Assembly: GCA_947625205.1 (NCBI GenBank)
Contig: CANQNN010000001.1
Coordinates: 62,001-126,000, forward strand
Source of the DNA: an uncultured Lachnospiraceae bacterium
Lineage (GTDB): Bacteria > Bacillota > Clostridia > Lachnospirales > Lachnospiraceae
Reading direction: 5' to 3'
DNA length: 64,000 bases
The notes under the pieces were generated by a model. The model saw nothing but the letters and a program-made list of their open reading frames with translations. It was not told the DNA's origin and ran no database searches. The stretch's first letter is position 1. Every line of letters begins with the position of its first letter. Below, piece after piece: positions 1-64,000 of this stretch. The position numbers were made by a program, and so were the translations under genes.

Positions 1-105
1 CTGATTGCATTGATATTGGCCGTGGGTATGGCTGTCTTATATGGTTTGCTTTACAGAACTGAACTGATAGCAGGATATAATATAATAAAACAGAAAAGAG
101 GATGA
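1..105 (+). CDS. C-terminal end of a membrane protein (partial)
   Basis: An open frame enters from the left edge and stops at a TGA 3 bases before the next start codon. The 34 visible residues are a hydrophobic stretch (ALILAVGMAVLYGLLY) followed by a short tail ending KQKRG, which fits the last transmembrane helix and cytoplasmic tail of a polytopic protein. Because sugar-modifying genes follow directly, a Wzx-type flippase or a polymerase is a reasonable guess, but too little is present to assign a family. It is probably co-transcribed with the next gene. Confidence 0.55.
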   Translation: MIALILAVGMAVLYGLLYRTELIAGYNIIKQKRG

Positions 106-108
106 AAT

Positions 109-1206
109 ATGGAATTGATTGAAATTACCCCTGAGGAATATGAAAAAATTGTAGAAAATAAAGAAATATTTTTTATGAAGAAAAAATTTTTAGAATTAAA
201 TAAAAGCAAAGTGGAAAAGGTGCATTATTTTTTAGGATATGACAAGAAAAATCGTCTGGCATTTGCGGTGGGTGAGAAGGAGAATGAATGGAGAGCACCT
301 TATTCTGCACCATTTACTGCGGTTGTGGAATTGCAGAAGATAACGCCAATTGAATATTATTGGGAATTTATTGCTCTTCTGAATCAAACGGCAACAGAAG
401 CAGGAATTCGTAAAATAACTGTTTTGTTACCGCCAGATATTTACGGGGCAGAAAAGAATGCCAAAATGATCAATGCACTTCTGGGAAGTAATTATATGGT
501 GGAATATGAAGAAATAAATTATTCGCTTGATATAAGAGCTTGGGATGCGGATATATACAGGCAGCAGATTGCTCATAATGCCAGAAAGAATCTGCGAATT
601 GCGTTAGAATCGGGTCTTTCACTTGTTCAATGTCTGGAACTTGAAGAAAAAAGGAAAGCATATGAAATTATCAGGATTAATCGCAAAAGTCGTGGCTATC
701 CTTTACGAATGACTTGGGAGCAGGTTCTTGAAACATTAGAAATCGTAAAGCATGATGTTTTTGTGGTACAGAGGGAAGATATTATTATGGCTTCTGCCAT
801 TGTCTTTTATGTATCTGCCCAAATTGTACAGGTCATATATTGGGGAAATATTCCCAATACAGAGGAATATAAGCCGATTAATTTTCTCGCTTATGAATTA
901 ATTGAATATTATAAGGAGCAGGGGATTGAGATGATAGATATAGGACCGTCTTCGGAAAACGGAATACCAAATTATGGACTGTGTAGTTTTAAAGAAAGTA
1001 TTGGATGTAAAGTGACAAGCAAGTATAGACTTAGTATCGATCTTGTAAAGAACGGTTATTATCAATCAAGTTTAAGTGATGAATGTTTGAGGGGGGGGCG
1101 GAAAAATAATAAAAAACTGCATATAGTACTGAATTTTAGCTTGCATATTATAAAAAACATGGATTCGCCTTTTCACTTTATGGAAAGCGGTTTGAAGTGT
1201 GCGTGA
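109..1206 (+). CDS. FemAB/GNAT-like acyltransferase
   Basis: 365 residues, probably cytoplasmic. The second half resembles the BioF2/FemAB-type GNAT fold (Acetyltransf_6): a NARKNLR segment near residue 156, a block with YWGNIPN, then DIGPSS and FKESIGC near residue 300. Such enzymes transfer acyl or aminoacyl groups to sugars or peptidoglycan precursors; the substrate here is unknown. The next gene is a diverged paralogue with the same closing block. Start ATG follows AAAGAGGATG. A run of eight G (1091-1098) falls in codons 328-330; only the present length keeps the frame open to 1206, beside the ribosome site of the next gene. The frame is AT-rich compared with genes beyond 6 kb, which suggests transfer. 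The GNAT call is by motif recognition. Confidence 0.7.
   Translation: MELIEITPEEYEKIVENKEIFFMKKKFLELNKSKVEKVHYFLGYDKKNRLAFAVGEKENEWRAPYSAPFTAVVELQKITPIEYYWEFIALLNQTATEAGIRKITVLLPPDIYGAEKNAKMINALLGSNYMVEYEEINYSLDIRAWDADIYRQQIAHNARKNLRIALESGLSLVQCLELEEKRKAYEIIRINRKSRGYPLRMTWEQVLETLEIVKHDVFVVQREDIIMASAIVFYVSAQIVQVIYWGNIPNTEEYKPINFLAYELIEYYKEQGIEMIDIGPSSENGIPNYGLCSFKESIGCKVTSKYRLSIDLVKNGYYQSSLSDECLRGGRKNNKKLHIVLNFSLHIIKNMDSPFHFMESGLKCA
1091..1098 (+). repeat. G8 homopolymer near the 3' end of an acyltransferase gene
   Basis: Eight consecutive G inside codons 328-330 of the gene at 109-1206. One G more gives a stop nine bases after the tract; one G fewer gives a stop about 25 bases after it. In the present length the frame continues to 1206 and touches the Shine-Dalgarno sequence of the following gene. 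It could work as a slippage site that changes the C terminus and translational coupling. Confidence 0.75.
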
Positions 1207-1219
1207 GGAGGAGAATCAA

Positions 1220-2212
1220 ATGTTTGAAATTGTAAAATATGCTGAAAGTTTTCAAAAACGGTGGGATTTGTTTGTACTGGAAAAAAGTTTGAATGGAACG
1301 TTTTTACAGACAAGAAAGTTTTTAAATTATCACCCGCAAGGTCGATTTATGGATGCTTCTTTAGTGATTTTGCAAGGAAGTACTATTGTAGCGGTTATTC
1401 CGGCACATGATGTTTGGAAAGAAGGAAAGAAGTGTTTTATATCACATGCAGGAAGTACATTTGGCGGTATCGTGATAGATAGAGGAAAGTATAATATTGC
1501 AACAATGGAAGAAATATTTCATTGTTTAGAAGAATATTTAAAATTTGAGAAGTATCAAAAGGCGGTTATGAAAATGACATCAGATATCTTTTCGGAACAA
1601 GATGGAGGTTTGTTTTCATACTATTTATATAAATATGGATGGCAATATTATGCTGAGTTGAGCCTCTGTATTAGATGTAATTGTTTATCGGAAAATATAT
1701 TAGACAGTTTTTCAAATAGTCGTAGGAGAGGGTGCCGATATGCTGAAAAAAATGGAATGGAATTTCAGAAGTTGGAAAATGAGATACAGATAACAGAATT
1801 CTATCAGGTCCTATGTAAGAATTTAAGAAAATATGAAACTGAACCCGTCCATACATTGGCGGAGCTGATGGAATTAAAAAAATATAGATTAAAAAATGAG
1901 ATAGAATTTTACGGAGCATATTGGAAGGGAAAGCTAATTGCTGGATCAATGGTTTTTTGCTTTGGAAAACGGGTATTTCATACGCAGTATCTCGCATCTG
2001 ATTCGGATTATTCGTATCTTTATCCCATGAATTTTCTGGATTATCATATGATTCGTATAGCAAAGGAAAAAGGATTCACTTATTTTTCATTTGGAATTAG
2101 TACGGAGGATCACGGCAAAGTGTTAAATAAGACATTAGCTCAATTCAAAGAAGGATTTGGGTGTGAATATTCAATCAATTATACATATTCAAAAGAAGTT
2201 GGAGGGAAATAG
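1220..2212 (+). CDS. FemAB/GNAT-like acyltransferase, paralogue
   Basis: 330 residues. The ATG at 1220 is preferred over an in-frame GTG at 1199 because GAGGAGGAG lies just upstream of it. The protein resembles its left neighbour: an RRRGCRYAEKNG segment near residue 167 (compare NARKNLR), a central block ending YPMNFLDYHMI, and FGIST followed by FKEGFGC near residue 309. This pattern belongs to FemAB-like acetyltransferases (Acetyltransf_6). The pair probably acts in sequence or on alternative substrates while a surface glycan repeat or peptide bridge is built. It sits in a tight operon: the upstream frame ends 13 bases before this ATG and the next gene starts 6 bases after the stop. Substrate unknown; AT-rich like its neighbours. 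Confidence 0.68.
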   Translation: MFEIVKYAESFQKRWDLFVLEKSLNGTFLQTRKFLNYHPQGRFMDASLVILQGSTIVAVIPAHDVWKEGKKCFISHAGSTFGGIVIDRGKYNIATMEEIFHCLEEYLKFEKYQKAVMKMTSDIFSEQDGGLFSYYLYKYGWQYYAELSLCIRCNCLSENILDSFSNSRRRGCRYAEKNGMEFQKLENEIQITEFYQVLCKNLRKYETEPVHTLAELMELKKYRLKNEIEFYGAYWKGKLIAGSMVFCFGKRVFHTQYLASDSDYSYLYPMNFLDYHMIRIAKEKGFTYFSFGISTEDHGKVLNKTLAQFKEGFGCEYSINYTYSKEVGGK

Positions 2213-2217
2213 TTATT

Positions 2218-3234
2218 ATGAAAGAAACTTTGTTAAGTACGGAAAGAATAGTATTTGCGGGAAATGGTGTGATAGGTGAAGTGTGTTTGAAGGCGCTTCA
2301 AAAAAAATTTACTCAAATTGATATTGTTAAAGCTGATAACGAAAATGTGCAAACCCATAGACGTACAAAGGATAGATTGGTAAATAATATCAATGAGAGT
2401 GTAGCACATTGGGTTTTTCTGGCTGGATGGCATCCTATTATTTCTAAAACTGATTTGCAGAAGAAATGTTATCTTAATATACATGGCTCTTTGTTGCCGA
2501 AATATCGAGGGATACATTCCATTTTTTGGGCCATCATGAATGGAGAAACGGAATTAGGTTATACAATACATGAAGTCAATGAGTTCGTGGATGATGGAGA
2601 TATTTTATATCAGTATAGATTTCCGTATAAAAATTATACATCTGGAGAGGTGCAAAAGCTGTTTTACGAAGATTTAGACAAAAATCTGGGAAAAGTTATA
2701 TCAGATTATATAGAGGGTTTACTTAGTCCTCTAAAACAAAATAGAGAAATGGCAACATGGGTCCCTAAAAGAAATTTGGATGATTGTCTGGTTGATTTTA
2801 GTATGCCTAATCAGTTGCTTCGAAGATTTTTTTTGGCGCTTACGGAGCCATATCCGTTGCCGAGACTAATCCATAAAGGTATATGTTATGAAATTATACA
2901 AAGTGAAATTGTGGATATTGATTATTATTGCGAGTTGGGGCGTGCAGTCAATAGTGACAGCACAGGGGTGTACATCAAAGTGAAAGATGGACTTTTGATT
3001 ATAAAAAAAATTCGCAGTACAGTTTCGGGCGAAATAATAGAGGCAAATAGGGTAATCCGATCTGGATATAGATTTAAATTAGCAGGAGTATGTAATATGA
3101 TGCATGAAAGTTCTCATTTTCACGGATATGTTAACCCTCAAATTGATTTTGAGGGGGGGGGGAAAAATAGATATAGAAGGATAATTTATAAACATAAGAG
3201 CTATTACTGTATTGTTTTGCAGGAGGTGGCTTGA
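2218..3234 (+). CDS. Formyltransferase-fold enzyme, probably sugar N-formyltransferase
   Basis: 338 residues. The N-terminal 200 residues match the formyl_trans_N fold of methionyl-tRNA and sugar formyltransferases: GNGVIGEVCL near residue 15, NIHGSLLPKYRG at 87-98 and VDDGDIL at 124-130. N87, H89 and D125 have the spacing of the known N-H-D catalytic triad, so N10-formyl-tetrahydrofolate-dependent transfer to an amino sugar is likely. Between acyltransferase genes in a polysaccharide locus, a nucleotide-linked amino sugar is a better guess than Met-tRNA. No aminotransferase is visible in the window, so the amino sugar must be made elsewhere. A G10 tract at 3153-3162 in the last 28 codons sets the C terminus; with ten G the stop lies one base before the next ATG. 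Confidence 0.75.
   Translation: MKETLLSTERIVFAGNGVIGEVCLKALQKKFTQIDIVKADNENVQTHRRTKDRLVNNINESVAHWVFLAGWHPIISKTDLQKKCYLNIHGSLLPKYRGIHSIFWAIMNGETELGYTIHEVNEFVDDGDILYQYRFPYKNYTSGEVQKLFYEDLDKNLGKVISDYIEGLLSPLKQNREMATWVPKRNLDDCLVDFSMPNQLLRRFFLALTEPYPLPRLIHKGICYEIIQSEIVDIDYYCELGRAVNSDSTGVYIKVKDGLLIIKKIRSTVSGEIIEANRVIRSGYRFKLAGVCNMMHESSHFHGYVNPQIDFEGGGKNRYRRIIYKHKSYYCIVLQEVA
3153..3162 (+). repeat. G10 homopolymer near the 3' end of a formyltransferase-like gene
   Basis: Ten consecutive G in codons 312-315 of the gene at 2218-3234. With ten G the frame runs to the TGA at 3232-3234, through the ribosome site of the next gene. Nine G would stop near 3180 and eleven near 3170, removing the last 20-odd residues and separating termination from the next start. 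Confidence 0.78.
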
Positions 3235-3235
3235 T

Positions 3236-3940
3236 ATGTTGATTAATACAAAAAAAGATAAAAGCAAAAAATTGATTATTGTAGGAGATGGAGAATTTGG
3301 AGAAATCGCATATGAGTATTTTACATATGATTCGGAATATGAAGTAAAAGCGTTTGCTGTGGAGAAAAAATATCGAGTAAAAAGTGAGTTGTTTGGCAAA
3401 CCCGTAATTGATTTTGAGAATATGCCAGTTATTTATTCAAAGGATATATACGAGGTATTTGTGGCAATTACGTATACGAAGTTTAATTCCGTTAGAACCA
3501 GACTGTACGAACAGTGTAAGAGATGGGGATATCACTGTGCAAGTTATATTAGTTCGCATGCTTTTGTATGGCATAATGTTAAAATAGGAGAAAATACATT
3601 TATTTTTGAGGATAATACAATTCAATATTATGCAGTGATAGGAAATAATACTATTCTTTGGAGTGGAAATCATGTTGGTCACAGGAGTGTAATTGGTAAT
3701 AATTGTTGGTTAACATCTCATGTTGTGATATCTGGTTTTAGTAAAGTGGGTAACGGTTGTTTCTTAGGAGTGAATTCTACAGTATGTGATTGTATAGATA
3801 TTGCTGACGAGATAGTTTTGGGTGCGGGTGCATTGGCAATTAAAAGTCTAAAGGAAAAAGGACAAGTTTATATTGGAAGTCCTGCACATTTAATGGGGAG
3901 GAGCTCTTATGAACAGTTTGGACTGGAAATTTTGAAATAA
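3236..3940 (+). CDS. PglD/NeuD-family sugar O/N-acyltransferase
   Basis: 234 residues. The ATG at 3236 is preferred over an upstream in-frame start because AGGAGGTGG ends just before it; the previous stop codon is one base away. The N-terminal part (KKLIIVGDGEFGEIAYEYF) is the Rossmann-like sugar-nucleotide-binding region of the PglD/NeuD family. From about residue 112 a left-handed parallel beta-helix of hexapeptide repeats follows (VKIGEN, VIGNN, SVIGNN, KVGNG). GNHVGHRS contains H149, the position expected for the catalytic base. The family acetylates UDP-amino sugars or sialic acids with acetyl-CoA. Downstream of a formyltransferase-like gene, the two probably decorate amino groups or hydroxyls of the same glycan. 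The acyl donor cannot be read from sequence. Confidence 0.82.
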   Translation: MLINTKKDKSKKLIIVGDGEFGEIAYEYFTYDSEYEVKAFAVEKKYRVKSELFGKPVIDFENMPVIYSKDIYEVFVAITYTKFNSVRTRLYEQCKRWGYHCASYISSHAFVWHNVKIGENTFIFEDNTIQYYAVIGNNTILWSGNHVGHRSVIGNNCWLTSHVVISGFSKVGNGCFLGVNSTVCDCIDIADEIVLGAGALAIKSLKEKGQVYIGSPAHLMGRSSYEQFGLEILK

Positions 3941-4149
3941 TGTGTGGAAGAATTTGGCATAGATGCTATTTTGACGGTTTAACAGAAAATATGCAATTAA
4001 CAAAATTTATACAAAGTCTGTGTTATTGTATATTTTTAGTTTAATATATGTGCCTATATGGATGGAATATAGCAGTCTCCCAACATTATTATATATCAGT
4101 TGCTTATGTAATTGGGTTATTACTTGAATATCATGAGTTGATAGAATAA
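3940..4149 (+). pseudogene. Possible decayed gene remnant with one in-frame stop
   Basis: The frame opens with an ATG overlapping the stop codon of the preceding gene (TAATG arrangement), reads 34 codons, meets TAA at 4042-4044, then continues in the same frame for another 34 codons to TAA at 4147. The second half is hydrophobic (ISVAYVIGLLL) and could be a membrane helix. No family is recognised, and the stretch is AT-rich enough that the frame could be chance. The start/stop overlap suggests a former operon member inactivated before or when the neighbouring insertion sequence arrived. Confidence 0.25.
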
Positions 4150-4400
4150 GGAAGCTTTTTAATAGTCGGTCAAAAAGTAATAAATTTAATAAATTAAAAT
4201 GTTGTGAACACATTATGTAGATACAAAAAATAGAGGATGGAATAATATATAATATTTATTGATTATGAGTATAGTATAATAATGTTTTATGCACTTTGCT
4301 ACGAAAATAGATTTAGCCGCGCGACCCTAAAAGAGGATATGTTGCGTGTTTAAATACAGCTGTGGGGAAAGAAACACAGCACTGTACCTTGACAAAAAAG
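4150..4400. other. AT-rich stretch without recognised gene
   Basis: Between the decayed reading frame and the insertion sequence. Mostly A/T, with short T-runs and TATAATA-like sequence near 4275, but no supported coding region. A small hairpin-forming pair (GCTGTG ... CACAGC) lies near 4360-4381, just outside the element's left inverted repeat. Confidence 0.4.
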
Positions 4401-4424
4401 TTGTTGACGAATCATGAAAGCGCA
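4401..4424 (+). repeat. Left inverted repeat of the IS110-family element
   Basis: Pairs with 5945-5968 at 21 of 24 positions. It faces inward with AAAGCGCA towards the transposase gene and lies about 50 bases beyond the transposase stop codon. Confidence 0.7.
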
Positions 4425-4475
4425 CCAAACAGACAGTGCTGACACTGTCTGAAAAAATCTGTGGGGGTTCTGCGT

Positions 4476-5715
4476 TTACGCAGGAAGTTCTACATGGAAA
4501 CCGCGTTTTTCCAATTCGCGTATATAGTGGGATGTTCGGTTCTGATCATGCATTTTACGTCGGGTTTCAAAAAAGGATTCATCAAAATTTGTGCCATATT
4601 TCAGCATAGTATATATGATGACAAGAAGCTTGCGGGCGAGGGCAATAATGGCTTTTTTCGCGCCCTTCTTCTGTTTGAGTTTCCAGTACCAGGCAGACAG
4701 ATAACTGTTACGCTTGCCCGCAATGACCCACGCAACCTCACAGAGCATGCTTTTGACATAAGGGTTGCCTTTAGTGACGGAAGTGCTTTTGCGCTTGCCT
4801 GCGCTCTCATTGTTACCGGGGGGGGGCGAGTCCTGCCCAGGAGCAGATATGCTCAGCAGTTTTAAAGGAATCCATATCCGTCCCAATCTCAGCGATGATG
4901 GAAAGGGAGGCAGTGGCACTGATGCCGGGGATGGTGATGAGCTGCTCAACCTGTGCGGATTTCGGGGAAGCCTCATTGAGGATGGCTGTCTCCACCTCGG
5001 CAAGATGGAAGCACAGCGTGTCATAGTGTTCCAGCATGAGGCTCAGAAAATCACGTTGGTGTTCTGAGAGGGTTCCGTTCAGGGCTGCCAGTATCTCATC
5101 CAGACGTTCCCGGGTTTTGGTCTTAAGACATTGATTGAGGGCATCCCGGTCAATGGATCCATGTTGGATTAGGTGGAGGATGATTCCCCTGCCGGTGACA
5201 CCGAAAATGTCAGAAACGAAAGAGGAAAGCCGGAAACCGGAACTCTGGAGGAATTTTTCAATGCGGTTTTTCTGGGAAGTGATGTCATGGACAATGCTTT
5301 TGCGGTAGCGGGTGAGATGCCGGAGTTCACGGATGGACTTTTCGGGAATAAAACTGGCATTTAGAAGTCCTGCACGCAGGAGTGTAGCGATCCACTCGGC
5401 ATCCCGCATATCAGTCTTCTTGCCGGGGACATTTTTCATATGTCTGGCATTCACAACAAGAAGTGTAAGCTTTTCCGGCGCGGCTTCAAGAACTTCGTAG
5501 AGGGCAATCCAGTAAATACCGGTGCTTTCCATGGCAACATGGGAACAGCCGCTGGAGGTTATCCAGTCACGGAGCTCGGCAAGCCCGGAAGCAAGTGTGG
5601 AAAATTCACGGATTTCAGAAACGGTAGTTTTGCCAATAGGGCCGGAGAGGATGCATGCAACGATGACATCTTTATGTACATCCAGCCCGCAGCATTTTTC
5701 AAGAAGGTCTTTCAT
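4476..5715 (-). pseudogene. IS110-family transposase, frameshifted at a homopolymer
   Basis: The first 300 codons read from the ATG at 5713-5715, preceded by AAAGGAG. They carry the N-terminal RuvC-like DEDD domain: D12 in GLDVHKD, E63 in AMESTGIYW, D102 and D105 in TDMRD. A Transposase_20 region follows (TIPGISATASLSIIAEIG). At WAGLAP the frame is lost in a run of nine C on the coding strand (4818-4826) and stops. In the next frame the conserved continuation PGNNESAGKRKST appears at once, with the serine region typical of the family C terminus, and runs to a stop at 4476. One base fewer or two more would restore about 413 codons, the usual family length. The break may be real slippage or a homopolymer sequencing error. 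Confidence 0.85.
4818..4826 (-). repeat. G9/C9 homopolymer causing the transposase frameshift
   Basis: Nine G on the plus strand (nine C on the coding strand) at the WAGLAP-GNNESAGK junction. Eight would give an uninterrupted transposase with one extra proline; five would give the plain APGNN form. Confidence 0.8.
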
Positions 5716-5944
5716 AAGGTAAAACTCCTTTCAAAATATAATCAGGCAGGAGATTTGCCCGAGATAATAGGAACTTTGCTACCCGTGCTACCAGAAGGTG
5801 CGACAATATGCTGTACTCAAAGGCAAAAAGTTTACGTTGACAAACGGGGTAAAATCCACCAAGGTGCGATCAAACTTACACCTGCCTAAAGTCATTATAA
5901 ACCTTTCGGATAGCCAGTACCCCTATTTTCATGACAGGCTGTGA
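5716..5944 (-). ncRNA. Candidate bridge-RNA region of the IS110-family element
   Basis: About 230 non-coding bases between the transposase start and the right inverted repeat, in the position where IS110-subgroup elements encode the structured RNA that pairs with target and donor DNA. On the minus strand two related segments occur, TCGCACCTTGGTGG and TCGCACCTTCTGGT, separated by about 65 bases and each able to form a short stem. This is inference from family knowledge and position; no covariance model was run, and the end of this interval also holds the transposase ribosome site. Confidence 0.4.
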
Positions 5945-5968
5945 TGCGCTTTCATGGTTCGTTGACAA
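5945..5968 (+). repeat. Right inverted repeat of the IS110-family element
   Basis: TGCGCTTTCATGGTTCGTTG and four further bases; reverse-complement partner of 4401-4424 with three mismatches. It marks the probable right boundary, about 230 bases upstream of the transposase start. Confidence 0.7.
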
Positions 5969-6142
5969 TTTCATACTTTATATCAGAAACAGGATGCGCC
6001 ATCTGTTTTGCGCTCATGTCAGGCGTTAGTACCGGTCAGAAAATGTTTCCCGTTCTTCTTCGTAACAGGAATCAGGCTCATAAGATGAATCTTTCATCTT
6101 TTTTTCAGAGCAGCAATCCCGACGAAAACAACAGGCAACCAT

Positions 6143-6331
6143 ATGGCAGAGCGTGAAGATGGTCGAGCTGAGGGACTTGAGAAAGGACTAGCGGCTTTCG
6201 TAGAAACCCTGAAAACTATTCTTCCTGACTTTGAGACGGTATACGCTGCTGTTGTCGGGAATGAGGCATATGCAGAATGTAGCCGTGAGAAAATAAGAAA
6301 GTATTATGAAAACGCTAAGCGAGAGTCATAA
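6143..6331 (+). pseudogene. C-terminal remnant of an Rpn-family nuclease/transposase
   Basis: 62 codons with a charged segment DGRAEGLEKGL followed by FVETLKTILPDFETVYAAV and a helical end (REKIRKYYENAK). This is the usual tail of Rpn-type (PD-(D/E)XK, YhgA-like) recombination-promoting nuclease genes of gut Clostridia; the catalytic N-terminal domain of about 200 residues is missing. No matching N-terminal frame is seen in the 175 bases between here and the insertion sequence. It is probably a left-over from deletion or insertion. The fragment might still be translated from the ATG at 6143, but no convincing ribosome site precedes it. Confidence 0.5.
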
Positions 6332-6359
6332 AGTGTAAAAAATGCATACAGACATTTTC

Positions 6360-6404
6360 AAAAATCCTGATATAAAGTATGAATTTACTTTAATCAGGAT
6401 TTTT
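6360..6404 (+). terminator. Rho-independent terminator
   Basis: AAAAATCCTGAT at 6360-6371 pairs perfectly with ATCAGGATTTTT at 6393-6404, with an inner TAAAGTA/TACTTTA stem. It ends in a T-run on the plus strand and is preceded by A-residues, so it can act on both strands. It separates the Rpn remnant from the membrane-protein operon. Confidence 0.85.
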
Positions 6405-6544
6405 GTTTACACAAATCGCAGTTCCTTTGCAGCGAGGATTTGCGGAGGTTTGTGCCCGGTATCATCCGCACGGCGGATATTGGTGGGAGCGCTGCGAATG
6501 CGGAACAGAGGTTCTCTGCACAGTTATTGTAAAAGGATGAAAAG

Positions 6545-7924
6545 ATGAAAACAAAAAAACGTTTGGCAATGAAAAACATAGTGGTGATATTTGTAACGCT
6601 TCTGATTGCTGTTTCTATGCTCTGCGGACAGACGCCGGAAGTTGCAGGAATGCCGTTGCCCTATTTCCTGATGCTTATACTGGCTGCTTTGTATGCGGGA
6701 TGCCGGATCTGGAACATCAGAAGAGGGGATGTCGGACACCGGCGCTTGGAGTGCACAAGTGATCTTGCCGTACTGGCGCTGATCGCATGGAATCTGTTGT
6801 CCATACTGGGTAAAATGTTTCAGGACCCGGATACGGGAGCTATTCACTATCAGTTTCAGGCGGTCTGTGTGATTCTGGGTCTGCTGTATTTTGAATTAAA
6901 GGAGATAGAGGTCATAAACGGGGGGTATGGGGATCTGATCTTGTATGTCGGGCTGATCATGACGGGACGGCTGCTCTTTGAGTATGTGAGCGGGGTGCAG
7001 ATCGGTTGGATGTCGGATCTGGTGATCGACTCCGGAAAAGCGGCTTCGTATCTGATGCTGCCCTGTCTGGTTGGTACTCTTAAGTACTGCTCTTGCAAGG
7101 ACAGGATGCGCTCGGCGTTTTATCTGTTGGCTACAGCGGTTGGATTTTTTATGCTGTTGATCAATTACAACATTCCCAGTCTGTGGATCATGACATTTGT
7201 ATTCCTTGCAATACCGGTCGTGATACGGCCTACGGCAGAACTGGTTAAAAGAGATATGCAGTTGTTTTTTATCTTTGGCGTTCTGTTGAGCAACATGAGT
7301 CTTTTGACCAATTATACGAATCTGCTGCAAAAGAAGCCTGTGCTCAGTCTGGAACACAGCGTGTATTTGGAGATTCTTCTGGCGCTGGGCGCTGTGTTTT
7401 TCTTCTGGTATTGGGACAGGATTCCGGAGCATATGGACCGGGACAGACTGGTGCTTCGCAAGATGAGACAGGGGTATCTGTTTGCATTAAGGCTGTTGGG
7501 AGTGGTTTTCGCGATTTTTGTGTTGGGCGGTAACGGTTGGGCGACATTGCCGGATGCTCCTGCGGGAATTGCGTTTGTAAAAAGCTTCGCGCTTCCTCTG
7601 ACCGGGGCGGTCATCGTTGGCGGCAGTGGGTGGATCCGGTGCCTTAATAACAGCGGTGTCAGCACGCTGCTTCTTCTGCTTGCGGCGGTGTCGACTGTGG
7701 AAAGAATGCGGAAAAATCACAGTTTTTCCAAGCCTCAGACAGCGGGGTGCCAGTTGATTGCTCTGGCTTTCCTTGCGCAGACATTCTTCTGCGTTCCGGA
7801 TATAAACGTGCTGCCGGTTTATTTGCTGTTTCTTGTCTTGTCAGTGTTTGACCGGGAAAAAGAACAACGTGTCAATGTTACCATATTAAATATAAGTAAG
7901 GAGATGGAACAAAATGAGAAATAG
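6545..7924 (+). CDS. Polytopic membrane protein, unknown function
   Basis: 459 residues, dominated by about a dozen hydrophobic segments from residue 10 to 435, for example VIFVTLLIAVSMLC, LPYFLMLILAALYAG and VYLLFLVLSVF. The topology and length resemble O-antigen ligase/polymerase-type or other glycan-assembly membrane proteins, but no diagnostic motif is visible, so no function is claimed. The start follows AAAGGATG. Its last codons overlap the start of the next gene (ATG at 7914), an SH3-domain membrane protein, which suggests translational coupling and a shared envelope role. The strong terminator before it and another after the partner make a two-gene operon. Confidence 0.7.
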   Translation: MKTKKRLAMKNIVVIFVTLLIAVSMLCGQTPEVAGMPLPYFLMLILAALYAGCRIWNIRRGDVGHRRLECTSDLAVLALIAWNLLSILGKMFQDPDTGAIHYQFQAVCVILGLLYFELKEIEVINGGYGDLILYVGLIMTGRLLFEYVSGVQIGWMSDLVIDSGKAASYLMLPCLVGTLKYCSCKDRMRSAFYLLATAVGFFMLLINYNIPSLWIMTFVFLAIPVVIRPTAELVKRDMQLFFIFGVLLSNMSLLTNYTNLLQKKPVLSLEHSVYLEILLALGAVFFFWYWDRIPEHMDRDRLVLRKMRQGYLFALRLLGVVFAIFVLGGNGWATLPDAPAGIAFVKSFALPLTGAVIVGGSGWIRCLNNSGVSTLLLLLAAVSTVERMRKNHSFSKPQTAGCQLIALAFLAQTFFCVPDINVLPVYLLFLVLSVFDREKEQRVNVTILNISKEMEQNEK

Positions 7925-8633
7925 AATGATTACGACAAATAGTGTGTTTCCGGGAAATCATGCGGCCACGATGAGATTCCCAACGGTAGCCGTTATGGCT
8001 GTGATGGTGATTTTGCTAATGAGCTTGGGAGCAGGCGTATGGGGCATGAATACTCTGAAGGCATCGGCGAAGGAGGATGGGATTACTTCTCAGACCGGTC
8101 AGGTTATGACTACGCAGCAGCAGATTGACGCTAAGGCAGAGCCTGACGAGAAGGCGGAAACGGTTTTTTCCTATCAGGCAGGGGATTGGATCTATGTGAC
8201 GGGACAGGCGGAGGACGGATGGTATGTAGTTTACTATCAGGATAAGACCGGCTATATTAATATAGCGGCGGCTGAGGATGTACTTACCCCGGTCGAGATC
8301 GATGTGGAAGAAATGGATGCGCAGATGGCAGAGGATGAAGAGATCAGCAGGATGATCATTGAGGAGACGATGCGGTACCGTGCAGAGTCCCGGAGATCCA
8401 AGATATGGGGAGCTGTGATCGTCCTGCTTGTGGTTGGTATTTTTGCAATGGGAATCATCTCTACTGTCAAAGCGAATCAAAAGGCCGGACAGAAACAGGA
8501 TGACGGGGTACAGGCGGATAAGAAGCCATCCCGTCCCAAGAAGTCTGGCAGTGATCTGAAGGAGGAAGATACAGATACGGGAAAAGCGGAGCAGAAAGAA
8601 GACGAGGATATTCTTGATCTGGACAAAGAGTAA
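7914..8633 (+). CDS. Membrane-anchored SH3-domain protein
   Basis: 239 residues. A hydrophobic helix at about 25-45 is followed by an extracytoplasmic bacterial SH3 region at about 60-120 (DEKAETVFSYQAGDWIYVTG, then GWYVVYYQDKTGYIN). An acidic helix precedes a second membrane segment at 164-184 (AVIVLLVVGIFAMGII), and the tail is highly charged. SH3b domains usually bind cell-wall peptides or glycan. With two helices, the SH3 part faces outward and the tail faces the cytoplasm. The gene overlaps the preceding membrane-protein gene by 11 bases, with AAGGAGATGG upstream as ribosome site. Partner and function unknown; a wall-sensing or scaffold role for the upstream protein is a guess. Confidence 0.72.
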   Translation: MRNRMITTNSVFPGNHAATMRFPTVAVMAVMVILLMSLGAGVWGMNTLKASAKEDGITSQTGQVMTTQQQIDAKAEPDEKAETVFSYQAGDWIYVTGQAEDGWYVVYYQDKTGYINIAAAEDVLTPVEIDVEEMDAQMAEDEEISRMIIEETMRYRAESRRSKIWGAVIVLLVVGIFAMGIISTVKANQKAGQKQDDGVQADKKPSRPKKSGSDLKEEDTDTGKAEQKEDEDILDLDKE

Positions 8634-8670
8634 GCCGGTTTCAGGGTATTTGTATATATGAATGTGATTT

Positions 8671-8697
8671 AAAAGATGGCGCGGTGCGCCATCTTTT
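8671..8697 (+). terminator. Rho-independent terminator
   Basis: AAAAGATGGCGC (8671-8682), loop GGT, GCGCCATCTTTT (8686-8697): a perfect 12-bp stem ending in T-residues. It closes the membrane/SH3 protein operon. Confidence 0.9.
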
Positions 8698-8729
8698 ATT
8701 AAATAACTGTGAAATTTCTGTGGAACTTC

Positions 8730-8758
8730 TTGACATTAAAAATTTTGAGGTCGATGAT
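8730..8758 (+). promoter_or_regulatory. Candidate promoter of the ABC exporter operon
   Basis: TTGACA at 8730-8735, 17-base spacer, GATGAT at 8753-8758, about 45 bases before the start codon. The -35 is perfect and the -10 is four of six. Confidence 0.5.
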
Positions 8759-8802
8759 AGTAGATAACGGCAAATAAAGGAAAAAGAGAGTAGGGGTGTA
8801 AT

Positions 8803-10554
8803 ATGATCAAAACCTTAGCGGCACAGATTGGGGAGTTTAAGAAGGAATCGATTCTGACGCCGGTATTTATGATCCTAGAAGTTATTTTTGAGACGCTGAT
8901 TCCCTTCCTGATGGCGTCGATCATTGACGATGGCGTGGAAGCCGGCAACATGCAGCATATCTATATTGTGGGCGGCCTGATGATCGTGATGGCGCTGTTA
9001 GGTCTTTACAGCGGTATCATGGGCGGTAAGTATGGCGCCAGAGCCTCCACGGGATTTGCGAGAAATCTTCGCCGGGCGATGTTTGAGAACATACAGACAT
9101 TTTCTTTTTCCAATCTGGATAAATTCAGTACGGCAGGACTTGTGACAAGGCTTACCACGGACGTGACGAACATACAGATGGCGTATCAGATGATCCTGCG
9201 GATGTGCTTCCGTGCGCCGATCAGCATGATATGCGCTATGGCGATGGCGTTTTTTATCAATGCCGAGCTTGCATCGATATATCTGATCGCGGTGATCCTG
9301 CTTGCGATCGTTCTGTTCTTCCTTATTAAGCGGGCTATGAAATATTTCCAGATGGCGTTCCCGAAATACGATGAACTTAATGCTTCCGTGCAGGAGAATG
9401 TCAGCGCTATCCGCGTTGTCAAGGCGTATGTGCGGGAAGACTATGAGACGTCCAAGTTTAAGAAAGCGAGTCAGGGTATCTACGATATCTTCCTGAAGGC
9501 GGAGAAAAACGTTGTTTTAAATATGCCGGTGATGCAGTTTACAGTTTACAGCTGTATTCTGCTGATAAGCTGGATAGGCGCCAGGCTTATCGTTCAGGAT
9601 GTCTTAAAGACAGGCGAATTGATGAGCCTTCTGGCATACTGTATGAATATTCTGATGAATCTGATGATGATCTCTATGATCTTTGTCATGATGAGTATGA
9701 GTATAGCGAGTGCAAAGCGTGTCAGCGAAGTGCTGTGTGAGAAGAGCGATCTTGTTAATCCCAAAGAACCGGTACATGAGATCCCGGATGGCAGGATCGA
9801 GTTTAAGAATGTAGATTTCTCTTATTATGGGGACAACGACAAAGCGGTCCTTCACGACATCAATCTAAAGATTAAGGCCGGAGAGACGATCGGTATCATC
9901 GGCGGCACCGGCAGCGCCAAAACCAGTCTGGTAAATCTGATCAGCAGATTGTATGATGTGACTTCCGGCAGCGTCATGGTGGGCGGTCGCGATGTCCGGG
10001 AGTACGACATGGAGAGTCTGCGTGATCAGGTGGCGGTGGTGCTACAGAAGAACGTGCTTTTCTCCGGTACGATACTGGATAACTTGCGCTGGGGCGATGA
10101 GAACGCTACCGAGGAGGAGTGCCGGCGTGTCTGCCGTCTTGCCTGTGCCGATGAATTTATCGACAAGATGCCGGACGGCTACAATACTTACATAGAGCAG
10201 GGCGGTACGAATGTGTCGGGCGGGCAGAAGCAGCGTCTGTGCATTGCGCGTGCGCTTCTAAAGAAACCGAAGGTGCTGATCCTGGACGACAGCACCAGCG
10301 CTGTGGATACCGCAACGGATGCGAAGATCCGCCGGGCATTTGCGCAGGAGATACCGGACACTACCAAGCTGATCATTGCGCAGCGTGTGTCCAGCGTGGA
10401 GAACGCGGACAGGATCATTGTGATGGACGACGGACGAATCAACGGTTTCGGCACGCATGAGGAACTGCTTGAAAACAACGAGATCTATCGTGAGGTATAT
10501 GAATCCCAGACCAGCGGCGGTGGGGACTTTGATGAAAAGGCAGGTGAAGAATAA
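8803..10554 (+). CDS. ABC exporter half-transporter, subunit A (degenerate ATPase site)
   Basis: 583 residues: six-helix exporter domain (about 1-310) and an ATP-binding domain (about 335-570). Walker A is GGTGSAKTSL near 367, with A where the second conserved G usually lies. The signature VSGGQKQRL near 472 is canonical. Walker B is LILDDSTSAVD, with D in place of the catalytic E, and the switch position is Q (IIAQRVSSV) instead of H. In BmrCD/LmrCD-type heterodimers one composite site is non-hydrolytic, and this subunit contributes the degenerate Walker B and switch. The stop codon overlaps the start of its partner. Substrate unknown; drugs, peptides or lipids are all possible. Confidence 0.9.
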   Translation: MIKTLAAQIGEFKKESILTPVFMILEVIFETLIPFLMASIIDDGVEAGNMQHIYIVGGLMIVMALLGLYSGIMGGKYGARASTGFARNLRRAMFENIQTFSFSNLDKFSTAGLVTRLTTDVTNIQMAYQMILRMCFRAPISMICAMAMAFFINAELASIYLIAVILLAIVLFFLIKRAMKYFQMAFPKYDELNASVQENVSAIRVVKAYVREDYETSKFKKASQGIYDIFLKAEKNVVLNMPVMQFTVYSCILLISWIGARLIVQDVLKTGELMSLLAYCMNILMNLMMISMIFVMMSMSIASAKRVSEVLCEKSDLVNPKEPVHEIPDGRIEFKNVDFSYYGDNDKAVLHDINLKIKAGETIGIIGGTGSAKTSLVNLISRLYDVTSGSVMVGGRDVREYDMESLRDQVAVVLQKNVLFSGTILDNLRWGDENATEEECRRVCRLACADEFIDKMPDGYNTYIEQGGTNVSGGQKQRLCIARALLKKPKVLILDDSTSAVDTATDAKIRRAFAQEIPDTTKLIIAQRVSSVENADRIIVMDDGRINGFGTHEELLENNEIYREVYESQTSGGGDFDEKAGEE

Positions 10555-12455
10555 TGCCGGGACCGATGGGAAGAAGAATGCCGAGAGGCAGGAGAATAGA
10601 GAATCCGGGTAAAGTTTTTAAGAGACTGATGAAGTATGTGGCAAAAAATTACGGCGTGCATCTTGCGATCGTCGTAGTACTGATTTTCGTCAGCGTCCTT
10701 GCCAACGTGCAGGGGACTATGTTTATCCAGCGGCTGATCGATGATTATATTGCGCCGATGCTTGTGTCGGATGTGCCTGATTTTGGGCCGCTTGCGGGCG
10801 CTATCTTCAGAGTGGCGTGCTTTTACGCAATCGGTGTGGCGGCGGCTTATCTATATAACCGTATCATGATCAATGTGACGCAGGGAACGCTGCGCAATGT
10901 GAGGGACGATCTGTTTTCCCACATGCAGACGCTGCCGATCAAGTATTTTGATACGCATTCGCACGGCGATATCATGTCAACCTACACCAACGATACGGAT
11001 ACTTTAAGACAGATGATCAGCCAGAGTATGCCGCAGGTGTTTAACAGCGCCATTACCATTGTCAGCGTGTTTATCAGTATGCTTGTCTTAAGCATTCCGC
11101 TTACGGTCGTTACGCTTATCATGGTTATGGTGATGCTGCTGATCACCAGGAAGACGGCGGGCTTAAGCAGCCGGTATTTCCTGCAGCAGCAGCATGATCT
11201 GGGCCAGGTCAACGGCTTTATTGAGGAAATGATGAACGGTCAGAAAGTCGTCAAAGTATTCTGCCACGAGGAAGAAAATATCAGGCAGTTCAATGAGCTG
11301 AACGATAATCTTTATCACAGTGCGGATAAGGCGAATTACCTTGTAAATATCGTGGGCCCGGTAAATGCGCAGTTAGGAAACATAAGCTATGTGGTCTGCG
11401 CCATCGTTGGCGGTGTGCTGGCGCTGTCCGGTATCTCCGGCCTGACGCTTGGCGAACTGGCAAGCTTCCTGACGTTTAACAAGAGCTTTAATATGCCTAT
11501 TAACCAAGTGAGCCAGCAGTTTAACTCGATCGTTATGGCAATGGCGGGCGCCGAGCGGATTTTTCAGATGATGGACGAGGCGCAGGAGGCGGACAACGGC
11601 TATGTGACGCTGGTGCATGTCAGGGAAGAGAACGGGAAACTGGTGGAAAGCCCGAAGCGTACCGGACGCTGGGCATGGAGGCACGAACATCAGGCGGATC
11701 ATTCCGTAGATTATGTGGAGCTGAAGGGTGATGTGGTGTTTGACGGCGTGGATTTCGGTTACAACGATGATAAGATGGTATTGCACGACGTGAAGCTTTA
11801 TGCCGAACCGGGACAGAAGATCGCTTTCGTCGGGTCTACCGGTGCGGGCAAGACGACTATCACGAATCTTATCAACCGTTTCTATGATATACAGGACGGT
11901 AAGATCCGCTATGACGGCATCAACGTCAACAAGATAAAGAAGGCGGATCTGAGGCGTTCCCTTGGCATCGTTCTGCAGGATACCCATCTTTTTACGGGAA
12001 CGGTCAGGGATAACATACGGTATGGCAAACTGGACGCCACTGACGAGGAAGTGATCGCGGCGGCGAAGTTAGCCAATGCGGACGGCTTTATCAGACTGTT
12101 GCCGCAGGGCTACGATACGGTGCTGACCGGCGACGGTGCAAATTTAAGTCAGGGGCAGAGACAGCTTCTCGCCATTGCGCGTGCGGCGATCGCAGATCCG
12201 CCAGTGCTGATCTTGGATGAGGCGACCAGCTCTATCGATACCCGTACCGAGCGTATCGTGCAGGACGGCATGGATAAACTGATGAAGGGCAGAACGACCT
12301 TCGTGATCGCCCACAGGCTCTCTACGGTCAGGAATTCCGACTGTATCATGGTTCTGGAGCAGGGACGTATTATCGAGCGCGGCACGCACGAGCAGCTCCT
12401 GGAGGAAAAAGGCAAGTATTATCAGCTGTACACGGGAAATGCGATCGCAACGTGA
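10554..12455 (+). CDS. ABC exporter half-transporter, subunit B (catalytic ATPase site)
   Basis: 633 residues. The exporter membrane domain spans about 35-345 after an arginine-rich N terminus. A 40-residue linker insertion (HVREENGKLVESPKRTG...) precedes the ATP-binding domain, as is common in this family. Walker A is GSTGAGKTT near 427, Walker B is LILDEATSSID near 550 with the catalytic E, and the switch is H in IAHRLST. The signature is LSQGQRQ, with Q for G, complementing the degenerate site of subunit A. The pair therefore forms one hydrolytic and one structural site. The overlapping start/stop with the previous gene indicates co-translation. No regulator gene lies beside the operon. 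Confidence 0.9.
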   Translation: MPGPMGRRMPRGRRIENPGKVFKRLMKYVAKNYGVHLAIVVVLIFVSVLANVQGTMFIQRLIDDYIAPMLVSDVPDFGPLAGAIFRVACFYAIGVAAAYLYNRIMINVTQGTLRNVRDDLFSHMQTLPIKYFDTHSHGDIMSTYTNDTDTLRQMISQSMPQVFNSAITIVSVFISMLVLSIPLTVVTLIMVMVMLLITRKTAGLSSRYFLQQQHDLGQVNGFIEEMMNGQKVVKVFCHEEENIRQFNELNDNLYHSADKANYLVNIVGPVNAQLGNISYVVCAIVGGVLALSGISGLTLGELASFLTFNKSFNMPINQVSQQFNSIVMAMAGAERIFQMMDEAQEADNGYVTLVHVREENGKLVESPKRTGRWAWRHEHQADHSVDYVELKGDVVFDGVDFGYNDDKMVLHDVKLYAEPGQKIAFVGSTGAGKTTITNLINRFYDIQDGKIRYDGINVNKIKKADLRRSLGIVLQDTHLFTGTVRDNIRYGKLDATDEEVIAAAKLANADGFIRLLPQGYDTVLTGDGANLSQGQRQLLAIARAAIADPPVLILDEATSSIDTRTERIVQDGMDKLMKGRTTFVIAHRLSTVRNSDCIMVLEQGRIIERGTHEQLLEEKGKYYQLYTGNAIAT

Positions 12456-12523
12456 TGGGGCGGAAGTCCGGTTGCCATTCCGGAAGACCGGAGCGGTCTG
12501 TCGGGTATGAACCGGTTGGTTTA

Positions 12524-12595
12524 CGCAGCCTCTTTTGAACAGCGCACGGCGGGATGGGATATCTGTCCGTAAGATGCTGTTCAAAAGGGGCTGCG
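12524..12595. repeat. 20-bp inverted repeat, long hairpin
   Basis: 12524-12543 (CGCAGCCTCTTTTGAACAGC) is the reverse complement of 12576-12595 with one mismatch, around a 32-base loop. It lies about 70 bases after the exporter operon and is not followed by a T-run, so it may be a structured RNA, a factor-binding site or a small mobile-repeat relic more than a simple terminator. Confidence 0.65.
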
Positions 12596-12626
12596 GGCTT
12601 ACCTGATAATTCACATTACATTTTCT

Positions 12627-12759
12627 CAGAAACTTTAGCATCAGAAACTTAAACCTCAGAATCTCAAATCTCAGAATCAAATTGCAGAAACTCAAATCCC
12701 ATAAATTTTAATTGCAGAAAATCAAATCACAGAAGCTCAAATCACAGGAACTCAGGATG
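12627..12759 (+). repeat. Nine-unit 15-bp tandem repeat
   Basis: Units start at 12627, 12642, 12657, 12672, 12685, 12700, 12715, 12730 and 12745. All are 15 bp except the fourth (13 bp). The consensus is CAGAAACTCAAATCA; the sixth unit is the most diverged. The array sits immediately upstream of a promoter-like sequence for the glycan operon. No coding frame is supported across it. Confidence 0.75.
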
Positions 12760-12769
12760 AAATATAATG

Positions 12770-12798
12770 TTTACAAGCAGGATAAAGTAGGATAAAAT
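12770..12798 (+). promoter_or_regulatory. Candidate promoter of the glycan operon
   Basis: TTTACA (12770-12775), 17-base spacer, TAAAAT (12793-12798), about 60 bases before the start codon at 12859 and directly after the tandem repeat array. Confidence 0.55.
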
Positions 12799-12858
12799 AA
12801 AAGAATACACGGTCCGAAAAGGATTTGTGCAGTGTTAGCGGCAGACAGGGGAAGATAA

Positions 12859-15800
12859 ATGGTCAGAAAGATAGAAGGGGATGCCGGTTTATTTCGAATT
12901 CTGAAAATAAGCGTATGTATACTGATCTGTTTGCTGGTTGGCGGATATATTATGAGTCACGATCTGCCATTGTGCAGAAGCAGCATGGATTACAGCACCA
13001 TAAAGGATCTTCCGGCTTCCGCGATGCCGGTTGCGATATCGGGCAAAACGGTAGAACAGAATTTTGTAGCCAAAGGCACGATGTTAAATAAGATCGGTAT
13101 CTATATGACTGGCGGATCTGATCATGACGATACTTTTAAATTGCAGCTGGCGGATGCAGACGGAAATGTTTTATTTGATAATATATATCCCTGTTCGGAG
13201 TATCCGGATGCGGGGTGGAAAGTAATAGATGTTTCGATTCATCATCTTAGAAGAAATGCAGTCTACAGTTTGCAGTTTTATACGGAAAGTGCCGACGCGG
13301 CATTATATTCTTCGGATCATGCGACGGATGAGTGGCAGATTTATGATTCCTGCACCGTGGAAGGCGTGCGGCAGCCATATTATCTTTCTATAGGATTTCA
13401 GATGACATATATATATGTTACCCCGGCCGGCATTGTAATGTTTGTATTAACTGCTTTGCATACAGTGCTTTTGCTTGCGTTATTCTGTATCGGCATTTTC
13501 CGGTTTGGGAGAATATACCGGATATACAGGGAGACGAAGCGGCCCCGCGGTTATATCTATGCGCTCTATTTTTCCCTGAATTTGATTTTTCTGTTTGATC
13601 CGCTGGAAGATACGGCAGTTACCGGTTTTGGAAGGGAGATCGGGGCAGGGTATATTGCCGGTTATGACGTGACGCATACCATACGTAATTTTACATGTTG
13701 GTTTCTTCTGTTTGCGCTGTTTTATGTGATTTATTTTTTACTTGTAAATGCCTTTCTCGGTCGGCAGTACAGGACATTGCAGAAGGTGGTTCTAAGATTC
13801 CTGGATAATGTGTTTGTCCTGGCAATTGTGAATATGATGTTCCGGTCCGTTGCTTATTTTTATGAGGCGTCTGCAAAAGAAGGTATATTTTATTATTCTT
13901 CCTGTCTGTTGGAATATATCATATTTTTTTCTATACTGTACATTATTCTTGGTATGGACAGATATGTATCCCCCGAAAAGTATTATCAGGGAGGATTGTG
14001 CGCCTTTTCAATGGGAATTACGACGGCGGTTCTGTTCAAAACAGAATGGGGAGATGGGCAACTCGTCCTTGGAATGCAAATTTTGCTGATGTTACTGTTT
14101 TGCCTGCTGTGCAGATATGCGGGACGCGGCAGAAAGGGGAACGGAAAGAGTGAACTGCCCGCGTGGCTGGCATTTGGCACGGCGGTATTTCCGTTTTTTA
14201 CATCGTTTTACATTGAATTATTGAATATTCTGAATCAACGGCGTATTTTTATCGGACATCCCTGGAAGTATTACGTGATTGCCTGTATTTTATTGTTTAC
14301 TGCCTGTGCGTTTTTCGTGTTTTGGGCGATACGGGGCAACCGTCATATTGTTCGCTGGGAGCATTGGTGCAACATTTGGATCATTTCAGGCATTGTCTGT
14401 CTGTATCAACAGATCGCGCTGGAAAATGTTTATGACCCCGATATTTTTGAGACGGCGAATTGCAGCGTTTTGATCAGCGGTTTTTTGAAATTCGGTAAGA
14501 TACCGCTTGTGGAACAGGCGGGGCATCATATGCTGGACGGGGTACTGGAAGGAGTACTGTACGCGCTGCTTAATGGAGATGCGCACGGCGCGATCGTCTC
14601 TCCGTATGCGGGGTATGTTATGCTGCCTGTGATGCTTCTGTTTTATGCTTTTATGTGTAAGGCGTGGAACAGGTCAATGGCTTTGTGGACGACGATATTG
14701 CTGCCGGTTTATGCTATGTGGAGTTGGTTTGGATGGGGGATCTTGGTTGCGGTATGCGTGATCCTTTTTGTCCGGAACAATACTTATCTGCATGCAGAGC
14801 TCTTGTGGCTGGCGTGTGTGTGGTGTGTGCTGTACCGTGCCGATGTCGGTATTTCTTTTGGAGCCGCCTGTGTTATAACGCTGACTGTCTATATCATAAC
14901 ATATAAGAATTGGAAGGCGATAAAGATACTCTTGCTGCCGCTTGGCGCGACAGGTGTCTGCGGCGGCGCGCTGTGGTGTATACTGTGTCTTGCCAGAGGC
15001 ATAGATCCTGTTACAAGATGTGTGGAATTTATAAAACTGTATGCCGCGCAGATCAACTGGGCATATGAAACGATGGGCAACAATGCGCTCACCGTGTATG
15101 CCTGCGCTTATCTGATCGTGCCTTTTGCTGTGATTGCCAGTCTGTTATATGTTATTTTTTCCACGAATCTCCGGCAGCGGATCGAACCGGCGAGATGGCT
15201 CCTGCTTTTGATATTGGGATTTGCCTATCTGGCGAATTTTTCGAGAGGGTTGATCCGTCATTCCCTAGTGGAAATGTCCACGACCTTTGTTTTTTGGACA
15301 GCGTGGGCTTATCTGGCTCTGCTCGGAAGCTGCCTCATGGGAAAGAAGAAAATGTTTGTTCCCATTTTTTCATTGCTCCTGCTTTGCAATAACATGCTTA
15401 TGGAACCTATGACTCCGAAAATTTTTAATGAAAAACCTATAATGGACAAGGCGGCGGAGAATATAGGAAATTTTGTGGGAAAGTGGTATCCTGACAGGTT
15501 TGCAGGAGAGAAAGCCGGTGACAACAGAACTTACTGGGAGTGGCTGCGAGATAACGAAGTAGTCGCAAACAGGGTGCAGTACTCGGACGGTTTTTTACAG
15601 AGATCAAAGCCGTATGAAGAAATTTTCGATTTAGTATTGGATGAAAATGAGACATTTTTGGATTTTATTTATGTGTCGTATTTTTACGCTGAATTTGACA
15701 GACCGGATCCCGTTTATATTGCGCAATCGCCTACGATGCTTTCAGGCGAACTGTCGCAGGAATATTTTATCGATGAACTGACGGCGGAATTAGACAATGT

Positions 15801-16476
15801 TCCGATCGCTCTGATGCCTGCCGGTGCGGGAGATCGCTCCGATATGGATGCGATAAGACTGAATTATAAGTATTATAAGATCGCGGAATTTATTTATGCA
15901 AATTACCGACCGCTGTGTTTAAGCGAGAACTTCGCTGTCTGGTGTCTGAATGACAGGTATGAAGAACTGCGGCAGAGGCTGTTCGGGGCGGAAACAGAAA
16001 AAAGTGAAACATATGAGCCGGTTGATTGGGGATATGACGATCCGCAGCATAATTACGTCCTGAAATTCCTGCCCTTGTTCTGGGCGGAAATGGATCAAAA
16101 AAATGCGGCGGACAATCCGCAGAAAGGAATCGCCTGGAAAGAGGGAGATATCTGGCTGTTTGATAAAAAACAGGTAACTGACAGCACAAATGGGAATTAT
16201 TTGCTGCTGCAGACCGATCATCCGGGCGAAGACCTCGACGGCTTTTATGAGAAGGACGATGAAGAGGCTGATGCTTCCGTAATACTGGGGAGATATGAAA
16301 ATGGGTTGTTTACGGATAAATTTCAGTATGATTTTACGGTGAGAGAGGGCGAGCACAAGTATTTGTTCAGAGTAAGCAGTGATTACTACTGGAGATTGGA
16401 TGATGTGAATGCTGTAAAGATCATCGGGCCGGATGATCTGCGGAATACGGAGCTTGAGATCATACAGGGAGATTAG
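12859..16476 (+). CDS. Very large membrane protein of a glycan operon, unknown function
   Basis: 1205 residues. One helix at about 14-33 (VCILICLLVGGYIM) leads into an extracytoplasmic beta-rich region up to about 185. Some 16-18 hydrophobic segments follow between 190 and 830, and a soluble C-terminal part of about 370 residues ends in a beta-rich segment. This layout resembles GT-C-type membrane glycosyltransferases or other glycan/lipid-carrier enzymes with outer domains, but no GT-C acidic motif could be fixed, so the assignment stays open. The start at 12859 follows GGGGAAGATAA. A GT2 gene begins 5 bases after the stop, and the heptose pathway follows; transfer or export of a heptose-containing glycan is the likely context. 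Confidence 0.75.
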   Translation: MVRKIEGDAGLFRILKISVCILICLLVGGYIMSHDLPLCRSSMDYSTIKDLPASAMPVAISGKTVEQNFVAKGTMLNKIGIYMTGGSDHDDTFKLQLADADGNVLFDNIYPCSEYPDAGWKVIDVSIHHLRRNAVYSLQFYTESADAALYSSDHATDEWQIYDSCTVEGVRQPYYLSIGFQMTYIYVTPAGIVMFVLTALHTVLLLALFCIGIFRFGRIYRIYRETKRPRGYIYALYFSLNLIFLFDPLEDTAVTGFGREIGAGYIAGYDVTHTIRNFTCWFLLFALFYVIYFLLVNAFLGRQYRTLQKVVLRFLDNVFVLAIVNMMFRSVAYFYEASAKEGIFYYSSCLLEYIIFFSILYIILGMDRYVSPEKYYQGGLCAFSMGITTAVLFKTEWGDGQLVLGMQILLMLLFCLLCRYAGRGRKGNGKSELPAWLAFGTAVFPFFTSFYIELLNILNQRRIFIGHPWKYYVIACILLFTACAFFVFWAIRGNRHIVRWEHWCNIWIISGIVCLYQQIALENVYDPDIFETANCSVLISGFLKFGKIPLVEQAGHHMLDGVLEGVLYALLNGDAHGAIVSPYAGYVMLPVMLLFYAFMCKAWNRSMALWTTILLPVYAMWSWFGWGILVAVCVILFVRNNTYLHAELLWLACVWCVLYRADVGISFGAACVITLTVYIITYKNWKAIKILLLPLGATGVCGGALWCILCLARGIDPVTRCVEFIKLYAAQINWAYETMGNNALTVYACAYLIVPFAVIASLLYVIFSTNLRQRIEPARWLLLLILGFAYLANFSRGLIRHSLVEMSTTFVFWTAWAYLALLGSCLMGKKKMFVPIFSLLLLCNNMLMEPMTPKIFNEKPIMDKAAENIGNFVGKWYPDRFAGEKAGDNRTYWEWLRDNEVVANRVQYSDGFLQRSKPYEEIFDLVLDENETFLDFIYVSYFYAEFDRPDPVYIAQSPTMLSGELSQEYFIDELTAELDNVPIALMPAGAGDRSDMDAIRLNYKYYKIAEFIYANYRPLCLSENFAVWCLNDRYEELRQRLFGAETEKSETYEPVDWGYDDPQHNYVLKFLPLFWAEMDQKNAADNPQKGIAWKEGDIWLFDKKQVTDSTNGNYLLLQTDHPGEDLDGFYEKDDEEADASVILGRYENGLFTDKFQYDFTVREGEHKYLFRVSSDYYWRLDDVNAVKIIGPDDLRNTELEIIQGD

Positions 16477-16480
16477 TGCT

Positions 16481-17284
16481 ATGGAGAGGGCGATACCGAA
16501 ATACACAGAAACGGTTTTTTTTGAAAAAAGGTCGAGATACTGTCTGTTGATTCCGTTGTTTAATGAAGGGGAGAGATATTTCAGACAGACGGAGAAGATG
16601 AAAGCTCTTCATTTGTTTGAGAAGATAGATGTCGTTATCTGTGACGCAGGTTCTGTCGACGGAACTACCGAGCCGGATTTTTTAAGGGAGACAGGGCATA
16701 GAGCGCTGCTTGTCAGACAGGGTAAGGGCCGCTATTCCACAGATATCAAGATGGGTTATGACTGGGCGATCAGACAGGGGTATGATGGTTTTATCACAGT
16801 CGATGGAAACGATAAGGACGATACCGGAGCGATCGACCTGTTTATACAGGCGCTGGAAAGAGGATACGACTATATACAGGGCTCACGTTTTATCAAAGGC
16901 GGAAAAGGGATCCATACTCCGTTTATCAGGCAGGTGGCAATGCGGTTTATCAATGAACCGGTCATGACGTTGTGTGCGGGGAAACATCTGACGGATACGA
17001 CGAACGGTTTCCGGGCATATTCAAGAGAATTCCTGACAGACAGGAGAGTACAGCCTTTTCGGGATATTTTCTGGGGATATGAGTTGATCTATTATCTCCC
17101 GATCAGAGCCTGCCGTCTGGGATTTAAGGTGTGTGAAGTACCGGTCACCAGGGCGTATCCCAAAGGCGAAACACCGTCCAAGGTCGGAGGGATCAGGGGA
17201 AATATTTATCAGTTGAGTATTTTATGGCATTGTATCTGGAAACATTATAACCCGGAGAGTCATTACAGATTTAAGGAGCGATGA
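16481..17284 (+). CDS. Family 2 glycosyltransferase
   Basis: 267 residues, starting at MERAIPKY; the longer frame from 16433 overlaps the previous gene and is less likely. GT-A fold signs: LLIPLFNEGERYF near the N terminus, DAGSVDGT, then VDGNDKDD as the DXD-type metal/nucleotide site near residue 108, and TDTTNGFRAYSREF later. There is no C-terminal membrane anchor, so the enzyme is probably cytoplasmic or peripheral. Dolichyl-phosphate-mannose-synthase-like enzymes share this layout; undecaprenyl phosphate as acceptor is possible. The operon position beside GDP-heptose genes suggests a GDP-mannose or GDP-heptose donor, which is inference only. Confidence 0.85.
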   Translation: MERAIPKYTETVFFEKRSRYCLLIPLFNEGERYFRQTEKMKALHLFEKIDVVICDAGSVDGTTEPDFLRETGHRALLVRQGKGRYSTDIKMGYDWAIRQGYDGFITVDGNDKDDTGAIDLFIQALERGYDYIQGSRFIKGGKGIHTPFIRQVAMRFINEPVMTLCAGKHLTDTTNGFRAYSREFLTDRRVQPFRDIFWGYELIYYLPIRACRLGFKVCEVPVTRAYPKGETPSKVGGIRGNIYQLSILWHCIWKHYNPESHYRFKER

Positions 17285-17285
17285 A

Positions 17286-18170
17286 ATGTATCTGATAATT
17301 GGAGCAAACGGTTTTTTGGGAACGTATCTGCTCAAGAACATTCTTGAAAAAACAGAAGATGAGATCGTAGCTGTGGCCAGAAATATTGAACATGTGCGCA
17401 ATGATAAGAGGATCAAGTGGGTTGGATGCGACATTTCAGATCATGGGCAGGCACAGAGTTTTTGCGGGGAAATGAAACAATATCGGGAATTGAAGGTCAT
17501 TTTTCTGGCGGCATACCATAATCCCGATCTGGTGGAGAAAAACCCGGAATTGGCGTGGAATGTCAATGTGACTGCATTGTCGTATTTTATAAACAGGCTT
17601 GAACATGTGAAGTGCCTCTTCTATCCGTCTACCGACAGCGTATATGGAAACAGTGTAGACGGTTATCGGTATCGGGAAAGCGATGGTCTGCATCCGGTCA
17701 ACACATATGGAAGACAGAAGTGTGCCGCTGAGAGTGTTATCAAATGGTATGGGTACAATGTTGTGCGCTATCCTTTTTTGATAGCCCCCAGTCTGTCGCC
17801 GGTCAAAAAGCATTTCTATGATGTAATTGTTGAGAATCTCTCTTCGGGCCGCCCGATGGAGATGTTTACAGACTCTTACCGGTCTTCGCTGAATTTTGAT
17901 ACAGCTGCGGGATTATTGATAGATTTGATGGAAGGTTACAGTGAAAGCGTTCCCAAAATACTGAATATATGTGGGGACGAGGCTCTGTCAAAGTACGATA
18001 TCGGTCTGCTGATGGCGGATAAACTGGGAGTCAGCAGAGAGTTGGTACGGCCGATCACAGTCGCTGAATCGGAAGGAATTTTTGATGCAAAGAGAGCGCA
18101 GTCTACTCTGATGGATAACCGCCAGCTGAAAGCGGTGCTGGGATTGCAGCAGATCCGTTTTGTATTATAG
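17286..18170 (+). CDS. NAD-dependent epimerase/dehydratase (extended SDR)
   Basis: 294 residues. GANGFLGTYLL at the N terminus is the Rossmann GxxGxxG motif. The STDSVYGN segment and YGRQKCAAE (YxxxK) give the catalytic Ser/Thr, Tyr and Lys of extended short-chain dehydrogenases. The sugar-binding C-terminal part is shorter than in UDP-glucose epimerases, as in RmlD- and GDP-sugar reductase-like proteins. The start follows AAGGAGCG with one base after the upstream stop. In this operon it probably epimerises or reduces a nucleotide sugar, perhaps the 4-keto product of the dehydratase encoded at 19211. The exact reaction is not determined. Confidence 0.82.
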   Translation: MYLIIGANGFLGTYLLKNILEKTEDEIVAVARNIEHVRNDKRIKWVGCDISDHGQAQSFCGEMKQYRELKVIFLAAYHNPDLVEKNPELAWNVNVTALSYFINRLEHVKCLFYPSTDSVYGNSVDGYRYRESDGLHPVNTYGRQKCAAESVIKWYGYNVVRYPFLIAPSLSPVKKHFYDVIVENLSSGRPMEMFTDSYRSSLNFDTAAGLLIDLMEGYSESVPKILNICGDEALSKYDIGLLMADKLGVSRELVRPITVAESEGIFDAKRAQSTLMDNRQLKAVLGLQQIRFVL

Positions 18171-18184
18171 GGAGAATATTTCAA

Positions 18185-19192
18185 ATAATCATAACGCAAA
18201 CACCTTTCAGAATGTCTTTTTTCGGAGGCGGGACTGATTTCCCCGGATATTTCAAACAATACGGCGGCAGTGTGATCTCCACAACGATCGATAAATACTG
18301 CATGGTATCGGTAGGCCATCTGCCGCGTTTTTTTGAATATACCAATCAGGTTACATACAGTAAGGTCGAGAGGGTGAAAAAAGTAGACGATATAGAGCAT
18401 CCGGCGGTCAGAAATGCGATGAAATATCTGGATATGCATGAGCTGCGCATAGATTATGAGGCAGACCTGCCGGCACGCTCCGGCCTGGGTACAAGCAGTT
18501 CTTTTGCCGTAGGCTTGCTGAACGCATTTTATGCCCTGAAGGGGAAATACGTCGATAAGCATAAACTGGCCAAAGACGCTATTTATCTGGAGAGAACGCT
18601 GTGCAATGAGAGCGGAGGCTGGCAGGATCAGATCGCGGCAGCATACGGAGGATTGAATCGCATTGATTTCTCGGGTGACGAATTTCAGGTTACGCCGATC
18701 GTCATAGCGCCGGACAGGAAGAGGGAGTTGAATGAAAATCTGATGCTCTTTTTTACCGGATTTTCCAGATTTTCGGCAACGATAGCAAGCTCCCAGGAGA
18801 AGAATATTGCCAACAATCTGACTATACTGCGGGAGATGCAGAACCTGGTAGATGAAGTACAGGATGTATTGACTTCGAAAACCAGTCTGCATGAATTCGG
18901 GCATATGCTGGATTATACATGGCAATTAAAAAGGGGTCTGGCTGACAGTATTACCAGCGAACCAATTGACGCGCTGTATGAGCGGGCCAAAAGAAGCGGA
19001 GCGTCAGGCGGCAAGCTGTTAGGGGCTGGCGGGGGAGGATTTCTGCTTTTTTATGTGGAGAAGGACAAGCAGAAGAACGTGCGGGACGCGCTGAAAGATT
19101 ATTTGTATATTCCCTATGAATTTGAAGACGCCGGCACGAAAGTAATTTATTATAAAGCTGAATATTATGATGCGCAGGAAAACAATGATTAG
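18185..19192 (+). CDS. hddA: D-glycero-alpha-D-manno-heptose 7-phosphate kinase (GHMP family)
   Basis: GHMP kinase, about 335 residues. The family opens with IITQTPFRMSFFGGGTDFPG. In this frame the I-I-I-T-Q-T-P-F-R stretch lies upstream of the first ATG (18212). The only initiators at a sensible distance from GGGAGA (18170-18175) are ATA 18185, ATC 18188 or ATA 18191, so a non-AUG start is proposed. Starting at 18212 would delete the first beta strand and lacks a ribosome site. LPARSGLGTSSSFAVG near residue 100 is the ATP-binding motif, and GGKLLGAGGGGFLLFY near 275 is the third GHMP motif. It phosphorylates C1 of heptose 7-phosphate. Neighbouring gmhA and hddC-gmhB genes support the assignment. 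Confidence 0.85.
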   Translation: MIITQTPFRMSFFGGGTDFPGYFKQYGGSVISTTIDKYCMVSVGHLPRFFEYTNQVTYSKVERVKKVDDIEHPAVRNAMKYLDMHELRIDYEADLPARSGLGTSSSFAVGLLNAFYALKGKYVDKHKLAKDAIYLERTLCNESGGWQDQIAAAYGGLNRIDFSGDEFQVTPIVIAPDRKRELNENLMLFFTGFSRFSATIASSQEKNIANNLTILREMQNLVDEVQDVLTSKTSLHEFGHMLDYTWQLKRGLADSITSEPIDALYERAKRSGASGGKLLGAGGGGFLLFYVEKDKQKNVRDALKDYLYIPYEFEDAGTKVIYYKAEYYDAQENND

Positions 19193-19210
19193 TTCGAGGA
19201 GGATTTTGTT

Positions 19211-20239
19211 ATGAAGGCATTGATAACAGGAATTACGGGGATGGTGGGATCTCATCTGTGTGATTATCTCTTAGAGAATACGGATTGGGATGTGTACGGA
19301 GTCTGCAGATGGAGAAGTCCGCTTGACAATGTGGAACATTTGCTGGAGAGAGTGAACAAGTGTGACAGAGTTTTTTTTGAATATGCGGATCTCAATGATC
19401 AGATTTCCCTTATAAGTGTGATACAGAAGGTAAAACCGGATTATATTTTTCATCTGGCGGCGCAAAGCTATCCGCTGACCAGCTTCAGTGCGCCGGTCGA
19501 TACCTTGAACACCAATATTCTGGGGACATGCCGGCTGTTGGAAAGTGTGCGGCTGGCCAGCGAACAGGATACGGGGTATCATCCTGTGATCCATGTCTGC
19601 GCATCATCGGAAGTGTTCGGCAAGATCCCGCCGGAAAGAAAACCGGAGACGGGTATACATGAGGATTGTCCCTTTCATCCGGCCTCGCCCTATGCGATTT
19701 CCAAGGTGGGAACAGATCTGCTGGGAAGATATTATGCGGAAGCATATGGTATGACCGTGATGACGACCCGTATGTTTACGCATACCGGTCCGAGGCGGGG
19801 AGACGTCTTCCATGAATCGACATTCGCCAAACAGATCGCCATGATAGAAGAAGGGCTCATAGAGCCGAAGATAAAGGTCGGAAATCTGCGGTCTTTGCGG
19901 ACTTATGCGGATGTGCGTGATGCTGTCAGGGCTTACTATATGCTCGTTACCGTGGATCCGGTTGCCGGCGAATACTATAATATCGGCGGTTCGTATACTT
20001 GTGAAGTCGGTGACACGCTGAATACGCTGCTTTCTTTTTCAACGGCAAGAGACAGGATAGAGATCGTAACAGATGCCGGAAGGCTGCGCCCGATCGATGC
20101 CGATCTTCAGGTGCCGGACTGCAGCAAATTTAAAATGCACACGGGCTGGGAACCGGAAATACCATACGAGAAGACAATGAAGGATCTGCTGGATTACTGG
20201 CGCGCACGGGTAAAACATGGCAGTTTCCTTACCAGATAG
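19211..20239 (+). CDS. GDP-mannose 4,6-dehydratase-like enzyme (probably GDP-heptose dehydratase)
   Basis: 342 residues, extended SDR of the GDP-mannose 4,6-dehydratase type: ITGITGMVGSHLCDYLL at the N terminus, HLAAQSY, CASSEVFG with the active-site Ser-Glu, and SPYAISKVG with the Tyr-Lys pair. RMFTHTGPRRGD is also characteristic. The start follows a GAGGAGG site. In Campylobacter and Yersinia, homologues that sit with GDP-heptose genes convert GDP-D-glycero-alpha-D-manno-heptose to its 4-keto-6-deoxy form. The gene order here (hddA before it, cupin, hddC-gmhB and gmhA after it) points the same way, though GDP-mannose remains possible as substrate. Confidence 0.85.
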   Translation: MKALITGITGMVGSHLCDYLLENTDWDVYGVCRWRSPLDNVEHLLERVNKCDRVFFEYADLNDQISLISVIQKVKPDYIFHLAAQSYPLTSFSAPVDTLNTNILGTCRLLESVRLASEQDTGYHPVIHVCASSEVFGKIPPERKPETGIHEDCPFHPASPYAISKVGTDLLGRYYAEAYGMTVMTTRMFTHTGPRRGDVFHESTFAKQIAMIEEGLIEPKIKVGNLRSLRTYADVRDAVRAYYMLVTVDPVAGEYYNIGGSYTCEVGDTLNTLLSFSTARDRIEIVTDAGRLRPIDADLQVPDCSKFKMHTGWEPEIPYEKTMKDLLDYWRARVKHGSFLTR

Positions 20240-20249
20240 GATGAGAGAT

Positions 20250-20642
20250 ATGTTGATTGAAAGATTACAGACAGATTTTGAACACAGGGACGAGCGGGGA
20301 ATACTGATCCAGCTATGCAGGCGCGGTTATTCACAGATCAATTTTATCACTTCCACGGGGGGCGCGCTCCGGGGAGGACATTACCACCAACTGAATACCG
20401 AAGCGTTCTATATGATTCAGGGGAGATGCCGGGTCACTGCCCGTAAAGACGGAATTTCTGAGACTGAAGAGTTTACAGCCGGAGATTTTTTCCGGATCGG
20501 ACCGTATATCACGCATGAGTTTGAGTATCTGGAAGATTCTGCATTGATCAGTATGTATAGCCTGGGTGTAGAATTGCAGGATGGCGGGTTGGACAGTTAT
20601 GTTCTGCCTTACCAGGATGAAAGCGGGGATGTTGAGGGATGA
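20250..20642 (+). CDS. Small cupin, possible sugar-nucleotide epimerase/isomerase
   Basis: About 130 residues. Starts at 20217, 20241 and 20250 are in frame; 20250 is chosen because AGGATGAGAG precedes it, while 20217 would overlap the previous gene by 23 bases. A single cupin barrel is visible: GGHYHQLNTEAFYMIQG provides the His-x-His and Glu metal ligands, and FFRIGPYITHEFEYLED the second motif. Related cupins act as sugar 3- or 5-epimerases, keto-isomerases or the C-terminal domain of CapF. Its stop codon overlaps the start of hddC-gmhB (ATGA). A role in modifying the 4-keto GDP-heptose is inferred. Confidence 0.75.
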   Translation: MLIERLQTDFEHRDERGILIQLCRRGYSQINFITSTGGALRGGHYHQLNTEAFYMIQGRCRVTARKDGISETEEFTAGDFFRIGPYITHEFEYLEDSALISMYSLGVELQDGGLDSYVLPYQDESGDVEG

Positions 20643-21940
20643 AAGCAGTTATTATGGCGGGCGGAAGGGGCCGCAGGATCTCTGAAATCAACAGCGATAT
20701 ACCTAAGCCTATGATCAAAATAGGGGAAAAACCGGTTCTGGAGCATGAGATAGAATGTTTGCGAAGACAAGGCTTCACGGATATTTTGATTACCGTCAGC
20801 TATCTCGGCAATATGATCATGGACTATTTTGGAGACGGTTCGGGTCTGTCGGCAGCTACAGGAGAACCTTTTGGCGTCAGTATTGAATATTATTTTGAGA
20901 AGGAGCCGCTCGGCAATGCCGGAGCGCTGTTTCGGATCAAAGATAAATTGACGGAGGATTTTTTGCTGCTGAATGCAGATTCCGTATTCGATATAGATAT
21001 CAACAGAATGATAGCGTTTCATCGGGAAAAAAGGGCTATGGCAACGATATTTGTGCATCCTAATGCGCATCCGTATGACAGCGGGCTCATCATTCCCGGA
21101 GATGATATGCGTGTGGAAGCCTGGCTTAACAGAGAGGATGAGAAACCAGAGTATTACTGTAATCTCGTTAATGCGGGGATCCATATCCTCTCTAAAGAAT
21201 TGCTGAACGGAGAACCGGATGAAGGCAAGGTGGATCTGGACAGGCAGCTTCTGAAACCTTTGGCGGGAACGGGAAAACTATATGCCTACCGAAGTTCTGA
21301 ATATGTGGCGGATATGGGGACGCCGGAGCGGTATGAAAAGGTTTGCAGAGATTACCAAAATAAGATCCCGTACAGTAGAAATTTAATGAACAGGCAGAAG
21401 GCATTTTTTTTGGACCGGGATGGAACAATAAACCGGTATGCAGGGTTTTTGCGCGATATAGATGCGTTCGAACTGCTTCACGGTGCGGCGGAAGCGATCA
21501 GGGCGATCAATGATTCCGGCTATTTGGCTATAGTCGTGACGAATCAGCCGGTGATTGCCCGGGGAGAAGTTACAGTGGAGGAGTTAGAGACAATACACAA
21601 AAAAATGGAGACTCTGCTGGGAAAACAAGGCGCCTTTTTGGATGCCATATATTACTGTCCGCATCATCCGGACCGGGGATTCCCGGGCGAGGTCCGCGCG
21701 CTGAAAATAGCATGCGAATGCAGAAAACCAAAGCCGGGGCTGCTGCTGCGGGCGGCGGCAGATCATCACATCGATCTGTCTGAAAGCTGGATGGTGGGTG
21801 ACGGAGAGAACGATATGAAAGCCGGCAGAAATGCCGGTTGTCATTTGGCTCTGATCGGGAGTGCAGATTACGGTCAGGAGATTACGGGAAGTTCCCTGGA
21901 AGAAGTCGTACGGAAGGTGCTCAATGAGACTGTTAAGTGA
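20639..21940 (+). CDS. hddC-gmhB: Fused heptose-1-phosphate guanylyltransferase and heptose-bisphosphate phosphatase
   Basis: 433 residues with two complete domains. Residues 1-240 form a sugar-phosphate nucleotidyltransferase: MAGGRGRRI, PKPMIKIGEKPVLEH, and LLNADSVFDIDI with the metal-binding Asp. Residues 258-430 form a GmhB-type HAD phosphatase: FFLDRDGTINRYAG, VVTNQP, a zinc loop CPHHPD...CECRKPKPG and MVGDGENDMKAGRNAG. Together they perform the last two steps to GDP-D-glycero-alpha-D-manno-heptose: removal of the C7 phosphate, then GMP transfer to C1. In the reference pathway these are separate proteins. The domain order here is transferase first, although it acts second. GTP preference is inferred from the HddC setting. 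Confidence 0.88.
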   Translation: MKAVIMAGGRGRRISEINSDIPKPMIKIGEKPVLEHEIECLRRQGFTDILITVSYLGNMIMDYFGDGSGLSAATGEPFGVSIEYYFEKEPLGNAGALFRIKDKLTEDFLLLNADSVFDIDINRMIAFHREKRAMATIFVHPNAHPYDSGLIIPGDDMRVEAWLNREDEKPEYYCNLVNAGIHILSKELLNGEPDEGKVDLDRQLLKPLAGTGKLYAYRSSEYVADMGTPERYEKVCRDYQNKIPYSRNLMNRQKAFFLDRDGTINRYAGFLRDIDAFELLHGAAEAIRAINDSGYLAIVVTNQPVIARGEVTVEELETIHKKMETLLGKQGAFLDAIYYCPHHPDRGFPGEVRALKIACECRKPKPGLLLRAAADHHIDLSESWMVGDGENDMKAGRNAGCHLALIGSADYGQEITGSSLEEVVRKVLNETVK

Positions 21941-22586
21941 GAAAAACGGAAGATATATTGATATGCTGGTAGAGAGATATCCTGTTTTGGGCGAATGTAA
22001 GGACGATATCGCTGCGGGATATTTTCTGCTGGAGGACTGCTATACAAACGGCGGGAAGCTGTTGGCTGCGGGAAATGGAGGCTCGTCTGCCGACAGTGAG
22101 CATATTGTGGGAGAACTGATGAAAAGTTTTCAGATCCCAAGACCGGTCAGCGACAGGTTTGCAAAGAAGCTGAAAGAGATCGACCCGGTTCGCGGAGAAA
22201 CGATCGCCCGAGATTTGGAACAGCCTCTTATGGCTATTTCGCTTACAACGCAGACAACGTTGATGACAGCATATATCAATGATGTTGATAAGGAAAACAT
22301 TTATGCGCAGCAGTTATATGGATATGGGAAGGCGGGAGATATATTTCTGGGGATATCCACCTCCGGAAACAGCCGGAATATCATCAATACGGCGGTAGTG
22401 GCCAGAGCGCTTGGTATAAAAGTACTGGGTCTGACAGGGAAAAACGGAGACGAGTTAGCGAAGATGTCGGATGTTGCAGTCAGAGTGCCGGAGGAAGAGA
22501 CATATCTGATACAGGAATTGCATCTTCCAATTTATCATTGCTGGTGTCATATGCTGGAGGAACATTTTTATGGCAGACAAATATAA
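21924..22586 (+). CDS. gmhA: Sedoheptulose 7-phosphate isomerase
   Basis: 220 residues from the ATG at 21924 (GGAAGGTG upstream); an in-frame ATG at 21861 lies deeper inside the previous gene. SIS-domain protein: LLAAGNGGSSADSEHIVGELM near residue 40-60 is the phosphosugar-binding loop with GmhA-type residues, followed by GISTSGNSRNIINT. The C-terminal ELHLPIYHCWCHMLEE carries the His of the GmhA active site. It converts sedoheptulose 7-phosphate to D-glycero-D-manno-heptose 7-phosphate, the first step of the pathway. It overlaps hddC-gmhB by 17 bases and is the last gene of the operon before a terminator. Confidence 0.92.
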   Translation: MRLLSEKNGRYIDMLVERYPVLGECKDDIAAGYFLLEDCYTNGGKLLAAGNGGSSADSEHIVGELMKSFQIPRPVSDRFAKKLKEIDPVRGETIARDLEQPLMAISLTTQTTLMTAYINDVDKENIYAQQLYGYGKAGDIFLGISTSGNSRNIINTAVVARALGIKVLGLTGKNGDELAKMSDVAVRVPEEETYLIQELHLPIYHCWCHMLEEHFYGRQI

Positions 22587-22587
22587 A

Positions 22588-22617
22588 ACGGGCAATCCCG
22601 ATCCAGGGACTGCCCGT
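22588..22617. terminator. Bidirectional terminator between convergent operons
   Basis: ACGGGCAATCCC (22588-22599) pairs with GGGACTGCCCGT (22606-22617) with one mismatch. On the minus strand it ends GCCCGTTTTAT; on the plus strand T-rich sequence follows a few bases later. It lies between the end of gmhA and the end of the MFS gene. Confidence 0.8.
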
Positions 22618-22645
22618 TGGCATTTTATCATTTTCTATGCACTTC

Positions 22646-23947
22646 TTACTTCTTATCCTTATCCATCGGACGAACCAGGAATACGCTCAGGCACAGCGCG
22701 ATGATGTAGAGCACAATGGTAAAGTACAGCACGTTCTGATATCCTACAGGATTGATGCTGTTGCCGTGCGCGTCTGTGATAAACTCACCTGTGCGGTTTA
22801 CGATGAAGTTAGCGATCTGGTTGCCCGTAAGACCAGCAAAGGCCCACGCGGACAGCGTCACGCCGTGCAGCGCACTAATGCTTCCCATGCCGTAATGGTC
22901 GGAAAGAAGCGTCGGCACATTGGAGAAACCGCCGCCGTATCCCGCGTTAACTACGAAGATCAGACCCAGAACCAGGATCGTCAGCAGGATGTTGCCCGCG
23001 CCGTTTTTGATACCGCCTGTGATCATCACAAGGCCCGTGAATACGATGGACAGGATAAAGATCAGTTTATAAATGGTGTTCCTGTCCTTCATCGTGTCCG
23101 CCCATGCGGAGAAGCCAAGACGTCCGCCCGCATTGAAGATAGCGGAAATGGTGGAGATAATGCCTACCACGCTGGCCAGACCGATACATTTCACGATCAT
23201 CTTCTCCTGGGAGATCAGCGCCAGACCGCAGGTGATGTTAATGTAGAACATAACCCAGATGCCAATATAGTTGGTGACCGGTCTTGTCTTGATGACGGAG
23301 AGGATACCCTGTCCTTTCTCCTTCTTCTGCGGTTCGTGCCAGCCTTCCGGTTTCTTTAACAGAAGATGTCCTGCGAACATCATCACGAAGTATACGCATG
23401 CCAGGATCCAGAACATCTTGTAGATGCCGCCCTCGCCGAGACCGTCCAGCATACCCTGCATGATCGGGCTGGCGATTGCCTTAGCTGCGCCGAAACCGGC
23501 AACGGCAAGTCCGGTGGCCAGTCCCTTGCGGTCCTCAAACCAGAGCATCAGTGTCTTAACGGGGGACAGGTAGCCGGTTCCCAGACCGATACCCATGATA
23601 AAACCGTAGCTTATGTAGATGCCGATAAGCGACAGCGGGTTGTGCTGATGCAGACCGCCGTAATAGATGAAGAAGCCGGTGCCCGCCATACCCAGTGCAA
23701 AGCAGATCGCCGCGATCAGAGACGATTTGTGGATGTCCTTCTCGACCACGTTGCCCAGAAAAGCCGCCGACATGCCGAGGAAAAAGATCGCGAAGCTGAA
23801 TGCCCATTCCGTAGCGCCCTTGGAGAAGCCGATGTAATCCGCGATCTCCTGACTGAAAATAGACCAGCAGTACACCGTACCGATACTGCAATGGAGTAAT
23901 AACGCCGGGATCGCGGCGCGTATCCATTTGTTTTCTTTCATTTTCAT
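22646..23947 (-). CDS. OFA-family MFS transporter (oxalate/formate antiporter-like)
   Basis: 433 residues with about 12 membrane helices. The family-typical opening PALLLHCSIGTVYCWSIFSQ, GLGTGYLSPVKTLMLWFEDRKGLATG in the fourth/fifth helix region and NAGYGGGFSNVPTLLSDHYG in the second half identify the oxalate:formate antiporter branch of the major facilitator superfamily. Members exchange small mono- and dicarboxylates and many have unknown substrates; oxalate is not proved. The start is preceded by AAAGGATATCGG. It stands alone, convergent to the glycan operon and divergent from the metallohydrolase, so the substrate cannot be read from neighbours. Confidence 0.85.
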   Translation of the reverse strand: MKMKENKWIRAAIPALLLHCSIGTVYCWSIFSQEIADYIGFSKGATEWAFSFAIFFLGMSAAFLGNVVEKDIHKSSLIAAICFALGMAGTGFFIYYGGLHQHNPLSLIGIYISYGFIMGIGLGTGYLSPVKTLMLWFEDRKGLATGLAVAGFGAAKAIASPIMQGMLDGLGEGGIYKMFWILACVYFVMMFAGHLLLKKPEGWHEPQKKEKGQGILSVIKTRPVTNYIGIWVMFYINITCGLALISQEKMIVKCIGLASVVGIISTISAIFNAGGRLGFSAWADTMKDRNTIYKLIFILSIVFTGLVMITGGIKNGAGNILLTILVLGLIFVVNAGYGGGFSNVPTLLSDHYGMGSISALHGVTLSAWAFAGLTGNQIANFIVNRTGEFITDAHGNSINPVGYQNVLYFTIVLYIIALCLSVFLVRPMDKDKK

Positions 23948-24064
23948 TATACCCGATATCCTTTCTTACGTTATTGCTGCGGACAGTGAGACATATGCCG
24001 CAATTCCAGTATATTTTACTCCTAATAAGAGAAAAACTCAAGAGAAAAGATAGGCGGGGAAGTC

Positions 24065-24093
24065 TTGAAAAAAGAGCTGCCGCATGCTATCAT
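24065..24093 (+). promoter_or_regulatory. Candidate promoter of the metallohydrolase gene
   Basis: TTGAAA (24065-24070), 17-base spacer, TATCAT (24088-24093), about 70 bases before the start codon at 24163. Confidence 0.6.
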
Positions 24094-24162
24094 GAACAAC
24101 ATGGATAAGTGAGAGATACAGTAAAATAGTTCCCGCATGACGGGATACAGGAGGGTTCACAG

Positions 24163-24753
24163 ATGGCAAGATTACTCTATCAGGGACACGGCAGTATGCG
24201 TCTTATGACGGACAGGGGCACGGTGGTTTACATCGATCCCTTTATCGGGGAGGGCTATGATGTGCCCGCCGATCTGATCCTGGTGACGCACCAGCATCAC
24301 GATCATAACCGGATCGACCTGCCTGCGCGTAAGAAGGACTGCCGGGTCATTCAGAATATGGATGCGCTGCAGAACGGTATCTATCAGAAGTTTATTGTGA
24401 AGGATACTAATATAGAAGCAACACAGGCATATAATAAGAACCATCCTAAGGATGCGTGCGTGGGTTATCTGGTTTCTGCAGACGGTATTCTGCTTTATTT
24501 TGCCGGAGATACGGCGAGGACGGCACAGATGGAGACGCTTGCCGGCAGGATGATCGATTATGCTTTTCTTCCCATAGACGGCATCTATACGATGAATGTG
24601 CCGGAGGCGGAGGAGTGCGCCCGCCTGATCGGGGCGAAGCATACCGTTCCGGTCCACATGAAACCGGGCGAGCTGTTTGACAGGTCTGTGGCGGGATCTT
24701 TTCAGACAGAAAGCGCAATGATACTGGAGCCGGGGCAGGAGATCACGCTGTAG
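24163..24753 (+). CDS. UlaG-like metallo-beta-lactamase-fold hydrolase
   Basis: 196 residues. THQHHDHNRID near residue 47 is the HxHxDH metal motif of the fold, GDTARTAQ carries the bridging Asp, and VPVHMKPGELF the last His. Length and layout match the short UlaG-like group (Lactamase_B_2/3), which contains L-ascorbate-6-phosphate lactonase and many enzymes of unknown substrate. The ribosome site is CAGGAGGG, 7 bases before ATG. It stands alone between the MFS gene and the amino-acid importer, so its substrate is not clear. Cytoplasmic, with no signal peptide. Confidence 0.85.
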   Translation: MARLLYQGHGSMRLMTDRGTVVYIDPFIGEGYDVPADLILVTHQHHDHNRIDLPARKKDCRVIQNMDALQNGIYQKFIVKDTNIEATQAYNKNHPKDACVGYLVSADGILLYFAGDTARTAQMETLAGRMIDYAFLPIDGIYTMNVPEAEECARLIGAKHTVPVHMKPGELFDRSVAGSFQTESAMILEPGQEITL

Positions 24754-24810
24754 AAAACGGATGGCGGATCTTAAACGCGGGCGGTCCGGCGGCGGCATCA
24801 CCGGACATAT

Positions 24811-24851
24811 TACTTCATCTTTTTCGGCACTTTACTTCATCTTTTTCGGCA
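24811..24851 (+). repeat. Short direct repeat, 19 bp, 22-bp period
   Basis: TACTTCATCTTTTTCGGCA occurs at 24811-24829 and again at 24833-24851, exact. The second copy ends 7 bases before the -35 element of the importer promoter, so this could be a regulator-binding pair or a local duplication. Confidence 0.75.
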
Positions 24852-24858
24852 AAAAAGA

Positions 24859-24888
24859 TTGACAAACCGGTACAGGCAATTGTATACT
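24859..24888 (+). promoter_or_regulatory. Promoter of the branched-chain amino-acid importer
   Basis: TTGACA (24859-24864), 18-base spacer, TATACT (24883-24888). The transcript would carry a leader of about 100 bases before the start at 24998. Confidence 0.7.
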
Positions 24889-24933
24889 ACAAAAGATTAA
24901 TAGGTTTTATGGAATATACGTAAATCGTCAAAG

Positions 24934-24968
24934 GTGACCTTCTTATTTAAAGGAGAGGGTCATTTTTT
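24934..24968 (+). promoter_or_regulatory. Candidate leader attenuator hairpin
   Basis: TGACCTTCT can pair with AGAGGGTCA across the short ATTTAAAGG region, and TTTTTT follows directly, so the leader of the importer mRNA contains a terminator-like hairpin about 30 bases before the start codon. No T-box or known riboswitch core was recognised. Confidence 0.45.
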
Positions 24969-24997
24969 ATAAAATCTATGTTATGGAGGAAAATATT

Positions 24998-26299
24998 ATG
25001 AAAAAAAAGTTACTGGCAATGCTGCTTGCAACGGCAATGGTCTGTTCGGTGACGGCATGCGGCGGTGATTCCGCAGGCACGGCAGACAACAGCGCAGATG
25101 CAGGCGAAACAACTGAGACAACAGACGATGCTGCGACAACAGACGATGCTGCGGCCGCAGACGACGGTGCAGCAGATGATGCTGCGGCTGACGCCACCGG
25201 CAGCGGTTCCCTGACAGGAACGCTGAAGCTGGGTGTGATCGGACCCCTTACAGGCGCTGCGGCTCTGTATGGTAATGCGGTTGACAGCGGTTCCGCTATC
25301 GCGGTGGAGGAGATCAACGCGATCAGCTCCGATTTCCAGATCGAGTTAAACGCCCAGGACGATGAGCATGACGCCGAGAAGTCTGTCAATGCTTACAACA
25401 ATCTGAAGGACTGGGGAGCGCAGGCCATCATCGGCTGTGTTACCACAACACCCTGTGTTGCAGTCGCTTCCGAGGCCAATGCGGACCGTATGTTTATGCT
25501 GACTCCTTCGGCTTCCGCTACGGATGTTACCAAGGGCAAGGACAATGTATATCAGCTGTGCTTCTCCGATCCCAACCAGGGTTCGGCTTCCGCACAGTAT
25601 ATTTCCGATAACGGACTGGCTGAGAAGGTTGCCGTGATCTATAATAACTCTGATGCGTATTCAACGGGTATCTACCAGACGTTCCAGACGGCGGCCGAAA
25701 GCCTCGGCATGGATGTTGTATCCGTTACGACTTTTACGGATGACACAGCGAACGATTTCTCCGTGCAGCTGACAGAGGCACAGAATGCAGGCGCGGATCT
25801 GATCTTCCTGCCGATCTATTATACGCCGGCTTCCCTGATCATGCAGCAGGCGGCGTCCATGAGCTATGACGTAAAGTTCTTCGGCGTGGACGGTATGGAC
25901 GGTATTCTCTCTCTGGAAGGGTTCGATACTTCTCTGGCGGAGGGCGTTATGCTTCTTACCCCGTTCTCGGCGGATGCAACGGACGACAAGACGGTTTCTT
26001 TTGTAGGCAAATATCAGGCTGCAAACGGCGAGATCCCTTCCCAGTTCGCAGCTGACGGTTATGACTGTGCGTATGCCATGTATGCGGCGCTCACCTACTA
26101 TGCGGATAAGAACGGCGGATTCAATGTGGACGGCGTAAGCTACCAGGATCTGTGCGAGATACTGATCTCCGTATTCTCTGATCCTTCCTTCTCCGTAGAC
26201 GGTATCACGGGCGAAGGCATGACATGGACTGCGGCGGGCGAGGTCAACAAAGCGCCCAAGGCGGTTGTGATCAAAGATGGCGCATATGCGGGCCTGTAA
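24998..26299 (+). CDS. livJ: Branched-chain amino-acid ABC transporter, substrate-binding lipoprotein
   Basis: 433 residues. The ATG at 24998 is preferred over the one at 24983 because GGAGG lies between them. A lipoprotein signal peptide ends in the lipobox VTAC with Cys21. A low-complexity acidic linker rich in Ala, Asp and Thr (about residues 25-70) ties the domain to the membrane. The type I periplasmic-binding fold follows: LKLGVIGPLTGAAALYGNAV, INAQDDEHDAEKSVNAYN-like middle part and DGYDCAYAMYAAL near the end. It delivers leucine, isoleucine, valine or related ligands to the LivHMGF complex encoded downstream; the true ligand is unproved. A hairpin after the gene probably sets its higher expression. 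Confidence 0.9.
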   Translation: MKKKLLAMLLATAMVCSVTACGGDSAGTADNSADAGETTETTDDAATTDDAAAADDGAADDAAADATGSGSLTGTLKLGVIGPLTGAAALYGNAVDSGSAIAVEEINAISSDFQIELNAQDDEHDAEKSVNAYNNLKDWGAQAIIGCVTTTPCVAVASEANADRMFMLTPSASATDVTKGKDNVYQLCFSDPNQGSASAQYISDNGLAEKVAVIYNNSDAYSTGIYQTFQTAAESLGMDVVSVTTFTDDTANDFSVQLTEAQNAGADLIFLPIYYTPASLIMQQAASMSYDVKFFGVDGMDGILSLEGFDTSLAEGVMLLTPFSADATDDKTVSFVGKYQAANGEIPSQFAADGYDCAYAMYAALTYYADKNGGFNVDGVSYQDLCEILISVFSDPSFSVDGITGEGMTWTAAGEVNKAPKAVVIKDGAYAGL

Positions 26300-26320
26300 G
26301 TTCTGATATAGAAGCTTCAT

Positions 26321-26347
26321 AAGGGGTTGTCGCTTGGCAGCCCCTTT
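26321..26347 (+). terminator. Intercistronic hairpin, partial terminator
   Basis: AAGGGGTTGTC pairs with GGCAGCCCCTT (G-U pairs allowed) and is followed by TTGTTTT. Placed between the binding protein and the permease genes, it would let most transcripts end after livJ, a common arrangement. Confidence 0.75.
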
Positions 26348-26390
26348 TGTTTTCACATAGTGCAGGTACAGAGAAAGGTATGGTATTTAA

Positions 26391-27260
26391 ATGTTAAACT
26401 ATCTTATCAACGGTATCAGCCTTGGCAGTGTGTATGCGATCATTGCGCTTGGCTACACAATGGTATACGGTATTGCAAAGATGTTAAACTTTGCTCACGG
26501 GGACGTCATTATGGTGGGCGGCTATATATCATTCTGCGCCACAAGTTATCTTGGGCTGCCGGTGATCCCGTCCGTACTGCTTTCCATATTTGTCTGTACC
26601 GTACTGGGGATCGTTATTGAACGGCTGGCATACAAACCGCTTCGTGCCGCGACGTCTCTGGCGGTTCTGATCACGGCGATCGGCGTATCTTATTTTCTGC
26701 AGAATGCGGCGCTGTTGATCTGGTCATCCAATCCGAAAGCGTATCCTAACATGGTGGCGCTGCCGCCGCTTGCGATCGGGAACACACAGATTTCGGCGGT
26801 ATCCCTTGTCACAATCATTGCCTGTATTGTAATTATGGTGGCGCTGACATTGTTTACCAACAAGACTAAGATGGGTAAAGCCATGCGTGCCGTGTCTGAG
26901 GACAAGGATGCGGCGCAGCTCATGGGGATCAATGTAAATGCAACGATTTCTCTGACTTTTGCGATAGGCTCGGGCCTGGCGGCAGTGGCGGGCGTTCTGC
27001 TGTGCTCCGCCTATCCGACGCTTATGCCGACTACGGGCGCGATGCCGGGCATCAAGGCTTTTACGGCTGCGGTATTCGGTGGTATCGGATCGATCCCGGG
27101 CGCAATGCTTGGCGGTATCCTGTTAGGTATCATTGAGATATTCGGTAAGGCATATATTTCCACGCAGCTGTCGGATGCGATCGTTTTTTCCGTGCTGATA
27201 CTGATACTGCTTGTGAAACCTACGGGGCTTCTCGGCAGGAAGATCAGCGAGAAAGTGTAG
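26391..27260 (+). CDS. livH: Branched-chain amino-acid ABC transporter permease LivH
   Basis: 289 residues, about eight membrane helices. The opening LINGISLGSVYAIIALGYTMVYGIAKMLNF is split here only for description and is the LivH signature, with FAHGDVIMVGGYIS after it. The MGINVNATISLTFAIGSGLAAVAG region and FGGIGSIPGAMLGG near the C terminus are the permease coupling and family motifs. It forms the membrane channel with LivM. The stop is 10 bases before the livM start. Confidence 0.93.
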   Translation: MLNYLINGISLGSVYAIIALGYTMVYGIAKMLNFAHGDVIMVGGYISFCATSYLGLPVIPSVLLSIFVCTVLGIVIERLAYKPLRAATSLAVLITAIGVSYFLQNAALLIWSSNPKAYPNMVALPPLAIGNTQISAVSLVTIIACIVIMVALTLFTNKTKMGKAMRAVSEDKDAAQLMGINVNATISLTFAIGSGLAAVAGVLLCSAYPTLMPTTGAMPGIKAFTAAVFGGIGSIPGAMLGGILLGIIEIFGKAYISTQLSDAIVFSVLILILLVKPTGLLGRKISEKV

Positions 27261-27270
27261 GTGGAACGTC

Positions 27271-28332
27271 ATGAGGAAACTATCAAAGAGTGCACGGAAC
27301 AGTTTCATCAATTATGGCATTGTGCTGGTGTTTTTCCTTGTATTCCAGATCATGCTTTCAATGGGAAAATTAAGCAGCTCTTTTTCGGGGCAGCTGATCC
27401 CTATATGTACTTATGTGATCATGGCCGTTTCTTTGAATCTGGTGGTAGGCATATCGGGTGAGTTGAGCCTGGGACACGCGGGTTTCATGAGCGTGGGCGC
27501 GTTCAGCGGGGTCGTTATGGCGTCGTGTATACAGAATGTTGTTGGTCCTTCCTGGCTGAGACTGGCGTTGTCCATATTAGTCGGCGCTCTGTGTGCGGCG
27601 GTAGCGGGTACGATCATAGGTATTCCGGTGCTGCGCCTGCGGGGAGATTATCTGGCGATCGTCACGCTGGCTTTCGGTGAGATCATTAAGAATGTGCTGA
27701 ACTGTCTCTATGTGGGCGTGGACAGCCACGGCCTGCACATCAGCATGAAAGACGCCGTTTCGCTCGGCATGGAAGCGGATGGCATCACGATCATCAACGG
27801 GCCGATGGGAGCGCTCGGCATCCGGAAGATATCTACTTTTATAAGCGCCGTGGTTCTGGTGCTGATCGTACTTTTCATCATACAGAATCTGGTGAACAGC
27901 CGCAGCGGACGCGCGATCAAAGCGATCCGGGACAATCGTATCGCTGCGGAGTCATGCGGTATCAACGTGATGAAATACAAGATGATGGCGTTTGTGGTGT
28001 CCGCTGCGGCGGCGGGTGCGGCGGGTGCGCTCTATGCGCTCAATTACTCAACAGTTGTGCCGAAGAAGTTTGATTTTAATACATCCATCCTGATCTTGGT
28101 ATTCGTGGTGCTGGGCGGGATCGGTAATCTGCGGGGTTCCATGATCGCGGCGGCGGTCCTGACGGTCCTGCCGGAGATGCTGCGTCAATTCCAGGACTAC
28201 CGTATGCTCATATACGCAGTGGTTCTTATCCTTGTTATGATCCTTACCAATAACCGCAGGGCGAAGGATGCGCTTGGCAGAATAAAAGACACTGTTTTTA
28301 GAAGAAACCGGTTACAGGAGGCAGACAAATGA
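27271..28332 (+). CDS. livM: Branched-chain amino-acid ABC transporter permease LivM
   Basis: 353 residues, about ten hydrophobic segments after a short basic N terminus. VVGISGELSLGHAGFMSVGA is the LivM hallmark, and AFVVSAAAAGAAGALYA plus VVLGGIGNLRGSMIAA near residues 235-285 are conserved permease segments. Partner of LivH in the heterodimeric channel. Its last codons overlap the start of livG by 4 bases. Confidence 0.92.
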   Translation: MRKLSKSARNSFINYGIVLVFFLVFQIMLSMGKLSSSFSGQLIPICTYVIMAVSLNLVVGISGELSLGHAGFMSVGAFSGVVMASCIQNVVGPSWLRLALSILVGALCAAVAGTIIGIPVLRLRGDYLAIVTLAFGEIIKNVLNCLYVGVDSHGLHISMKDAVSLGMEADGITIINGPMGALGIRKISTFISAVVLVLIVLFIIQNLVNSRSGRAIKAIRDNRIAAESCGINVMKYKMMAFVVSAAAAGAAGALYALNYSTVVPKKFDFNTSILILVFVVLGGIGNLRGSMIAAAVLTVLPEMLRQFQDYRMLIYAVVLILVMILTNNRRAKDALGRIKDTVFRRNRLQEADK

Positions 28333-29129
28333 GTGAGAAGGATAGGGCAGAAAAGTTCGTTCTGCAGGCTGTACACTTAGGGATCGATTTCGGCGGCCTG
28401 ACTGCTGTTGACGATTTTAATATGGAAATAGAAAAGACGCAGATCGCCGGGCTGATCGGGCCTAACGGTGCGGGAAAAACGACTGTTTTCAATCTGCTTA
28501 CCAAGGTGTACCAGCCTACGCGGGGACGTATTCTGTTAGACGGCAGGGATATAGATGGCATGAACACGATCCAGGTCAACCAGGCGGGGATCGCAAGAAC
28601 ATTTCAGAATATCAGATTGTTTGAAAAACTGAGCGTGGAGGACAATGTCAAGATCGGTCTGCATAATCGTACGCAGTACAGTATGTGGAGCGGTATCTTC
28701 AGACTGCCGAAATACTGGAGCGCGGAGAAGAAAAGCCATGAGCAGGCGCTGGAGCTTCTGTCCATCTTCGACATGCAGGATCTGGCGGATGTGACCGCCG
28801 GTTCGCTTCCTTACGGTGCGCAGCGCCGCCTGGAGATCGTGCGCGCACTGGCGACGGGTCCGAAGCTTCTGCTTCTGGACGAACCTGCGGCGGGCATGAA
28901 TCCGTCCGAGACGGCGGAGCTGATGGAGAATATTCGCAAGCTAAGGGATAAATTTGGCATTGCCGTGTTGCTGATCGAACACGATATGAGTTTGGTCATG
29001 GGAATCTGCGAACAGATCGCCGTGCTCAATTTCGGCAAGGTCATCGCGCAGGGTACGCCGGCTCAGATACAGAATGATTCGCAAGTCATCGAGGCCTATC
29101 TGGGTAAGAAGAAGGAGGTTACGCCATGA
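28329..29129 (+). CDS. livG: Branched-chain amino-acid ABC transporter ATPase LivG
   Basis: 266 residues. Walker A GPNGAGKTT near residue 45, a LivG-specific insertion between Walker A and signature (QVNQAGIARTFQNIRLFEKL), signature LPYGAQRRLE near 170, Walker B LLLLDEPAAGMN and switch His in LIEHDMS. YGAQ in place of SGGQ is normal for LivG. It powers transport as a heterodimer with LivF, whose gene overlaps its end by 4 bases. Confidence 0.93.
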   Translation: MSEKDRAEKFVLQAVHLGIDFGGLTAVDDFNMEIEKTQIAGLIGPNGAGKTTVFNLLTKVYQPTRGRILLDGRDIDGMNTIQVNQAGIARTFQNIRLFEKLSVEDNVKIGLHNRTQYSMWSGIFRLPKYWSAEKKSHEQALELLSIFDMQDLADVTAGSLPYGAQRRLEIVRALATGPKLLLLDEPAAGMNPSETAELMENIRKLRDKFGIAVLLIEHDMSLVMGICEQIAVLNFGKVIAQGTPAQIQNDSQVIEAYLGKKKEVTP

Positions 29130-29833
29130 GCATGCTGAAAGTAAGCGATATCAATGTCTATTACGGAAACATTCATGCGATCAAGGGAATCTCTTTTGAG
29201 GTAAACGAGGGTGAGATCGTAACGCTGATCGGCGCTAACGGCGCCGGTAAATCCACTACGCTCAACACGGTGGCGGGGCTGTTAAAGCCGGCCACAGGCA
29301 ATATTGAATTTGAGGGGCAGTCGCTTTTAAACGTTCCGGCACATAAGATCGTAAGCCGAGGTATGGCGCTCTGCCCTGAAGGAAGGCGTATTTTTCTGCA
29401 GTTGACCGTACAGGAGAATCTTGAGATGGGCGCCTATACCCGTCCGTCCGCCGAAACGGCAGATCTGATCGCGGATGTGTACGACCGTTTTCCCAGGCTT
29501 AAGGAACGCTACAGACAGGTGGCGGGCACGCTCTCCGGCGGCGAACAGCAGATGCTGGCTATGGGGCGCGCGCTGATGTCCAAACCGAGGCTTATGATGT
29601 TAGATGAGCCGTCAATGGGTCTGGCGCCCATTCTGGTGGAAAAGATCTTCGAGATCATCGGGGAACTGAACAAGGCGGGAACGACCATACTGCTGGTAGA
29701 ACAGAATGCGCAGATGGCGCTTTCCATAGCCCACAGAAGCTATGTGCTGGAGACGGGGCGCATTACGGTGAGCGGCACGGGAGAAGAGCTTCTCCATAAC
29801 GATGCTGTGCGCAAGGCGTATCTGGGCGGTTAA
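29126..29833 (+). CDS. livF: Branched-chain amino-acid ABC transporter ATPase LivF
   Basis: 235 residues, the shorter ATPase of the pair. Walker A GANGAGKST near residue 38, CPEGRRIFLQLTVQENLEMGA (family-typical region before the signature, quoted in part), signature LSGGEQQMLA, Walker B LMMLDEPSMGL and switch LVEQNAQ with Q in the His position. The LivF type often carries this Q. Last gene of the importer operon; no clear T-run terminator follows. Confidence 0.93.
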   Translation: MSMLKVSDINVYYGNIHAIKGISFEVNEGEIVTLIGANGAGKSTTLNTVAGLLKPATGNIEFEGQSLLNVPAHKIVSRGMALCPEGRRIFLQLTVQENLEMGAYTRPSAETADLIADVYDRFPRLKERYRQVAGTLSGGEQQMLAMGRALMSKPRLMMLDEPSMGLAPILVEKIFEIIGELNKAGTTILLVEQNAQMALSIAHRSYVLETGRITVSGTGEELLHNDAVRKAYLGG

Positions 29834-29880
29834 GACCCGAACGGAGTCCGTGGTGTGTCCGGATGCGCCGCCGGAGAGAT

Positions 29881-30699
29881 CTATGACAGGCGGGCAGGAG
29901 ACTGCCAAAGCAGCTTCTTGACCTGCGTGTACCTCTTCTCGGGGATGGGAAGCTCTGTCCCGTCGGACAGGGTCAGCGCGAATCGCCTGATGCTTTTTGC
30001 GTGGCAGGGATTGACCAGGTAGCCGGAATGGATGCGCAGGAAAAGAGACGGGTATTGCTGTTCAAAGCCGGACAGCGTTCCGTTGACGGTGAGCGTGCCG
30101 CTCTGCGTGTGAAGCAGAAGCTTGGAGGAATGCTTGACCGTTGCGATGTATAGGATGCCGGAGGCATTGATCCGGTGCGTGCATCCGTCCGATGCTTTTA
30201 CGGTAATGTAGTGTTCCTGCTGCGCGGGAATGCGCATCTGTTCGGACACGTTCTCGTAGTGGACGGGATAAATGGTATCCCGGCTGTCATACGGCCATGC
30301 GTCGCTGATGTGCAGACACACGATCCGGGAGCGGTATTGCGTAAGCCCGTCGGCGGTTTTGATTTTCTTCTCCCGCCATGTGTAGTGAAGGTGCTGGTCG
30401 TGCCTGAACGTATTGCCGCTGGGATAATGGGTGTAAATGTCATAGTGGAGCAGGACTTCCTTCACATGCGTGTGCGGGGAGACGCACAGAACCTTAATGT
30501 CGCTCATCGTAAAGGTGAGAGGATGCTTTTCCGCCGTAAATGTCCGGATCAGGTTCTCCCGGCCCCGCAGCAGCTGTCCTCTGGCGGGTCCGATCCATAC
30601 GATGTCATCGCTGACATATTCAAAAAACGGTTCCAGATTGTTCCTGTAGTACTCCGTTATGATATAGATAGAAAGTCTGATGATCTCGTCTGTTTTCAT
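29881..30699 (-). CDS. LytTR-type regulator with N-terminal NTF2-like domain
   Basis: 272 residues from the ATG at 30699 (AAGAGGTT upstream); the longer open frame to 30846 is not needed. Residues 1-135 resemble a SnoaL/NTF2-like cone fold (YRNNLEPFFEYVSDDIVWIGPA), seen in small-ligand-binding or enzymatic domains. Residues about 165-270 are a LytTR DNA-binding domain (RINASGILYIAT, LFLRIHSGYLVNPCHAKSI, LTLSDGTELPIPEKRY). There is no receiver domain, so control would come from a ligand of the NTF2-like part and not from phosphorylation. It faces away from a receiver gene at 31000. Target genes are unknown. Confidence 0.82.
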   Translation of the reverse strand: MKTDEIIRLSIYIITEYYRNNLEPFFEYVSDDIVWIGPARGQLLRGRENLIRTFTAEKHPLTFTMSDIKVLCVSPHTHVKEVLLHYDIYTHYPSGNTFRHDQHLHYTWREKKIKTADGLTQYRSRIVCLHISDAWPYDSRDTIYPVHYENVSEQMRIPAQQEHYITVKASDGCTHRINASGILYIATVKHSSKLLLHTQSGTLTVNGTLSGFEQQYPSLFLRIHSGYLVNPCHAKSIRRFALTLSDGTELPIPEKRYTQVKKLLWQSPARLS

Positions 30700-30865
30700 A
30701 GTAACCTCTTGAAAAATCAGCACATCGGTGTGATTTTTCGTACGAATCTCCATTCCATGACATATTCTGATTATTCTGTGATTTTCCAATAATATGATTA
30801 TAGAGCGCGACATAGTAAAATACAAGTCATTTAGCATGAAAAACAAGCGAAATGTATAAATTTTG

Positions 30866-30895
30866 TTGCATTATGGGGGGGGGCTCAGGTTTAAT
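30866..30895 (+). promoter_or_regulatory. Possible phase-variable promoter with G9 spacer tract
   Basis: TTGCAT (30866-30871), 18-base spacer containing nine G at 30875-30883, TTTAAT (30890-30895). One G lost would give the ideal 17-base spacing. The -35 is weak (three of six), so the promoter call is tentative; the tract itself is certain. Confidence 0.35.
30875..30883 (+). repeat. Intergenic G9 homopolymer
   Basis: Nine consecutive G, 117 bases before the receiver-protein start codon, in an otherwise AT-rich segment. Confidence 0.85.
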
Positions 30896-30999
30896 ATAAA
30901 AAGTGATGCTTGGGTCTTGTCTGCGCATGAACAGGCAAGCTTTGCACCGAACGAACAAGGAACGTGAACAGAAGAAATTGACAGGGAGGAAGATGCCCA

Positions 31000-31563
31000 A
31001 TGGCGGAGAAGTGGATACTGGTCATTGACGACGATACGGCGAATCTCACGATGGCGAACAGCATGCTCAGCGCGGAAGGGATGCGGGTCAGCTGTGTCAA
31101 GTCGGGGGAAGCGGCAGTCAAATTTCTAAAAATAAACAAACCGGATCTGATCCTTCTGGATGTACATATGCCCGGAATGGACGGATTTGAGACACTTGCG
31201 GCTATCAGAGGGGGACAAGGAGCCGAAGAAAACCTCTCCGGACATACGGAGGGATTCGCGGTTTCGGAAGCCTCCAACATCCCTGTGATCTTCCTGACGG
31301 CAGACGATGACAGCGATACCGAGACAAGAGGACTTCAGGCCGGCGCTATGGATTTTATCAAGAAGCCGTTTGTGCCGGACGTACTGCTCTTACGGGTAAA
31401 CCACGCGATAGAGCTGACCTGTCTGCAGGCGGATCTGGCGCATGAGGTGGAGGAGAAAACGAAGGAAGTGCTGGCGCAGACCAGGAAACTCACCAGACTG
31501 TCCACACAGGTCGTTATGGCTCCTTCGGACTGCTCTTTCTGGAGATCACATAGAGCGGAATAA
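31000..31563 (+). CDS. Receiver-domain response regulator, apparently truncated
   Basis: 187 residues. The receiver fold covers 1-150: acidic triad IDDD near residue 10, phospho-acceptor D54 in LLDVHMPGMDG, FLTADD with the conserved Thr, and IKKPF with the conserved Lys. About 20 extra residues (GGQGAEENLSGHTEGFAV) sit between the third helix and the fourth strand. A coiled coil follows (LAHEVEEKTKEVLAQTRKLTRLSTQVVMA). In related proteins that coil leads into HD-GYP or GGDEF output; here the frame ends 15 residues later in an unrelated tail (PSDCSFWRSHRAE). The output domain seems lost, leaving a CheY-like receiver that may still act by protein contact. Confidence 0.8.
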   Translation: MAEKWILVIDDDTANLTMANSMLSAEGMRVSCVKSGEAAVKFLKINKPDLILLDVHMPGMDGFETLAAIRGGQGAEENLSGHTEGFAVSEASNIPVIFLTADDDSDTETRGLQAGAMDFIKKPFVPDVLLLRVNHAIELTCLQADLAHEVEEKTKEVLAQTRKLTRLSTQVVMAPSDCSFWRSHRAE

Positions 31564-31572
31564 TTTACGGCA

Positions 31573-31601
31573 CTGGCATTATAGATAGAATGTGTTATAA
31601 T
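31573..31601 (+). promoter_or_regulatory. Promoter-like sequence 1 before the chemoreceptor
   Basis: CTGGCA (31573-31578), 17-base spacer, TATAAT (31596-31601). The surrounding TTTACG..ACTGGCAT text is repeated about 95 bases downstream. Confidence 0.5.
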
Positions 31602-31649
31602 AGACGCAGATTCAGCAATCTGCGTCTCAAGAATCGCTTCGCGATTCTT
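31602..31649. repeat. Two adjacent perfect hairpins
   Basis: AGACGCAGATT (31602-31612) pairs with AATCTGCGTCT (31617-31627) around CAGC. Then AAGAATCGC (31629-31637) pairs with GCGATTCTT (31641-31649) around TTC. Neither is followed by a T-run. They lie between two promoter-like sequences, at or just after the first predicted transcription start, and could be a regulatory leader. Confidence 0.75.
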
Positions 31650-31667
31650 CCGAAATGGTTTACGATA

Positions 31668-31692
31668 CTGGCATCAGAGAATATGGTATAAT
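31668..31692 (+). promoter_or_regulatory. Promoter-like sequence 2 before the chemoreceptor
   Basis: Extended -10 TGGTATAAT ending at 31692, 31 bases before the ATG at 31724. The upstream CTGGCA (31668) repeats the first promoter's -35 text, but at only 13 bases spacing, so activity would rest on the extended -10. Confidence 0.4.
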
Positions 31693-31723
31693 AAAGAAAA
31701 AGGAAGAAAGGACGAATAGTATC

Positions 31724-33706
31724 ATGCAGTTACAGAAGCTGAGTTTTAATGTCAACAGGAGAGCAAATAAATCGGTGCGCAGGATCATCACGGGCCTGTG
31801 CGCGCTGGCGGGTCTGATCGTGCTGGGGATCAATCTGTTCTATACGGTCAGCGAGAACAGTACGCGGGTGCAGCTCTACAGCGCACAGATCAACAGCAGG
31901 ATGGCGCAGAAGGCGGCGCTGATCGACTCGGTGGCGGCGGGCGCACCGGTGGGCGCATCCGAAGAAGAGTACTACAGCTATGTGGATGCGATGGCGGAGA
32001 TGTATGATGATGTGTCGGCGGTCTACGTCTGCGTGGAGCAGGACGGAGTGGTTTATTCGGACGGAATTATGACATATATGTCAGGCGGCTGGGTGCCGGA
32101 TGATGATTTCGTGGTAACGGACCGGGCCTGGTATTCGGGGGCGGCGGCCAAGGACGGTGTGTACGTGTCTGAGCCCTATGTGGATGAGCAGACCGGCAAT
32201 ATCTGCGTCACACTTTCCCGGGCGATCGTCAGAGACGGCGCTGTCGTGGGCGTCGCCGGACTGGATATGTATATGGACGATCTGGTAACGTTGATAGAAG
32301 GCTCCTACAATGGCGGCAACTATGTCTTCCTTACAACGGCGGAAGGACTGATCCTGACCCATCCGGATCCGGATCTGGCGCTGAGTGTGGAGAAGAGCAC
32401 CTCGGTGGCGGAAGCGCTGGGCGGTCAATATGCCAAGGCTTGTGAGGAAGCCCTGTCAACCAGTCTGATCTGGGATTACGCGGGCGGACCTAAATTTGCC
32501 ACCGGCAGTCCGATCGAGGCCACCGGCTGGGAAGCCGTAGCCGTGACGTCCCTCTCAGGCATATTTGTCGTGATCGCGGTCACTGTTGTGCTTACGGTGG
32601 TGCTGTCCTTCGTGCTGGGCGGTATCGTCAAGCAGCAGCTGACGAGCGGCATCAGTCCCATGTTCACACCGTTAGAAGAGCTGGCGGCTAACGTGAGCAA
32701 GATATCGGAGGGACAGCTTCATTATCACTTTGGGGTGGATGAGCAGTCGCAGGAGGTCAATGCGCTGTCCGTTGCTCTGAATGAGACGATGGAGAAGCTG
32801 GAGCACTATATCACGGAGATCACCAATACCGTGACGGCCATTTCCGAGAAAAACCTGGATTTCGATGTAGACGGCATCTACGCGGGCGATTATGAGAAGA
32901 TCAAAGAGGCGCTGGTCAATATCATGGAAGCGCTCAACAGCAGTTTCGCGGATATCAACGAACAGGCGGCGATGGTGCTGCACTTCTCAAAGGATCTGTC
33001 CGCAACGAGTGAAAGCGTGGCGATGGCGGCGACAACGCAGAGCGCGTCCGTACTGAGTGCGTCTGAAGAGATGGGAACACTGACTGACAATATGGAGAAG
33101 ATCGCGCAGTTTGCGGCTTCCATCAAGGCGAATACGGATCATGTGAACAACAACCTCACGCTGGGCAATACGGAGATGCATGAACTGGTCGGCGCGATGG
33201 ATGAGATCGTGGCATGTTATGACGAGATCGCGGGATTCGTGACGGAGATCAACGCCATTGCGAGCCAGACTAACCTGCTGGCGCTCAACGCCTCGATCGA
33301 AGCGGCGAGAGCCGGAGAAACGGGAAGAGGGTTCGCTGTGGTGGCGGATGAGATATCCAGTCTCTCGGCCAGCAGCTCGGAATCCAGCGCCAAGATCAGC
33401 AGCGTGATCACAAAGTCGCTTGCATCCGTGGATCGCGGTAAAGCGCTGGTGGAGAAAGTAGATAAGACCATAGCGGACAGCGCGGAGCAGTCTGCGGGCA
33501 GCACAGCGATGGTAGACGAGATCGTCAGCTTCGTGGACACGCAGAAAAATTCTGCGGATGAGATACTGGCCAGCATCAGGTCCATCAGCGGGATGGTGGA
33601 GAGCAACGCTGCCAGCGCACAGGAGAATGCGGCGATCTCGGCGAGCCTTGGAGAGTGCGCGCAGTCATTGATGGATACGGTCGCACAGTTTCGGCTGAAA
33701 AAATAA
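31724..33706 (+). CDS. Methyl-accepting chemotaxis protein with dCache sensor
   Basis: 660 residues from MQLQKLSF; an upstream in-frame ATG (31655) overlaps promoter-like DNA. A membrane helix at about 22-42 ([16 protein letters not shown]) leads to a large outside domain (45-275) with dCache features: [22 protein letters not shown] and [23 protein letters not shown], typical of amino-acid or small-molecule sensors. A second helix lies near 285-310, then HAMP ([11 protein letters not shown]) and the cytoplasmic signalling rod. The tip [20 protein letters not shown] is intact. It signals to a CheA/CheW complex not encoded here. The adjacent truncated receiver may be a functional partner. Confidence 0.92.
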
Positions 33707-33770
33707 GTTTAGCCCGGCTGCGCAAATTTATAACGCCCTGTCACGCAGGAGCCCCTGAATGGAGGATCAT

Positions 33771-34985
33771 ATGAAATACAGAACAGACCGGAACGGCAAC
33801 CGGATATCACAGTTAGGTTACGGATGTATGCGCTTTGGCAGAAAGGGCAGCTCCATCGACTATGAGAAAGCGGAGCGGGAGGTGCTTCTTGCCATCGGAA
33901 AAGGCGTCAACTATTTTGATACCGCTTACGTATATCCCGGAAGCGAGGAGTGTCTCGGACGGATCCTTGATGAAAACCGCTGCCGCGACAAGGTATATAT
34001 TGCGACCAAGCTTCCGCAGTATATTATCCGCTCGGCGGCGGCCATCGACAAGACGTTTCGTGAAGAACTGGCCCGCCTGCGCACGGATCATATCGATTAT
34101 TATCTGATGCATATGTTTACGGATCATGCGGAGTGGGAGCGCCTTAAGACCTTCGGGATCGAGGACTGGATCAGGCAGAGGAAGGAAGAAGGAAGCATCC
34201 GCAGCATCGGATTTTCCTATCATGGAGATACAGAGATGTTCTTAAAGCTGCTGGACGCCTATGACTGGGATTTCTGCCAGATCCAGTATAACTATCTGGA
34301 TGAGCATACCCAGGCCGGAAAACGGGGCCTTCAGGCGGCGGCAAAGAAAGGGATCCCCGTCATTATCATGGAGCCGCTGCGCGGCGGCAAGCTGGTAGAT
34401 CTGCCGGATAAGGCAAAAGAAGCGCTTAAGTCGGACAGCCACGGCTATACTCCCGCAGAGCTGGGACTGCGCTGGCTTTGGAACCAGCCCGAAGTTACCT
34501 GTGTCCTGTCGGGTATGAATTCAACGGAAATGGTGGAAGAAAACATTCGCATTGCATCGGATGCCGGACCGGGCGATCTGACGAAAGAGGACATGGATGT
34601 CGTTGAACAGATCAGAAGGATCATCCGTGAACGGGAAAAGGTGGGCTGCACGGGATGCCGCTATTGTATGCCGTGCCCGAAGGGTGTGGATATACCGGGC
34701 AATTTTTATTACTATAACCTGATGTATATGGAGAAGAAGAAATCCTCGGCGCGCTTTGAATTTGCCCAGAACATGGGGGTGCGCAAGGAGCCGGGTTTTG
34801 CCTCCCAGTGTGTGCAGTGCGGCAAGTGCGAGCAGCACTGTCCGCAGCATATCCCCATCCGTGAGAAATTAAAGGAAGCCGACAGAGAACTCAGACCGCT
34901 TCCTTATAGGATCGGTATTAACGCCGCCCGGAAATTCATCTTAAAGCAGGCGAAAGTCCGGGAAGACAGGCGTGAAAAGTCATAA
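33771..34985 (+). CDS. Aldo/keto reductase with C-terminal 4Fe-4S domain
   Basis: 404 residues from the ATG at 33771, with GGAGGATC just before it; the ATG at 33759 is upstream of that site. The N-terminal 270 residues are an aldo/keto reductase barrel: YGCMRFGRKG, FDTAYVYPGSE with the catalytic Asp and Tyr, IATKLP with Lys and YYLMHMF with His. The C-terminal part has two Cys clusters, CTGCRYCMPCPKGVDIP and CVQCGKCEQHCPQHIPI, as in the Fe-S-bearing oxidoreductase branch of this family. Electron transfer between the clusters and the nucleotide site is likely. Substrate unknown. It converges on degV with only three bases between stops. Confidence 0.88.
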   Translation: MKYRTDRNGNRISQLGYGCMRFGRKGSSIDYEKAEREVLLAIGKGVNYFDTAYVYPGSEECLGRILDENRCRDKVYIATKLPQYIIRSAAAIDKTFREELARLRTDHIDYYLMHMFTDHAEWERLKTFGIEDWIRQRKEEGSIRSIGFSYHGDTEMFLKLLDAYDWDFCQIQYNYLDEHTQAGKRGLQAAAKKGIPVIIMEPLRGGKLVDLPDKAKEALKSDSHGYTPAELGLRWLWNQPEVTCVLSGMNSTEMVEENIRIASDAGPGDLTKEDMDVVEQIRRIIREREKVGCTGCRYCMPCPKGVDIPGNFYYYNLMYMEKKKSSARFEFAQNMGVRKEPGFASQCVQCGKCEQHCPQHIPIREKLKEADRELRPLPYRIGINAARKFILKQAKVREDRREKS

Positions 34986-34988
34986 CCG

Positions 34989-35885
34989 TCAGGCTTTCTT
35001 CAGAAATCCGAATCCCAGCGGATAAGGACCGGTGTGTACGGAGATCGCCGCGCCAATCTGATACAGCTTGATGCTGTCCACATCCAGAACATCGCGGAAC
35101 CGCTCTTTCGTTGCGGCCAGAAAATCCTCGGCTTCGTGAATATCATATCCGAAGCCGATATCTACGATGTAATCTTTCATATTTTCTCCCTGTTTACACA
35201 GATTCTTAACATGATTGTCCAGAAGGTTCATGACTGCATCAAGGGACTTTCTGCGGCTTCTTGCGATGCCCGAGGGGAAGATCTCTCCCTCCTTTAAGGT
35301 AATCAGCGGGCGTATACCGAGCAGGGATGCGGCGAGGGAGGAGAGCTTGCCGATCCTGCCGCCGTGCTTGAGATAGTCTACATTCCCCACCGTAAAGAAG
35401 ATTCGTCCTGTCTCACGGATGGCAAGAAGACGGTTCACAGCCTCCTCGTAGGGGACTCCCTGTTCCTTTAGTTTGGCTGCTTCCAGCACATATATTCCCT
35501 GCAGGACCGTATTGATCATGGAATCGATCACTGTGATCTGCGCATCGGGGTAAGTCTCCAGGAGAATATCTCTGGCGTTCATGGCTGCCTGATACGATCC
35601 GCTGAATTTGGTGGTGATACAGATGCAGATGACAGAGATCCCTTCTTTGACATATTTCTCAAAAGCATTCTGGAAGTCCTGAATGGACGGCAGAGAAGAT
35701 TTGGGGAAGATCACGTTCTCGTGTTCCACCATTTTGTCATAGAATTCCCGTATCGGCATCTCCTCGATCTCCTTATAAAAAGTCTGGTCATCGAAGGATA
35801 CGTAAAAAGGGACTACTTCAATATTCTTCTCTCTTGCAAGCTCCTGCGGCAGATCGCAGGAACCGTCGCTGATGATCTGGTACAT
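34989..35885 (-). CDS. DegV-family fatty-acid-binding protein
   Basis: 298 residues. The DegV fold is shown by IISDGSCDLPQELA at the N terminus, KSSLPSIQDFQNAFEKY, ITTKFSGSYQAAMNAR with the fatty-acid head-group Ser, and FTVGNVDYLKHGGRIGK in the middle. Firmicute DegV/FakB proteins bind fatty acids and present them to the kinase FakA. No fakA gene is beside this one. The ATG follows GGAGGCGCGCC. Upstream, a 480-base AT-rich region without a clear gene holds its promoter. Confidence 0.9.
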   Translation of the reverse strand: MYQIISDGSCDLPQELAREKNIEVVPFYVSFDDQTFYKEIEEMPIREFYDKMVEHENVIFPKSSLPSIQDFQNAFEKYVKEGISVICICITTKFSGSYQAAMNARDILLETYPDAQITVIDSMINTVLQGIYVLEAAKLKEQGVPYEEAVNRLLAIRETGRIFFTVGNVDYLKHGGRIGKLSSLAASLLGIRPLITLKEGEIFPSGIARSRRKSLDAVMNLLDNHVKNLCKQGENMKDYIVDIGFGYDIHEAEDFLAATKERFRDVLDVDSIKLYQIGAAISVHTGPYPLGFGFLKKA

Positions 35886-36365
35886 ATGGCGCGCCTCCGT
35901 ATAATTATGTAATATGATCGTTTATCATGTACTGTCTCGTAGAACGAATGCTTAGTCATATAGCGGTTATGTCAGACAGATGCTTTACAAAATGTTTTAC
36001 AAAACCAGGATTCTATATACCAACATTCCAATACGTAGTTTATTATACTACATATTATGGAAAAAGAAACCCTGTTTTTATAAATTTTATAAATTATGAA
36101 AAAATCTTCCGCTATTCCGGAAAATACGGCTGCAAAAGCCGGGCGATCCATAAAAAAGGTGAAAAAAGTCTGCTGCCAGCAGACCTTTTTGCCAAATGAA
36201 TGTGATATGCTAAACGCAGAGTACAGGCATCAGAGAATAAGGGTGTTACCGTAAAGCAATGGTTCGCTTTAACTGTAGTTACTCAAAAGAAGAAAAAAGG
36301 AGAATCAATAGACTGCGGTATTGAGCGGATGACTGACTCAAAAAGTAAAAAGGAGAAGATGTGTC
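35886..36365. other. 480-base AT-rich intergenic region
   Basis: It separates degV (minus) from the small zinc-ribbon gene (plus). The left part has TTTACAAAA and TATTATAC-like promoter text near 35990-36050. A terminator-like hairpin lies at 36162-36190 without an obvious gene before it. The right part has two AAAAAGGAGA sites near 36295 and 36350. A 90-codon plus-strand frame (35927-36199) ends inside the terminator hairpin and has no family features, so it is not called a gene. Confidence 0.5.
36162..36190. terminator. Orphan bidirectional terminator
   Basis: AAAAAAGTCTGCTG (36162-36175) and CAGCAGACCTTTTT (36177-36190) form a strong stem with poly-A and poly-T flanks. No recognised gene ends next to it on either strand, which raises the possibility of a small RNA or lost gene upstream. 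Confidence 0.75.
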
Positions 36366-36593
36366 ATGAGAAATTTTCAGTGTAGTAAATGCGGAACATT
36401 AATTAGCAGCGATAGAATGCCAAGTTCAATTGGCTGCCCGAGTGGTCGTACACATGAATGGCATAATTTGGGCGAATGTGGAGACACCATCTACCAGTGC
36501 AGAAAATGCGGAACACTAGTTAACAGCGAAAGAATGCCAAGTTCAATCGGCTGCCCGAGTGGTCGTACACATGAATGGACGAAACTGCGTTAA
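36366..36593 (+). CDS. Small protein of two zinc-ribbon-like repeats
   Basis: 75 residues made of two nearly identical units of about 37: (F/Y)QCxKCGTL followed by PSSIGCPSGRTHEW. Each unit has Cys-x2-Cys, a later Cys and a His, enough to bind one zinc ion. The unit identity also holds at DNA level (for example GGCTGCCCGAGTGGTCGTAC in both), which suggests a recent internal duplication. A site AAAAAGGAGAAG lies upstream of the ATG. No known family is recognised. It leads a run of small unknown genes; nucleic-acid or protein binding is possible but unproved. Confidence 0.72.
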   Translation: MRNFQCSKCGTLISSDRMPSSIGCPSGRTHEWHNLGECGDTIYQCRKCGTLVNSERMPSSIGCPSGRTHEWTKLR

Positions 36594-36762
36594 AACAACT
36601 CCGAACTTCCATGATATTTTACCCACTATCGGAAACAGAATCGGAGCGTGGGTAACCGATTTCGCACCTGCCAATTAACCGGCCTTTACAGTGTATCAGG
36701 GGTATGATGGAGTGAACATGATAGTAATAAATGTAATTTTAAGTGGAATGGGAGATGGTTGA

Positions 36763-37008
36763 ATGGGTTTCGGAAATTTTATGGAAAAAGCAACAGGCGT
36801 ATTTTTTAAGTCAATGGATATAATGACAGGTATGGCGGATAATATGGCGCGAAAGATCGATCGATTGGATGACGATGAGCTGGAGGCCAGATATCATAAG
36901 CCGGCTAGAGAAGTGAGGGAAATGGCGGATGATATGCGTGACCAAAAGGACAGATGGGAAATGGCCAAGGAGATGCGTGAGATGGAACTGGCAAAGAAAG
37001 ACAGATAA
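36763..37008 (+). CDS. Small charged protein, unknown
   Basis: 81 residues: MGFGNFMEKATGVFFKSMDI, then NMARKIDRLDDDELEARY and a long helical, Met/Glu/Lys-rich end (REMADDMRDQKDRWEMAKEM). It is predicted mostly alpha-helical, with an amphipathic N terminus and a coiled-coil-like C terminus. The start follows GGGAGATGG. No family is recognised. It belongs with the neighbouring small genes by spacing and strand. Confidence 0.6.
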   Translation: MGFGNFMEKATGVFFKSMDIMTGMADNMARKIDRLDDDELEARYHKPAREVREMADDMRDQKDRWEMAKEMREMELAKKDR

Positions 37009-37054
37009 CCATACGCAGAGCGATATACTATTAAGAAGAAAGTAGGAAAATTAT

Positions 37055-37390
37055 ATGGGCTTATTTGACACAGGGAAATCACCCAAAAAGCTAAGGAAAA
37101 TTCCAGCGGATATCATTCCCTATATCTCGGTTGAGGCGGAATCTATCAAAGATGCAAATGATAAATATATGATTGCATCATATTGTACTCATAAGATTGA
37201 ACTTGTGGAATGGTACATTGAACTGCTGGACACGGATAATCCAAACTATATTGTCCCCCATTCAAGGGAACACTTGGAAACATTAAGAAGAGAACTTCAG
37301 GCGTGCTATAAAAAAATTATGAATACGCAAATACCCAGTGGCGACAGACCTTATATCTCTGTTGATTATCCGGAGAGATACAAGGGATAA
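37055..37390 (+). CDS. Small protein, unknown
   Basis: 111 residues starting MGLFDTGKSPKKLRK, mixed charge, no membrane segment. The central part (YCTHKIELVEWYIELLDTDN, then REHLETLRRELQACYKKIM) looks helical; it ends PYISVDYPERYKG. The opening MGLFD is reminiscent of zinc-ribbon or SHOCT-type small proteins, but no Cys pairs are present. The start has AGAAAGTAGG upstream. Function and family unknown. Confidence 0.6.
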   Translation: MGLFDTGKSPKKLRKIPADIIPYISVEAESIKDANDKYMIASYCTHKIELVEWYIELLDTDNPNYIVPHSREHLETLRRELQACYKKIMNTQIPSGDRPYISVDYPERYKG

Positions 37391-37445
37391 TGTCTGGTAG
37401 AGATTTTTGCTTGCACCGGTATCGGCGGTGCTTGTGATTTGTATT

Positions 37446-37484
37446 ATAATCCTCGTACATGTTGGTGCGGGGATTATTGTTTTT
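37446..37484 (+). terminator. Rho-independent terminator
   Basis: ATAATCCTCG (37446-37455) pairs with CGGGGATTAT (37468-37477), one G-U included, then TGTTTTTG. It ends the transcript of the gene at 37055 and sits 38 bases before the next start. Confidence 0.7.
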
Positions 37485-37521
37485 GTGCAAGTTGGGCGTT
37501 ATGAAATTAAAAAGGAGAAAG

Positions 37522-38154
37522 ATGATGAACAGTAAAGAAATTATGGATATTCTGAGTAAACATTGGAGTGATGCGGCTGCTTTCACAGACATAACATACA
37601 TAACGGAAAATTGGCAGCAGAAAATAGAAGAAGAGGGGGAGAAAGTTCCGGAAGAGGAGTTGTGGGATGGCGAATTAGCGGCATTTGTGTTTCGGGTAGG
37701 AAATTATCATGTCCGAGTTGCCCATCGCATTTATAGAATATGTAAATCGGCGGTTATGTATGATCCGCAGAACGAAAAGCCTGTTAATAAAGCAGAGATG
37801 GAATTGATTAAAAAAGATGCCGGCGTTTATGTCGGGCAGAATAGGCAGTTTCGCTTGGCACAGGAAATAGCGGCTAAAAGCTGTGGCACATCGGAAAATG
37901 ATTTTATTATTATATGTCGTCTGACCCATGCCGTAAATTATTCTTGGTGCGAGTCGGTTAAATGTATCTGCACGGCAAAGAAAAGTAAATGCATTCCGGA
38001 TGAGGATGCAGATCTGTTTGTCTGGAAAATGTATGTGGGAGATTCGTTCAGTGTTGATACTGTCTATAAAATGGAGCCCACAGGAAGAATAACAGAGCTG
38101 GTGCTGCACCCCTTTGACCCGGACATTGGAGAGGCGGAGTTTAGAGAAAGGTGA
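37522..38154 (+). CDS. Unknown cytoplasmic protein
   Basis: 210 residues from the ATG pair at 37522/37525, with AAAAGGAGAAAG before it; the longer frame from 37459 runs through the terminator hairpin. It opens MMNSKEIMDILSKHWSDAAA. An acidic loop (EEEGEKVPEEELW) precedes a mixed alpha/beta body with FRVGNYHVRVAHRIYR and FIIICRLTHAVNYSW. Six Cys are scattered without a metal pattern. The DELAAFVF-like stretch and length recall DUF-type proteins paired with immunity or stress genes, but no assignment is made. The next gene starts 4 bases after the stop, so they are co-translated. Confidence 0.6.
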   Translation: MMNSKEIMDILSKHWSDAAAFTDITYITENWQQKIEEEGEKVPEEELWDGELAAFVFRVGNYHVRVAHRIYRICKSAVMYDPQNEKPVNKAEMELIKKDAGVYVGQNRQFRLAQEIAAKSCGTSENDFIIICRLTHAVNYSWCESVKCICTAKKSKCIPDEDADLFVWKMYVGDSFSVDTVYKMEPTGRITELVLHPFDPDIGEAEFRER

Positions 38155-38158
38155 GAAT

Positions 38159-38329
38159 ATGAAACAGAAAAAAGCATTATACCGATTGATACCGCCGTGT
38201 GCCATGTGCCCTTATAAACTGGGGCAGATATACACGGCTGTCAATCCGTGCCCGGGGTGCAAGTCGAACGGTTATCAGAACTACGAACGGTTTATGCAGC
38301 AGACGGAGAAAGAGCAGAGTGAAGACTAA
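38159..38329 (+). CDS. Very small Cys-rich protein
   Basis: 56 residues from the ATG at 38159 (GAAAGGTGAG upstream). PPCAMCPYKLGQIYTAVNPC is followed by PGC, giving Cys-x2-Cys and Cys-x2-Cys pairs that could bind zinc; the tail is acidic (QQTEKEQSED). It overlaps nothing and follows the gene at 37522 in the same operon. It resembles the knuckles of rubredoxin-like or zinc-ribbon proteins. Function unknown. Confidence 0.6.
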   Translation: MKQKKALYRLIPPCAMCPYKLGQIYTAVNPCPGCKSNGYQNYERFMQQTEKEQSED

Positions 38330-38351
38330 GCATAAATTGTTTACACAAATT

Positions 38352-38378
38352 TTAGCACTCACCTCTTGACAGTGCTAA
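38352..38378 (+). promoter_or_regulatory. CIRCE operator (HrcA site) of clpB
   Basis: TTAGCACTC, nine bases, CAGTGCTAA. This matches the CIRCE consensus TTAGCACTC-N9-GAGTGCTAA at 17 of 18 arm positions. It overlaps the probable -35 element, as expected for repression by HrcA under non-stress conditions. Confidence 0.85.
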
Positions 38379-38394
38379 CAAAAAGATATATTGT
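38366..38394 (+). promoter_or_regulatory. clpB promoter
   Basis: TTGACA (38366-38371) lies inside the operator; TATTGT follows 17 bases later (38389-38394), with TATATT two bases earlier as an alternative -10. The start codon is about 60 bases downstream. Confidence 0.6.
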
Positions 38395-38455
38395 TATAGT
38401 GTTCGTAGAACAAATAAGCAAAGCGAACAAGTTCACAGGGAACGGAGATGATAGT

Positions 38456-41038
38456 ATGAATCTGACGAAATTTACACAGAAATCCGTACAGGCAGTGGAA
38501 CTGTGCGAGCGGCTTGCATATGAGTACGGCAATCAGGAGATCGAGCAGGAGCATCTGCTGTACAGTCTGCTTACCATCGATGACAGCCTGATATTGAAAC
38601 TGATCGAAAAGATGGAGATACAGAAGGAATACTTTTTAAACCGTGTGGAACAGGGGCTGCAGAAACGTGTCAAAGTGCAGGGCGGGCAGGTTTATATCGG
38701 CCAGGATCTGAACAAAGCGCTGATAACGGCGGAGGATGAGGCGAAACAGCTTGGCGATGAGTATGTTTCCGTGGAACATCTTTTTCTTGCCATGATCAAG
38801 AACCCTAACAAGGAGATCAAAGAGATCTTCAGAGAGTTTGGCATTACGAGAGAGCGCTTCCTGCAGGCGTTGTCTACAGTGCGCGGCAATCAGCGCGTCA
38901 CATCGGACAATCCGGAAGCAACTTATGACACGCTGGAGAAGTACGGTCAGGATCTGGTGGAAAAAGCAAGAAATCAGAAATTGGATCCCGTGATCGGCAG
39001 AGATAACGAGATCCGTAACGTGATTCGTATCCTGTCCAGAAAAACTAAGAATAATCCGGTGCTGATCGGTGAGCCCGGCGTAGGCAAAACTGCCGTGGCG
39101 GAAGGCTTGGCGCAGCGTATCGTCAGGGGCGATGTGCCGGAAGGGTTGAAGGATAAGAAGATTTTTGCGCTGGATATGGGCGCGCTCGTGGCGGGCGCCA
39201 AGTACAGGGGCGAGTTTGAGGAACGTCTGAAAGCGGTGCTCGACGACGTCAAGAACAGTGACGGACAGATCATTCTGTTTATTGATGAGCTGCACACCAT
39301 CGTGGGCGCTGGCAAGACCGATGGTGCGATGGACGCCGGCAATATGTTAAAGCCCATGCTGGCGCGCGGCGAGCTGCACTGCATCGGTGCGACCACGCTG
39401 GATGAATACCGCCAGTATATAGAGAAAGATGCTGCTCTGGAGCGCCGTTTCCAGCCTGTTATGGTGGATGAACCGACAGTGGAGGATACCATCTCGATCT
39501 TACGTGGGTTAAAAGAGCGTTATGAAGTCTTTCACGGCGTTAAGATCATGGACAATGCGCTGGTCAGTGCGGCGGTGCTCTCCAACCGCTACATTTCCGA
39601 CAGGTTTTTGCCCGACAAGGCGATCGATCTGGTGGATGAGGCGTGCGCGCTGATCAAGACGGAGCTGGATTCCATGCCCACGGAATTGGATGAGCTGCAG
39701 CGCAAGGTGATGCAGCTTGAAATTGAGGAGACTGCGCTCAAGAAGGAGGACGATCATCTGAGTAAGGAACGTCTTGCCAATCTGCAGAAGGAGCTGGCGG
39801 AGTTAAAAGAGGAACTGAAAAACCGTATGGCGCAGTGGGAGAACGAGAAGGCCTCCGTGGAGAAGTTGTCCAAGATCCGCGAGGAGATCGACGAGGTCAA
39901 CGGACAGATACAGATCGCACAGCGCGACGGCGATTACGAGAAAGCGGCGGAATTAAGCTACGGCAGACTTCCGTCTTTGAAGAAACAACTGGAGATCGAG
40001 GAAGAAAAAATCAGCAAAAAGGATCTGTCTCTCGTACACGAGAGCGTATCCGATGAAGAGATCGCACGGATCGTTTCCCGCTGGACGGGTATTCCGGTAT
40101 CCAAACTGACGGAGAGCGAGCGCAACAAGACCCTGCATCTGGACGATGAATTGCACAAGCGAGTGATCGGACAGGATGAAGGCGTGACCAAGGTAACGGA
40201 GGCGATCATCCGCTCCAAAGCGGGTATCAAAGACCCTACAAAGCCGATCGGTTCCTTCCTGTTCTTAGGACCTACCGGCGTTGGCAAGACAGAGCTGGCC
40301 AAGGCGCTGGCGGCATCGCTTTTTGATGATGAGAATAATATGGTCCGTATCGATATGAGTGAGTATATGGAGAAATATTCCGTATCCAGACTGATTGGAG
40401 CGCCTCCCGGATATGTGGGCTACGAGGAAGGCGGACAGTTGACCGAAGCGGTCAGAAGAAAACCGTACTCTGTGGTGCTGTTTGATGAGATCGAGAAAGC
40501 CCATCCCGATGTGTTTAACGTGCTCTTACAGGTTTTGGACGATGGGCGCATTACGGACTCCCAGGGCAGGACGGTGGATTTCAAGAATACCATCCTGATC
40601 ATGACCTCTAATATCGGCGCGTCCTATCTGCTGGACGGCATTGATGCGCAGGGCAATATCACGCCCGAAGCGGAGAATCTGGTTATGGGCGATCTGCGCA
40701 ACCATTTCCGACCCGAGTTTTTGAACCGTCTGGATGAGACGATCCTCTTTAAACCACTTACGAAGGACAATATCAGCGGCATCATACGTCTGATCGTGGC
40801 GGACTTAAACAGACGGCTTGCCGATCGGGAGCTGCGAATCGAGCTGACGCCGGAAGCGGAGCGCTTTATCACCGATCAGGCTTACGATCCCGTTTACGGG
40901 GCGCGGCCGTTGAAGCGGTATATTCAGAAGTATGTGGAGACGTTGTCGGCGAAGCTGATCCTGGCGGATGCCGTGGAAGCCAAAGACACGATACAGATCA
41001 GGGTAGAGGACGGGAAGCTGACGGCGGAACGGAAGTAA
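38456..41038 (+). CDS. clpB: ATP-dependent disaggregase ClpB
   Basis: 860 residues from [10 protein letters not shown] (GGAGATG upstream), the usual ClpB length; the open frame before it runs through the operator. The N-domain (1-150) is followed by AAA-1 with GEPGVGKTA near 205 and [14 protein letters not shown]. The ClpB-specific middle coiled coil (about 405-525) contains QREIEE-type heptads. AAA-2 has GPTGVGKTE near 605 and [25 protein letters not shown] is the pore loop. ClpB works with DnaK to rescue aggregated proteins in the cytoplasm. The single CIRCE site indicates HrcA control, so class I heat-shock regulation. Confidence 0.96.
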
Positions 41039-41149
41039 GCCCTTGCCGGTTATTGTGGGGGAATTTGTACAAAAATTCTTCGAAATGTACGTTTCAGGTA
41101 AAAGAAATCCGGTTATGTATAGATATTTCTACATTTTCAGGAGAAATTA

Positions 41150-41177
41150 TTGACTTGCAGGATCAGTCTGCTATAAT
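41150..41177 (+). promoter_or_regulatory. Promoter of the antisense (antitoxin) RNA
   Basis: TTGACT (41150-41155), 16-base spacer, TATAAT (41172-41177). The predicted start is near 41184. Stronger-looking than the opposing toxin promoter. Confidence 0.8.
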
Positions 41178-41193
41178 GAAAGTACAAAAGGAA

Positions 41194-41215
41194 AGCACCC
41201 ACTCCAAAGTGGATG
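41194..41215 (-). terminator. Probable terminator of the toxin mRNA
   Basis: On the minus strand GCATCCACT and AGTGGGTGC form a hairpin with loop TTGG, followed by TTTCCTTTT. The same DNA forms the 5' hairpin of the antisense RNA on the other strand. Confidence 0.6.
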
Positions 41216-41251
41216 CCTCACAAGGTTTAGCTAAGTGCCCTTACGGACACC

Positions 41252-41286
41252 GCCCCTCTGTTGGCAGACAGAGGGGCTTATTTTTT
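41252..41286 (+). terminator. Terminator of the antisense RNA
   Basis: Perfect 10-bp GC-rich stem with loop TGGCAG, followed by TTATTTTTT. The T-run is also the complement of the last Lys codons and stop of the toxin gene. Confidence 0.88.
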
Positions 41287-41397
41287 GTGCCTCTTTCCCT
41301 TTCGAAGAAAGACAAGCAACGTTACAATTAAGCTACCAAAGGCACATAACAAAGTTAATATGCCGATGAAAACCGAAATGATTTCAAAAGCTGTCAT
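41278..41397 (-). CDS. Small hydrophobic toxin (putative holin-like type I toxin)
   Basis: 39 residues: MTAFEIISVFIGILTLLCAF, then GSLIVTLLVFLRKGKRHKK. One membrane helix with the AFGSLIVxLL core and a basic C terminus is the pattern of the holin-like type I toxins of Firmicutes. The ATG at 41395-41397 follows AAGGAGG at nine bases, a strong ribosome site. The promoter is at 41499-41526, giving a leader of about 95 bases that contains an 8-bp hairpin (CATCAGCA/TGCTGATG) and a CCTCCT (41459-41464) able to pair with the ribosome site. The antisense RNA at 41184-41286 overlaps its 3' end. When made, it would depolarise the membrane. Confidence 0.82.
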   Translation of the reverse strand: MTAFEIISVFIGILTLLCAFGSLIVTLLVFLRKGKRHKK

Positions 41398-41460
41398 ATA
41401 ACGCCACCTCCTTCCTATGTACATCAGCAATACAAAAATGCTGATGCCTTATTAGACTAG

Positions 41461-41490
41461 GAGGCTACCACCCTGTCATGGGTACTTTCC
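41461..41490 (-). repeat. Toxin leader repeat, partner of 41190-41219
   Basis: Read on the minus strand, GGAAAGTACCCA, seven bases, GTGGTAGCCTC. It matches the antisense RNA's 5' segment at 22 of 30 positions. Being inverted in the DNA, it lets the toxin mRNA's 5' end pair with its own 3' end (about 26 of 30 positions counting G-U pairs). Confidence 0.65.
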
Positions 41491-41498
41491 ATGAGATA

Positions 41499-41526
41499 AG
41501 CATACTACAGAATGACGATAAGTCAA
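41499..41526 (-). promoter_or_regulatory. Promoter of the toxin mRNA
   Basis: On the minus strand TTGACT (41521-41526), 16-base spacer, TATGCT (41499-41504), with transcription expected near 41492. Confidence 0.7.
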
Positions 41527-41532
41527 TAGAAT

Positions 41533-41569
41533 GAAGAAGTCCTAAAGCATAGGAATTTAGGGCTTCTTC
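41533..41569. terminator. Hairpin insulating the toxin locus
   Basis: GAAGAAGTCCTAAA pairs with TTTAGGGCTTCTTC with one mismatch around GCATAGGAA. It lies upstream of the toxin promoter; the T-rich flank is short, so terminator function is tentative. Confidence 0.5.
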
Positions 41570-41723
41570 ATATTGACTGTATACTTATGCGATTATATAG
41601 TATACAATTATGTGGTAAGGGCAGAGAAACCCCATATTTGATATCCTGTGCTGTCGTGAAAGCGGCAGAGAGAAATCAGGAAGACGCAATATAAAGAATA
41701 AACCCCGAAAGGCAGGTACAACT

Positions 41724-42854
41724 ATGAAATATCCGGAATTTTTACAATCGGGCGGCATCATCGGCTTCGTCGCGCCCTCCTGCGGCTGTGCGGACGAACC
41801 GTATCGGAGCGCCTTTGATAACGCGCAGCGCAGATGGCGGGAGATGGGATACCGGCTGCAGCTGGGCCCGAACTGCTACGCGCAGGAAGGCATCGGCATC
41901 AGCAATACGCCGGAGAAATGCGGCGAGGAATTGACCGAATATTATTGCAGCGGCGATAATGATGTCCTGATCTCCTGCGGCGGCGGGGAGTTGATGTGCG
42001 AGACCCTTGACTATGTGGATTTTGAGGGGATCAAACAGGCGCGCCCCAAGTGGTATATGGGATTTTCTGACAACACCAACATGACATTCCTGCTAGCAAC
42101 GCTGTGTGATACGGCTTCTATCTATGGTCCCTGTGCCGGTGCGTTCGGCATGGAGCCGTGGCATAAGTCGCTGGAGGACGCGATGGATCTGCTGCGGGGG
42201 CGCCGGCTTGCCTTTGACGGATATGACAGATGGGAAAAGGAATCGCTCAAAGACGGGGAACACCCGCTTCTTCCTTACAATGTGACAGAGAAATCGGTCA
42301 TCCGCTACGCGCTGCCGGACGGCAGGACGAACGTGGAGAGTCTGTCAAAAGTGCAGGATGGCACCGGTGTTTATGCAAAGGAGCACCCAACAGAAAAAGA
42401 CGGGACTGATACGATGAATGCCGCACCGCAGATAGAGCTGAGGGGCCGCCTGCTCGGCGGCTGCATGGACTGTCTGGTGAATTTGCTCGGGACGAAATAT
42501 GATAAAGTGACAGAGTTTACGGAGCGCTATCGGGACGATGGGATCCTTTGGTTCCTGGAGTCCTGCGACTTGAATGTTATGTCAGTCCGGCGCGCCATGT
42601 GGCAGATGGAGCACGCGGGATGGTTTAAGCACTGCAGCGGCTTCCTGATCGGTAGACCGCTGTGCCACGGTCAGGAGATGATGGGGCTCGATCAGTATGG
42701 CGCGGTATATGAGACGATCCGTAAGTACAATGTCCCCGTGCTGATGGATCTCGATATCGGGCATTTGTCACCCATGATGCCTCTGGTCTGCGGCAGTATG
42801 GCGCGGGTCGCAAGCGATGGGACCCGGTACAGTGTAGAGATGATGCTGCGTTGA
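41724..42854 (+). CDS. S66-family LD-carboxypeptidase
   Basis: 376 residues. GIIGFVAPSCGCADEPYRSA at the N terminus and WYMGFSDNTNMTFLLATL near residue 113 identify the S66 family, with the catalytic Ser in GFSDNT. LGGCMDCLVNLLGTKYD holds the region with the catalytic Glu partner, and DIGHLSPMMPLVCGS near the C terminus carries the His. The family includes cytoplasmic LdcA, which trims the terminal D-Ala from muropeptide tetrapeptides, and MccF-like enzymes that cleave microcin or aminoacyl-nucleotide antibiotics. An insertion of about 40 residues around 205-235 sets this one apart. No microcin gene is nearby. Confidence 0.85.
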   Translation: MKYPEFLQSGGIIGFVAPSCGCADEPYRSAFDNAQRRWREMGYRLQLGPNCYAQEGIGISNTPEKCGEELTEYYCSGDNDVLISCGGGELMCETLDYVDFEGIKQARPKWYMGFSDNTNMTFLLATLCDTASIYGPCAGAFGMEPWHKSLEDAMDLLRGRRLAFDGYDRWEKESLKDGEHPLLPYNVTEKSVIRYALPDGRTNVESLSKVQDGTGVYAKEHPTEKDGTDTMNAAPQIELRGRLLGGCMDCLVNLLGTKYDKVTEFTERYRDDGILWFLESCDLNVMSVRRAMWQMEHAGWFKHCSGFLIGRPLCHGQEMMGLDQYGAVYETIRKYNVPVLMDLDIGHLSPMMPLVCGSMARVASDGTRYSVEMMLR

Positions 42855-42880
42855 CAATTATGAAAGGCGGATACGATTAT

Positions 42881-43054
42881 ATGATTCCACAAGACCCTGC
42901 TATGCTTCTTAGCTATATTAATCTGAAATTGCGCGATTACTATGCCACCCTGGACGCTCTGTGTGACGATATGGATATAGAACGTTCAGAGATAGAGGAT
43001 AAACTGTCAACTATTGATTATCATTACGATAAGGAGAAAAACCGGTTTGTCTGA
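42881..43054 (+). CDS. DUF4250 protein
   Basis: 57 residues starting MIPQDPAMLLSYINLKLRD; the longer frame from 42851 overlaps the previous gene's end. MIPxDPxMLLSYxNxxLRD...YDxExNxFV is the DUF4250 pattern, a short helical protein family of Lachnospiraceae and relatives without known function. It ends inside the start region of the next gene, so the two are probably translationally coupled. Confidence 0.8.
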   Translation: MIPQDPAMLLSYINLKLRDYYATLDALCDDMDIERSEIEDKLSTIDYHYDKEKNRFV

Positions 43055-44687
43055 AAATGTTAAAATTACAATTGTTACTACTAACGAAAATACGGATACA
43101 GATTTCAGCGAGAAGTATCGTGATTCTGTAATTGTGACGCATGATTCATCTGCGACGATCATGTCAACTCTGCTAAAGAATAATCTGATAAGCGGCAGCT
43201 TCTGCGGCGGAAGAGGGGATTGCGGGCGGTGCCGGATTCAAATAATAGAAGGTGTTATTGAACCGACAAATCTGGAAAAAACTGTTATGACGCCTGAAGA
43301 ACTGAAACAGGGGTACAGACTGGCCTGTGCTGCCAGACCGAAAGATAACTGTGTCATTAGGGTTGCCGCGGAGGATGCGAATAATATTGACATTATATCA
43401 GAAATGATAGATGTGACGGAAAGTAATGACCAAATAAGTCAACGAAATAATAAGATAATAAATCGAAAATCACATGTTACGGAATCTGAAACAGATATAC
43501 ACGAGGCGATGATAGCGGTAGACCTGGGTACGACTACGATCGCCATGCAGCTTCTGGCAGTGGATACGGGTGAGGTCATAGATACCTACTGTGAGATGAA
43601 CCCCCAGAGAAGCTATGGGGCGGACGTCCTGTCAAGAATACGGGCTTCCTGTGAGGGCGAACGTGAAAAACTGCAAAGTCTGGCCGTGGAAGCGCTGGAG
43701 CGGGGCGTTTCGCAGTTCCGGAAATGGGCGACAACACAGGGGCAATGTCAGGAGAACCGGATCAGGATCGTGTGCATGTGCATCGCTGGAAATACCGTGA
43801 TGGAGCATCTGTTTATGGGGTACGATGTATCAACACTGGGAAGAAGCCCTTTTGTGCCCGTTGAGACCGGATTACAGGAGTACAGGCATCCGGGGTGGGA
43901 TTTCCCGGTCTGGCTTGTTCCTGTGATCAGCGCTTTTGTGGGAGGAGATATTGTTGCAGGGCTGTATGCCTGCGGTATGCTTCCGGCCGTGCCCGCGCGG
44001 AGCGGCAGGGCGGCGGATGTCCTGATCGATCTGGGCACCAACGGGGAGATGGTCATCTCCGACGGCACACGGATGATCGCCACGGCAACGGCGGCGGGTC
44101 CGGCCTTTGAGGGCGGCGCCGGAGCGGGCATTATTGGGAGCGATATGATCGCGTGCACGGCGGAGCTTCTTAAAAAGGGTGTTCTGGATGAGACCGGGCT
44201 TCTGGAAGAGCCGTATTTTACGGACGGCGCCGATGCGGGCCATCCTTCTGTACATTTGAATAACGGCGACATTAGAGGACTGCAGATGGCAAAGGCGGCG
44301 GTGCGCGCGGGGATAGAGATCCTGTGGGAGAAAATGGGAAATCCTGAGGCGGGGCGCGTATATCTGGCGGGTGGCTTCGGCTGCTATCTTGATGTGGAGG
44401 CAGTTTTTTCCATAGGAATGTTCCCGGCGTATTTGCGGGGACATGTACAGGCGGTCGGCAACACGTCTCTGGCAGGGGCGTACCGGATCGGAAGAGATCT
44501 GTACAGGCGGTTGACAGACGGCGGACAGATTTCCGGGAGACAGGTATTTGATGAAGGGGGATCAGACCGCGCGACGCTGGAACAGGAACTTGCGGCTGTT
44601 GAGACCGTCAATCTTGCAGACCAGGAAGGCTTTGAGAGTCTTTACATTAAAAATCTGAATTTTCCGGCAGAAAATTCAATGGTTTAA
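43047..44687 (+). CDS. 2Fe-2S/ASKHA-domain protein (RACE-type corrinoid activator family)
   Basis: About 546 residues. The likely start is TTG at 43047 with AAGGAG ten bases upstream; the ATG-less frame extends further back through the DUF4250 gene. Residues about 20-110 are a 2Fe-2S ferredoxin domain (SFCGGRGDCGRCRIQI, then LACAARP), giving the C-x5-C-x2-C...C pattern. A linker is followed by the DUF4445/ASKHA part: VDLGTTTIAMQLL (phosphate 1), VLIDLGTNGEMVI (phosphate 2) and YLAGGFGCYLDVEA. Such proteins reductively activate cobalamin of corrinoid methyltransferases in an ATP-dependent way. No corrinoid protein or methyltransferase lies nearby, so its client is encoded elsewhere. Confidence 0.85.
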   Translation: MSENVKITIVTTNENTDTDFSEKYRDSVIVTHDSSATIMSTLLKNNLISGSFCGGRGDCGRCRIQIIEGVIEPTNLEKTVMTPEELKQGYRLACAARPKDNCVIRVAAEDANNIDIISEMIDVTESNDQISQRNNKIINRKSHVTESETDIHEAMIAVDLGTTTIAMQLLAVDTGEVIDTYCEMNPQRSYGADVLSRIRASCEGEREKLQSLAVEALERGVSQFRKWATTQGQCQENRIRIVCMCIAGNTVMEHLFMGYDVSTLGRSPFVPVETGLQEYRHPGWDFPVWLVPVISAFVGGDIVAGLYACGMLPAVPARSGRAADVLIDLGTNGEMVISDGTRMIATATAAGPAFEGGAGAGIIGSDMIACTAELLKKGVLDETGLLEEPYFTDGADAGHPSVHLNNGDIRGLQMAKAAVRAGIEILWEKMGNPEAGRVYLAGGFGCYLDVEAVFSIGMFPAYLRGHVQAVGNTSLAGAYRIGRDLYRRLTDGGQISGRQVFDEGGSDRATLEQELAAVETVNLADQEGFESLYIKNLNFPAENSMV

Positions 44688-44757
44688 AGCGTGATTTAAC
44701 ATGTGGATAATATAGAACGTCCAAAACAGAGCGATAAAATAACACATGAATTTAATT

Positions 44758-44784
44758 AAACAGCCTGTCTGACAGGCTGTTTTT
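44758..44784 (+). terminator. Rho-independent terminator
   Basis: AAACAGCCTG and CAGGCTGTTTTT with a short TCTGA loop region, T-run on the plus strand. It closes the transcript of the ASKHA-domain gene. Confidence 0.85.
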
Positions 44785-44896
44785 CCGTCTGTGGATGATT
44801 TGCGCATGACCCGCGATTCTTACTGTTTTTTCTGCTGCATATACATATAGGGAATCAGTGAAGCTGCCCGTATGCGGCAGACAAGGATGTGCGGGA

Positions 44897-45589
44897 ATGG
44901 ACAGACAAAAATGGTTCCGTACGGTAAGGGCGGGCGTTCTTTTTGCGGCGGCTCTGCTCGTGTGTGCGTCGGGAATTGCGGAACACAGGATAAAAGCGGT
45001 ACAGACGGCCCAGATAGCGGGCGGCATGGCGGACAGTAAGAGGATCGCCCTCACTTTTGATGACGGGCCTCACCCGTATTGTACCGAACAGCTTTTGGAC
45101 GGATTGAAGGAAAGAGATGTAAAAGCGACTTTTTTTGTGCTTGGAAAACATGCTGAGTTGTACCCGGAGCTGGTAAAGCGAATGAGCAGGGAAGGACATC
45201 TGGTCGGCAATCATACTTACAGCCATATACAGCTTAACCAGGGCAACAGGGAAAAGTTTAAAGAAGAATTAATAAAGACGAATGAGCTGCTTAAGCAGCT
45301 GACAGGGCAGGAAATTCAATATGTGCGCCCTCCCTATGGCACATGGGACAAAAAATTCGAGAAGGAACTTAACATGTTTCCGGTGCTGTGGACGATCGAC
45401 CCTCTTGACTGGAGCAGCCGCAACGTAGCCGGGATCGTGAAAAAGGTGGAGGACAAGGCGAAAGATAATGCCATTATTCTGATGCATGATGAATATGACA
45501 CTACGGTGACGGCGGCTTTGCAGATCGTTGACGAGCTGAAGGCACAGGGCTATGAATTCGTGACGGTGGATGAACTTTTATTTGATTAA
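44897..45589 (+). CDS. Polysaccharide deacetylase, membrane-anchored
   Basis: 230 residues from the ATG at 44897 (AAGGATG upstream). A signal anchor at about 8-28 (AGVLFAAALLVCASGIA) places the NodB domain outside. Catalytic motifs are intact: LTFDDGPHP with the base Asp and metal Asp, GNHTYSHIQL with both metal His residues, RPPYGTWD, WTIDPLDW and ILMHDEY with the last His. This set fits family 4 carbohydrate esterases acting on peptidoglycan GlcNAc or MurNAc (PgdA, PdaA-type), causing lysozyme resistance or cortex formation. The next gene starts about 115 bases on. Confidence 0.9.
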   Translation: MDRQKWFRTVRAGVLFAAALLVCASGIAEHRIKAVQTAQIAGGMADSKRIALTFDDGPHPYCTEQLLDGLKERDVKATFFVLGKHAELYPELVKRMSREGHLVGNHTYSHIQLNQGNREKFKEELIKTNELLKQLTGQEIQYVRPPYGTWDKKFEKELNMFPVLWTIDPLDWSSRNVAGIVKKVEDKAKDNAIILMHDEYDTTVTAALQIVDELKAQGYEFVTVDELLFD

Positions 45590-45704
45590 AGACTGTAATA
45601 ATGATACAATGATAAAGATTCGTCTTTTGTCAGGGTTTCGGATCGGTATTACAGGGCCCATAAGAAGACGCAGGGGAAGTACAGGGGAAAGTATCAGGGG
45701 TAAC

Positions 45705-47045
45705 ATGGATCTTTTTGAGTATATGCGGAATACAAATCAGGATAAAGAGTCGCCGCTTGCAGCGAGGCTTCGTCCGGCTACGCTGGATGAGGTGGTGGGT
45801 CAGCAGCATATCATAGGGAAGGATAAGCTGCTCTACCGCGCTATCAAAGCGGACAAGCTCAGTTCCATCATATTTTACGGCCCGCCCGGCACGGGCAAGA
45901 CCACGCTGGCAAAGGTGATCGCCAATACGACCAGCGCGGAATTTACGCAGATCAACGCCACCGCCGCGGGCAAGAAAGATATGGAAGAGGTGGTGGCGAA
46001 GGCGAAAGACCTTCGCGGTATGTACGGAAAGAAAACGATTCTTTTTATCGATGAGATACACCGCTTTAACAAGGGACAGCAGGATTATCTGCTTCCGTTT
46101 GTGGAAGACGGCACGCTGATTCTGATAGGAGCTACCACCGAAAATCCGTATTTTGAGGTAAACGGCGCTCTGATCTCCCGGTCTGTCATATTTGAATTAC
46201 AACCGTTATCAAAAGAGGACATTAAGGCGCTGATCATTCGCGCCGTGAATGATAAGGACAAAGGAATGGGCGCTTATGACGCGGTCATGGATGAGGATGC
46301 CATTGATTTCCTGGCGGAGATGTCCGGCGGTGATGCACGGCATGCGCTCAATGCTGTGGAGCTCGGTATAATGACTACGAACCGCAGTGAGGACGGCAGA
46401 ATACATATCACGCTGGATGTGGCTCGGGAATGTATACAGAAGCGTGCGCTTCGGTATGACAAATCAGGGGACAATCATTATGACACTGTTTCTGCTTTTA
46501 TTAAGAGTATGCGGGGCTCTGATCCGGATGCGGCTGTGTATTATCTGGGACGTATGTTGTATGCGGGTGAGAGCGTTACTTTTATTGCAAGGCGCATTAT
46601 GATATGCGCAGCGGAGGATGTGGGGAATGCCGATCCCGATGCTTTAACGGTAGCGGTCAGCGCTTCGCTGGCAGTGGAGCGGGTCGGTATGCCTGAGGCG
46701 CAGATCATTCTGTCTCAGGCGGCGGTTTATGTGGCGTGCGCTCCGAAGAGCAATGCAAGCTGTACCGCGATCTCTCAGGTGATGGAGACGGTGCAGCAGA
46801 CGGGCAGTCTGCCGATCCCGCCGCATCTGCAGGACGCGCATTATAAGGGGGCGGCCAAGCTGGGGCACGGAACAGGTTACAAATATGCCCACGATTATCC
46901 GGAGCATTATGTGGAACAGCAGTATCTGCCCTATGAGCTTAATGGTAAAGAATTCTATAAGCCTACGGGCAACGGCTACGAGGCAAAGATCAGGGAACAC
47001 ATGAAACATATCAAGCAGAAAGCAGGAACGCATGGCATCAGATAA
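45705..47045 (+). CDS. rarA: Replication-associated recombination protein A
   Basis: 446 residues from MDLFEYMR; the open frame before it has no family match. PLAARLRPATLDEVVGQQHI opens the AAA domain, with Walker A GPPGTGKTT near 53, LFIDEIHRFNKGQQD (Walker B) and ATTENPYFEVNGALISRS (sensor). A MgsA/RarA C-terminal tetramerisation domain follows from about 250: RALRYDKSGDNHYDTVSAFI and KSMRGSDPDAAVYYL. RarA acts at stalled replication forks with SSB. It overlaps the next gene by 14 bases, coupling it to a DUF5722 protein, which is unusual company. Confidence 0.93.
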   Translation: MDLFEYMRNTNQDKESPLAARLRPATLDEVVGQQHIIGKDKLLYRAIKADKLSSIIFYGPPGTGKTTLAKVIANTTSAEFTQINATAAGKKDMEEVVAKAKDLRGMYGKKTILFIDEIHRFNKGQQDYLLPFVEDGTLILIGATTENPYFEVNGALISRSVIFELQPLSKEDIKALIIRAVNDKDKGMGAYDAVMDEDAIDFLAEMSGGDARHALNAVELGIMTTNRSEDGRIHITLDVARECIQKRALRYDKSGDNHYDTVSAFIKSMRGSDPDAAVYYLGRMLYAGESVTFIARRIMICAAEDVGNADPDALTVAVSASLAVERVGMPEAQIILSQAAVYVACAPKSNASCTAISQVMETVQQTGSLPIPPHLQDAHYKGAAKLGHGTGYKYAHDYPEHYVEQQYLPYELNGKEFYKPTGNGYEAKIREHMKHIKQKAGTHGIR

Positions 47046-49224
47046 TTTAAACCAAAATCATATAGCGGAGCATAACACCGCTGGCGCAAAGGCAGCATCA
47101 TCCGGGAAGAAGAAGCGCAGGAAGCGGACCATTGATAAGGAAAGAGTCGCTGCCAATAAGAGAAAAGCCAAAGCGAAGAAACAGCGGATGAAGCAGGAGC
47201 TTCGTGAAGAAAAGGCAAGGATCAGGGCGCAGAAGCATAAGGGCAAGGTGCTCGAGGAATCCGTTAAGATGGAAGAATCGGTAACGGTGAACGATCATGG
47301 AGCGCTGGAGCGTACGATCACGGTGGAGGAGGTTTACACCATTGAAGAAAAGCCCGGGACGCCGAAAGAGATCGTTGTTAAGAAAAGAAAAAAGATGCTG
47401 GCTGTATCAGCTGTGGCTATTGTAACGCTTGCGCTTCTGGGGACGGGCGGTTATACCGGAGCCCGCTGGTATTCTGCTCGCAAGACGGCAGAAAGCGATG
47501 CAATCGAGGCAATGGTCTATGCGGAGGCAGTGGATCTGTCGGAGGATATCATGATCCGCAAGAGAAAAGAGTATCTGCGCCAGAATGCCGGTCAGGGTAT
47601 GTCCAGAGCGCTTCTGGACGCTGCACGGCATCTGCTGGACGGAGTACATGCCAGACCGCCGCAGATTGAACTGACGGAAGAAAACGCAGCGGATTTTGCC
47701 ACGATAGAGAGCTGCCGGATCAACTCAGAGACGGGCAAGGTGGATGTCACCGTGTCGGCGGACGGGCTGGCAGTCAGCGATGACGGGTATTATTATCTGT
47801 TTGCGGAAAAAACATATGATACGGGTCTTCAGGGCGACGATTATATTGTTGAAGAGATGAAAGACGTTGATTTGACCTTTTCGGTCAATCTCAATAATAA
47901 CTCGGCTGAGTCCAGGCTTTTCTCAAAATTTGTTGTAGCTGTAAAAAAAGACGGCAAATTTATGGCGGTCAGCAAGCCGAAATATATTACGAATCCGGAG
48001 GCCGTTGCCAAGTATAATCCTTCCTACGGCGGTTACAGTTCCAAGAAGGGACTTCTGGTGGACCCGGAGAAGCTGCGCGGTTCGGAGCTGGATGATCTGG
48101 GCGTTAAATATGCGGCATACAATATTCCGCTGAGCCGCATCCTCGGGAATACAAGCAACGCCTATTATCCAACGGTATATTATACCTATAACGGCAGAAG
48201 CTATGCCTTTAATGGGCAGATCATAGCAGAATACGACTATGTTTTTTCCACCCTCACAAACAAAGGAATTAACATAACGGCAATTATTTTAAATGATATC
48301 CATCCCGGCTATATGCAGCTGATCCATCCCAAGGCTCGTACCGGCGGAGGAAAGGCGCCGTACTATGCCTTTAATGCCACGGATGAGGAGGGAACAGAGT
48401 ATTTGGCCGCCATAGGGTCCTTTCTGGCGAACCGTTATTCGGGCAGCGGGCATGGCAAAGTCATGAACTGGGTCATCGGGAATGAGATTAATGCCAGAAA
48501 AGAGTGGAATTACATAGAATATATGGATATATCCAATTATGTAGAGGAATATGCTAAGGCATTCCGGATATTCTACAACTCGATCCTCAGTGTAAACGGC
48601 AATGCCAGAGTATATATCTCTTTGGACCAGCAGTGGGGCAAAAGCCTGTACTCTGATGGCGGATATGCTTCCAAAGATATTCTGGACGAATTCAACCGCA
48701 ACATTAAATCCGGCGGCAATATTGACTGGGGCGTTGCCTATCATCCCTACAATTATCCTCTTACAAGCGCCAAAGCATGGAGCGTAAGCGGCAGGGCAGC
48801 TTCCTATGTGCTGGATTCCGAGACTTCGCCGGTCATAACGATCAAGAATATCCATGTATTGACCAATTATTTGCAAAAAGAGGAGCTTCGGACCGAGTCG
48901 GGTGCAGTCAGGCATGTGACGCTGAGCGAAATGGGATATACTTCTTCCGCGGGGCAGGATCTGCAGGCGGCATCGTTTGTGTACGCCTATAAGATCATTG
49001 AAGCCAACCAGTATATCGACAATATGCTGTTTTCACGGGAAACAGATGCGGCATCGGAGATCGCGCAGGGACTGGCGCTTGGCATCAACACGCAGGGAGG
49101 CGGGCGCAAGTCTATCTACAATGCGTTTAAATATGTGGATACAGATCAGTCCGCCGCGTATACGGATTTCGCTCTGCGGGTGATCGGTATCGGCAGCTGG
49201 GGTGAAGTGATTACAAAACACTAG
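47032..49224 (+). CDS. Membrane-anchored DUF5722 protein, glycosidase-like
   Basis: 730 residues. The cytoplasmic N-terminal 120 residues are very basic (GKKKRRKRTIDKERVAANKR). One helix lies at about 122-145 (LAVSAVAIVTLALLGTGGY). Outside, a beta-rich domain (about 190-320) precedes a TIM-barrel-like domain: MNWVIGNEINARKEWNY holds an acid/base-type Glu after Asn, and VTLSEMGYTSSAGQD a possible nucleophile Glu, as in clan GH-A. DUF5722 covers this region. The substrate may be a cell-wall or capsule glycan, a guess from the anchor. The long arginine/lysine-rich cytoplasmic part is atypical for a hydrolase and might bind lipids or nucleic acid. No T-run terminator was found. Confidence 0.78.
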   Translation: MASDNLNQNHIAEHNTAGAKAASSGKKKRRKRTIDKERVAANKRKAKAKKQRMKQELREEKARIRAQKHKGKVLEESVKMEESVTVNDHGALERTITVEEVYTIEEKPGTPKEIVVKKRKKMLAVSAVAIVTLALLGTGGYTGARWYSARKTAESDAIEAMVYAEAVDLSEDIMIRKRKEYLRQNAGQGMSRALLDAARHLLDGVHARPPQIELTEENAADFATIESCRINSETGKVDVTVSADGLAVSDDGYYYLFAEKTYDTGLQGDDYIVEEMKDVDLTFSVNLNNNSAESRLFSKFVVAVKKDGKFMAVSKPKYITNPEAVAKYNPSYGGYSSKKGLLVDPEKLRGSELDDLGVKYAAYNIPLSRILGNTSNAYYPTVYYTYNGRSYAFNGQIIAEYDYVFSTLTNKGINITAIILNDIHPGYMQLIHPKARTGGGKAPYYAFNATDEEGTEYLAAIGSFLANRYSGSGHGKVMNWVIGNEINARKEWNYIEYMDISNYVEEYAKAFRIFYNSILSVNGNARVYISLDQQWGKSLYSDGGYASKDILDEFNRNIKSGGNIDWGVAYHPYNYPLTSAKAWSVSGRAASYVLDSETSPVITIKNIHVLTNYLQKEELRTESGAVRHVTLSEMGYTSSAGQDLQAASFVYAYKIIEANQYIDNMLFSRETDAASEIAQGLALGINTQGGGRKSIYNAFKYVDTDQSAAYTDFALRVIGIGSWGEVITKH

Positions 49225-49268
49225 CGGCGGATACGGCCGCTGCGACGGCGGCTGATGATAAAGAACGG

Positions 49269-49784
49269 CTAGAACAGCTGACTTGTCAGATATTGATAGA
49301 TGTCCTGGTTTTTCTTCTGCCAGTTGACACAGATGGACGAAGCGGTATCTTCGTCGGGGACGGACAATGTTATTTCAACCATTGTGACGTCCTTTTCTTT
49401 TGCCACAAGGCGGGCTTCATATTCTCCTGAAACCGATTTGTAATAATCGGCAAGAACAGACGCCTCGCTGCGCATCTTCAGTTCGTTGGAAATAAAGAAA
49501 GAATCTATTTCTGCTTTGATGGAATCGCTGATGCGGTTCTCAAAATAGGAAAGTGTCGTCCGGCCTTCATCCGTGATCGTCAGGTGCGTGCGGTTGCGGT
49601 TAGATCTGGCCTTTATCATGTCCGCGTCGATCAATTCGGCAAATACCTGCTGAAGCGTGAGAAAGTTTGTGTATTCCTTTTCCAGTATAAAATCGCCCAC
49701 CTGTGCTTTGGTCAGCGGAAAAGTGACCCGGTTGAGCATATAGAGCACGATCAATTTGTAGAGAGTCAGAGGATCCTGTGTCAT
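49269..49784 (-). CDS. DUF4364 winged-helix protein
   Basis: 171 residues from MTQDPLTLYKLIVLY (GGAAAGG upstream); the longer frame to 49964 runs over the radical SAM gene. An N-terminal winged helix (VGDFILEKEYTNFLTLQQVFAELID) is followed by TITDEGRTTLSYFENRI, a helix pair and an alpha/beta C-terminal half. DUF4364 is a common Clostridia family of presumed PadR-like regulators. It starts two bases after the end of the radical SAM gene and is expressed with it. Confidence 0.85.
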   Translation of the reverse strand: MTQDPLTLYKLIVLYMLNRVTFPLTKAQVGDFILEKEYTNFLTLQQVFAELIDADMIKARSNRNRTHLTITDEGRTTLSYFENRISDSIKAEIDSFFISNELKMRSEASVLADYYKSVSGEYEARLVAKEKDVTMVEITLSVPDEDTASSICVNWQKKNQDIYQYLTSQLF

Positions 49785-49786
49785 GG

Positions 49787-50743
49787 TTACGACCTTTCCG
49801 TATATAGGCGGCCCTGATAGGCGGCGCGCAGCTTCATGCTGCGGTGCAGGGTATTGAGAACGTTCCGCTTGTCCAGACTCCAGCAAGGGGCCAGGAGCAG
49901 GCTGCGGGGACCGTCGCCGGTCAGCCTGTGCACAACGATGTTTGGGTTTAAATGCTCCAGACAATCTATGACGAGGTCCCTGTAAGCTTCCTGGGAGAGA
50001 GGGCTGTAATCGCCGCGTTCATACAGAGCTGCAAGACCGGTGCCGCGCAGTACGTGAAGGAGCTGAAGCTTCACGCCCCATGTACCGCATCCGTTTATAT
50101 GATCTATGGTTGATAACATATGTTCTTTATTCTCTCCGGGCAAGCCGAGAATAATGTGGGTAACCACCGGAATGTTGTGCCGGTTCAATAAAGCAACACA
50201 TTTGTCATAAACGGGCAATGGGTATCCGCGTCTGATAAAATCGGCAGTTTTTTCATGTATTGTCTGTAGACCAAGTTCGATCCAGACAAACTTGTCGGAA
50301 AATTTTCCCATAATATTGACTAGCATAGTCACCACATCGTCCGATATACAATCCGGCCGTGTCGCTATGGAGATGCCGGCTACAGCGGGTTCACACAGCG
50401 CTTCCTCGTAAAGAGTCCTCAGATGGGGGACTGCTCCGTAGGTATTGGTGTATGCCTGAAAATAAGCGATAAAACGCTGGCCGACCCGCTTGTGCCCGAA
50501 CAGGGCTATGCCGGCGTTCAGTTGTTCGCTGACCGTGGCATGGGAGGATGCCTTAACGGCGTATTCCCCGCTGCCTCCCGCACTGCAGAAGATGCAGCCG
50601 CTGTCTCCCAGCGTGCCGTCACGGTTAGGACAGGTAAAACCTGCATCAATAGCGATCTTATACAATTTCTCCCCATAAGTATTCTTCAGATAAGCGTCCA
50701 GAGAATAATAGGGTCTGCCGTGCCAGTCGTTTCTGTTCGTCAT
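49787..50743 (-). CDS. TIGR01212-family radical SAM protein
   Basis: 318 residues. The cluster Cys residues are in FTCPNRDGTLGDSGCIFCSA (C-x12-C-x2-C), the wider spacing typical of the YhcC/TIGR01212 branch, followed by AYTNTYGAV, SIATRPDCI and THIILGLPGE. SAM cleavage in the cytoplasm is expected; the substrate is not established. It begins shortly after the malic enzyme gene on the same strand, with 36 bases between, so they could be co-transcribed. Confidence 0.9.
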   Translation of the reverse strand: MTNRNDWHGRPYYSLDAYLKNTYGEKLYKIAIDAGFTCPNRDGTLGDSGCIFCSAGGSGEYAVKASSHATVSEQLNAGIALFGHKRVGQRFIAYFQAYTNTYGAVPHLRTLYEEALCEPAVAGISIATRPDCISDDVVTMLVNIMGKFSDKFVWIELGLQTIHEKTADFIRRGYPLPVYDKCVALLNRHNIPVVTHIILGLPGENKEHMLSTIDHINGCGTWGVKLQLLHVLRGTGLAALYERGDYSPLSQEAYRDLVIDCLEHLNPNIVVHRLTGDGPRSLLLAPCWSLDKRNVLNTLHRSMKLRAAYQGRLYTERS

Positions 50744-50779
50744 TTTGCGTCAGCGTATGTCCGCTATATGTGTGATAAA

Positions 50780-51934
50780 CTATCTTGTGATATGTGCCTT
50801 GACAGCTTCCGCCACGGCGTCCGCAACTCTGGGATCGAACGCTTCGGGCATAATGTTGTCTTCGTTTAACGCGCTGTCCGGTACAAGTCCGGCGATGGCA
50901 AGCGCGGCGGCAAGCTTCATGTCTTCCGTGATCTGGGGCGCACGTCCTTCGAGGGCGCCCTTAAAGATGCCGGGGAAGGCGACTACGTTATTGATCTGGT
51001 TCGGGAAATCGGAGCGGCCCGTACCCACGATCCTTGCTCCCGCAGCTTTTGCCTCGTCCGGCATGATCTCCGGTACGGGGTTGGCCATTGCAAAGATGAT
51101 GGCGTCCTTATTCATGGAGGAAACCATATCGCGTGTTACTGTATTGGGAGCGGAGACACCAATGAAGATATCTGCACCCTTTAACGCATCTGCAAGGGTT
51201 CCGGTTATCTGCCGGGGATTGGTGCAGTCGGTCATCTTCTGCAGCATCCAGTTTAAGTCTGCCCGCTGTTTATTTACAGCGCCGCCTCTGTTGCACATAA
51301 TAATATCGGTGAAACCGTAATTTAAGAGCAGCTTTGTGATCGCCACGCCTGCGGCGCCTGCGCCGTTTACAACGACTTTGCATTCCTCTTTTTTCTTACC
51401 GGTTATTTTTAAAGCGTTGATGGTGGCAGCCAGAACAACGATAGCCGTGCCGTGCTGGTCGTCATGAAAAACAGGAATGTCCAGTGTGGCTTTGAGCCGC
51501 TCTTCTATCTCAAAGCAGCGGGGTGCGCTGATATCTTCCAGGTTGATTCCACCGAAACCGGGCGCCAGATAAGTCACGGCTTTGATGATCTCTTCCGTGT
51601 CCTGTGTGTCCAGACAGATCGGTACGGCGTTTACATTACCGAATTCCTTGAACAGTACGGCTTTGCCCTCCATGACGGGCATTGCCGCATAGGGACCGAT
51701 ATTGCCGAGACCGAGAACTGCGCTTCCGTCAGATACCACGGCTATTGTGTTGGACTTCCATGTATAGGTGTAAGCCGCTTCCTTATTCTGCGCGATCACC
51801 TTACAGGGCTCCGCCACGCCGGGGGTATAGGCAAGAGACAGATCTTCCCGCGTCTTGACGGGCGTCTTGGATACAGTATCCAGCTTGCCGCGCCATTTTT
51901 CATGTAGTTCCAGTGCTTTTTCGTTTGTTGTCAT
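50780..51934 (-). CDS. NAD(P)-dependent malic enzyme
   Basis: 384 residues from MTTNEKALELHEKW (GAGGTG upstream; an upstream ATG at 51946 precedes that site). The short bacterial malic-enzyme type: LSLAYTPGVAEPC with the catalytic Tyr, VSDGSAVLGLGNIGP, GINLEDISAPRCFEIE and PVFHDDQHGTAIV with metal ligands, then NGAGAAGVAI as the dinucleotide fold. It decarboxylates malate to pyruvate. NAD against NADP preference is not decided here. No phosphotransacetylase domain is attached. Confidence 0.95.
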   Translation of the reverse strand: MTTNEKALELHEKWRGKLDTVSKTPVKTREDLSLAYTPGVAEPCKVIAQNKEAAYTYTWKSNTIAVVSDGSAVLGLGNIGPYAAMPVMEGKAVLFKEFGNVNAVPICLDTQDTEEIIKAVTYLAPGFGGINLEDISAPRCFEIEERLKATLDIPVFHDDQHGTAIVVLAATINALKITGKKKEECKVVVNGAGAAGVAITKLLLNYGFTDIIMCNRGGAVNKQRADLNWMLQKMTDCTNPRQITGTLADALKGADIFIGVSAPNTVTRDMVSSMNKDAIIFAMANPVPEIMPDEAKAAGARIVGTGRSDFPNQINNVVAFPGIFKGALEGRAPQITEDMKLAAALAIAGLVPDSALNEDNIMPEAFDPRVADAVAEAVKAHITR

Positions 51935-51946
51935 GGGACACCTCAT

Positions 51947-52245
51947 TTCTTAAATCTTGATTTAATAAATAACTGTTTTTAAGAATTAGACCGTATATTA
52001 TTTGCAGCGGACATGCTTCTGCACACTGCCATTTCCTATCATATAATATTTGTAATTTATCTGCAACTAAATAATAATAATAAAAAAGCAGAAGAAAAGC
52101 CTTTTCTTTTCATTCATTAAGGTGTATAATACCTGTTGACAACAGCGTATCATGTCAGATTACACATCAGGCAATAAATCCCTAGACGAAAGAACGTATA
52201 CGTAAGAGTGTATATAGATGATTTGTTGAAATACAGGAGGGTTGT
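51947..52245 (+). promoter_or_regulatory. Leader/promoter region of rho
   Basis: 299 bases between the malic enzyme start and rho. TATAAT at 52125-52130 and a TTGACA at 52136-52141 are candidate elements of two promoters; the downstream -10 (ATTACA at 52159) is poor. A 10-bp palindrome ACGTATACGT (52194-52203) lies in the probable leader. rho mRNAs are often self-attenuated through the leader; no structure was verified here. Confidence 0.4.
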
Positions 52246-53592
52246 ATGAGAGAAAAATATGAATCGCTGGCACTTGCCGATCTGAAAGCGATCGCGAAGA
52301 GCAGAGGTATCAAGGGTACTTCGACGATGAACAAGTCCAAGATCGTTGAGGCGATGCTGGAACAGGATGAGAAAGACAAGGCGGCAGGAAAAGAGATCGC
52401 GGTTAAATCTATAGTTCCGCCGCGCAAAGAAGCTTCTGAGGAAGAGAAGTTTCCGGCCGAACTGGACAGCGGTTATACGGCCAGCGGCATACTTGAAGTT
52501 ATGAGTGACGGATTCGGGTTTATCCGGTGCGAGAACTATCTGCCCGGAGAGAACGATGTTTATGTTGCGCCAAGCCAGATTCGCCGCTTTGGTTTAAAAA
52601 CAGGTGATATTTTAGAGGGTAATACGCGCGTAAGAACGCAGAATGAGAAGTTCAGCGCATTGTTATATGTAAAATCCATTAACGGCTATGTACCTGAAAT
52701 TGCTATGCGCAGACCGAATTTTGAAGATTTGACGCCTATTTTTCCCGATGAAAGGCTGAAGCTGGAGACGCCGGGTGCATCCGTTGCCATGCGCATCATG
52801 GACCTGATGAGTCCTGTGGGCAAAGGGCAGAGAGGTATGATCGTGTCTCCGCCGAAGGCAGGTAAAACTACATTATTAAAAGAGGTGGCCAAGTCGATCA
52901 CCAGGACCGCGCCGGACGCGCATCTGATCATTCTTCTGATTGACGAGCGCCCCGAGGAAGTAACGGATATTAAGGAAGCGATCGAAGGACCCAACGTAGA
53001 GGTTATCTATTCTACGTTCGATGAGCTGCCGGAGCATCATAAAAGAGTGTCCGAGATGGTGATCGAGCGCGCCAAGCGTCTTGTGGAGCACGGAAGAGAC
53101 GTGGTCATACTGCTCGACAGCATTACGCGTCTGACCAGAGCGTACAATCTGGTCGTGCCGCCCAGCGGACGTACCTTGTCCGGCGGTCTTGATCCGGCGG
53201 CGCTGCATATGCCCAAGAGATTTTTCGGCGCGGCGCGTAATATGCGCGAGGGCGGCAGCCTGACGATCCTGGCCACGGCGCTTGTGGAGACGGGCAGTAA
53301 GATGGACGATGTGGTGTATGAGGAATTCAAGGGAACCGGCAATATGGAAATGGTGCTTGACCGGAAATTATCCGAGAAGAGAGTGTTCCCGGCGATCGAC
53401 ATTCCGAAATCCAGTACCCGGAGAGAGGATCTTCTGCTTTCCCCGGATGAGCTGGAGGCGATCAATATCATCCGCAAGGCGTTAAACGGCATGAAAGCGG
53501 ACGAGGCTGTCGAGAAGGTGTTAGATATGTTCGCCAGAACGAAGACCAATTTCGAGTTCGTCAATATGGTTAAGAAGATGAAGTTCCTGTAA
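52246..53592 (+). CDS. rho: Transcription termination factor Rho
   Basis: 448 residues; CAGGAGGG seven bases before ATG. The Rho_N SAP-like motif (LADLKAIAKSRGIKGTSTMN) and a lysine/glutamate-rich insert come first. The cold-shock-like RNA-binding domain follows (GILEVMSDGFGFIRCENY). The ATPase has Walker A in PPKAGKTTLLKE, LIDERPEEVTD, the Q/R-loop region STRREDLLL and the hexamer motor core. It forms the ring helicase that ends untranslated transcripts. Confidence 0.97.
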   Translation: MREKYESLALADLKAIAKSRGIKGTSTMNKSKIVEAMLEQDEKDKAAGKEIAVKSIVPPRKEASEEEKFPAELDSGYTASGILEVMSDGFGFIRCENYLPGENDVYVAPSQIRRFGLKTGDILEGNTRVRTQNEKFSALLYVKSINGYVPEIAMRRPNFEDLTPIFPDERLKLETPGASVAMRIMDLMSPVGKGQRGMIVSPPKAGKTTLLKEVAKSITRTAPDAHLIILLIDERPEEVTDIKEAIEGPNVEVIYSTFDELPEHHKRVSEMVIERAKRLVEHGRDVVILLDSITRLTRAYNLVVPPSGRTLSGGLDPAALHMPKRFFGAARNMREGGSLTILATALVETGSKMDDVVYEEFKGTGNMEMVLDRKLSEKRVFPAIDIPKSSTRREDLLLSPDELEAINIIRKALNGMKADEAVEKVLDMFARTKTNFEFVNMVKKMKFL

Positions 53593-53632
53593 ACAGGATC
53601 ATAAGTTTCGGCTATTTTCTTAAATAAAACAC

Positions 53633-53661
53633 TTGCATACGTCAAACGCCTGTGCTACAAT
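53633..53661 (+). promoter_or_regulatory. rpmE promoter
   Basis: TTGCAT (53633-53638), 17-base spacer, TACAAT (53656-53661). The leader to the start codon is about 80 bases, with a hairpin-capable GCTGTCGGTTTTAGACGGC, possibly an L31-type autoregulatory leader. Confidence 0.6.
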
Positions 53662-53748
53662 GTAAAAGCTGTCGGTTTTAGACGGCATGGGATGAGAAAA
53701 GGCGGCGGTGGCGTCTATTTACTTTTGAGTTAAGAAGAGGTGAAAGAG

Positions 53749-53955
53749 ATGAAAGAAGGAATACATCCTGAGTATTATCAGGCAACCGTAACTTGTAACT
53801 GCGGCAACACATTTGTCACAGGCTCCACAAAACCGGAAATTCACGTAGAAGTTTGTTCCAAATGCCATTCGTTCTACACAGGGCAGCAGAAAGCAACGCA
53901 GGCCCGCGGACGTATTGATAAATTTAATAAGAAATACGGTGTGGAAAGCAAATAG
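53749..53955 (+). CDS. rpmE: 50S ribosomal protein L31
   Basis: 68 residues from [20 protein letters not shown]; a GTG at 53740 is in frame but AAGAGGTG fits the ATG. Cys pairs CNC and CSKC with HSFYTG show the zinc-binding (C+) form. It sits on the large subunit central protuberance. A terminator follows, so it is largely a single-gene transcript from its own promoter. Confidence 0.96.
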
Positions 53956-53963
53956 GTTTGTAC

Positions 53964-53996
53964 AAAAAGGTTGAGGTGAACATCTCAACCTTTTTT
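53964..53996 (+). terminator. Rho-independent terminator of rpmE
   Basis: AAAAAGGTTGAG pairs with CTCAACCTTTTT with loop GTGAACAT; T-run follows. Confidence 0.9.
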
Positions 53997-54058
53997 CTAA
54001 ATTCGGGCGAATACGGGAAAAGTTCTCTTCACGATATGAAAGAAGCGAGGAATACGCA

Positions 54059-55030
54059 ATGAAAAAGAAAAAAATTATGAAATATTCCGGAATCGGCGGG
54101 CAGGCCGTCTTGGAGGGCGTAATGATGAAAAACAAGGATCAGTACGCCGTAGCGGTCAGAAAGCCAAACGGTGAGATCGAAGTCGAGGTCGAGCATTATG
54201 CCGGGATCATGCATGGCAGCAAGCTTCTGGATATTCCCTTTGTGCGCGGCATTTTTCAGTTTGCGGATTCTCTGGTCCTGGGCATGAGAAGCCTGAATTA
54301 TTCTTCGTCCTTCTACGAGGATGAAGGGGAGGAAACGGCGACTGATAAGGCGTTCCAAAAGATGTTTAAGGACAAGGCGGATAAGGTGTTCAGCGCCATT
54401 GTGATGATCATTTCGGTCGTGCTGGCGATCGGCATCTTTATGGTTCTTCCGTATTATATTACATCCCTGTTTGAAGACTACGTCAGAAGCGATTCGTTTA
54501 TGGCCATTATAGAGGGGCTGGTCAGGATCGCCATATTTGTGCTGTATGTGCTCAGCATTTCTCTGATGAAGGATATACGGCGCCTGTACCGCTATCACGG
54601 CGCGGAGCATAAATGTATCAGCTGTATCGAAAAAGGCCGCCCGCTGACAGTCGGTAATGTGATGAAAAGCTCCAGACAGCATAAGAGGTGCGGAACGAGT
54701 TTTATACTGTTTGTCATGCTGGTAAGTATCGTGCTTTTCTTCTTTATCAGGGTGGATAATCCGGTGTACCGCGTGCTGTTGCGTATCGCCCTGATCCCGG
54801 TCATTGCGGGTATTTCCTATGAGATCATCCGTCTGGCGGGAAGAAGCAACAATATCCTTGTCAGGATCATATCGGCGCCGGGTCTGCTTTTGCAGAAGCT
54901 GACGACCAGAGAGCCCGATGAGGCTATGGTCGAGGTTGCGATCGCGGCGGTCGAGGCTGTTTTTGACTGGAAGGCATATCTGTATGAAGCATTTGGCTAT
55001 GAGGTGGATGATTCGTGGCTGGAGGACTGA
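54059..55030 (+). CDS. DUF1385 membrane protein
   Basis: 323 residues. GIGGQAVLEGVMMKNKDQYA at the N terminus and YHGAEHKCISCIEKGRPLT in the middle are the DUF1385 (YqhQ) hallmarks. Membrane segments lie near 118-145, 157-177 and 225-262. The family usually lies next to prmC in Clostridia and its role is unknown. It overlaps the start of prmC by 16 bases, so translation is coupled. Confidence 0.92.
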   Translation: MKKKKIMKYSGIGGQAVLEGVMMKNKDQYAVAVRKPNGEIEVEVEHYAGIMHGSKLLDIPFVRGIFQFADSLVLGMRSLNYSSSFYEDEGEETATDKAFQKMFKDKADKVFSAIVMIISVVLAIGIFMVLPYYITSLFEDYVRSDSFMAIIEGLVRIAIFVLYVLSISLMKDIRRLYRYHGAEHKCISCIEKGRPLTVGNVMKSSRQHKRCGTSFILFVMLVSIVLFFFIRVDNPVYRVLLRIALIPVIAGISYEIIRLAGRSNNILVRIISAPGLLLQKLTTREPDEAMVEVAIAAVEAVFDWKAYLYEAFGYEVDDSWLED

Positions 55031-55887
55031 CTTATCAGGAAGCTTATCAGTGGGGATACGGTGAACTGACCCGAGCGGGGATCGCTGAGGCCAGGCTGGA
55101 TGCGAGGCTGCTGCTTGAATGGTGCTGCGGTATGGATCACAACACTTTTTTTGCACATGGGGAACGGCTTGTGACCGAAGAGGAAAACCGGCGTTATGCA
55201 CAGTGTATCGCCGGACGTGCGGCTCACATACCTCTGCAGTATATTACCGGGGAGCAGGAATTTATGGGATTGACTTATGAAGTCAACAAAAATGTTCTGA
55301 TCCCCAGGCAGGATACCGAGGTACTGGTGGAAGAGGTCATGCGGTATCTCCATGACGGTATGCGGATACTGGATGTGTGCACCGGATCGGGATGTATACT
55401 GATCAGCCTGCTTTATTATTCCAATGACTGTACGGGCGTAGGGACGGATATTTCCGGAGACGCGCTGCAGATCGCGGGGAAGAATGCGGACCGTATACTG
55501 AGTTCCCGCACGCAGAGGAAGCCGGAAGCCGTGTTTGTGCAGGGAGATCTGTTTGAAGGGCTGGATGCGGATGATAAATTCGATGTGATCGTGTCGAATC
55601 CCCCTTATATAAGAACAGATGTTATCGATTCTCTTATGCCGGAAGTGAGGGACCATGAACCGCGTATCGCGCTGGATGGCAGGGAGGACGGACTGTTTTA
55701 TTACCGCCGTATCATAACGGAGGCCGGAAGATTTCTGTCGGGCGGCGGTATGCTTTTTCTTGAGATCGGATATGATCAGGGCGAGTCTGTACGGGAACTG
55801 ATGCAGGCGGCCGGGTACGGAGAAATAGAAGTGGTGAAAGATTTTGCAGGGCTTGACAGAGTCGTGCTTGGAGGTAAACATGTTTGA
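55015..55887 (+). CDS. prmC: Release-factor glutamine methyltransferase
   Basis: 290 residues. GTG at 55015 with GAGGTGG seven bases upstream is chosen. An N-terminal helical domain ([17 protein letters not shown]) precedes the SAM-binding Rossmann fold: [15 protein letters not shown] and [10 protein letters not shown] with the catalytic NPPY. It methylates the Gln of the GGQ motif in release factors; its client RF1 is encoded by the next, overlapping gene. Confidence 0.95.
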
Positions 55888-56962
55888 TAAGTTAGAAGAT
55901 CTGCTGAGAAAATACGAAGAGGTCATGAATGAACTGAGCGAACCGTCCGTTGCGGATAATCAGGAGAGATTTCGTATGCTGATGAAGGAGCAGAGCGACC
56001 TTACACCTATCGTGAACGCATATAAAGAATACAGGAAGTGTAATCAGGATATCGAGGATTCCCTCACTATGCTGGAGAGTGAAACGGATACCGATATGCG
56101 CGATATGCTCAAAGATGAGCTGGCACAGGCTAAGAAGCGTGTGGAGGAGCTGGAGCGGGAGATGAAGATATTATTGCTTCCGAAGGACCCCAATGACGAT
56201 AAGAATGTGATCGTGGAGATCCGCGCGGGTGCGGGCGGCGATGAAGCGGCTCTTTTTGCGGCGGAGATCTACCGTATGTATGTGCATTACGCCGAGAGTA
56301 GAAGATGGAAGACGGAACTGGTGGAAGCGGAAGAGATCGGGATCGGCGGTATGAAGAGCGTCACTTTTATTGTGACGGGACAGAGCGCGTATTCTGTGCT
56401 CAAATATGAGAGCGGTGTGCACCGCGTGCAGCGTGTGCCGGAGACAGAGAGCGGCGGGCGTATACACACATCGACGATCAGCGTTGCCGTTATGCCTGAG
56501 GTGGACGAGGATATCGACATAGTGATCGATGAGAAAGATATCCGGATCGATGTTATGCGCGCTTCCGGTAACGGCGGCCAGTGTGTCAATACGACGGACT
56601 CCGCTGTCCGGCTGACGCACTATCCGACCGGGATCGTCGTGTACAGCCAGACAGAGAAATCGCAGATCCAGAATAAAGCCAAGGCGTTTGCGCTGCTGAA
56701 ATCCAAACTGTATGATATAGAGCAGCAGCAGAGGCATGATGCGGAGGCGGAGCTGCGCAGGAGCCAGATCGGCACCGGGGACCGTTCCGAGAAGATCAGG
56801 ACCTATAATTTTCCGCAGGGGCGCGTCACGGACCACCGTATCAATCTGACTTTATATAAGCTGGATAAGGTGATGAACGGGGATATCCAGGAGATCATCG
56901 ATGCCTGTATCGCTGCCGACCAGGCCGCGAAGCTGCTTAAGATGGGCGAATCCATTGCATAA
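55880..56962 (+). CDS. prfA: Peptide chain release factor 1
   Basis: 360 residues from MFDKLEDLL (GGAGGT upstream). [14 protein letters not shown] carries the P-E-T anticodon-like motif, and [14 protein letters not shown] the GGQ catalytic motif methylated by PrmC. It recognises UAA and UAG in the A site. Length and domains are complete. Confidence 0.97.
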
Positions 56963-57041
56963 CTGTATATACGGGGCATAAAGCGCGCGGCGGAAATTGG
57001 TTCATAAATAAATTACTGTATCGATACGGGGTGTGATGTAC

Positions 57042-57698
57042 ATGAGAAAAAAAGAGCTGGCGCTCGAGGTGATCGAACGCCTGAAAAAAGAATATCCGGA
57101 TGCGTCCTGTTCGCTGGAGTACGACCAGGCGTGGAAACTGCTTGTCAGTGTACGTCTGGCGGCACAGTGCACCGATGCGAGAGTCAATGTGGTAGTGGAA
57201 AAGCTGTATGGGAAATATCCGGATGTCGCTTCGCTGGCTGCGGCGTCTGTGGAGGACATCGAGAAGATCGTTCACCCCTGCGGGCTGGGCAACAGTAAGG
57301 CGAGGGATATCAGCGCATGTATGAAAATGCTTCAGGAAGTGTATGGCGGTAAAGTGCCGGATGATTTCGATGAATTGCTGAAGCTTCCGGGCGTGGGCAG
57401 GAAGAGTGCGAATCTGATCATGGGCGATGTGTTCGGCAAACCGGCTATTGTGACGGATACACATTGCATTCGCCTGTGCAATCGCATTGGTCTGGTGGAT
57501 GATATTAAGGAACCTAAAAAGGTTGAGATGGCATTATGGAAGATCATTCCGCCCGAAGAAGGAAGCGATTTCTGCCACAGGCTGGTATGGCATGGCAGGG
57601 AGGTCTGCATGGCAAGAACAAATCCTTATTGCGACAAGTGCTGCCTGCAGGATATCTGCAAACAGCACGGTGTAAAATCGGCCAGTAAGAAACAGTGA
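57042..57698 (+). CDS. nth: Endonuclease III
   Basis: 218 residues; the ATG at 57042 fits GGGGTG spacing, though the ATG at 57036 is possible. HhH motif LPGVGRKSANLIMG with the catalytic Lys, VTDTHCIRLCNRIG with the catalytic Asp, and the iron-sulphur loop CMARTNPYCDKCCLQDIC. It is a bifunctional DNA glycosylase/AP lyase for oxidised pyrimidines. It is convergent with the AraC-type gene. Confidence 0.95.
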   Translation: MRKKELALEVIERLKKEYPDASCSLEYDQAWKLLVSVRLAAQCTDARVNVVVEKLYGKYPDVASLAAASVEDIEKIVHPCGLGNSKARDISACMKMLQEVYGGKVPDDFDELLKLPGVGRKSANLIMGDVFGKPAIVTDTHCIRLCNRIGLVDDIKEPKKVEMALWKIIPPEEGSDFCHRLVWHGREVCMARTNPYCDKCCLQDICKQHGVKSASKKQ

Positions 57699-57730
57699 GT
57701 ACGCAATACAGGTGCGGAAGCCGGGGTTTA

Positions 57731-58717
57731 TTATGGCGCCGGAACGCTGAAAGCGCCGTTGCTTTCAGACGCCGGGGACAGAATCTTGTGCGTTCTGTAA
57801 TAGGTGGGCGTACAACCCAGGAATTTTTTAAATATCTTATTAAAATAACTAGCGCTATTAAATCCGACCGACAGGGCAAGATCAGCGATCGACATAGGTT
57901 TATCGCGGTGCTCTGTCATTTTTTTGGTTGCTTCAAAGATCCGGTATTTCATCAGATATTCAAAAGGCGTCATCTGCAGCGTGCGTGAAAAACAGCGGCA
58001 GCATTCGCTTTTGCTGATATGCACGCTGTCTGCGATCTCGTCTAAGGAAAGCGGCTCGGCATGATGGGTCCTGATATATAACATAGCCTGCTTGACCCGC
58101 TGCTCGTCTAAAGAAGCCTGGGGTGGAGGAGCGGTTCCGATCTTGGGGAGTCTCTCGATCAGCTCGGACCAGAAACGGCACAGATGCCCCTTGGTCGAGA
58201 TCTCATATCCGAACGGTTTCGTCAGATTGACGGTTATGGCGTCGTTTACCGCGTCAAGCATCCGCTCGTGCCATGCGTTTGTCTCATCCAGAACGAACAT
58301 CTTAAACAGATGAAAATTCTGGACCGGAAGCAGAAACTGCGTCTGCAGGTAGTTCTGCTTATGACCGAACAAAAAGTCCGGGTGAAACACAAATGAATAG
58401 AATGTACAGTTTTCGCCGTTCATGGAACTGATAGAATGAAGAACATTCTGGTTGATGATAATACCCTGCCCCGGTTTGAGCGTATGTGAGGTATCATCGG
58501 TAGATACTTCCGCAAGACCGTCGTTAAGTATAAGGATCTCCATCTCTTCGTGCCAGTGCCATCGGATCCTGTTCATGTAAGATTTGTTCAGGTCCAGATA
58601 AAAAACGTCCACAGGATAATCCAGAGAGCCGAACGGGGTCTGCTCATGCAGACTGTCGTAGCTCCCCTCCATATTGCCGGGCGCCGCCTTGCTGTCTGGT
58701 GTCTTTAGTGTATGCAT
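57731..58717 (-). CDS. AraC-family regulator
   Basis: 328 residues from the ATG at 58717 (GAGGGG upstream). The long open frame beyond it is antisense to the peptidase gene and is not coding. The N-terminal cupin-like sensing domain is RWHWHEEMEILILNDGLAEV, with LKPGQGIIINQNVLHSI. The C-terminal two-HTH domain runs SLDEIADSVHISKSECCRCF and SIADLALSVGFNSASYFNKI, ending FKKFLGCTPTYYR. It probably senses a sugar or similar ligand. It is divergent from the S8 peptidase gene across an intergenic palindrome. Confidence 0.9.
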   Translation of the reverse strand: MHTLKTPDSKAAPGNMEGSYDSLHEQTPFGSLDYPVDVFYLDLNKSYMNRIRWHWHEEMEILILNDGLAEVSTDDTSHTLKPGQGIIINQNVLHSISSMNGENCTFYSFVFHPDFLFGHKQNYLQTQFLLPVQNFHLFKMFVLDETNAWHERMLDAVNDAITVNLTKPFGYEISTKGHLCRFWSELIERLPKIGTAPPPQASLDEQRVKQAMLYIRTHHAEPLSLDEIADSVHISKSECCRCFSRTLQMTPFEYLMKYRIFEATKKMTEHRDKPMSIADLALSVGFNSASYFNKIFKKFLGCTPTYYRTHKILSPASESNGAFSVPAP

Positions 58718-58785
58718 ATATCCCCTCTGCTGTCGCAATCTGTAAAGCTGTTTCCCTTTGTATAATAAAACGAATACCCCTTCAC

Positions 58786-58814
58786 TGTACCCACACTGAT
58801 GCCTCGTGGGTACA
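58786..58814. promoter_or_regulatory. Palindromic operator between araC-type and peptidase genes
   Basis: TGTACCCAC (58786-58794), 11 bases, GTGGGTACA (58806-58814): a perfect 9-bp inverted repeat. TATAAT follows at 58817-58822 in the peptidase direction without a good -35, which would suit activator-dependent transcription. On the other strand a TATTAT sequence near 58762-58767 may be the regulator's own -10. Confidence 0.7.
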
Positions 58815-58948
58815 CTTATAATCATTTTATCATAAAGCAAAAAAAGAGTCAAACCAGCATACTCCGGCGAACTGGAAAATGTAAGCGCTTTTAATAATGT
58901 TTTGGGTGGATCTGACATAAGGATATAAAAAAGGCCGGGGCAAAACAT

Positions 58949-60691
58949 ATGGATTCCCAGAAAAATGAAAATCTTCTCAATCTGGCGCTTGATACGCCCG
59001 AGGCGGAACGGGAGCGGTCGTTGGAGCTGAATGTCGGCTACGATGTGACGGGCAGAACATGGGAAGTGATCGTGAAATATCACGGTTCTCTTCAGGAACT
59101 GACACAGCGGGGGATCGTTGTGGAGGAATTGATCGCGGGTTATGCGATCCTGACCGTGCCGGAATCGCAAATGAATGTCCTGACTTCCACGGAGCAGATC
59201 GAATATGTGGAGAAACCCAAACGGCTGTTTTTTGAGGACTTGCAGGGCAATACCGCATCCTGTTATGCACCGGGCAGCAGATTGTTCGGCGAACTGACCG
59301 GGAGAGGGGTCCTGGTGGCTGTGATCGATTCGGGCATCAGCTATTGGAATCAGGATTTTCGCAATCCGGACGGTACGACTAGAATACTGTATCTGTGGGA
59401 CCAGGTGCTTAACAGGGAATTTAACAGAGAACAGATCAATGAGGCGCTGGCTGTCGGTGACAGACAGCAGGCGCAGCGGCTTGTACCGAGTATCGACGCT
59501 ACGGGACACGGAACGGCGGTGGCGGGGATCGCTGCGGGCGGAGGCGGTGCGGGCGGGATCGCTTATGCGGGCGTTGCCAGGGAGAGCGACCTGCTGATCG
59601 TGCGTCTGGGGACGCCCCGGGCGGACTCTTTTCCAAGGACAACAGAGCTTATGCGCGCACTGACTTATACAGTCAATAAGGCGATAGAATTGCAAATGCC
59701 CGTAGCCATAAATTTAAGCTTTGGGAATACTTACGGCGCGCATAACGGAACTTCCCTTCTGGAGCGGTTCATGGACAACGTATCGGAGATAGGCCGCAAT
59801 GTGATCTGCGCAGGGAGCGGTAATGAAGGCGCCTCCGGAGGGCACGTGGGAGGAAGGGTCGCTGGGGAGACGGCGCGGGTGGAGTTAGTTGTCGGCGAGT
59901 ATGAAACAGGGTTAAATATTCAGCTCTGGAAAGAGTACACGGACCGGTACAGAGTGATATTAGCGTCCCCTGCGGGCGACTATCTGAGCGTGGATACTGA
60001 CCGGCCGGGTAAACAGATCTATCAGACAGGGAAGACAAGGATCCTGGTGTATAACGGGGAACCGGCGCCTTATCTCACAAGCCAGGAGATTTATTTTGAT
60101 CTTCTGCCGGCGCAGACGGAGCCGGGCAGCGGAAGATATATTGACGGCGGCGTGTGGACCTTCTTGATCGAACCGGTCGTAACGGTAACGGGAAACTATA
60201 CGTTTTATCTGCCGTCAGCCGCTGTTAGAAACATAAACACCCGCTTTGTCAGGGCAACGCCCGATGTGACGCTGACAATTCCGTCCACTGCTTCCAAGAT
60301 CATTACTGTGGGAGCCTACGACCCGGTATACGAGTCTTATGCGGATTTTTCGGGGCGGGGCTATCTGTATCAGGACAGAGTGAACAGCCGCACATCGGAT
60401 TCCTTCGTAAAACCCGATCTTACCGCTCCCGGTGTGGGCGTGATAGCACCGGACAGAAACGGAGGTTACTCGCCCGTTACGGGCACATCCTTTGCCACAC
60501 CGTTTGTTACCGGAGCGGCGGCGCTTCTGATGCAGTGGGGGATCGTTGACGGCAACGACCCGTATCTTTACGGGGAGAAGGTGAAAGCGTATCTGAGAAA
60601 AGGAGCCGGACCCATTCGCGGGGAGACGGATCTGCCCAATGAAAGGGTGGGTTACGGAGCGTTGTGCATTGAAGGAAGCCTGCCGCGATGA
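58949..60691 (+). CDS. S8 (subtilisin-like) peptidase without signal peptide
   Basis: 580 residues. The catalytic triad is complete: Asp in VAVIDSGISYW, His in DATGHGTAVAGIA and Ser in VTGTSFATPFVTG, with the oxyanion Asn in GSGNEGASGG. An N-terminal propeptide-like region (about 1-95) is followed by the core, interrupted by an insert of about 150 residues (320-460) carrying beta-rich sequence, as in Csp-type germination proteases. No signal peptide or wall anchor is present, so it is cytoplasmic or spore-related. The transcription start probably depends on the palindrome upstream. Confidence 0.9.
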   Translation: MDSQKNENLLNLALDTPEAERERSLELNVGYDVTGRTWEVIVKYHGSLQELTQRGIVVEELIAGYAILTVPESQMNVLTSTEQIEYVEKPKRLFFEDLQGNTASCYAPGSRLFGELTGRGVLVAVIDSGISYWNQDFRNPDGTTRILYLWDQVLNREFNREQINEALAVGDRQQAQRLVPSIDATGHGTAVAGIAAGGGGAGGIAYAGVARESDLLIVRLGTPRADSFPRTTELMRALTYTVNKAIELQMPVAINLSFGNTYGAHNGTSLLERFMDNVSEIGRNVICAGSGNEGASGGHVGGRVAGETARVELVVGEYETGLNIQLWKEYTDRYRVILASPAGDYLSVDTDRPGKQIYQTGKTRILVYNGEPAPYLTSQEIYFDLLPAQTEPGSGRYIDGGVWTFLIEPVVTVTGNYTFYLPSAAVRNINTRFVRATPDVTLTIPSTASKIITVGAYDPVYESYADFSGRGYLYQDRVNSRTSDSFVKPDLTAPGVGVIAPDRNGGYSPVTGTSFATPFVTGAAALLMQWGIVDGNDPYLYGEKVKAYLRKGAGPIRGETDLPNERVGYGALCIEGSLPR

Positions 60692-60701
60692 TAACAAGAT
60701 A

Positions 60702-60728
60702 ATAAGCCGGTCTTTACGGCCGGCTTAT
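60702..60728. terminator. Bidirectional terminator
   Basis: ATAAGCCGG (60702-60710) and CCGGCTTAT (60720-60728) form a 9-bp stem between the convergent peptidase and hemerythrin genes; its right arm overlaps the last codons of the latter. Confidence 0.65.
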
Positions 60729-61613
60729 ATGATCTGCGCAAAAGGCAAAATACCCTTTCCCTTCCGTGCTGAACAGAAGATTGTACGGAGGGTATTTTTT
60801 ATCAAAAGTTCTTACGAGCTGCTCGAAAGTCATGAGATCGTTCCGCTCAAGCAGATATTTTCTGCCCGTCATAAAATGTGCCCTGACGGAATCGACAAAC
60901 TGTTCGGAGAGTATTTTCATGGCGGAAACCGCGGTCTGGTCAATGCGCGGCATCTCCTGATTTAAGATGGAACTGAGCGTGCGCAGGACAAGCGGTTCCT
61001 CATATACGAAATAAAACTGCCAGCGGTCTTTATCCATAGACAGATAAGTCAGCCGGTAACACAGCGCTTTGCCCGAGAAAACGTCCTCCCCGCCGTAGTG
61101 CTGGCTTACAAGCTGCGATTTTGCCTGGCACATTGTTTCAAGCGAGCGTATGATGGACCTTACCAGAGAATCCATTTCGCTGCTGTCCGCCTGTTCCACC
61201 CATTTGCTGTGACCCTTGCCGGTGATCGCGTAATCCTCCGTCATGATATGCCCGCTTAGCCATCCCACGCAGATACCTATGAAATGGCGCACGGATTCTG
61301 TGGAGTAAGCCTGATCCTCCAGCTCGGCTTCCAGAGCGGGAAGCGTCTCATCGCGCATATTGTCGTGAAGATTCTTGTGCATGGCATATCCGGAATAACC
61401 GATAGACTGCATATATGCCTCTTCGTCTGCAAAATGCTTCAGCGCATAATTTTTAAAATATTTGATGCCTTCTCTGCAGGCGTGCTGCTGCTTGGCCGTA
61501 TCTTCGTTTAAGTCGAGCAGCTTTCCTACGATCGAAAAGAGCCGCTGGTGTGCCCTGTCGATGGAGTCAACACCGATACAGAAGCGGTCGTTCCATTTGA
61601 TCTCGTTTGGCAT
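60714..61613 (-). CDS. Bacteriohemerythrin with extra C-terminal domain
   Basis: 299 residues. The hemerythrin fold (1-135) has all seven di-iron ligands at expected spacing: H22, H60, E64, H79, H83, H122, D127, so oxygen binding is likely. The C-terminal 150 residues (WQFYFVYEEPLVLRTLSSIL, then VSAMKILSEQFVDSVRAHF) form an alpha/beta domain of unknown type, weakly reminiscent of CheX-like domains. Oxygen or iron sensing linked to taxis is possible in an anaerobe. GAAGGGAGAAG precedes the ATG. Confidence 0.85.
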   Translation of the reverse strand: MPNEIKWNDRFCIGVDSIDRAHQRLFSIVGKLLDLNEDTAKQQHACREGIKYFKNYALKHFADEEAYMQSIGYSGYAMHKNLHDNMRDETLPALEAELEDQAYSTESVRHFIGICVGWLSGHIMTEDYAITGKGHSKWVEQADSSEMDSLVRSIIRSLETMCQAKSQLVSQHYGGEDVFSGKALCYRLTYLSMDKDRWQFYFVYEEPLVLRTLSSILNQEMPRIDQTAVSAMKILSEQFVDSVRAHFMTGRKYLLERNDLMTFEQLVRTFDKKYPPYNLLFSTEGKGYFAFCADHISRP

Positions 61614-61836
61614 GATCTTCTCCCTTCGAATATACTGTATATGTGCCTGTAAGCCGGCGCTTGCAGTGCTGTGTCTATTTTATCATAATCTTACCGCGAA
61701 AAACAGATGATTTACCGGAAGATACAATTTTTTGTTTTTTGGCGTTTTTTTACAAGAAAATACTTGCTATTTAAGTAAAAACAACGTAATCTAAAGAAAG
61801 GGATCTCTATACAGACAGTGTTAAGGGAGATAAAAA

Positions 61837-62184
61837 ATGAAAGATAAATTGGCGCAAATCGGGGTAGAATATGACGAGACGCTTAAGCGTTTTATGGGAA
61901 AAGAAGATTTCTATCTGCGGATGTTAAAGAAGTTTCTGGACGACAAAAATTACGGGGAATTAAAGCAGGCGGTTGCCGATAAGAACTGGCCGGAGGCGTT
62001 TAAGCATGCCCATACGGTAAAGGGTCTGTGCGGTAATCTGAGTCTGGGCGATATGCTGAAGTATGTTGTCCCGCTGACAGAGGAACTACGCTCAGAGCCT
62101 TATAATGAAGAGACGATTCTGGCTTATATGGAAGATGCCAATAAAGCGTATGACCAGACCGTGGAAGTGATCCGGTCTTTGTAG
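61837..62184 (+). CDS. Histidine phosphotransfer (Hpt) domain protein
   Basis: 115 residues, one all-helical Hpt domain. FKHAHTVKGLCGNLSLGDML contains the phospho-accepting H59 in the HxxKG pattern. It can carry phosphate between a hybrid kinase and response regulators; no kinase gene is in view. A weak promoter (TTGCTA, 17 bases, TAATCT) may lie near 61765-61795. A small hairpin after the gene (GTCGGC/GCCGGC near 62263-62280, then TCTTCTT) may end transcription. Confidence 0.88.
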   Translation: MKDKLAQIGVEYDETLKRFMGKEDFYLRMLKKFLDDKNYGELKQAVADKNWPEAFKHAHTVKGLCGNLSLGDMLKYVVPLTEELRSEPYNEETILAYMEDANKAYDQTVEVIRSL

Positions 62185-62364
62185 GCAGATCCGGCGGTAA
62201 CAGGGATTGCCCGGAACAAATCACAGGAATGAATCTGCATGAATGCGGGAAACATAAGAAGGGTCGGCTGACAGGCCGGCTCTTCTTGTATGAAACAGGT
62301 AATCGCGCAGCCCGCGGCGGAAAACGCTGTTGGATACGGCGGCTGTTACAGATCGGAGCATCGG

Positions 62365-63120
62365 ATGGGAAAGAAAATGATAAGCATCATATGTGTCATT
62401 GCGGGAATATTTTGTTTGGGTTACTGCATCCTGGTGTCGGCAGCCAATTCGGGGAGCAGATTTTATCTGATATGGGCTTTGGGCGGTATATTGTTACTGG
62501 GCATGGCTTTTCTGTGGTATTTTGAGATATGGGGAACGATACCGCTTGTTATGCGCAGGATCTTCCGGTTGGTCGTTTCTGTGGGCGCCGTGCTGTTTAT
62601 TATAGCGGAGTGCTGTGTGCTGAGCGGATTTAATGAGCACGGCAGGCCGGGCCTTGACTATATCATCGTACTGGGCGCGCAGATCAAACCGGAGGGGCCC
62701 AGCATAGTGCTTAAGTACCGTTTGGACGCCGCCTGTGATTATCTGGAGAAAAATAAAGACACTATATGCGTTCTGTCGGGCGGACAGGGAAGAAATGAGC
62801 CGTGTAGCGAGGCTGAAGGAATGTACAGGTATCTTGTGGATCAAGGGATAGCGCCTGGACGCCTTGTGAAAGAAGAGCGCTCCACGGACACCGCACAAAA
62901 CATTGCGTTCAGCATGAAACTGATCGGGCAAAACGATGCGAGCGTGGGTATCGTAACGAATAATTTTCATGTGTTCAGGGGCGTGAGACTGGCGAAAGCG
63001 GCGGGCATAGAGGATGTCTGCGGTATCTCTGCGCGCTCGAATCCGCTTTTCCTTCTTAATAATATGGTGAGAGAGTTCTTCGGGGTGGGGAAGGACTTGC
63101 TCTGTGGCAATTTGTTTTGA
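62365..63120 (+). CDS. YdcF/ElyC-family (DUF218) membrane protein
   Basis: 251 residues from MGKKMISII with GGAG six bases upstream; an in-frame ATG at 62290 would add unmatched sequence. Three hydrophobic helices (about 5-90) precede a DUF218 domain: IIVLGAQIKPEGPSIVLKYR, VLSGGQGRNEPCSEAEGMYR, ERSTDTAQNIAFS and VTNNFHVFRGVRLAK. DUF218 proteins such as ElyC and SanA affect cell-envelope integrity or lipid-carrier metabolism. Confidence 0.88.
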   Translation: MGKKMISIICVIAGIFCLGYCILVSAANSGSRFYLIWALGGILLLGMAFLWYFEIWGTIPLVMRRIFRLVVSVGAVLFIIAECCVLSGFNEHGRPGLDYIIVLGAQIKPEGPSIVLKYRLDAACDYLEKNKDTICVLSGGQGRNEPCSEAEGMYRYLVDQGIAPGRLVKEERSTDTAQNIAFSMKLIGQNDASVGIVTNNFHVFRGVRLAKAAGIEDVCGISARSNPLFLLNNMVREFFGVGKDLLCGNLF

Positions 63121-63129
63121 ATCCCACTA

Positions 63130-63158
63130 TTGGATTTGAATCCCCGGTGTGGTATCAT
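63130..63158 (+). promoter_or_regulatory. Candidate promoter of the TPR lipoprotein gene
   Basis: TTGGAT (63130-63135), 17-base spacer, TATCAT (63153-63158). The predicted start falls at or beside the ATGATG at 63165, so transcripts may be leaderless. Confidence 0.5.
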
Positions 63159-63164
63159 AAAGAT

Positions 63165-64000
63165 ATGATGAAGAACGTTATGACGAATGTACATATAAAA
63201 GGATCACAACTGATACTGGCGCTTGCAGCCGCGGTACTGTGCCTGGCCGGATGCGGCGCGGACGGGCAGCCCGGCTATATACAGCAGGGCATGGACGCCG
63301 TACAGTCGCTGGAATATGAAGAAGCGCTTGCTCTTTTCCGGAATGCGCAGGATGAAGGGGAGGATGCACAGCTTATCTATCGCGGGATGGGTTTGGCTTA
63401 TATGGGCCTTACCGAGTATGACGAGGCTGTGGAATGTCTGCAGAATGCCTTGCACAGCGGCGGCAGTAAAGTGGAAGACGTGGATTTTGACATCAATTAT
63501 TATCTGGCCACGGCATATTATAAGAACGGACAGGCTAAGGAGGCCATCGATGCTTACAGCGCTATCCTGGCGCTTCGGCCGAGGGAAAAGAATGCATATT
63601 ATCTGCGGGGCTGCGTGAAGCTGTCGCAGGGCAGCTTTGAGGAAGCGCAGGCGGATTTCGGAGAGGCGGTCGCGCTGGACGATAAAGATTATGATCAGAT
63701 GATCAGGATCTATATGGCGCTGGAGGAGTACGGATATAAGGATGCGGGTTTAGTCTATCTGCAGAACGCCCTGACGGAAAACGAGAAGTCTATCTCCGAT
63801 TATGACATGGGGCGCATCTGTTATTACATGGGCGATTATGAGAACGCGCGCAATTATCTGACGAAGCTTAAGACGACCACCGATTACGGCGCGGCCCTGT
63901 ATCTCGGAAGGACCTATGAGGCGCTGGGTGATTATAATTACGCTTCCGATATATATGCAGGTTACACGGAGAACGACCAGAGCAAGGCTGAGCTCTACAA
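63165..64000 (+). CDS. TPR-repeat lipoprotein (partial, runs off the window)
   Basis: About 278 codons are visible from ATGATG at 63165 (an ATG at 63180 is an alternative). A lipoprotein signal (LILALAAAVLCLAGCGADG) ends in the lipobox LAGC. Tetratricopeptide units follow: IQQGMDAVQSLEYEEALALF, YRGMGLAYMGLTEYDEAVEC, YLATAYYKNGQAKEAIDAYS and YLRGCVKLSQGSFEEAQADF, each about 34 residues. TPR lipoproteins act as protein-interaction platforms at the outer membrane face. No ribosome site of normal strength precedes either ATG. Confidence 0.82.
   Translation, partial: MMKNVMTNVHIKGSQLILALAAAVLCLAGCGADGQPGYIQQGMDAVQSLEYEEALALFRNAQDEGEDAQLIYRGMGLAYMGLTEYDEAVECLQNALHSGGSKVEDVDFDINYYLATAYYKNGQAKEAIDAYSAILALRPREKNAYYLRGCVKLSQGSFEEAQADFGEAVALDDKDYDQMIRIYMALEEYGYKDAGLVYLQNALTENEKSISDYDMGRICYYMGDYENARNYLTKLKTTTDYGAALYLGRTYEALGDYNYASDIYAGYTENDQSKAELY

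What the first reader, a model, noticed from the sequence alone, without database searches (positions are those of the whole stretch)
1091..3162. G tracts near 3' ends that gate translational coupling in a surface-glycan operon
Two consecutive modification genes (109-1206 and 2218-3234) each hold a long G run (G8, G10) close to the 3' end. In both, only the present length lets the frame run up to the ribosome site of the next gene: 1206 against a site at about 1205-1213, and 3234 against a start at 3236. A change of one G stops translation about 50-115 bases earlier and swaps the C terminus. The tracts therefore could switch both the tail of the first enzyme and the output of the second, a two-step phase-variable arrangement. 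Both tracts are now in the coupled state. Slippage of G tracts is established elsewhere; the coupling effect here is inference. Homopolymer sequencing error is a real alternative.
Basis: partly seen in the sequence, partly recalled or inferred. Interest (0 to 1): 0.72.

Follow-up and report, generated by a model that had tools for sequence, protein, structure and literature searches.

The report
Poly-G switches gating next-gene translation
A gut bacterium carries dozens of slippery runs of about nine Gs, and two of them, at the ends of sugar-modifying genes, look able to switch the translation of the following gene by deciding whether ribosomes open an RNA hairpin.

Summary
The tracts and frames are real: G8 at 1091-1098 and G10 at 3153-3162, each near the 3' end of a surface-glycan gene; only the present length (mod 3) runs to the next gene. 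They belong to a genome-wide set: 78 runs of G8 or longer (12 G8, 60 G9, 6 G10) and no G7. The same inversion holds in 23 of 25 genus genomes but in 3 of 16 from other families of the order. It resembles the Campylobacter poly-G phasome, here in a Lachnospiraceae commensal with intact MutS1. The coupling idea gains computed support: at both junctions the ribosome site and start codon lie in a hairpin (opening cost 12.8 and 12.6 kcal/mol; control median 5.3; 1 of 81 controls as high), whose 5' arm lies beyond the alternative stops and is predicted to open in the coupled frame. A third 3' tract, in another formyltransferase gene, has the same layout and is now uncoupled. Homologous cores end before the tracts. 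No reads or reporters were available, so switching is unproven. Verdict: a new variant of poly-G phase variation.

The parts
109..1206 (+). GNAT/FemAB-like transferase gene, 365 aa with G8; homologous part ends near residue 320
   Evidence: no Pfam hit; weak NCBIfam hit TIGR03019 far below cut-off; genus homologs of 320 and 322 aa end there
1091..1098 (+). G8 tract; other phases stop translation at 1109 or 1126
1158..1173 (+). hairpin arm pairing with the ribosome site and start codon of the next gene
1206..1222 (+). AGGAGG (1206-1211) to ATG (1220-1222) of the next gene, sequestered
   Evidence: opening cost 12.83 kcal/mol, 1 of 81 controls as high
1220..2212 (+). FemAB/GNAT-like gene whose translation would be gated by the G8 tract
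   Evidence: Pfam PF13480, PF02388
2218..3234 (+). formyltransferase gene, 338 aa with G10; aligned core ends near residue 291
   Evidence: Pfam PF00551, PF02911
3153..3162 (+). G10 tract; other phases stop translation at 3170 or 3184
3193..3208 (+). hairpin arm pairing with the ribosome site and start codon of the next gene
   Evidence: fold z -3.57, 1 of 200 shuffles as stable
3221..3238 (+). AGGAGG (3221-3226) to ATG (3236-3238) of the next gene, sequestered
   Evidence: opening cost 12.62 kcal/mol, 1 of 81 controls as high
3236..3940 (+). NeuD/PglD-like sugar acetyltransferase gene whose translation would be gated by the G10 tract
   Evidence: Pfam hexapeptide; TIGR03570 155.8 bits, just under its cut-off of 160.8
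4818..4826 (+). G9 (C9 in the gene) inside an IS110-type transposase; frame broken here; same tract class
30875..30883 (+). intergenic G9, same tract class, upstream of a response-regulator-like gene at 31000
   Evidence: gene label from reading the translation, not searched

Best explanation
The two tracts are members of a genome-wide poly-G phase-variation repertoire (78 tracts, typical length G9) in a Lachnospiraceae commensal. Both sit in tails just beyond the part of the enzyme shared with homologs. Tract length mod 3 decides where the upstream ribosome stops. In one phase it reads through the 5' arm of a hairpin that otherwise hides the ribosome site and start codon of the next gene, so that gene (a FemAB-like transferase; a NeuD/PglD-like acetyltransferase) is translated. 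In the other two phases the ribosome stops 50-97 bases earlier, the hairpin stays mostly shut, and the downstream modification enzyme is made poorly. The upstream enzyme stays mostly intact, with a different tail. Shown: tracts, frames, genome-wide excess. Computed: hairpins and opening costs. Inferred: slippage in cells and the effect on protein output.
For: Frames. 78 tracts of G8 or longer and 0 G7. Same peak in two relatives, G9 in 39 of 48 and 69 of 83 tracts. G8-or-longer outnumbers G7 in 23 of 25 genus genomes, 3 of 16 outside. Opening costs 12.83 and 12.62, plus 13.11 at a third 3' tract; 1 of 81 controls as high for each, 0 of 14 controls with a perfect AGGAGG; 1, 1 and 7 of 300 upstream shuffles. 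Cost stays 10.9-15.6 with a ribosome at the alternative stops and falls to 2.3-6.7 at 11 of 12 sampled coupled-frame positions. Homologous cores end before the tract. Four tracts in 7 kb here, 14 in an 88-kb contig (2.4 expected, Poisson P 2e-7, not corrected for picking the richest contig).
Against: No reads, so no within-population variation was seen. Energies are single-sequence predictions and move with the folding window (9.7-12.9 for junction 1). With no close orthologs covariation cannot be tested. Both sites carry a perfect AGGAGG, which may start translation despite structure. Two of the three sites came from the finding itself. Of 12 rows with one-phase-coupled geometry (11 tracts, three genomes) 5 have the coupled stop as the farthest; the other two of these cost 9.7 and 7.3. 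The remaining 7 rows, which I take for internal starts, cost 6.8-14.6, so a high cost is not peculiar to the 3'-tail sites; in at least 4 of their tracts the tract itself lies in the folded stretch. At the third site one coupled position (11.6) is not opened. A ribosome stopping at 3184 would touch the outer pairs of the hairpin (10.9 against 15.6 at 3170). Junction 1 as a whole fold is only z -1.58 (9 of 200 shuffles).
Confidence: 0.55

Rival explanations
1. C-terminal phase variation only: the tracts slip and swap the tail of each enzyme, changing its activity, interactions or stability; the next gene is not affected.
For: Published class with 3' poly-G tracts in Helicobacter canadensis (PMC2823697, passages). 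Frames give three tails per gene.
Against: Tails are absent from the homologs compared and lie outside the aligned cores. It does not account for the strongly sequestered downstream starts.
Confidence: 0.22
2. Neutral by-product: G runs beyond about G6 drift by slippage to an equilibrium near G9 everywhere; tails are simply where frameshifts are tolerated, and the hairpins are coincidence or ordinary constitutive coupling.
For: The G9 peak covers tracts inside and outside called genes. Strand bias (207 of 209 on the G-rich strand) mostly follows GC skew. Only 6 of the 78 tracts have a matched counterpart among the fetched tract flanks of two relatives. Other tract-near starts also cost more to open than the control median.
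Against: Clustering in glycan loci; 6 tracts in strong sigma-70 spacers against 0.56 expected; a promoter-spacer tract shared by three genomes; all three short 3'-tail junctions strongly sequestered.
Confidence: 0.21
3. Homopolymer sequencing or assembly error made or changed the tract lengths.
For: No reads available; the genome is a 44-contig assembly. One relative has G11 30 bases from a contig end.
Against: No G7 at all with 60 G9 is not what indel noise gives; A/T runs are normal; two other assemblies show the same peak.
Confidence: 0.02

Closest known systems
Poly-G phasome of Campylobacter (PMC6321876; passages, section 16)
   Same: Mononucleotide G tracts with a peak at G9 (53% there; 60 of 78 here), in ORFs and promoters; tens per genome.
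   Different: Here a Lachnospiraceae (Bacillota) genus with intact MutS1; 77 of 78 tracts lie on the G-rich strand, in some cases against the direction of the gene (poly-C in the gene; 5% of Campylobacter ORF tracts are of that kind).
C-terminal phase variation in Helicobacter canadensis (PMC2823697, passages)
   Same: 3' poly-G tracts whose slippage changes only the C-terminus; includes a sugar-biosynthesis gene.
   Different: The passages speak of the C-terminus only; 'translational coupling' and 'downstream gene' occur 0 times in that text. Here the tail also covers a hairpin closing the next start.
Classical translational coupling by ribosome-site sequestration (recalled)
   Same: Stop next to start; start hidden in structure; upstream translation opens it.
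   Different: Normally constitutive; here a slippery tract would make it stochastic and heritable.
Promoter-spacer poly-G/C phase variation, e.g. Neisseria porA, Bordetella fim (recalled)
   Same: Six tracts in this genome lie between -35 and -10-like boxes.
   Different: Not the mechanism at the two tracts of the finding.

Membership tests
SSR (poly-G) phase variation | G/C tract of 7-8 or more, more common than chance | tested here: met
   78 tracts of G8 or longer, 0 G7; window shuffles
SSR (poly-G) phase variation | unit change alters frame or promoter spacing | tested here: met
   promoter spacers
SSR (poly-G) phase variation | tract length varies within a population | not testable with these tools
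   no reads; between genomes 4 of 11 matched loci differ (G8/G9, G9/G8/G9, G9/G11/G9, G8/G9)
SSR (poly-G) phase variation | length change switches expression or phenotype | not testable with these tools
   needs reporters
SSR (poly-G) phase variation | loci enriched for surface structures | tested here: inconclusive
   clusters in glycan loci, but only part of the tract genes was annotated, no background rate was measured, and several are not of this kind (carboxylesterase, sensor kinase)
C-terminal phase variation | tract near the 3' end, functional domains upstream | tested here: met
   homologous cores end before the tract
Translational coupling | upstream stop adjacent to downstream start | tested here: met
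   13 and 1 bases from stop to start
Translational coupling | downstream start sequestered and opened by upstream translation | tested here: met
   in silico only:
Translational coupling | downstream output falls when upstream translation stops early | not testable with these tools
   needs reporters

The most novel reading that the evidence does not exclude
Phase-variable translational coupling as a repeated device: 3' poly-G tracts placed in dispensable tails of sugar-modifying enzymes act as frame gates for hairpins that hide the next gene's start, so one slippage event switches the downstream modification enzyme while leaving the upstream one working. At least three such units would exist in this genome, in two glycan loci, two now coupled and one now uncoupled.
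Probability: 0.45. Interest if true: 0.72.

Novelty: new variant of a known kind. Interest (0 to 1): 0.6.

Why it matters
It would add a fourth place where slippery tracts act, besides promoter, 5' coding frame and C-terminus: gating of the next gene's ribosome access. It would also extend Campylobacter-scale poly-G phase variation to a gut Bacillota genus, where surface glycan diversity within one strain matters for phage, IgA and bile encounters (general knowledge). The 25 genus genomes counted hold 1 to 95 tracts, so the genus suits a test of why some lineages keep such tracts.

Tried and rejected
Loss of mismatch repair as cause: rejected for MutS1. 40 of 41 genomes match TIGR01070, 38 over the cut-off, G000 intact. 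MutL was not tested.

Leading-strand T-to-G hotspots after G runs (GnT, PMC12344412, passages) as the maker of the tracts: not supported. T follows 80 of 209 long tracts but only 67 of 322 G5 and 422 of 2212 G4 runs, the opposite of tracts eating a following T. Strand bias is mostly what GC skew predicts (ratio 18-24 expected at G9; 207:2 seen).

Insertion of G9 by a mobile element: not pursued. Flanks share no motif by eye.

IS110 copies as natural replicates of tract length: one match in this genome (5 of 18 candidates scored); four weak partial matches in other genus genomes.

Orthologs of the two genes: none close in 77 genus genomes. For gene 109, five genomes match, own included, best others 33-35%. 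For gene 2218 every genome matches, but the listed hits outside the own gene are 47% identical or less, and the four I aligned look like tRNA formyltransferase by eye. The first genome-contig scan found nothing; the second used a tract-bearing histidine kinase instead.

Literature: among the listings (25 of 78 shown; 25 of 69; 15 of 62; 12 of 26; 0 found; 12 of 67) I saw no paper on poly-G phase variation in Lachnospiraceae; the one that pairs the words (PMC6437147) speaks of Campylobacter tracts (passages). No paper holds translational coupling, phase variation and homopolymeric tract together; the nearest listing (9 papers) shows none on this by title. Only open-licence PMC papers were searched, and of the listings I saw titles and abstract starts. 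PMC2831843 was seen in passages only.

Full report
What is there. The window is bases 62001-126000 of contig C1 of a 2.91-Mb, 44-contig genome. The finding lies at the 3' end of a surface-glycan cluster. From about 9 kb upstream of the window it reads: FdtA-like isomerase, glycosyltransferase, a 711-aa protein without a family, radical SAM protein, DegT/DnrJ aminotransferase, acyltransferase, flippase, then the four genes of the finding: GNAT/FemAB-like (109-1206), FemAB-like (1220-2212), formyltransferase (2218-3234), NeuD/PglD-like acetyltransferase (3236-3940). An IS110-type element follows.

Observation. G8 and G10 and their frames are as described. The two genes are first and third of four, not consecutive.

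Genome scale. The genome has 78 runs of G8 or longer: 12 G8, 60 G9, 6 G10, and no G7 anywhere. In 475,532 fetched bases there are 184 G5, 6 G6 and 0 G7 counting both strands, while A and T runs decline smoothly; these stretches were chosen round tracts. In the genus (25 genomes, own included) runs of G8 or longer outnumber G7 in 23; in 16 genomes of other families of the order they do so in 3, with one tie at 0:0 (my count from the tables). Two further genomes that share the kinase locus show the same peak, 39 of 48 and 69 of 83 at G9. Campylobacter shows 53% G9 and 26% G10 (PMC6321876, section 16). MutS1 is intact.

Where tracts sit. By skew of the fetched stretch, 77 of 78, 48 of 48 and 82 of 83 tracts lie on the G-rich strand. 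Six lie between strong -35 and -10-like boxes (score 10 or more of 12, out of 156 site-strands) against 0.56 expected from 5000 random sites. One such spacer tract, TTGACA-G9-TATAAT in this genome, recurs in the two other genomes, whose downstream flanks are 71-79% alike. In the same cluster, just upstream of the window, a G10 tract separates two halves of an acyltransferase into different frames (profile positions 2-187 and 178-325, each piece alone under Pfam's cut-off), and a G9 tract sits in-frame in the radical SAM gene. Contig C11 holds 14 tracts in 88 kb (2.4 expected, P 2e-7, uncorrected) among glycan genes.

Variation. At a histidine-kinase locus I compared 42 of the 80 fetched relatives: four close ones carry the tract (G9, G9, G9, G11; the G11 lies 30 bases from a contig end) and 38 lack it in the aligned stretch. 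Of 11 tract loci matched between genomes, some by one flank only, 4 differ in length: G8/G9, G9/G8/G9, G9/G11/G9 and G8/G9 (my grouping of 18 between-genome pairs). These are differences between genomes, not within a population.

The tails. Homologs of gene 109 end at about residue 320, before the tract at residue 328. The formyltransferase matches E. coli-type methionyl-tRNA formyltransferase structures up to residue 266, and four genus homologs end at about its residue 291; its tract is at residue 312. A third 3' tract (L089:18845, contig C11) lies in another N-formyltransferase gene, whose C-terminal domain ends at residue 241, just before the tract at residue 249. So a slip in these tracts should spare the catalytic part.

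The coupling test. I computed the cost of opening the stretch from ribosome site to start codon within -100/+35. It is 12.83 (start 1220), 12.62 (start 3236) and 13.11 kcal/mol (start after L089:18845). Controls were 81 mechanically found junctions in the fetched stretches of three genomes and the window (open frames of 300 bases or more, ATG, five or six of six bases of AGGAGG, stop close to start). Their median is 5.29 and one is as high as each; of 14 with perfect AGGAGG none is. Shuffling the upstream bases reaches the observed cost in 1, 1 and 7 of 300. An earlier, smaller set of 62 rows with some duplicates gave the same picture (3 and 4 of 62 as high, the sites' own copies and an overlapping start among them); there the start at 2218, which follows no 3' tract, costs only 3.4. 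The arms that close the starts (1158-1173; 3193-3208) lie downstream of the alternative stop codons (1109/1126; 3170/3184). With a 28-base ribosome footprint parked at an alternative stop the cost stays 12.5-13.1, 10.9-15.6 and 11.6-12.5. With the footprint moving in the coupled frame it drops to 2.3-4.7, 3.6-6.4 and 3.8-6.7, except one position at the third site (11.6). Folding windows change the values (9.7-12.9, 12.4-16.2, 11.1-13.2) but not the picture (there the second site was taken two bases longer).

How I chose sites, and what speaks against. Two sites came from the finding. The third came from a scan of the tracts of three genomes for 'one of three phases ends at a next start with a good ribosome site' (12 rows on 11 tracts). 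In 5 rows the coupled stop is the farthest of the three: the three above, plus a poly-C case in a response-regulator gene before a sensor kinase (L111, 9.7 kcal/mol; genes) and one in a repeat array (L221, 7.3). In the other 7 rows another phase runs farther, so I take them for internal starts; they cost 6.8, 9.0, 9.3, 11.2, 11.9, 14.6 and 14.6, also above the control median. At L091, L210, L233 and L252 the tract itself lies within the folded 100 bases; at the three main sites it lies outside the fold or leaving it out keeps the cost (second site 15.2-16.2 with a 60-base upstream window). In one search the third site was scored at an upstream TTG (10.9); the ATG was scored. Junction 1 folded as a whole is only modestly stable (z -1.58, 9 of 200 shuffles; junction 2 z -3.57, 1 of 200).

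Reading. Known: poly-G slippage and 3' C-terminal switching (PMC2823697, passages). New here, as far as the searches go: a genus of Lachnospiraceae with a Campylobacter-like poly-G repertoire, and 3' tracts that appear built to gate access to the next gene. Slippage in cells, downstream output and any benefit are inferred.

Noticed in passing
window 4818-4826 and 4476-5715 (-): An IS110-type transposase gene carries a C9 tract in its second domain and is out of frame there; one match found in the genome.
   Followed up: partly
L063 7059 (genome C1:60058), 2 kb upstream of the window: G10 tract puts the two halves of an acyltransferase in different frames, a natural OFF state in the same glycan cluster.
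   Followed up: partly
L080, L083, L103, L104, L106, L071:7023: Poly-G tracts inside strong sigma-70-like promoter spacers, best-scoring spacers of 16 or 19 bases; the L080 one is shared by three genomes.
   Followed up: partly
L088-L091 (contig C11): 14 G tracts in one 88-kb contig with glycan genes, a candidate phase-variable super-locus.
   Followed up: partly
L107 3373-3381 and 3565-3573: A G9 tract forms the very junction of an acetyltransferase gene and the next open frame, so it may change ribosome-site spacing; a second G9 lies 190 bases on in that frame.
   Followed up: no
L221 (genome G095, contig C10): Five long G tracts in 2.3 kb; at least four sit in near-identical repeats (85-99% alike flanks), perhaps a repeat-rich surface protein or cassette array.
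   Followed up: no
L252 (genome G094): A G9 tract itself forms the ribosome-site-like sequence a few bases before a possible TTG start.
   Followed up: no
G028 (another family of the order): 39 runs of G8 or longer and 84 of G7 in 1.9 Mb: rich in G runs without the missing G7 class.
   Followed up: no
all tracts of three genomes: T follows 38% of long tracts but about 20% of G4/G5 runs; no explanation.
   Followed up: no
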